Of a stretch of DNA of 24,413 nucleotides, positions 1-24,413 are shown in pieces. How positions within the stretch are numbered: the stretch's first letter is position 1; every line of letters begins with the position of its first letter. The notes below the pieces were generated by a model, which was not told where the DNA came from, did not search any database, and saw nothing but the letters and a program-made list of their open reading frames with translations. A program made the position numbers and the translations under genes. The stretch is from a virus, in the IMG/VR virus record IMGVR_UViG_3300027522_000036, positions 1 to 24,413 of that record; one strand, 5' to 3'.

Positions 1-48
1 CAAGAACTTTACCTCCAAGTCCAATTCACATATATCCCTATTAAATAG
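1..48 (+). CDS. possible 3' end of an upstream gene (partial)
   Basis: From the first base one frame is open for 15 codons (QELYLQVQFTYIPIK) and ends at TAG 46-48, 14 nt before the next start. The alternating hydrophobic pattern looks like a C-terminal beta strand and the short spacing fits the compact gene order. However, another frame is also open through this stretch and 15 codons is too short to prove coding, so this is tentative and no function can be assigned. Confidence 0.35.
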   Translation, partial: QELYLQVQFTYIPIK

Positions 49-62
49 AAAAAAATAATAAA

Positions 63-260
63 ATGTCAGATATAAAAACTACATCAGAACTAACAGACGA
101 AACAGATGCAAAGTATAACTATGCAAAATCACACATAGAATATATAAATGAATCTTTCGATGAAACTTTAAGTAAAAATATAGATGGGGAAGCTATAGTT
201 TACCTTAAATTAAAGATAGACGAGCTTATCACTGAAGTAAATACATTAAAGAATCAATAA
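63..260 (+). CDS. small coiled-coil protein, paralogue of the one at 4738-4914
   Basis: This is a 65-residue hydrophilic protein with no signal peptide or membrane segment. Its last 20 residues (LKIDELITEVNTLKNQ) form a heptad-like amphipathic helix. The start (M-S-D-I-K-T) and the C-terminus match the 58-aa protein at 4738-4914 (M-A-D-I-Q-T at the start, NELITEINILKNP at the end), so the two are very probably paralogues. Together they bracket the three fibre-type genes. The ATG follows an A-rich leader with no Shine-Dalgarno. I do not recognise the family. A small trimerising or connector role in the fibre apparatus is inferred only from position and helix. Confidence 0.75.
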   Translation: MSDIKTTSELTDETDAKYNYAKSHIEYINESFDETLSKNIDGEAIVYLKLKIDELITEVNTLKNQ

Positions 261-263
261 TTT

Positions 264-273
264 TATATTTATA
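264..273 (+). promoter_or_regulatory. candidate phage promoter element TATATTTATA
   Basis: TATATTTATA lies in the 56-nt gap ahead of the S74 fibre gene. The core ATATTTAT recurs in several other intergenic gaps (5317, 5382, 8339, 9978, 23469), always on the coding strand just ahead of a gene. A promoter role is inferred from recurrence and position only. Confidence 0.4.
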
Positions 274-316
274 ACAAAACGCATTAAATGAAAGATCTAT
301 AAACAACCTAAAAACT

Positions 317-1549
317 GTGGCTAATAAAATAAAATCAAAATATACTTTTCCTAAGTCTACGGAGTTTACTCCTAGAGATCTTATAGTAGATGTAAAAAAT
401 GGTCATTTATATTATAAATCAAATTATGCCGTTTATAGAGTTAACTCAACTTTATTTTCTTCTAATGTAGATGTAACTGCAGATACTAGTATAGGTGAAT
501 CTTTAACCACAGAAGTATTATTTAATAATTCTAGTATTATAGATGGTTTAGCTAATTTTACAGTAACTGCTCTTACAGATGGATCGGGAAATGGTACAGT
601 AAATATAGGAACAGTAAACATTGATGGGGGGTCTATAGATGGGACTCCTGTTGGAACTAATGCAACTTCAACAGGTACTTTTACTACATTAGGATCATCA
701 GGTTTAGCTACTTTAGCTCAAGCTACAGTTTCAGACTTAACAGCAGCTAGAATAGTATACACGGGAACTGGGGGGAGATTAAAAGAAACCAGTAATCTTA
801 GTTTTAATGATAGTACTAATACATTGACTGTTTCTAAAATAGGAGCATTCACAGCAGCAGGAGCAATAAATTTCTCAGATAAAAACATGACAAATGTTGA
901 CATTAATTCTGGAAATATTGATGATACTCAAATAGGAATCTCTACTCAAAGAAGAGCAAACTTTACAAGAGTACTACTAACTGATCAAAATGATGAAAAA
1001 CACTTATCTACTAACACTGGTGATCTTTTTTTAACAAATTCAAATCAGGATTTTTCTTCTAATGCTTCAGGTGGAGCAATTCGAATAATACAAAATAGTA
1101 ACAGTTATGCTCCTTTTGTACATGTGAAAGGAGGCTTATTTGTGATGGCTCATGCTAATAGTCCAGGTGCTATTAAAGCAACTCAAGATATTATAGCATA
1201 TGCCTCAGATAAAAGATTAAAAGAAAACATAATAAATATAGAAAACCCCCTACAAAAAATTAAACAATTAAGAGGAGTATACTTTGATTGGAAAGATATG
1301 ACTAAAGAATTAGGATTTGTCCCTCCAACAATGAAAAATGAAATAGGTATGATAGCTCAAGAAGTTGAAGCAGTAATACCTCAAGCAATAGACATTGCCC
1401 CTTTTGATGAATTATATGAAGGAACAGATCGTGAAAAATATAAAACCATTAAATATAATAGACTTATTCCTTTATTGGTTGAATGTATTAACGAACAACA
1501 AAAACAAATAGATAACCTAACAAACCAAATAGAACAATGGCAGAAATAG
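317..1549 (+). CDS. tail fibre protein with C-terminal S74 intramolecular chaperone
   Basis: This 410-aa protein probably forms a trimeric fibre. Residues 1-290 are low-complexity, Thr/Ser/Gly/Asn-rich beta repeats (for example TVNIGTVNIDGGSIDGTPVG) of the kind common in marine phage fibres. From residue 297 it carries a peptidase S74 chaperone of endosialidase: S-D-K-R-L-K-E-N, then IGMIAQEVEAVIPQAI and YNRLIPLLVECINEQ, ending in a coiled coil. In this family the domain folds the trimer and then cleaves itself off just before the serine using a Ser-Lys pair; Ser297 and Lys302 have the expected spacing, so the mature fibre should end near residue 296. The start is GTG with no Shine-Dalgarno. 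The 3' end overlaps the next gene by 13 nt, suggesting translational coupling. Confidence 0.9.
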   Translation: MANKIKSKYTFPKSTEFTPRDLIVDVKNGHLYYKSNYAVYRVNSTLFSSNVDVTADTSIGESLTTEVLFNNSSIIDGLANFTVTALTDGSGNGTVNIGTVNIDGGSIDGTPVGTNATSTGTFTTLGSSGLATLAQATVSDLTAARIVYTGTGGRLKETSNLSFNDSTNTLTVSKIGAFTAAGAINFSDKNMTNVDINSGNIDDTQIGISTQRRANFTRVLLTDQNDEKHLSTNTGDLFLTNSNQDFSSNASGGAIRIIQNSNSYAPFVHVKGGLFVMAHANSPGAIKATQDIIAYASDKRLKENIINIENPLQKIKQLRGVYFDWKDMTKELGFVPPTMKNEIGMIAQEVEAVIPQAIDIAPFDELYEGTDREKYKTIKYNRLIPLLVECINEQQKQIDNLTNQIEQWQK

Positions 1550-2196
1550 GTGCAGGAAATGGTATAGTTGTAAAAGGAGGTGGTGGTCCTGGGACTGGTG
1601 GTGGTACTATATACTTACTTAGACAAACAGGTCTTAGTGATATTGGTCCTGTATCTATAGGGGGTGAAGTCCAAAGTCTTACTGTTCAAAACACAGGAAC
1701 AAGTCCTAACCAAACATCAATTGCTTTTGATGGGATTAAAGGAGCTTATAATGCTAACATTAGCCAACAATATATAAATTCAATTGTTTATAATCCCCCA
1801 GGAGGCTCTACTATTTTACCTTATGTATTATATGGTATGTCTAATTATACCCCATCACCTTTAACTGCGGGTATTAGTTTACATCAATTTTTAGATGAAA
1901 AAATAGGAAAAGGTGGTATACAGACCACTATGTCAGATAGAAGATCTACAGGTGTTGGTATTGGTGGTTTTATTAGTGTAGGATATGGACAAGGAGCATC
2001 ACCTCAGCCACTTTTACAACAAGCAGGTCCAAGTTCGATAAGTGAAATAATGAACGCTGTACCTCACGATCCATTTATTGATATTGATGGAAATCAATCA
2101 GGAACAGGTAAAGGTTCAACTTCAATTGGAGTAATAATGGGAATGGTGGATATTGTACTACCAGGAAGTAATATTAATATTAAAGGCAGTGGATAA
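1537..2196 (+). CDS. glycine-rich putative fibre-associated protein
   Basis: This 219-aa protein is unrecognised. Its N-terminus is very Gly-rich (GAGNGIVVKGGGGPGTGGG), followed by a mixed beta-like region with SIGGEVQSLTVQNTG and a Gly/Ser-rich C-terminus. There is no signal peptide or clear membrane helix. The ATG lies inside the end of the S74 fibre gene in another frame (13-nt overlap), so the pair is probably co-translated. Poly-glycine segments resemble those in phage fibre-tip adhesins, and its position between two fibre-type genes fits a tip or adhesin role, but that is inference. Confidence 0.75.
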   Translation: MAEIGAGNGIVVKGGGGPGTGGGTIYLLRQTGLSDIGPVSIGGEVQSLTVQNTGTSPNQTSIAFDGIKGAYNANISQQYINSIVYNPPGGSTILPYVLYGMSNYTPSPLTAGISLHQFLDEKIGKGGIQTTMSDRRSTGVGIGGFISVGYGQGASPQPLLQQAGPSSISEIMNAVPHDPFIDIDGNQSGTGKGSTSIGVIMGMVDIVLPGSNINIKGSG

Positions 2197-2260
2197 AACA
2201 TTTAATTGAAATAATGAAAGAACTAAAAAACATAGTTATAAACGATAAAAATAATTAAAA

Positions 2261-4732
2261 ATGCCAGATAAATTAGGAAATGATTTTGTACATTATACAG
2301 CAGATGGAATATTCTTTTATGATTCTTCTTCTATATTAACCCCTTCTACATCCCAATCATCTCTACCTCAAATAACACAAATAACGTGTTCTGCAGATTT
2401 CGGAAATAATATTGCCACTACAGGTTCATTAAGTGGTTATTTTGTACTTCCTTTAATGACAGGTAGCCCAGCCGCAACAAATCAAATTGAATCACAATTA
2501 AATGTAGTATATAACACTGGTTCTTTTTTCACAGTATCTGCTAGTAATGAAAGTTTTCATTATAATCCTACTAGTAGTACTGATATTATTAATTATAATT
2601 TATTTGTAGAAATAGAAAAAAATGATAGTTCTAATTTAGTAGCTTCTAAAACATATAGTGCCCTAACAGGTTCAATAATATATAGTGGAGTTATAGGTAC
2701 AGATGGTAATGCAATGGGGTATAACTATATAAGTGCTAGTTTAACGGGATCCGCTATAACAATTTTTAATGTATTTAGTCAATCTATACATCCTGTTTTT
2801 ATTTCCGCTTCTGGTTTTACTAGCAACATATTACAGTCAGGATCATATGGAAGTGGTTCTTTTGTTAATTATTTAGCACCACAAGGTACATTACTTCTTG
2901 AATCCTCATCGTTAGTTATAGCAAGAGATGCTGAGGACACTACTCAAAGTAGTTTTATATTTAGAGTACAATCTGGTTCTTTTGGGGGAACTGAACATAG
3001 AGATATCCTTTACATTTCTGCTTCAGAAGGTAAAATAGGATTAGGCACAACAGATCCTTTAACAGACGTTGACATTAGAGCAAATGAATTCCAAATTCAA
3101 AGAAAAACAGAACGAAAAGGTTTAAAAATTAATAATGAAGGTAACATTGAAAGTTTTAGTAGCGATGCTGCATCAGCAGCTACAGGTAGTGAATTTTTAT
3201 TAAGATATTCTAGGGGAATTGAAATAACTCCTGCGTTTATGACTACTTTTGTAGATCTAGAAGGAGACGCTACAGGTTCTAATAATACTAACGCAGTAAC
3301 CTTATTTGGTCAATTAAGACCCGATGTTCAAGCAAGAGCTTTGACTGCAGCTGAAGTAGGAGGAAAAATAAGACCCCCAGCTATAGGAGACACATTAGGA
3401 TCAATTAGATGGATAGCAGAATCAGGATCAACAACTGGTTATAATAAAAGAACAACCGGTGAAACCGCAGTAGTAAAAGCAGTTGTAAGTGATGTAAACA
3501 CCACAGGGGTTCAAGCAGACTTAGTTTTTAGTGTTGCGGGTAAAGGAGGAGCAGCAACACAAAAATTCTTAATAGATGCTGGTGGTTACCACCAAATAAC
3601 AGGCTCATTAGAAATTTCAAATGATTTAGTTGTAAAAGACGACGCAAATATAACAGATGATCTAACAGTAGGAGGTGACATAACAGCAAATGGTAATATA
3701 ATTGGTGATGGTGCAACACAACTTTCTGGATTAACACATATAACTGCCATAGGTAATATGGCATTTGGTAACCATGCATCAAACGATGACCATACAATAA
3801 CAGGAAGAACAGAAATTGTAGGTAATATAACAGCCTCAGGTAATATAAGTGCAAGCCATGATTCAAAAATAACCGCCGGAACAGGCTCTTTTAGAAGATT
3901 ACACCTCGGAGATACAACTGTATCTGCTTTATCTGCAGATCTTCATATCAGGAATGCAGGCTCAGTTAATGTTAACTTAGATTCATATGACCAAAATGGT
4001 AATCAAGTTATTAATTTTTTAAACAATCAAGAACCTGATTGGTCGATAGGTAATTACTTTAGTGATGGTGGTTTTCAAATAAAATCAGATCTTAAAGCAT
4101 TTGCAATATTTGGAGCTAATGATGGTGATATTATTGAATTAAGTGGTAGTCTTAACGTTACAGGTTCTAATGGACATATAGTAGCCTCGGGTAATATAAG
4201 TGCAAGTGGTGTATTACAAGGAAACTACATAACAGCAAAAACACCAATAGTTCAATTATCTAGTCATAACACTTTTAGTTCAAACACATCAGGAACAGGA
4301 GATATAAATCAAGACGTAGGAAACGAACAACAATTATCATGGACAGTAACTGATTTCTCAGACACAGATTATTTTACAGTATCAGGTAGTTGGGGAATTG
4401 GTGTAAAACAAACAGGTAGATATAAATTATCAGCACACGCAAAAGTATATTCAACAGGAGGAGCAAGACCAGGTTGTGTTATGCAATTTTATACTGGTTC
4501 TTCTTTTGGGGCCGCTGCAGATTATATATTACCCCCAGAATACCATACATACCTAAGAGTACCTTCAGCAGCAGTAAACAAAGCAAATATAGATGCATTT
4601 AATTATATAGTACAATTGAATTCAGGAAGTTTTGTATCTACTGTGTGTGGAAATAAAGCAGACTATGGTGGAGGAGCAGTAGTAAGATTTTCAGGAAGTG
4701 CATCATACTTTAATATAGAATATTTAGGATAA
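2261..4732 (+). CDS. large fibre-like virion structural protein with jelly-roll-like C-terminus
   Basis: This 823-aa protein is Ser/Thr/Gly-rich. Residues 1-230 contain repeated T-G-S-F/I-type beta motifs. Around 250-290 comes GKIGLGTTDPLTDVDIRANE followed by a KGLKINNEGNIESF-type block that I recognise from structural proteins of marine T4-like phages. Around 440-530 and again near 645 are short beta-helix repeats (GNITASGNISAS and variants). The last 150 residues (QLSWTVTDFSDTDYFTVSG to the end) look like a globular, C1q/jelly-roll-like trimeric tip and may bind the receptor. Unlike the gene at 317 it has no S74 chaperone. It begins with ATG behind an A-rich leader, 64 nt after the previous stop. 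The structural role is fairly sure; the exact part of the fibre is not. Confidence 0.8.
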   Translation: MPDKLGNDFVHYTADGIFFYDSSSILTPSTSQSSLPQITQITCSADFGNNIATTGSLSGYFVLPLMTGSPAATNQIESQLNVVYNTGSFFTVSASNESFHYNPTSSTDIINYNLFVEIEKNDSSNLVASKTYSALTGSIIYSGVIGTDGNAMGYNYISASLTGSAITIFNVFSQSIHPVFISASGFTSNILQSGSYGSGSFVNYLAPQGTLLLESSSLVIARDAEDTTQSSFIFRVQSGSFGGTEHRDILYISASEGKIGLGTTDPLTDVDIRANEFQIQRKTERKGLKINNEGNIESFSSDAASAATGSEFLLRYSRGIEITPAFMTTFVDLEGDATGSNNTNAVTLFGQLRPDVQARALTAAEVGGKIRPPAIGDTLGSIRWIAESGSTTGYNKRTTGETAVVKAVVSDVNTTGVQADLVFSVAGKGGAATQKFLIDAGGYHQITGSLEISNDLVVKDDANITDDLTVGGDITANGNIIGDGATQLSGLTHITAIGNMAFGNHASNDDHTITGRTEIVGNITASGNISASHDSKITAGTGSFRRLHLGDTTVSALSADLHIRNAGSVNVNLDSYDQNGNQVINFLNNQEPDWSIGNYFSDGGFQIKSDLKAFAIFGANDGDIIELSGSLNVTGSNGHIVASGNISASGVLQGNYITAKTPIVQLSSHNTFSSNTSGTGDINQDVGNEQQLSWTVTDFSDTDYFTVSGSWGIGVKQTGRYKLSAHAKVYSTGGARPGCVMQFYTGSSFGAAADYILPPEYHTYLRVPSAAVNKANIDAFNYIVQLNSGSFVSTVCGNKADYGGGAVVRFSGSASYFNIEYLG

Positions 4733-4737
4733 AAATT

Positions 4738-4914
4738 ATGGCAGATATACAAACAATACAAAGTGGGAGTTTACAATCACCCTCCAGAGAATATATAGAA
4801 TATACAAAGACAACAGCAGAAACATCTGGTTTTGATGATGTATATGTTTTACGAACATTAATAGATAAAGTTAATGAACTTATTACAGAAATAAATATTC
4901 TTAAAAATCCTTAA
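4738..4914 (+). CDS. 58-aa coiled-coil protein, paralogue of the one at 63-260
   Basis: This short ORF runs ATG 4738 to TAA 4914, five bases after the preceding fibre gene. The 58-residue product starts MADIQTIQSG and ends in the helix IDKVNELITEINILKNP. Both ends match the 65-aa protein at 63-260, which supports it as a real gene despite its size. No membrane or signal features are seen. Sharing a leader as tight as that of its neighbours (AAAAATTATGG) suggests co-expression with the fibre gene. The function is unknown; a fibre connector or small trimerising factor is a guess. Confidence 0.75.
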   Translation: MADIQTIQSGSLQSPSREYIEYTKTTAETSGFDDVYVLRTLIDKVNELITEINILKNP

Positions 4915-4930
4915 TGGTTTTTATTTCTTG

Positions 4931-4948
4931 CATATATGTATATCCGAA
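4931..4948 (+). promoter_or_regulatory. candidate promoter element CATATATGTATATCCGAA
   Basis: This element lies 20 nt ahead of the coiled-coil gene at 4969. A near-identical sequence (TATATATGTATATCTGAA) occurs at 8914-8931, 25 nt ahead of the gene at 8957. The shared 15-16 nt and equivalent positions suggest a common regulatory element; function is inferred. Confidence 0.45.
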
Positions 4949-4968
4949 ATTAATTAATAATAAAAGTT

Positions 4969-5298
4969 ATGGCAATAAAAGAAAAATTACCTTCTCCTTC
5001 TGAAGTAGTAAAAACTATAGAAAATAATAAATCTGAAGAAACTCAAACTTTAGAAACAGTATTTGCAAAAGAAGAAATTGAAAAAATTCAAAAACTACAA
5101 TCAGACTTAAATGCAACTCTATTCCAGTTTGGTCAACTTAAAGTTAATCAACTTAAATTAGAAACACAAGAAAAAATGCTTCAAGATCAATTAGTTGGTT
5201 TAGAAAAACAAGAAGCAGACATAGCTAAAGAACTGACAGATAAATACGGAAAAGGAAGTCTTGATATAGAAACAGGAAAATTTAGTCCTTCATTATAA
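4969..5298 (+). CDS. conserved coiled-coil hypothetical protein
   Basis: This 109-aa protein is charged and nearly all helical. Residues 25-95 have heptad-like spacing through FAKEEIEKIQKLQSDLNATL and LKLETQEKMLQDQLVGLEKQ, ending DKYGKGSLDIETGKFSPSL. Similar short coiled-coil proteins ending in a YGxGSxDxxxGxF-like sequence occur in many marine T4-like phages without known function; that recollection is not checked here. No signal peptide or membrane helix is visible. It stands alone between a candidate promoter upstream and hairpins downstream, just ahead of the sheath gene. Confidence 0.7.
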   Translation: MAIKEKLPSPSEVVKTIENNKSEETQTLETVFAKEEIEKIQKLQSDLNATLFQFGQLKVNQLKLETQEKMLQDQLVGLEKQEADIAKELTDKYGKGSLDIETGKFSPSL

Positions 5299-5331
5299 TT
5301 TTTTAAATTCTTTTTTATATTTATTGGTGAT

Positions 5332-5358
5332 TAGGAATTAAACTTAATTGCCTATTTT
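5332..5358 (+). terminator. possible weak intrinsic terminator
   Basis: In the 141-nt gap before the sheath gene, TAGGAATTA (5332-5340) can pair with TAATTGCCTA (5345-5354) apart from one bulged G, and is followed by TTTT. A weaker all-AT hairpin (5297-5309) followed by CTTTTTT lies just upstream. Either could end the transcript of the coiled-coil gene. The stem is AT-rich and the T tract short, so confidence is limited. Confidence 0.4.
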
Positions 5359-5380
5359 GGGTTGGTTTGTAGTTTTTTTT

Positions 5381-5392
5381 CATATTTATATA
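5381..5392 (+). promoter_or_regulatory. candidate promoter element CATATTTATATA ahead of the sheath gene
   Basis: CATATTTATATA sits 47 nt ahead of the sheath ATG, after the hairpin at 5332. The same 12 bases recur at 9977-9988 ahead of the tape measure gene, also after a terminator. A related copy (TATATTTATT) is at 5316-5325. It is the best candidate for the start of sheath/tube transcription. Confidence 0.5.
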
Positions 5393-5439
5393 GGAACAAA
5401 CCCATGAATAAAAACATAATTTTAAAATAATATAAAAAG

Positions 5440-8322
5440 ATGGCAGAAAATATAATTTCACCAGGTGTATTTACAAGAGAAAATGATCTTTCATTTTTAC
5501 CTCAAGGAATAGGAGCAATAGGAGCAGCAATTATTGGGCCTACAGTAAAAGGACCAGCATTCGTACCAACAGTAGTAAATAGTTTTGCAGACTATGAAAG
5601 ACGATTCGGACCGTTAAGTTCAGAAACATATGTTCCACAAACAGTTAGAGAATACTTAAAAAATGCAGGATCAGTTACAGTATGTAGAGTACTAGCAGGA
5701 GGAGGCTATACATATGCTAATGGTACTAATGAATTTATCGCAGTAGCAGCTTCAGGATCAGTAGGACAACCAAGTTTATTATTAGGAGCAATTTTCCCCT
5801 CTAAAGCAATATCAAAACCAGATTTAGGTTCAACTACTATTACAGGTAATACTGGAAATACAACTACTTTTACAGATGATTTTACTTTAACTTTAGCAGG
5901 TACTAATGTTACTTCAACAGCTATAGACGCTAATATAAGTCCATCTAGTAAAAAATATTTATTTAAACAATTAGGATACACACCTAATAATAGTAAAACA
6001 TCTACCACTGCTTATGCAGGAACTCCTGGTTACACTTATGTTAATTTTAAAAACTTACAAACAAATATAGCAGCAGCAACTACTAAAGAAGCAGCAACAA
6101 TTACTTTTGCTTTAGGTACAACTACAGCAATTAGAACTGGTAGTATTATGTCAACAGCAGCTGTAGGTAGAGCTATAGTATTATCTGATTCAGATGAAAA
6201 TAGATACACACTTGCTTTTAGTAGTTCAAATGCATCTGTAGGCGCACCAGTCCATTCAACTACAACAGGATTAACAGGTTCATTTGTATCTGTAGATGTT
6301 TCAGCATTAGACACATTAGGTTCTGTATCACAATCTGTTTTAGCTTCTACTTTTGCAACAGCTGTTAATACGCTAGCTGCTTTTACAGCATCCTCAGCAG
6401 CAGGTGTTGTTACAATAACTGCTAATGAAGCAGGAACAGCAATAGACATAATAAATCAAAGTATGCCATCAGCTTCTGTTGCAGTAACAACTCAGGGAGC
6501 AGATGTAGCAGGATATTTAGGAATAGCTTCTGATAATGAAGTAGAAATTATCACCCAATCAGCTGGTATGACATTTAGTGGAGAAATTGGCCAAACAGAA
6601 GGATATGGATATGCTTCTACACCATTTATCCAATCACAAATAGCATTAGGAAGAAAATCATTATTTAAATTCCACACATTAGATCATGGTAAACATTTAT
6701 GTCATGATTATAAAATTTCAATCGCTAATTTAAAAGAGTCAGGAGATATTGATGGTATTGAACAATATTCTCAATTCTCAGTTCTTTTAAGAAGATATAA
6801 TGATCTTGATAAAAGTCCAGTAATTTTAGAACAATATAATAATGTAAATTTAGACCCAGATTCTTCACGTTATATTGCAAGAGTAATTGGAGACAGATAC
6901 CCACAATATAATGATACATTAGGAAAAGTAGAATTACTTGGAAACTATCCAAATATTTCAAATTATATTAGAGTAGAAGTAGATGTAGCAGTAGATGAAA
7001 AAGCAACTTCTCCTAAATTATCACCAAAAGGATTCGCAGCAGTAAAAGATACTATAAATACAGCATCTTTAGCAGTAAATTGCTCTTTCCCTTCAGCTTC
7101 TTATGAAGGAACACAAGTAGTAGGAAATAATTATAATACTAAAGCATATTTAGGATTTAAATTTAAAGAAAAAGACTCAGATAACGAAAACTTCCTAAAC
7201 CCATTACCTGATGGAGCAGTATCTAACGTAGCAGGAAATTTCAATGTTGAAAATTATTCGGGTCATGCAGATTCATCATTATGGACAGGTTCATTAAGTG
7301 CTTCAGTTGACTCAACAGGAGCAACAGGACCTACATCTAACCAACTTAAATTCTCAATACCTTTCCAAGGTGGAGATGATGGTATTAGACCAGATATTGT
7401 AAAACAAATTGGATCTAATATTAAAAATAATAACTTATATGGATTTGATTTAAGTTCAACATCAGCAGCAGGTTATGTAGGATATAAGAAAGCAATAGAT
7501 ATTCTCTCTAACCAAGATGAATATGACATTAATATGTTAGCTATGCCCGGTGTTATACATTCATTACACCCACTAGTTACAAATGCTGGTATTGATATGT
7601 GTGAAGAAAGAGGAGATGCATTTTTTGTAATGGATTTAAATGAAGTAGATGCTTCAGTAAACACCGCTGTAAGCAATGTAAGTGGTATAGACACCAACTA
7701 CGCTGCAGTTTATTATCCATGGGTTAAAGTACTTGATACTGCCGCTAATAAGCCAGTATTAGTACCACCATCAGTAATAGTACCAGGAGCTATAGCAGCT
7801 TCAGATAGAATTGGAGCTGAATGGTTTGCACCTGCGGGTTTAAATAGAGGTATTTTAGGAAATGTATTAGAAGCTAAAATAAGATTAAACCAAGCTGAAA
7901 GAGATGTTTTATACGATTCTAAAATTAATCCAATAGCAACATTCCCAGCAACTGGGGTTTGTATTTGGGGTCAGAAAACATTACAAGAAAGACCAACAGC
8001 TTTAGATAGAATTAATGTTAGAAGATTACTAATCACAGTTAAGAAATTTATTGCAAGTTCTTCTAAATATTTAGTATTTGAACAAAATACAACAGCAACA
8101 AGAAATAGATTCTTAAATATTGTTAATCCATATTTAGAATCAATTCAACAAAGACAAGGATTATACGCATTTAGAGTACAAATGGATGAAAGTAATAATA
8201 CCCCAGATGTAGTTGATAGAAACCAATTAGTAGGTGGTATTTATTTACAACCAACTAAAACAGCTGAATTTATAATCTTAGACTTTAATATATTACCAAC
8301 AGGAGCAACATTCCCTGCATAA
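5440..8322 (+). CDS. gp18: contractile tail sheath protein (gp18-like)
   Basis: This is the contractile outer sheath that drives the tail tube through the host envelope. Residues 1-90 are a classic sheath N-terminus: SPGVFTRENDLSFLPQGIGA, then IGPTVKGPAFVPTVVNSFADYERRFG and VREYLKNAGSVTVCRVL. The conserved C-terminus starts near residue 775 (VLVPPSVIVPGAIAASDRIG) and includes WFAPAGLNRGIL, LYDSKINPIATFPATGVCIWG and RRLLITVKKFIASSSKYLVFE, which in this family form the core and the linker arms between subunits. At 960 aa it is much longer than T4 gp18 (659 aa). Roughly residues 105-380 are an Ala/Thr/Ser-rich, beta-like insertion that should face outward. It is followed by the tube gene, as in T4. 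Confidence 0.96.
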   Translation: MAENIISPGVFTRENDLSFLPQGIGAIGAAIIGPTVKGPAFVPTVVNSFADYERRFGPLSSETYVPQTVREYLKNAGSVTVCRVLAGGGYTYANGTNEFIAVAASGSVGQPSLLLGAIFPSKAISKPDLGSTTITGNTGNTTTFTDDFTLTLAGTNVTSTAIDANISPSSKKYLFKQLGYTPNNSKTSTTAYAGTPGYTYVNFKNLQTNIAAATTKEAATITFALGTTTAIRTGSIMSTAAVGRAIVLSDSDENRYTLAFSSSNASVGAPVHSTTTGLTGSFVSVDVSALDTLGSVSQSVLASTFATAVNTLAAFTASSAAGVVTITANEAGTAIDIINQSMPSASVAVTTQGADVAGYLGIASDNEVEIITQSAGMTFSGEIGQTEGYGYASTPFIQSQIALGRKSLFKFHTLDHGKHLCHDYKISIANLKESGDIDGIEQYSQFSVLLRRYNDLDKSPVILEQYNNVNLDPDSSRYIARVIGDRYPQYNDTLGKVELLGNYPNISNYIRVEVDVAVDEKATSPKLSPKGFAAVKDTINTASLAVNCSFPSASYEGTQVVGNNYNTKAYLGFKFKEKDSDNENFLNPLPDGAVSNVAGNFNVENYSGHADSSLWTGSLSASVDSTGATGPTSNQLKFSIPFQGGDDGIRPDIVKQIGSNIKNNNLYGFDLSSTSAAGYVGYKKAIDILSNQDEYDINMLAMPGVIHSLHPLVTNAGIDMCEERGDAFFVMDLNEVDASVNTAVSNVSGIDTNYAAVYYPWVKVLDTAANKPVLVPPSVIVPGAIAASDRIGAEWFAPAGLNRGILGNVLEAKIRLNQAERDVLYDSKINPIATFPATGVCIWGQKTLQERPTALDRINVRRLLITVKKFIASSSKYLVFEQNTTATRNRFLNIVNPYLESIQQRQGLYAFRVQMDESNNTPDVVDRNQLVGGIYLQPTKTAEFIILDFNILPTGATFPA

Positions 8323-8337
8323 AAAGTAAAAAAGTAT

Positions 8338-8347
8338 TATATTTATA
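8338..8347 (+). promoter_or_regulatory. candidate promoter element TATATTTATA ahead of the tube gene
   Basis: TATATTTATA sits in the 52-nt gap between sheath and tube genes, 27 nt ahead of the tube ATG. It matches the element at 264-273 exactly. It may give the tube gene, whose product is needed in many copies, its own transcript. Confidence 0.4.
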
Positions 8348-8374
8348 ATAGAACAATAAAAACAAAATAAAAAG

Positions 8375-8860
8375 ATGGCAATATTAGATACAAACGAAAT
8401 GATGTTCACAGCATTTGAACCTAAATTACAAAATAGGTTTATAATGTACATCGATGGAATCCCAGCATTCCTAGTTAAAAAAGTAGGACGACCAAATATT
8501 CAATTTGGAGACGTAACACTTGACCACATTAATGTGAAAAGAAAATTAAAAGGAAAAGCTGATTGGCAAGATATTACTTGTGATCTTTATGATCCAGTAA
8601 CACCATCAGGTGCACAAGCTGTAATGGAATGGGTTCGTTTGTCTCATGAATCAGTTACAGGTAGAGATGGTTATTCTGATTTCTATAAAAAAGACATTAG
8701 ATTTAACGCATTAGGACCTGTAGGTGATGTTGTTGAAGAGTGGATTTTAAAAGGAGCTTATTGTAAACAAGCAAATTTTGGAGATGCAGATTGGACTTCA
8801 GAAACTCCAATGAACATTAATCTTACTATTAGAATGGATTACGCCATCTTAAATTACTAA
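8375..8860 (+). CDS. gp19: tail tube protein (gp19-like)
   Basis: This 161-aa protein forms the hexameric rings of the inner tail tube and is close in length to T4 gp19 (163 aa). Typical features are FEPKLQNRFIMYIDGIPAFL at residues 14-33, an LDHINVKRKLKGKADWQDIT stretch around 49-68, LYDPVTPSGAQAVMEW, and a C-terminal strand TPMNINLTIRMDYAILNY. The gene directly follows the sheath gene, the standard order, and both begin with an identical AAAAAGATGGCA context. It is closed by the strong terminator at 8881-8907. Identity is secure. Confidence 0.95.
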   Translation: MAILDTNEMMFTAFEPKLQNRFIMYIDGIPAFLVKKVGRPNIQFGDVTLDHINVKRKLKGKADWQDITCDLYDPVTPSGAQAVMEWVRLSHESVTGRDGYSDFYKKDIRFNALGPVGDVVEEWILKGAYCKQANFGDADWTSETPMNINLTIRMDYAILNY

Positions 8861-8880
8861 AAGTTAACTTATATAAAAGA

Positions 8881-8907
8881 AAAGCGCCTAATTTGGCGCT
8901 TTTTTTG
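8881..8907 (+). terminator. intrinsic terminator after the tube gene
   Basis: The 8-bp perfect stem AAAGCGCC (8881-8888) / GGCGCTTT (8895-8902) has a 6-nt loop TAATTT and runs into an uninterrupted T tract to 8906. It is GC-rich compared with its surroundings. It should end the sheath/tube transcript before the baseplate/tail-assembly genes. Confidence 0.9.
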
Positions 8908-8913
8908 TTTCTC

Positions 8914-8931
8914 TATATATGTATATCTGAA
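8914..8931 (+). promoter_or_regulatory. candidate promoter element TATATATGTATATCTGAA
   Basis: This nearly repeats the element at 4931-4948 (ATATATGTATATCYGAA shared) and lies immediately after the terminator at 8881-8907, 25 nt ahead of the gene at 8957. That position is where a new transcript would be expected to begin. The role is inferred from recurrence and context. Confidence 0.5.
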
Positions 8932-8956
8932 CTAGTTTTAATAATTAAATAACGTT

Positions 8957-9709
8957 ATGAAAGAAACAAAACACCAATTTCCAACAGAGGAAGTTACATT
9001 ACCATCAAAGGGTTTATTATACCCAAAAGAATCACCCCTTTCAAAAGGAGTCGTCGAAATTAAATATATGACGGCTAAAGAAGAGGACATTCTAACAAAT
9101 CAAAATTATATACAAAAAGGAACAGTAATTGACAAATTATTAAAATCACTTATTGTAACACCTATTGATTATAATGATTTACTAACAGGAGACAAAAATG
9201 CTATTCTTATTGCTGCTCGTATTTTAGGGTACGGTAAAGATTATGACTTTAAATATCAAGACGAAGATGCAAGTGTTGATCTTAGTGAATTAGAAGACAA
9301 GGAATTAGATGAAAGTTTAATTGTAGAAGGTAAAAATGAATTTGATTTTACATTACCATTTTCTAAAAAATCAATTACATTTAAACTTTTAACCCAAGCA
9401 GATGATACTAAAATTCAAAATGAGTTAAAAGGTCTTAAAAAAATTAACAAAAATTCTAATCCAGAAAATACAACACGTTTAAAACATACAATTTTGTCTG
9501 TTGATGGTGATATTACACCAAAAACAATTAGAGAATTTGTAGACAATTCATTGTTAGCAAGAGATGCAAGAGAGTTAAGAAAATATATAACTCATGTGTC
9601 TCCTGATGTGGATCTAAATGTAAGTTTAACTTTAGGGGATGGAGAAGTAATAGAAGATATTACTTTGCCCATCGGTGTTAACTTTTTTTGGCCTGACGTC
9701 GAATTATAG
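8957..9709 (+). CDS. T4-type baseplate / tail-assembly protein (gp26-like)
   Basis: This 250-aa protein resembles the T4 baseplate protein family (gp26-like hub or tail-assembly factor). The N-terminus has LPSKGLLYPKESPLSKGVVE followed by IKYMTAKEEDILTNQNYIQK, then LLKSLIVTPIDYNDLLTGDK and IAARILGYGKDYDF, a series I recognise from this family across T4-like phages. It ends GVNFFWPDVEL. It sits directly upstream of the tape measure, the usual place of tail-assembly chaperones. Its last 35 bases overlap a second open frame at a seven-T run, so a minority of ribosomes may produce a longer fusion of about 328-329 aa (see the site at 9680-9691). The family name is confident; hub component versus assembly chaperone is not settled. 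Confidence 0.85.
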   Translation: MKETKHQFPTEEVTLPSKGLLYPKESPLSKGVVEIKYMTAKEEDILTNQNYIQKGTVIDKLLKSLIVTPIDYNDLLTGDKNAILIAARILGYGKDYDFKYQDEDASVDLSELEDKELDESLIVEGKNEFDFTLPFSKKSITFKLLTQADDTKIQNELKGLKKINKNSNPENTTRLKHTILSVDGDITPKTIREFVDNSLLARDARELRKYITHVSPDVDLNVSLTLGDGEVIEDITLPIGVNFFWPDVEL

Positions 9710-9944
9710 AAGTATTATATTCCAACAGATCCATGATCTAGTGTATCACGGTAAAGGCGGCTTTTTACACTCTGAGGTTTATAATATGCCCATATGGATG
9801 AGAAGATTCCATATACAAAAAATAAATAAGTTTTTAGAAAAACAAAATGAAGAAGTAAGAAAACAACAAGGAAATGAAGAAATGGGAGATGACAAACAAG
9901 TTCATGGACCCAATATTTCACCTTCTTCAACATTTAATTTTTAA
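9675..9944 (+). CDS. downstream half of a probable frameshifted tail-assembly chaperone
   Basis: This is a second frame (+1 relative to the gene at 8957). It is read as 89 aa from GTG 9675, but that GTG lies inside the upstream gene and has no recognisable ribosome-binding context. More likely it is entered by frameshift on the T7 run at 9683-9689, adding about 84 residues beginning G-L-T-S-N-Y-R. The product has IHDLVYHGKGGFLHSEVYNM then PIWMRRFHIQKINKFLEKQN and a polar tail. This W-M-R-R-F-H-like helical segment fits short tail-assembly proteins encoded just before tape measures. An internal ATG at 9786 could give a 52-aa product instead. The coding nature is well supported by the terminator right behind the stop. 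Confidence 0.75.
   Translation: MLTFFGLTSNYRSIIFQQIHDLVYHGKGGFLHSEVYNMPIWMRRFHIQKINKFLEKQNEEVRKQQGNEEMGDDKQVHGPNISPSSTFNF
9680..9691 (+). other. candidate programmed frameshift site (AAC TTT TTT TGG)
   Basis: The upstream frame reads AAC TTT TTT TGG CCT and stops at 9707. The seven-T run lets the Phe tRNA on TTT 9686-9688 re-pair perfectly after a +1 step or a -2 step; both lead into the GGC CTG ACG frame, open to 9944. A -1 slip meets TGA within three codons, so it would not work. Polymerase slippage on the T run could produce the same fusion. Confidence 0.5.
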
Positions 9945-9948
9945 GTAG

Positions 9949-9976
9949 AGGCATCGTATGATGCCTTTATTTTTTT
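9949..9976 (+). terminator. intrinsic terminator ahead of the tape measure gene
   Basis: The perfect 7-bp stem AGGCATC (9949-9955) / GATGCCT (9960-9966) with loop GTAT is followed by TTATTTTTT. It directly follows the stop at 9944. It separates the tail-assembly pair from the tape measure operon, a separation echoed by a candidate promoter right behind it. Confidence 0.88.
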
Positions 9977-9988
9977 CATATTTATATA
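9977..9988 (+). promoter_or_regulatory. candidate promoter element CATATTTATATA ahead of the tape measure gene
   Basis: This is identical over 12 bases to 5381-5392 and adjoins the T tract of the terminator at 9949-9976. It ends 15 nt ahead of the tape measure ATG. It is the likely start of the long operon running to about 22154. Confidence 0.5.
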
Positions 9989-10003
9989 TGAATAACCTAC
10001 AAC

Positions 10004-12592
10004 ATGGCAGACAATAAAAACGAAAACATAGATAAGGAAAACGAAGAAAAAAGCAAAAAAGCTTTTGGTCCTGATAAAGCTTCATTAAAAGCTCAACAAG
10101 AGTATTTTGATAAGGCAGTAGACTTAAATGATCAACTTAAATTTCAAGTTAGTAACCTCAATCAAATAACAGCAATTGATAGGGAACAAGTAAAACTTTC
10201 TAATCAATTAGTACAAACTGCCAAAAAGTTAAAAGGAGAATATTTAGACCAAAAAGATTTAAGTAAAGAAGTTAAGAAAATTGGAGCCTCAAAGGTTGCT
10301 CAACAAAAGGTACAAAATAATTTAAGCAAACAATTTACTGACACAGAAAAAAAACAAATGCTGTTTGCTATGAATAAAGAAACAGGCATTAAAAACCAGA
10401 AAAATGAATTAGCACAAATTATAGCTCAAGATGCTAAAGGTTTAGCAATTGATGAAAAACGAAAAGGAGAATTAGAAAAACGAATTTCTAGTCAGCAGAA
10501 AGGTTTAGCTACTAGTATGAAAAACTTTAGTGCTGAGGAAAAAGCTTATATAATAGGTGAGAAAAACCTAAAATTAACTAAAGAAATGGAAGCTGCATTA
10601 AAAGCAGAAGAAGTAAAACTTGGTGAAATTAATAATGCTATGGGCTTGTCTGGACAAGGTCTTAAAACCATAAATAAATTATTTGGGGGAGCCCTTGGAA
10701 ACACAGATAAAATACTAGACAGTAGTAAAAAAGAACTAAAAGTTCTTCAAAAACAAGGAAAATTAAGGAAGGGAATGGGTGGTAAATTACAAGGTTTATC
10801 TATTATAGCTAAAAATGTAGGTAAATCATTTATGGCCAATCTTTATGACCCTTTAACTTACATAAAAATAGCATTAGATTATTCAGCTCAAATTAATAAG
10901 TTTCAAAAGTCAATGGGCCTATCTTACCTCCAAGCAGCAAGTTTAAAAGGTGAAATGACCGAAATAGCAGCTGCAAGTGGTAATATGGCTATTAACTCTA
11001 AAAAGGTATCAGAAACCTTTAGTGCACTTAACCAACAATTTGGCACTGCATCTACAACCCTAGCTACGATGTTCCCTGAAGTAGTTGAAGAAGCAACTAA
11101 GTTACAACACCTAATGGGCCTTTCTGCTAAATCAACAGCCGAATTTGCAAAAATGGCTATAGTATCTGGTAAACCATTAAAAGATATTAAAGAAGATACT
11201 ATTGGAGCGGTTAAAGCGGCAGAAGCAGAAACAGGAGCTAGGTTAAACATTAAAGAAGTAATGGAAGCTACTGGTCAAGTAACGGGCCAAATTAAAGCCC
11301 AATTAGCTGCAAATCCAGAAGCAATAGCAAAAGCAGTAGCAGTTGCTAAACAATTTGGGATGGAATTAAAAGACATAGAAGCTACTTCTAAATCATTACT
11401 CCAATTTGAATCTTCTATAGAAGCAGAATTAAAAGCAGAATTATTAACAGGTAAACAACTTAATTTAGAAAAAGCAAGATTAGCAGCATTAACTGGTGAT
11501 TATGAAACATTAGCTAGAGAAATTAATGAACAAGTAGGTACTTTTGCAGATTTTTCTCAAATGAATGTTTTACAACAAGATGCATTAGCAAAATCTTTAG
11601 GTATGACTTCAGATGGATTATCTGAGCAGTTATTAAAAAAGGCTAATTTAGTAGAATTAGCCCAAGAAGCAAGAGCAGAAGGAAATGAAGAATTAGCACT
11701 CCAACTAGAAGCCCGAAGTGCTTCAGAAAAATTCCAAGATGTTGTAACTAAAATATCAGGAGTATTTTCTGACTTAGTAGGAGGACCATTAGCAGGGTTT
11801 ATAGATTTATTAGGAAGTGCTTTAAGTATAGTAGGGTATATCCTTCAACCAATAGGATATATAGCAGGTGCTGTAGCTAAAGTTGCTTCTTTTGATTTTA
11901 AAAACATGACCGTTCTACAAGGAATAGTCGGAACTATAGCAACTGTTTTAATGGGTATAAAAGCTACATCAATGGCTATTAATGCATATAGAACAATAGC
12001 TCACGGTATAGAAGTAAGAATTCGACTTGCAAAAATAAGACAAGCAAGTGAAACAAAGAGTATGACAATAATGGATAAAGCATTATTATTAATGACAGGT
12101 AAAAGAGCAGTAGGTGAAAATGTAGTTAATCAAGGTAAAAGAAGAGGAAATACATTAGGACTTGGAGGAATGTTAAGACAAGCAGGACAGTTTGTACTTA
12201 AAATGTTCACTGCAATGCCCTTTCCCCTTAATTTAGCTGTGGGAGCACTAGGTGCAGGAATAGCAGCAGGACTAATAGGTAAATTTAGTAAAGGAGATGA
12301 TGTTATGTCACCTGGATATGGAAAAAGAGTATTATCTACCCCAGAAGGATCAATAGCATTAAATAATAGAGACACAGTTATAGCAGGAACTGATTTAACG
12401 CAAGGAGATGATGTAATAAGTGGACCCCCAGGATCTGTATCAACTGCCCCCGCTATAGATTATAAGGAAATGGCGGCTGCTATGTCAACTGTACAAGTTA
12501 ATTCACAAATGAATTATGATCCATATGCTGCACGTAGTTCTCAAGGTGGTGTGTTTTATTCAAATCAAGCTGAACAAAATAAAATACCTTAA
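10004..12592 (+). CDS. tail tape measure protein
   Basis: This 862-aa protein sets tail length and is packed inside the tube. Residues 1-230 are charged and coiled-coil (QKVQNNLSKQFTDTEKKQML and similar). Residues 280-570 are an Ala-rich helical region with many AxxxA patterns (KGEMTEIAAASGNMAI). From about 579 to 770 there are hydrophobic stretches usual in tape measures: GPLAGFIDLLGSALSIVGYI, a second near MTVLQGIVGTIATVLMG, and FPLNLAVGALGAGIAAGLIG near 738. These are the segments thought to enter the host membrane at injection. T4 gp29 is 590 aa, so if length scales as usual this tail should be longer. It follows the tail-assembly genes, as in most tailed phages. No peptidase or lysozyme domain is recognised. 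Confidence 0.85.
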   Translation: MADNKNENIDKENEEKSKKAFGPDKASLKAQQEYFDKAVDLNDQLKFQVSNLNQITAIDREQVKLSNQLVQTAKKLKGEYLDQKDLSKEVKKIGASKVAQQKVQNNLSKQFTDTEKKQMLFAMNKETGIKNQKNELAQIIAQDAKGLAIDEKRKGELEKRISSQQKGLATSMKNFSAEEKAYIIGEKNLKLTKEMEAALKAEEVKLGEINNAMGLSGQGLKTINKLFGGALGNTDKILDSSKKELKVLQKQGKLRKGMGGKLQGLSIIAKNVGKSFMANLYDPLTYIKIALDYSAQINKFQKSMGLSYLQAASLKGEMTEIAAASGNMAINSKKVSETFSALNQQFGTASTTLATMFPEVVEEATKLQHLMGLSAKSTAEFAKMAIVSGKPLKDIKEDTIGAVKAAEAETGARLNIKEVMEATGQVTGQIKAQLAANPEAIAKAVAVAKQFGMELKDIEATSKSLLQFESSIEAELKAELLTGKQLNLEKARLAALTGDYETLAREINEQVGTFADFSQMNVLQQDALAKSLGMTSDGLSEQLLKKANLVELAQEARAEGNEELALQLEARSASEKFQDVVTKISGVFSDLVGGPLAGFIDLLGSALSIVGYILQPIGYIAGAVAKVASFDFKNMTVLQGIVGTIATVLMGIKATSMAINAYRTIAHGIEVRIRLAKIRQASETKSMTIMDKALLLMTGKRAVGENVVNQGKRRGNTLGLGGMLRQAGQFVLKMFTAMPFPLNLAVGALGAGIAAGLIGKFSKGDDVMSPGYGKRVLSTPEGSIALNNRDTVIAGTDLTQGDDVISGPPGSVSTAPAIDYKEMAAAMSTVQVNSQMNYDPYAARSSQGGVFYSNQAEQNKIP

Positions 12593-12616
12593 TATGTATA
12601 ATAAAATAATATAATT

Positions 12617-13930
12617 ATGGGATTAAAAAATAAAAATTCACTATTTGATTTAGTAGCAGGAAATAATCCTGTTGAAGATATGACTAGTCAAATAGGACCT
12701 ACTTCTCAACTCCCTACTGATATAGCATCTCAAGTGCATGTAGATAGTTTACAAGTAGTACCTGGAGGAGTTCAAAGTTCACCTTATCAAGATTTAGATG
12801 GACAGCAAGGTCCTCAGTTTCAACAACCAACAGATATAGCATCTCAAACCCACATAAATAGCTTACAAGTAGTACCTGGTGGAGTTCAAAATTCACCACA
12901 TCAAGATCTAAACGGTTTACCTGATCCTAATTTTAATACTTTAAATGGAACTAGTGATTCTCCATTCCAAAGCCCAACGGGAGATCATATGATAGACTTA
13001 CTTACACAAAACACAGTAAGCACAAATACAGGTCAAACTTATATACCAGCACCAAATAGTTCACCTTTTCAAGATTTAGATGGTAATCAAGGACCACAAT
13101 TCCAACTACCTACAGCCCAAGCATCTCAAGCGCATATAGATAGTTTACAACAAGTACCAGGTTTTTCTGAAAATTCTCCATACCAAGACTTAGATGGTAA
13201 TTTAGGACCACAATTTCAACTACAAACAGCACAAGCATCTCAAAAACATATAGACTCATTAACCCAGCAATCTAGTTATCAACACGGTGATTCAGTTGAA
13301 GTTGTAGGTCCTTCACTTCAAGATATGAATGGTAATCCGGGTCCTACTTTTGATTTAGGAGATACTTCAACTCTACAACAAGACTCATTGTTATCAGTTC
13401 CACAACCCCCTTCTAATTCACCTTATCAAGATTTAGATGGTAATCCGGGTCCTGCCTTTGATTTAGGAGATACTTCAACCTTACAGCAAGATTCATTATT
13501 ATCAGTACCACAACCCCCCTCTAATTCACCTTATCAAGATTTAGATGGTTCTAATGGTCCTAGTTTTATGAATACTAACCAAATCCAATCTCAGTTAACA
13601 AGTTTAGAGGATATATATACTAGTACAATTAATCCAGGAGCAAGTTATGGTGCAGGACAACCAGGTGGAGCTTATCCCCACACAAACCCATCAACTTTAG
13701 ATTTAAATGGTAATCCTGGACAATTATTTGATAGGGGGGTATCTTCTACTTTAAAACAAGATTTATTAGCAAATGTATATCAAAGTGGTATAAATCCAGG
13801 AGCAAGTTATGGAGCAGGACAACCAGGAGGTACTTGGCCGTCTGTAAATCCTTCACCTTTATCCTCAACTCCCTTTGCTGATTTAAACGGTAATATACCT
13901 TCACAATATTTAAATAATTTACCAGGATAA
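12617..13930 (+). CDS. tandem-repeat protein with S-P-Y-Q-D-L-D-G units, function unknown
   Basis: This 437-aa protein is built almost entirely from about nine or ten imperfect units of about 36 residues: SPYQDLDGNxGPxF, a Gln/Thr/Ser-rich middle (LPTAQASQxHIDSLQ), then VPGG or VPQPPSN. Units in the first half end in HIDSLQ-VP; two in the second half have DLGDTSTLQQDSLLSVPQPP; the last part contains two GASYGAGQPGG segments. Pro, Gln, Asn, Ser and Gly dominate, there is hardly any Lys after the first ten residues, and no membrane segment, Cys or catalytic motif is seen. It lies between tape measure and baseplate genes with 6 nt to the next, so a virion or assembly role is likely. I do not recognise the family. 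Confidence 0.8.
   Translation: MGLKNKNSLFDLVAGNNPVEDMTSQIGPTSQLPTDIASQVHVDSLQVVPGGVQSSPYQDLDGQQGPQFQQPTDIASQTHINSLQVVPGGVQNSPHQDLNGLPDPNFNTLNGTSDSPFQSPTGDHMIDLLTQNTVSTNTGQTYIPAPNSSPFQDLDGNQGPQFQLPTAQASQAHIDSLQQVPGFSENSPYQDLDGNLGPQFQLQTAQASQKHIDSLTQQSSYQHGDSVEVVGPSLQDMNGNPGPTFDLGDTSTLQQDSLLSVPQPPSNSPYQDLDGNPGPAFDLGDTSTLQQDSLLSVPQPPSNSPYQDLDGSNGPSFMNTNQIQSQLTSLEDIYTSTINPGASYGAGQPGGAYPHTNPSTLDLNGNPGQLFDRGVSSTLKQDLLANVYQSGINPGASYGAGQPGGTWPSVNPSPLSSTPFADLNGNIPSQYLNNLPG
13331..13546 (+). repeat. two near-identical 108-bp tandem repeats
   Basis: Units 13331-13438 and 13439-13546 both begin GGTAATCCGGGTCCT and encode the same 36 residues except for one position (T/A after G-P). They differ mostly by silent changes, so the duplication is recent relative to the other units but kept under protein-level selection. 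Confidence 0.9.
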
Positions 13931-13936
13931 TAAAAC

Positions 13937-16900
13937 ATGGCTTTAAGATTATTACTTACAAATTTAGAGGGGGGAGGATTAAATCTCTATCCTAACCATA
14001 ATACTCCATCTACTTCAGGAGGTTTTAATTATGGTGGATCTACTTCTATATTTGATAATAAACTATTTAGACAAAAATCTTTTAAATTTGGTCAAGGAAC
14101 TACATTTGATAGACCTAATGGGGGTTTTAGTAGTGAACCTTTTGTAACAAGTCCTACAATAGATTTATTATCAGGAAATCCTGGTTTAGAAACAACAATA
14201 AATACATTTACTGATGGTTTTATAAGAGGTGGTGCTATAACACATGCTGAAAGATTAATTACAGATGGGGAAAGAATAGGAAGATTTTTAATTTCACCTA
14301 AAGGTTTAGCGTTTATTACTAAACAAGTAGGACTACAATTAACTAATCCTAAAGTAAGTAGGCCAGGTAGGGGTATTTCTAAAGCAAATCAAAGAACTTA
14401 TAATTTAGGTATAAATACTTTAGCATCAGTAGCGTCAGCAGGAACTGGACTTTATGTTAAAAGAGAAGGATTAACACCTTTAGCACATGCGGGGTATGCT
14501 CAAGCTAAACAATTATTTGAAGATAATGATAATAATAGATTAATAAATTTATTTGAAGATCATATAGAACAACAAACAACTGTAGAAGGTCTACCAGAAA
14601 AGGAAAGAAGTAGATTAGGTCAATTCTTTTATAATATAGGACAAGGTCTTAAAAAAGCTAAAAAATTTGTATTAGGGGGTAGTGATGGTGAAACATTATA
14701 TGCTTATAATGGTGGACCTGGGTCGTTATTTGGTATAGGAAGAACAAGAATAAAAAAATACGCTCCTTATGTTACAGATGTAGGAGAAAATGGAATACCA
14801 AGAGGTTCTTTTACTACAGGTTATTTTGATGGAAGTAGATTTTCACCAATTGCTTTAGGTTTATCTTCTGGTGTGTCAAATGTATTTGTAGCTAATTTTA
14901 GAGAACTTAATGGAGTTAATGTAGATTTATTCCCTGAATTACATGAATCACTTCAAGAAGCATTCATAGCAGGAGGTTTTGGAGAACAAGCTTCTGGAAA
15001 GGGTGGAAATCCATTAGCTGCTAGTAAAAATGATATAAGAGATTCAAAAACTGTTGTAGGTAAAAATGCAGATAGTGTAGAATTAGGATTTAGATATTCA
15101 AATTCTAATCATAATTTTTTACCAGGGGGTAAATTTATAATAAACCAGGAAAATCTTCAAGAGGATTCTGATTTTGAAACAGCTAATCAATACTTACTTA
15201 AACCTAGTAAATTTATATTAAGTAATAAAATACTTAATACATTTAAAACTTTTGATTTTGATGGTTTACTTAGTATATATAATAATAGAAAATACTATGG
15301 TTTACTCTATGATGATGGTGAAGATTATAGTATCCGCTATCCAGAATACCAATATGATCCAGAAGCTAAAGAAAAACTTAGTTTAGAGAATTCAAAAACT
15401 ATTGGAAACCAATACCATAGAGTATTTTCTACTAGAAGAATAGGAGTAGGAGGAGAAATGTCAGAAGAAAGATCAACTGATCAACCTTTCTTACCCGGGG
15501 GAGGATACACTAATTATATTGATTCTGTTAATTTTATATCTGAAATAGAAAGAGACCCATCATTATCTCATTTTTCTAGACACAGTAGCTATTCCTTAAA
15601 AAGAACAGAATCTCATGTAGAAAGTTACAAAACCCTTTTTGGTGGGGAATTACCTGATCCTCTTACTGTATTAACAACAGATTTAGACACAGCTAATGGT
15701 CAATATAACCCAGAAGACATATTACTTTCTGCTCCCAAATCAATAATATTTGGAGAAGCAAGATCAATAAAAGGATTAAAAGATGGAATGCCAGGATATA
15801 GTTTATTACTTAAAAATTTAGGATATAATCCTCTTACATTTCAATCAAACAAGGAAATAAATATAGGAGGTAATATCATACAGGAAGCAGGAAAAGAAGC
15901 TTTAGTTCCATGGATAAATTCATATGGGGTATATGAGGGCAAAAGAGGTAATGTAGCTTTGTTTCAAAAATATAAAGATCCATTTGGGGATGAATCAACT
16001 ACTGAATTTTTTGAAGACAGTGCAGGATTTATACGTTTTAAGTCAGCTGAATATGATAAAGATTTAGAAACTTTAAATCTTGAACCTGATAATGGTAATT
16101 CTTTTAACCCTAAAACCTATTTTTCTAGTAATCCTAATTATAAATTATCTCTTACAAGTATTCAAGATTTTCGAAAGATAAAAAAAGATGTATTAGGAGA
16201 TGATTATATACAACCTTTTACAGATTATCAACAACAAACTAATCATGGTAGAAGATTTTATAGAGAAGATCGTGTAGGTACAGGTACTCCAGGTAAAAAA
16301 ATAGATGGAGTTAAAGGTAAAAATATATTGGGAGAAGACACAGAATCCTATGACATTTTTGATGAAGCAACAATAGATAAAATAAACGCACTTGATATAT
16401 TTAAAAATGATGATTCTTCATTTGAACAAGCAAATCAAAGAGATTTAATAAGATTCAGAATAGAAGCCTTAGATGGAGATGATCCCTCTAAATCAGAAGT
16501 AATGACTTTTAGAGCATTTTTAGATGGGTTTGGGGATAATTACACGGGTACATGGAATGGATTTAAATACAATGGTAGAGCAGAGAATTTTTACACTTAT
16601 AGTGGTTTTGATAGAAAAATAAATTTTGCGTTTAAAATAGCAGCCCAATCAAGACACGAAATGATACCATTATATAGAAAATTAAATTATTTAGTATCAC
16701 AAACAGCCCCAGATTATAAAAATACAAGAATGAGAGGTAATTTTTGTAGACTAACTATTGGTTCTATGATAGATAGAACACCTGGGTTTTTTACATCTAT
16801 AAATTTAAAATGGCAAAAAGATTATCCTTGGGATATATCATTAAATCACTTAGAAAATGGTGAAGATAAAGATGGAGCACAAGTAATGCCTCATATTATG

Positions 16901-17080
16901 GATGTTACTTGTCAATTTACACCAATCCATAACTTTATACCTAAAAAATCAATTACAGATTCACCTTTTATTTTATCTCATCATAATAATAGAACATTAA
17001 GCCCTAAACAAAAATGGTATAAATATGGTTCAGCTGAATCATCTAAAAAAGCATTTTTACAACATAAATCAGATTTATAA
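13937..17080 (+). CDS. large baseplate protein with tube-initiator-like C-terminus (gp48/gp54-like)
   Basis: This is a 1047-aa protein. The N-terminal 80 residues are Gly/Asn/Phe-rich (GGFNYGGSTSIFDNKLFRQK). Residues 80-250 are helical, with EQQTTVEGLPEKERSRLGQF. The long middle is unassigned. The C-terminal 210 residues (from about 831) read RFRIEALDGDDPSKSEVMTF, GTWNGFKYNGRAENFYTYSG, FAFKIAAQSRHEMIPLYRKL, then MRGNFCRLTIGSMIDRTPGF. That pattern is close to a tail-tube-like fold used by T4 gp48/gp54-type tube caps and initiators; the assignment is from memory of the family. It starts 6 nt after the repeat protein and stops 2 nt before gp53, so it is tightly coupled to baseplate genes. At 1047 aa it is much larger than either T4 counterpart. 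Confidence 0.65.
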   Translation: MALRLLLTNLEGGGLNLYPNHNTPSTSGGFNYGGSTSIFDNKLFRQKSFKFGQGTTFDRPNGGFSSEPFVTSPTIDLLSGNPGLETTINTFTDGFIRGGAITHAERLITDGERIGRFLISPKGLAFITKQVGLQLTNPKVSRPGRGISKANQRTYNLGINTLASVASAGTGLYVKREGLTPLAHAGYAQAKQLFEDNDNNRLINLFEDHIEQQTTVEGLPEKERSRLGQFFYNIGQGLKKAKKFVLGGSDGETLYAYNGGPGSLFGIGRTRIKKYAPYVTDVGENGIPRGSFTTGYFDGSRFSPIALGLSSGVSNVFVANFRELNGVNVDLFPELHESLQEAFIAGGFGEQASGKGGNPLAASKNDIRDSKTVVGKNADSVELGFRYSNSNHNFLPGGKFIINQENLQEDSDFETANQYLLKPSKFILSNKILNTFKTFDFDGLLSIYNNRKYYGLLYDDGEDYSIRYPEYQYDPEAKEKLSLENSKTIGNQYHRVFSTRRIGVGGEMSEERSTDQPFLPGGGYTNYIDSVNFISEIERDPSLSHFSRHSSYSLKRTESHVESYKTLFGGELPDPLTVLTTDLDTANGQYNPEDILLSAPKSIIFGEARSIKGLKDGMPGYSLLLKNLGYNPLTFQSNKEINIGGNIIQEAGKEALVPWINSYGVYEGKRGNVALFQKYKDPFGDESTTEFFEDSAGFIRFKSAEYDKDLETLNLEPDNGNSFNPKTYFSSNPNYKLSLTSIQDFRKIKKDVLGDDYIQPFTDYQQQTNHGRRFYREDRVGTGTPGKKIDGVKGKNILGEDTESYDIFDEATIDKINALDIFKNDDSSFEQANQRDLIRFRIEALDGDDPSKSEVMTFRAFLDGFGDNYTGTWNGFKYNGRAENFYTYSGFDRKINFAFKIAAQSRHEMIPLYRKLNYLVSQTAPDYKNTRMRGNFCRLTIGSMIDRTPGFFTSINLKWQKDYPWDISLNHLENGEDKDGAQVMPHIMDVTCQFTPIHNFIPKKSITDSPFILSHHNNRTLSPKQKWYKYGSAESSKKAFLQHKSDL

Positions 17081-17082
17081 TC

Positions 17083-17382
17083 ATGGATAGAATACTTAAA
17101 TTAGCTATAAAAGGACAAAATAATAAAAGATATTATAGACACATACATTACCCCGAAATTCCTTTAACTAGAGGAGATATTTATATTATAACAAGTGAGG
17201 GAGATAGATTAGATCTACTAGCTAATCAGTATTATAAAGATACCTCTTTATGGTGGGTAATAACATGTGCAAATCCAGGTGTGGTTTCTAGAGATTCTTT
17301 TTATATAAAACCAGGAACCCAAATACGAATTCCTAATTCAATAATGGATATTAAGAAAAAGTATGAAGAATTAAATTTTTAA
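17083..17382 (+). CDS. gp53: baseplate wedge protein with LysM-like domain (gp53-like)
   Basis: This 99-aa protein has RGDIYIITSEGDRLDLLANQ followed by YYKDTSLWWVITCANPG and KPGTQIRIPNS, the LysM-like core of gp53 baseplate wedge proteins: a YY-x(5)-LWWVI helix followed by a P-G-x-x-I-R-I-P strand. In T4, gp53 joins neighbouring wedges in the baseplate. It is half the length of T4 gp53 (196 aa), retaining essentially the LysM part. It sits between two large baseplate-type genes with gaps of 2 and 3 nt, fitting a baseplate operon. Confidence 0.85.
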   Translation: MDRILKLAIKGQNNKRYYRHIHYPEIPLTRGDIYIITSEGDRLDLLANQYYKDTSLWWVITCANPGVVSRDSFYIKPGTQIRIPNSIMDIKKKYEELNF

Positions 17383-17385
17383 GTT

Positions 17386-20300
17386 ATGTCTATTTTTAAA
17401 GAAAGTTTTAGAAATTTTATAAAACAACAAATTAAAATCAGAGAAACTATTATTTCTAAAGGCAATAATAATGATTCTAGATTTGATACACATACTGTTG
17501 ACTTAAGTAAAGAAGGAGGAAAAAATATAACACTTCCTGGTGGAGCTTTTTTTACTAACACAGTAAGCAGACAATGTGTTATTAGAATGTCTTCGGGATG
17601 TGATCTAACAGATTTTGGAGCTATAGACATTCATGAAGGACGTCCTTATGAAAAAGCAAGCCATATAAAAGGAAGTGGTTTAGCTCGAAGATATGTTCTA
17701 CAAGGAGGAACTTTAGCTATCGATAGAGAAACCATAGAACGTAGTGACGTCACAGAAAATTCTACTGAAGTAAATAATAATGTAGATAAAGGAACTTCAT
17801 TTGAAACAGGTGTCACAACATCAACAAGAACTCGAAACGAAAAATATAAATTTAAATTAGGAAATAGAAGTGGATTTAGAGGTGCTTCTCCAAACGATTT
17901 CGGTACAGCTTATGGTGATCCTACTATTAGAGCTAACCCAGGAGAAGATTATGGATCAGTACCTATGCCAGGTATTAAAACAGCTAATATTAGAACAAAA
18001 TCAGCTTATGGTTCTTTAAGAGAAGCTAAAGTTGAATTTACATGTTATAATCAACGTCAATTAGAAGCTTTAGAATTACTTTATATGAGACCTGGTATCC
18101 CTATTTTATTAGAATGGGGTTGGTCTCCTTATATTAATAATAAAGGAAAAAGAGTTTTAGATTTTCCTTTTATAGGAGAATGGTGGATTAGTGAAATGTC
18201 TATGGATACTATTAATAGAAAAATAATAGAAGAAAAGGTAAAGTCAGGTGGAAATTATGACGCTATATCAGGAATGTGTAAAAACTTTTCTTATAAAGCA
18301 AGAACTGATGGGGGGTATGATTGCACAACAGAAATAATAGCGGCAGGAGAAATAATTGAAACTTTAAAAGGAAACTCAATAACAATAGGTCTTAAAGGAA
18401 GTGAAGAAACTAAAACATTATCAGGAGAAGGCCTCGCAGCAGCAGAACATGATATATTATACTTAGGATTATTTGATATGATGCAATATTCATATGCAAC
18501 TGATAGAACGACAGATGCAGGAGGAGATAAAAGAAGTAATTTTTCAATGAATTTTTATCAATCATTTGGTCCCAGTTTTTGGGACTCAGGAACAGATATT
18601 GAGAATAAATTAGATAGGATAAAGTCATTAGCTACAGGAAAATTATATGCTCCTAGTCCTACTAATAAAATAGGAAATTATTTTGGGTTAGATTATAATG
18701 AACATGACGAAGAGGACGCAGATGTATTAAAAACTTTTATCCTTACTGAAGATAGTTTTTTTAAAGATGAAGGAGAATATTACATAAATTCACCTTACAT
18801 AAGGTGGGATGCTTTTTGTACTTTTTTAAACAGATTTGTTATAAATACAGATGGATTAGGAAACCCATTAGTTACTTTTTCTACAAATACTGTAGTTGCA
18901 GAAGATGAAGAAAAACCTCAAGTATCCCCCTTATTAATGTCAAGAATAAATGTTGAAGGAATACCTCTTCATAAAAAACCTGGAAAAGTACTTACCTCAA
19001 TTGCTGCAGATATTGCCCCACCCGGTGCACTAAACAACTTTACAGCACATTTTCCCTTAGGAAGTGTTTTAAATAGTTCTGTAGATCCTAGTATATGTTT
19101 GTTTCCCGAACAACTTAGTTTATCTAAAAATGGTAAATTTAATACTGTAATGTACTATGGGGCAATGCTAGCAGGATTTGGTATTGGAGCTGTAGCAAGT
19201 GGGGGAACAGCAGCAGGGGCGGGAATGGTAGTAGGAGCTGAATTATATAAATCATGGGCGGGTAGAACTGATATGCGATCTAATAATAGAAACATTAGAA
19301 ATATAGGTCATATTTATATAAATTTACATAGACTTCTTTATATCTATAAAGAACAAAGATTTAATAGTGAGGGAGAATTAAATGATGATTTTAATTTATA
19401 TGATTTTATTAAAAAATTATGGGATGATATATCAGCAGCTTCAGGAAATAAATATAAATTTATAATACATAATGACACAGAAAGACCAAGTGTGTTAAGA
19501 ATTATAGATGCTAACTTTCAAAAAGATGATGAATTAACACCTGATAAAATCCATGAATTAAAAATACAAAGTAATGACACTATTTGTAGAGATTTTTCAT
19601 ACAATTCAATAATTCCTAATGAATTATCTGCTACTATAGGTGTTGCTATGCAAAATCCAGACAGCATACAAGATATAGATGGAGCTACTTTTGCTGCTAT
19701 GGCTAGAGGTATACAAAGTAGATTTCATGTTGCATCAAAAAAGGAAAAACAAAAACCATCTAAAGATGAAAAACAAGCTTCAGCTGATGCCTATAATAAA
19801 TTATCACAAGATACTATAGATTTATTTGAGGGATTAGCTCAATATACTGCTAATACTATGAGTGGTGATAATCAAAAAGTAGATGAAGAAAGTGGAGAAA
19901 TTGAAGGTCAAGAAGAAATATCACAAGCAAGAGTAGATCTAAAATCATTTTATAATAAAATAAATAAAATTGAAACACTTCATTTCTCTGATGGTATATA
20001 CCCTAATGGAGTAGAATATCATAAAGGTTATAAAATACAAGTACAAAATGCACCTCCCGTTTCTTCAGTAATACCTTTAAAATTTAATGCTAAAATGGAT
20101 GGTATAGGAGGAATAACAATAGGAAATGTATTTAAAGTAGATCCTACAAGATTACCTAAAGCCTATAAAGCATCAGACATAGCCTTTGTTTGTATGGGAG
20201 AACAACAAGAAATAACTGCAGGACAAGATTGGGTAACAAACATACATGGACAATTAGTACTTTTACCTAAAGAAAAAGGGGTAGGGGGAGGAGAAATGAA

Positions 20301-21267
20301 AAATAAAAAGGGGAGTGCTCATGGGGGAGATGGAACAGGAACAAAAAATGGTGGAGGAACACTTGGAAATACTGATGTAGTATCAGATACAGATGTTGAT
20401 TCAGATTCTAATAATGAAATAATAAGTAATAATGCTGTATCTAATCCTGCAGATATATTAGATAGTATTGACAACAATGAATTAGAAACAGAACAAGAAA
20501 TTTACGAAAGAGAAATTGATGCAGAAATGGAAAGACAAGCAGAAGAACAATCTGTAAATGAAGAAGAAGCACAAGCTAAAGAAGAAAGAGTACTTGAAAA
20601 ATACCCACAATGGAAAAAACAATTAGCTTTATATGTAGCAAGTTATAGAAGAGCTAGAGTATTTGGAACTACTGGAGGAAGATGGGAGAATGGACCTAAT
20701 TTTCTTAATGGTATTGTTTTTCTTGATCCAGCAAATAACACAATAGATGTTGCCTGGGCATTTTTCCAAAATGCTGTAAAATATGCAAAAAATATAAGAA
20801 TTCTTGCAAAGGGTATTGAGAATGAATTATTAGCTAAATTAAAAAAAGATTTACCTAAAGGATTTGAAACAATAGATCCAGTAGGGGGAGAAACAGCATA
20901 TGAAATATCAGGTGGTTATGTTATTAACCCAAATATTGAAAATAGACAGCTGGTTAGTAGCGCAGAAGAAATACATGCAGAACCACTAAAACCTAAAAAC
21001 GAGGGGGCATACAACCCAACAATGAAGGAGATTTATAGCACAGTTAATGCAGCTTGTTCAAGGGCCTTTAAAGATGCAATAACTCCTTTATCACTTCGAG
21101 ACTCGTATTTGCAAAAAACCTATTCAAAATATCAAGATGAAAATAATAATAATTGGGATTCAAGCCAAGTAAATACAACTTCAGGAAATTACGTTGCTTA
21201 TTATGAACTAGGTCAATGGGGTACAGAAAGAAAAGATATAGAATTATATAATAAAAGAAATAAATAA
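17386..21267 (+). CDS. very large baseplate hub-like protein
   Basis: This is a 1293-aa protein. Residues 195-310 carry AKVEFTCYNQRQLEALELLY, then MRPGIPILLEWGWSPY and GEWWISEMSMD, a pattern I associate with gp27/VgrG-type hub domains of contractile tails, with further beta domains to about 530. Near 588-627 is a long Gly/Ala hydrophobic stretch (AMLAGFGIGAVASGGTAAGA) that looks membrane-active. A region around 870-960 contains FNAKMDGIGGITIGNVFKVD and VTNIHGQLVLLPKEK. A Gly/Asp linker at 963-1020 and an acidic coiled coil (EQEIYEREIDAEMERQAEEQ) lead to a 240-aa globular C-terminus with no recognised lysozyme residues. It follows gp53 directly and precedes another late gene by 5 nt. Hub is the best call; domain boundaries are approximate. 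Confidence 0.6.
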   Translation: MSIFKESFRNFIKQQIKIRETIISKGNNNDSRFDTHTVDLSKEGGKNITLPGGAFFTNTVSRQCVIRMSSGCDLTDFGAIDIHEGRPYEKASHIKGSGLARRYVLQGGTLAIDRETIERSDVTENSTEVNNNVDKGTSFETGVTTSTRTRNEKYKFKLGNRSGFRGASPNDFGTAYGDPTIRANPGEDYGSVPMPGIKTANIRTKSAYGSLREAKVEFTCYNQRQLEALELLYMRPGIPILLEWGWSPYINNKGKRVLDFPFIGEWWISEMSMDTINRKIIEEKVKSGGNYDAISGMCKNFSYKARTDGGYDCTTEIIAAGEIIETLKGNSITIGLKGSEETKTLSGEGLAAAEHDILYLGLFDMMQYSYATDRTTDAGGDKRSNFSMNFYQSFGPSFWDSGTDIENKLDRIKSLATGKLYAPSPTNKIGNYFGLDYNEHDEEDADVLKTFILTEDSFFKDEGEYYINSPYIRWDAFCTFLNRFVINTDGLGNPLVTFSTNTVVAEDEEKPQVSPLLMSRINVEGIPLHKKPGKVLTSIAADIAPPGALNNFTAHFPLGSVLNSSVDPSICLFPEQLSLSKNGKFNTVMYYGAMLAGFGIGAVASGGTAAGAGMVVGAELYKSWAGRTDMRSNNRNIRNIGHIYINLHRLLYIYKEQRFNSEGELNDDFNLYDFIKKLWDDISAASGNKYKFIIHNDTERPSVLRIIDANFQKDDELTPDKIHELKIQSNDTICRDFSYNSIIPNELSATIGVAMQNPDSIQDIDGATFAAMARGIQSRFHVASKKEKQKPSKDEKQASADAYNKLSQDTIDLFEGLAQYTANTMSGDNQKVDEESGEIEGQEEISQARVDLKSFYNKINKIETLHFSDGIYPNGVEYHKGYKIQVQNAPPVSSVIPLKFNAKMDGIGGITIGNVFKVDPTRLPKAYKASDIAFVCMGEQQEITAGQDWVTNIHGQLVLLPKEKGVGGGEMKNKKGSAHGGDGTGTKNGGGTLGNTDVVSDTDVDSDSNNEIISNNAVSNPADILDSIDNNELETEQEIYEREIDAEMERQAEEQSVNEEEAQAKEERVLEKYPQWKKQLALYVASYRRARVFGTTGGRWENGPNFLNGIVFLDPANNTIDVAWAFFQNAVKYAKNIRILAKGIENELLAKLKKDLPKGFETIDPVGGETAYEISGGYVINPNIENRQLVSSAEEIHAEPLKPKNEGAYNPTMKEIYSTVNAACSRAFKDAITPLSLRDSYLQKTYSKYQDENNNNWDSSQVNTTSGNYVAYYELGQWGTERKDIELYNKRNK

Positions 21268-21272
21268 TTAAA

Positions 21273-22154
21273 ATGCAATATTTTCCTAAATCATCTATTA
21301 ATATATTAGAAGCTTCTAAGGGAGAACTAATATATAAAGACAGTAAAAAATCTTATACTGGTATGTATATTGAAACTAATAAAGGAAAATTTTACGCAGG
21401 AAGTAGTTATTTAAATTTAGGTCCTGAATTAGTAAAACCAGAAAGTTCTGAACTAAATTTTGGTATTTCAAAAGCAGCACGAAAGTATACTTACTTAAAA
21501 AACCCTCAATATAATAAATTAAAAAAATATAAAACAATAGTTCCTTCTAAAGGTCTTCCTAGTGAAATAGATTATGAAAATGGGTATTTTGTAAGATTTT
21601 TTGTTCAAAGAGTAAATGATGAAAAAGAATTATATGAAATTTCTCAACAAACATATGATGATTTTGATAAACAAATTTATGATGAAAAATTATTTCAAAG
21701 AGGATCATTAATATGGGTTTTAGAAGGTAGCATAAGAAAAATAAATAAATTAACCTTAGAAAATTTAGTCTCTAGATTTCCTTATATTCAACTTTTATTT
21801 TCTTTATTAAATGAATTTGAATCTATAAATAACTCAGATAAATTATTTACTCAAGGAGGAGAATTATATTATGAAAATGGTAGAGAGTACACAGGATTAT
21901 ATCACATACATAAAGGTATCCCTATGGTAGGAGAAACACACACAGAAGAATCCCATGCTACCTTAATATTTGCTAAAGATCTTCAAACACCTAATGAATT
22001 AAAGGGTTTTAAAGATTTTAATTATGAAGACTTTTTAAAAGAGAAAAAGGCAAAAGAAAGAAAAAAGTTTAAAAAGAAAAGAACACAAACAGTAAGTAAT
22101 ATTAATAGAAATATAGGCCGTCCATCATCTCCTAGTAGAGGGGGTGGTTATTAG
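21273..22154 (+). CDS. conserved phage protein with internally duplicated Y-T-G motif, function unknown
   Basis: This is a 293-aa protein with two related blocks. Residues 17-45 read GELIYKDSKKSYTGMYIETN then GKFYAGSSY; residues 196-225 read GELYYENGREYTGLYHIHKG then IPMVGETHTEE. The shared pattern is G-E-L-x-Y-x(5,6)-Y-T-G-x-Y. Proteins with a YxGxYHIHxxxGxMxG sequence turn up near tail genes of marine phages, but I know of no assigned function. A helical spacer lies between them, and the last 45 residues are very basic (KEKKAKERKKFKKKRTQ) and end in a Gly/Ser/Arg tail. The two histidines of H-I-H might bind metal; this is not shown. It is 5 nt after the hub gene and probably the last gene of the late operon, so a virion role is likely. 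Confidence 0.75.
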   Translation: MQYFPKSSINILEASKGELIYKDSKKSYTGMYIETNKGKFYAGSSYLNLGPELVKPESSELNFGISKAARKYTYLKNPQYNKLKKYKTIVPSKGLPSEIDYENGYFVRFFVQRVNDEKELYEISQQTYDDFDKQIYDEKLFQRGSLIWVLEGSIRKINKLTLENLVSRFPYIQLLFSLLNEFESINNSDKLFTQGGELYYENGREYTGLYHIHKGIPMVGETHTEESHATLIFAKDLQTPNELKGFKDFNYEDFLKEKKAKERKKFKKKRTQTVSNINRNIGRPSSPSRGGGY

Positions 22155-22180
22155 ATAAAGCTTTATTACATTGATAAGGT

Positions 22181-23464
22181 ATGTTCTATCTTATCGAAAC
22201 CCCAAATCAACTAAAACAACTAGAATCAAATTTATCTTCTAGTTTAACACGCTATCTTGAATTTATTCAGGGTAATGACAACACACACCCTGCGTTAGCA
22301 GAAATAATAGCTATATATCTTGAAGTTGATGGTGAAGATTTTATTATACCATTAAACCACACAGAATGTATAAATTGGGATAAAGATGCTATATTGAGTG
22401 TGTTAGCAAATTATGAGTTTTGTGTTTTAGATAAGAAAAGCAGCTTACACGCGGCCCCACACATCCCTTATACGGATATACAACATACAATACCTTTATT
22501 AGACCAACATACAACCCAAGCACACTCATGGTATTACCGAAAATTCCCACATACTAAAGTGAATAAAATGATACCAATTGGAAAACACCTAGAACGCTGT
22601 AAATTAAAAACACACAGTATATTCCAAGAGTATCGCGGGGAAACTAACAAGTACTTTGACAAAATATTATTGCCTGTCTTACATGAGTTAGAGAAGAATA
22701 GCTTAAAATTCAATGACAAGTTTGACGACTATTTTACACTAAAAAATAAAAAATTCTCCATAAAAGAAAATCATATATACGGATGGTATAACCCATACAC
22801 TACAACCGGAAGACCTGTAAATAACTTTAACGGATTAAATTTTGTTGGATTAAAACACGACAATGGAGAACGTGATTGTTTCGAACCAGACAATGACTTT
22901 TTTGTAGAAATGGATTATGATGGGTATCATCCCCGCCTAATAGGCGATATAGTCGATTATCAATTTGAAGGCAACGTACACAACACACTTGCGGAAATTT
23001 ATTTTAAATCCAAGAAAATAACTCCACAACAATATAAGGAAAGTAAAACACTTACATTCAAACAAATATATGGAGGTATAGATAAGGCGAACTTACATCA
23101 TCCTTTCTTTAAGAAAACTCAAGATTTTATAAATATTATTTGGGAAGAATTTAATAAGGAAGGAGAAATCAAATGTGGTAGTTATACTATAAGTAAAAAA
23201 GACCACCCTAAAATCCATTCTCAAAAATTATTTAACTATTACATACAGGCAACCGAAACAGAAACCAACATTCGTAAGATAAAAATCATACAAGATTATT
23301 TAAAGACAAAACATACAAAATTAGTTCTTTACATATACGATGCGTTCGTTTTTGACGTGTCTAAACAAGATGGAAAACAAACATTAATTGATTTACAAAA
23401 CATACTTAGTGACAAATTCCCCGTGAAATTAAAGGTGGGGAAACATTACGGGGCTTTACAGTAA
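22181..23464 (+). CDS. short family A DNA polymerase with degenerate exonuclease part
   Basis: This 427-aa protein carries the PolA palm and fingers motifs: T-G-R at 209-211 (YTTTGRPVNNFNGLNFVGL), motif A at 245-252 (D245, Y246, R252), motif B at 289-298 (K289, F293, Y297, G298), a Q-A-T-E-T-E helix near 356, and motif C Y386-D387-A388. Both catalytic aspartates are present, so it may polymerise DNA. Departures include His250 where motif A usually has Glu (the sugar gate) and Ala388 where motif C usually has Glu. Residues 1-130 resemble an eroded 3'-5' exonuclease fold but lack its D-x-E and acidic residues. T4 itself uses a family B polymerase. The ATG follows TAAGGT. Its composition and codon use look slightly different from the late genes upstream. 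Confidence 0.8.
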   Translation: MFYLIETPNQLKQLESNLSSSLTRYLEFIQGNDNTHPALAEIIAIYLEVDGEDFIIPLNHTECINWDKDAILSVLANYEFCVLDKKSSLHAAPHIPYTDIQHTIPLLDQHTTQAHSWYYRKFPHTKVNKMIPIGKHLERCKLKTHSIFQEYRGETNKYFDKILLPVLHELEKNSLKFNDKFDDYFTLKNKKFSIKENHIYGWYNPYTTTGRPVNNFNGLNFVGLKHDNGERDCFEPDNDFFVEMDYDGYHPRLIGDIVDYQFEGNVHNTLAEIYFKSKKITPQQYKESKTLTFKQIYGGIDKANLHHPFFKKTQDFINIIWEEFNKEGEIKCGSYTISKKDHPKIHSQKLFNYYIQATETETNIRKIKIIQDYLKTKHTKLVLYIYDAFVFDVSKQDGKQTLIDLQNILSDKFPVKLKVGKHYGALQ

Positions 23465-23467
23465 ATT

Positions 23468-23477
23468 CATATTTATA
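23468..23477 (+). promoter_or_regulatory. candidate promoter element CATATTTATA
   Basis: CATATTTATA lies in the 35-nt gap after the polymerase gene, 22 nt ahead of the next ATG. A small hairpin CGGAA-AAA-TTCCG (23480-23492) follows it. It matches the elements ahead of the sheath and tape measure genes over ten bases. Confidence 0.4.
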
Positions 23478-23499
23478 CTCGGAAAAATTCCGGTTATTT

Positions 23500-23892
23500 A
23501 TGAACAATCGATTATACTGTACTTTTACAACAGTAGATGCATATGAAGAAGTAGCTAATACTATTCAAACATCCTATGTAATTCTCTTTAATAAACTTTT
23601 TGTGTTAGAAAGTTTGGATGGGGAAAAAATTATGCTTACATATAATGTAGACATAAATAATTCAACAAGGGATTCTATGGTAGACAATACTATTTTAGTG
23701 CATAGAAAAAAACAAACAAACACTTTATACACAATTAACGCACTTAATGAATTGATAAAGAGTTTAAATAATGGGGTTATAGATAAATCATTCGCTGTAA
23801 ATTGGAATGATTATAGAAATTGTATTTTATTAATACAAACAGAGGGTTTTAATCGTATAGACACGAAAATAAAAGAAATCATAAATCTTTAG
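23500..23892 (+). CDS. conserved hypothetical protein between polymerase and gp32
   Basis: This 130-aa protein is unrecognised. It is mixed alpha/beta with no Cys pairs, signal peptide or membrane helix. The most distinctive part is the C-terminal half: TLYTINALNELIKSLNNGVI, then WNDYRNCILLIQTEGFNRID, ending TKIKEIINL. It sits between a DNA polymerase and the single-strand DNA-binding protein, so a replication or transcription accessory role is plausible by position only; the small T4 proteins near gene 32 are not detectably similar to my eye. The ATG has no Shine-Dalgarno and follows the element at 23468 by 22 nt. Confidence 0.75.
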   Translation: MNNRLYCTFTTVDAYEEVANTIQTSYVILFNKLFVLESLDGEKIMLTYNVDINNSTRDSMVDNTILVHRKKQTNTLYTINALNELIKSLNNGVIDKSFAVNWNDYRNCILLIQTEGFNRIDTKIKEIINL

Positions 23893-23979
23893 TAGAAAAA
23901 TTTGGTTTAGCCAAAAATGCTTCATACATTACATGAAGTAATAAGATAACATTCACATTTAATTAACAAAAACAATAAC
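23893..23979 (+). promoter_or_regulatory. gp32 leader with hairpins, candidate autoregulatory region
   Basis: The 87-nt gap before gp32 holds two hairpins, TTTGG-TTTAG-CCAAA (23901-23915) and CTTCAT-ACATTAC-ATGAAG (23920-23938). The second competes with ATTAC-ATGAA-GTAAT (23928-23942). The last 37 nt before the ATG are A/T-rich and cannot pair well. T4 gp32 represses its own mRNA by binding a folded leader plus an unstructured A/U-rich stretch, and this layout resembles that. No sequence match to the T4 leader is claimed. Confidence 0.4.
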
Positions 23980-24413
23980 ATGGATTTAAATGAAATCAAG
24001 AACCGTTTAGCAAAGCTAAACAACAAAGGGGGAGGTGGCTCTAGCGACTTCAAAAACAATTTTTGGAGACCACCAGTAGGAGAAAAATCAGTAGTAAGAA
24101 TAGTACCTTACACACACAACAAAGACTTTCCATTTTCGGAATTATACTTTTACTTCGGTATTGGTAAACCAAGAATGATTGCTCTTTCTAACTTTAGCGA
24201 GTCAGATCCAATTATGGAATTTGCAACTACGTTAAAAAAATCAGGCGACAAAGAAAACGCTGAATTAGCTAAAAAATTATGGCCAAAACTTAGAGTTTTT
24301 GCTCCAGTATTAGTAAGAGGAGAAGAAGACAAAGGAGTTAGGTTTTATGAATTTGGAAAAATGGTTTATCAAGAACTATTAGGTGTTATGGCTGACGAAG
24401 ATTATGGTGATAT
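23980..24413 (+). CDS. gp32: single-stranded DNA-binding protein (gp32-like), 5' part
   Basis: The gene runs off the end of the window; 144 codons are present. The product coats single-stranded DNA in replication, recombination and repair. The N-terminus MDLNEIKNRLAKLNNKGGGG is followed by FWRPPVGEKSVVRIVPYTHN, the beta strand opening the gp32 core, then FPFSELYFYFGIGKPRMIAL, ALVK-like helices (ENAELAKKLWPKLRVFAPVL) and VRFYEFGKMVYQELLGVMAD, in T4 gp32 order. T4 gp32 binds zinc with one His and three Cys in the segment after the F-x-x-L-Y strand; here residues 60-90 have no Cys or His, so the zinc site is absent. The start is the ATG after the A-rich leader, no Shine-Dalgarno. Confidence 0.88.
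   Translation, partial: MDLNEIKNRLAKLNNKGGGGSSDFKNNFWRPPVGEKSVVRIVPYTHNKDFPFSELYFYFGIGKPRMIALSNFSESDPIMEFATTLKKSGDKENAELAKKLWPKLRVFAPVLVRGEEDKGVRFYEFGKMVYQELLGVMADEDYGD

Follow-up and report, generated by a model that had tools for sequence, protein, structure and literature searches.

Frameshifting in phage tail assembly chaperone genes is known from lambda G/GT and related systems (Levin 1993; Xu 2004; reviewed in PMC5009743). A myovirus, phage Adele, has a -1 frameshift in its tail chaperone locus (PMC12846349). Forward shifts have been described as well: the chaperone frameshift of the haloarchaeal virus HSTV-2 is very likely +1 (PMC5009743), and for the frameshifted genes of actinophages, most of which encode chaperones, both -1 and +1 have been reported (PMC10885494). 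Phage T4 was given in a 2016 review as an exception to tail chaperone frameshifting (PMC5009743). Vladimirov et al. (2022), as cited in two other papers (PMC10885494, PMC12846349), accounted for this by separate genes: T4-like phages have one chaperone gene for the short form and one for the fused form. According to a 2010 paper, cyanophage gp51 has only ~20% of the length found in other T4-like phages (PMC3037559). Outside tail genes, the +1 frameshift of prfB uses CTTTGA, in some genomes TTTTTGA (PMC12421855), and influenza PA-X uses UCC_UUU_CGU, in which UUU_CGU gives the +1 shift (PMC3498833).

Here we describe a 24.4-kb contig of a bacterial virus (the window, that is, the whole stretch of DNA that was analyzed), which carries a contractile-tail gene cluster and in which a gp26-like gene runs into a second open frame. 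Sequence comparison leads us to propose that a programmed +1 frameshift joins the gp26-like gene to a downstream T domain, giving a 250-aa and a 328-aa form of the chaperone, and we put the probability of this reading at about 0.88.

Results

The locus and the junction of the two frames

The features of the region are the following.

5440 to 8322: tail sheath (profile match).
8375 to 8860, plus strand: tail tube protein, presumed to interact with the T domain (phrog_4542, E 9.5e-26).
8877 to 8906, plus strand: terminator-like hairpin after the tube gene and upstream of the chaperone gene (consensus match only).
8957 to 9709, plus strand: gp26-like tail assembly chaperone, short (G or TAC-N) form, zero frame, 250 aa (PF12322, phrog_150).
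8957 to 9944, plus strand: predicted fusion (TAC-NC form) of the gp26-like part and the T domain, 328 aa.
9683 to 9691, plus strand: putative frameshift site TTT_TTT_TGG, conserved codon by codon, with variants across 159 dereplicated loci.
9690 to 9944, plus strand: T domain in the +1 frame, 84 codons (9690-9941) plus stop, C-terminal part of the predicted fusion.
9694 to 9696, plus strand: TGA that would end a -1 shift immediately (sequence).
9943 to 9972, plus strand: terminator-like hairpin directly after the T-domain stop (consensus match only).
10004 to 12592, plus strand: tape measure protein, presumed to interact with the short form (BLASTP match, 5e-38, to the protein annotated as tape measure in Flavobacterium phage immuto).

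The gp26-like protein matches PF12322 over residues 27-244 (E 1.1e-5, 25.7 bits, cut-off 24.5) and phrog_150 (baseplate hub) with an E-value of 9.7e-14. PF12322 (T4_baseplate) is the family of T4 gp26 and gp51. The tape measure gene lies immediately 3' of the chaperone gene, as in frameshifted tail assembly chaperone pairs. Consensus matching found four terminator-like hairpins in the region, with 0.4 expected, and the two that flank the chaperone pair fit a single transcription unit ending with the T domain. The tail sheath protein is unusually long (960 aa), and its profile matches fall in two stretches. Two further large proteins of the tail/baseplate cluster, of 1047 aa (13937-17080) and 1293 aa (17386-21267), are without a Pfam match.

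The gp26-like open reading frame ends in GVNFFWPDVEL and a stop codon. As the original prediction had described, its last 35 bases are overlapped by a second frame, and seven Ts stand at 9683-9689. The second frame is the +1 frame, which is open from 9654 to 9944, the listed open reading frame (9675-9944) beginning at GTG 9675. At the junction the zero frame reads GTT AAC TTT TTT TGG CCT GAC, so that the T run is read as AAC TTT TTT TGG, and the +1 frame reads TTT GGC CTG ACG. The in-frame motif TTT_TTT_T occurs only once among the 7,520 codons of the window's genes. The early TGA in the -1 frame, also foreseen, is present.

In the mechanism that we propose, most ribosomes would terminate at 9707-9709 and make the 250-aa protein. 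In a minority, tRNA-Phe would sit on UUU (9686-9688) in the P site while the ribosome pauses over the Trp codon UGG (9689-9691) in the A site; the tRNA would then slip one base forward onto UUU (9687-9689), and reading would resume at GGC. The slipped ribosomes would yield the 328-aa fusion with the junction N-F-F-G. By analogy with lambda, the abundant short form may coat the tape measure protein, with recruitment of the tail tube protein left to the T domain of the rare long form.

Conservation of the site among relatives

A total of 296 IMG/VR stretches encode gp26-like relatives, of which 80 were kept. The second frame is +1 in all 80 loci and in Flavobacterium phage immuto and Microcystis phage Mel-JY01. 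In 37 dereplicated relatives we analyzed codon usage in the 101 gp26 columns with a conserved amino acid, leaving out Met and Trp. Only five of these columns contain a single codon (AAC, TTT, TTT, CCT and GAC), and all five surround the invariant TGG. Seven Ts, or TTT, are by themselves weak evidence because the DNA is AT-rich and TTT makes up 86% of the Phe codons in the gp26 genes of these relatives. The strong evidence for a conserved site lies in the fixation of AAC and in the Leu variants, always CTT: the Asn before the Phe pair is AAC in 30/30 cases, compared with 27% elsewhere, and Leu at the site is CTT in 4/4, compared with 17% elsewhere. The fixation of CCT and GAC may be due to the coding of the second frame itself.

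Two wider profile scans supplied extra loci, and a T-domain hidden Markov model (HMM) was run on all three forward frames. Of the 165 loci not in the first set it matched 155, with 154 matches in the +1 frame and one in the -1 frame. Together there are ~160 distinct +1 relatives (dereplicated set, n = 159), sampled as the loci that the scans returned; the locus counts are not independent because the sequences are related. Thirty-six dereplicated loci have both frames open past the stop; all but one (L275, left ambiguous) were assigned to +1 by the T-domain HMM or by membership of the first set.

Across the ~160 dereplicated +1 relatives the predicted shift falls at the same C-terminal codons, mostly YUU_U. 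Variants among the 159 loci include V_TTT_TTT_TGG, V_TTT_TTT_TAC, V_TTT_CTT_TGG and N_TTC_TTT_T. What the variants of the putative site have in common is YUU in the P site with a U or C after it. The T run was considered as an essential element and rejected, since the CTT and TTC variants keep the +1 frame. The original prediction of a shift on the T run needs correction in this respect: the run of seven is not essential, as variants such as CTT_TGG, TTC_TTT_TGG and UUU_CGU illustrate.

More distant phages with ~25% identity extend this picture. RM378 has TCC TTT TTT TGG, and in SP-15, LIS04 and GXN1 the second frame is open in +1. The same frame is open in BRock, with UUU_CGC, and in L291, with UUU_CGU. 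UUU_CGC or UUU_CGU is found at the shift site of BRock, GXN1 and L291 (loci L255, L087 and L291), the last being a phage-like stretch in an Erysipelotrichaceae MAG. The re-pairing rule accounts less well for LIS04 (TTT_TTT_AGT) and L277 (TTC_TTT_ATT). L196 (GAT TTT TTT TGG GCT) has a U before Phe-Phe, against the no-U rule of the +1 group, and its contig ends before the second frame.

We also looked for stimulatory elements. Among the 37 relatives there is no conserved RNA structure (mean folding z of about -0.4 downstream and -0.25 upstream), and their 37 upstream sequences contain no consistent Shine-Dalgarno-like stimulator, the GGGG of the PIGV codons being found in some only. A purine run like the prfB AGGGGG, three bases upstream, is likewise absent at that spacing from these 37 sequences. 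The A site holds the sense codon UGG and not a stop codon, which counts against the model.

Relatives with a -1 shift and the T4 pair

More distant PF12322 relatives, namely, cyanophages, rhizobiophages and jumbo phages, carry U_UUU_UUN at the corresponding codons, and their second frame is -1. They include XacN1, OLIVR5, PA5oct, Atu_ph07, 121Q, RaK2, CBB, Vibrio 2.275.O, SCTP-2, phiM9, cyanophage P-HM1 and others. After dereplication U_UUU_UUN is present in 22/23 -1 loci, compared with 0/159 +1 loci; the remaining -1 locus, L265, has A_AAU_UUU. Those +1 loci in which a U precedes Phe-Phe begin the pair with TTC, so that the heptamer is interrupted. A quickly built 91-row tree, with many weak branches, needs approximately three changes of direction and places a -1 clade (L090, L262 and L264) among +1 lineages. 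In these three loci the T frame has an ATG near the gp26 stop, which makes an independent start possible; the junction of L090, at the 3' end of its gp26-like gene, reads GGT TTT TTC TTC.

T4 gp26 and gp51 each match PF12322 over its full length, and gp51 has 48 further residues. In a full-length profile comparison, gp51 aligns with the -1 fusions of the cyanophage and rhizobiophages over both domains (E 4e-15). The -1 T domains are matched by the gp51 C terminus alone (E 1e-8) and by the +1 T domains (E 1e-9). The direct comparison of the gp51 C terminus with the +1 T domain is not significant (E 0.31), so that the link runs through the -1 T domains. In the 91-row tree T4 gp26 and gp51 adjoin the cyanophage and rhizobiophage clade. 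The short cyanophage forms of gp51 are best read as a frameshifted T domain.

In public records the T domain of P-HM1, phiM9, OLIVR5 and immuto appears as a short separate gene ('gp51' or hypothetical) with a downstream start; in all four the T frame is open back to the slippery site. The separately annotated T domains have the following coordinates in their own loci.

L289, 1714-1875.
L288, 1687-1866.
L252, 3244-3384.
L001, 4232-4342.

Predicted fold and affinities of the T domain

An AlphaFold2 model of the fusion (37 rows) has a mean pLDDT of 85.5; the gp26 part is well predicted, and the T domain is helical with lower confidence. A Foldseek search against the PDB gave no significant match. 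When 494 PDB chains were realigned, the top two were YqbN (3klu, Z 6.1) and the HK97 tail assembly chaperone (2ob9, Z 5.3), both aligned over residues 1-94. The resemblance of the modeled fold to the HK97 chaperone is only suggestive. The T domain (9690-9941) has a sub-threshold match to Pfam DUF6760 (E 5.7e-4, 20.3 bits versus 27), a family of unknown function. A profile scan of genome contigs for a link to chromosomal contractile injection systems returned one phage-like locus only.

Alternative explanations

The two frames could be expressed in other ways, the least improbable of which is that the T domain is a separate protein, made by re-initiation after the gp26 stop or from a rare start codon. 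The annotations of P-HM1, phiM9 and OLIVR5 list a short 'gp51' downstream, and the window has GTG 9675 and GTG 9741. These two and ATG 9786 are the only ATG, GTG or TTG codons of the second frame near the junction, and the last two fall within the conserved T domain. Rare starts are possible in most relatives, since all seven NTG/ATN codons are missing in only 3/159 loci. However, in 48 of the 159 dereplicated +1 loci the stretch from the second frame's upstream stop to 15 codons beyond the site contains no ATG, GTG or TTG, and in 57/159 a second-frame stop lies no more than 5 codons upstream of the site. Moreover, conservation of the second frame begins at the shift site (GLTxxYR), codons upstream of the site are fixed in a region where a stop often closes the second frame, and the slip motif predicts the frame of the second open reading frame. 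The second frame thus appears to lack a credible start codon of its own, in agreement with the original prediction, and we consider a separate T protein improbable.

Marginally less probable is a -2 slip, as in phage Mu (PMC5009743), which would reach the same frame with the junction N-F-F-F-G. In the window UUU re-pairs equally well two bases back, and the original prediction had left +1 and -2 side by side. What decides between them is the first codon of the Phe pair, which is TTC in nine dereplicated loci (e.g., TTC_TTT_TGG and TTC_CTT_TGG). In these loci -2 puts the P-site tRNA on UCU or UCC, and +1 is mostly UUU to UUU or CUU to UUU. Because the TTC variants re-pair only at +1, we prefer +1; Mu-type re-pairing is not maintained across the relatives. 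In addition, the pair is preceded by different codons in different loci (AAC, AGC, GAG, TCA and others), which would not let two tRNAs re-pair together at -2. RNA polymerase slippage, giving an mRNA one U shorter or two longer that is decoded in the standard way, would have a plausible site in seven Ts in an AT-rich context, but many relatives keep +1 with short T runs (TTTCTTTGG, TTCTTTTAC, TTCCTTTGG and TTCTTTCGT), and the variants that are allowed obey codon-anticodon rules rather than run length; we regard it as very improbable. A lone contig could also have an indel in its T run; against such an error, or a chance overlap, the arrangement recurs in ~160 dereplicated loci and in isolated, finished phage genomes, which leaves this explanation with hardly any weight.

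Discussion

Our work supports a programmed shift in the gp26-like gene and, of the two directions originally proposed, the forward one. The fused frame, the site and the +1 direction are supported by comparative sequence, and by analogy with lambda we infer the efficiency of the shift, the ratio of short to long form, a pause at UGG and a function in tail assembly. Relatives with separate starts for the two frames, or with both proteins kept and the site lost, had been named beforehand as counterevidence; the relatives show the opposite. Frameshifting in tail chaperones was already known, and the division of the T4 pair into gp26 and gp51 genes is already published and no novelty of this work. 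New here is a probable forward shift at a YUU_U site in the PF12322 family.

These findings suggest that a large environmental branch of the T4 gp26/gp51 family shifts +1 as a rule, at codons that serve for -1 in other branches. We lean toward the view that the Phe-Phe pair is a two-way recoding hotspot throughout PF12322, in which U_UUU_UUN leads to -1, and +1 results from a non-U base or TTC with YUU_U or UUU_C after it, with approximately three switches of direction and an exit of T4 by gene duplication; +1 may be the commonest form in aquatic T4-related phages. The family would thus offer a natural comparative system for the determinants of frameshift direction, down to the single base before Phe-Phe, and a simple candidate bacterial +1 signal, YUU_UGG, that includes neither a stop codon nor a Shine-Dalgarno element nor any evident RNA structure. 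It would also correct many annotations that at present lack the T domain or give it, as 'gp51', a doubtful start.

Among the known systems, lambda G/GT resembles the arrangement proposed for the window, in which a chaperone with a short and a longer, fused form is encoded ahead of the tape measure gene. However, lambda shifts -1, and the window, with its second frame in +1 and a base other than U before Phe-Phe, has no lambda-type X_XXY_YYZ site; the PF12322 family is moreover unrelated to lambda G/GT by sequence. The -1 chaperone loci of myoviruses share a poly-T slippery site near the 3' end, and those of the PF12322 family use the very same Phe-Phe codons, with U_UUU_UUN where the +1 group has a non-U base or TTC. 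HSTV-2 and some actinophages share with the window the +1 direction and a tail assembly chaperone, but their protein families differ. The original prediction called a +1 or -2 site on a T run unusual for a T4-like genome; in tail assembly chaperones +1 is uncommon but has precedents in these viruses (PMC5009743, PMC10885494).

The slip itself is most like that of prfB (RF2), in which a P-site YUU followed by U moves one base forward, and this motif is present as TTT_T in the window and as CTT_T and TTT_T in relatives; prfB has UGA in the A site and an AGGGGG stimulator, whereas the window has the Trp codon UGG and no AGGGGG. In influenza PA-X a P-site UUU likewise slips +1 before a presumably slow codon, as it would at the UUU_CGU or UUU_CGC of GXN1, L291 and BRock, although PA-X belongs to a eukaryotic virus and an unrelated gene. 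T4 belongs to the same protein family, its gp26 being the counterpart of the short form and its gp51 that of the fused form. T4 uses separate genes for the two forms, whereas the window would obtain both from one gene and a +1 shift.
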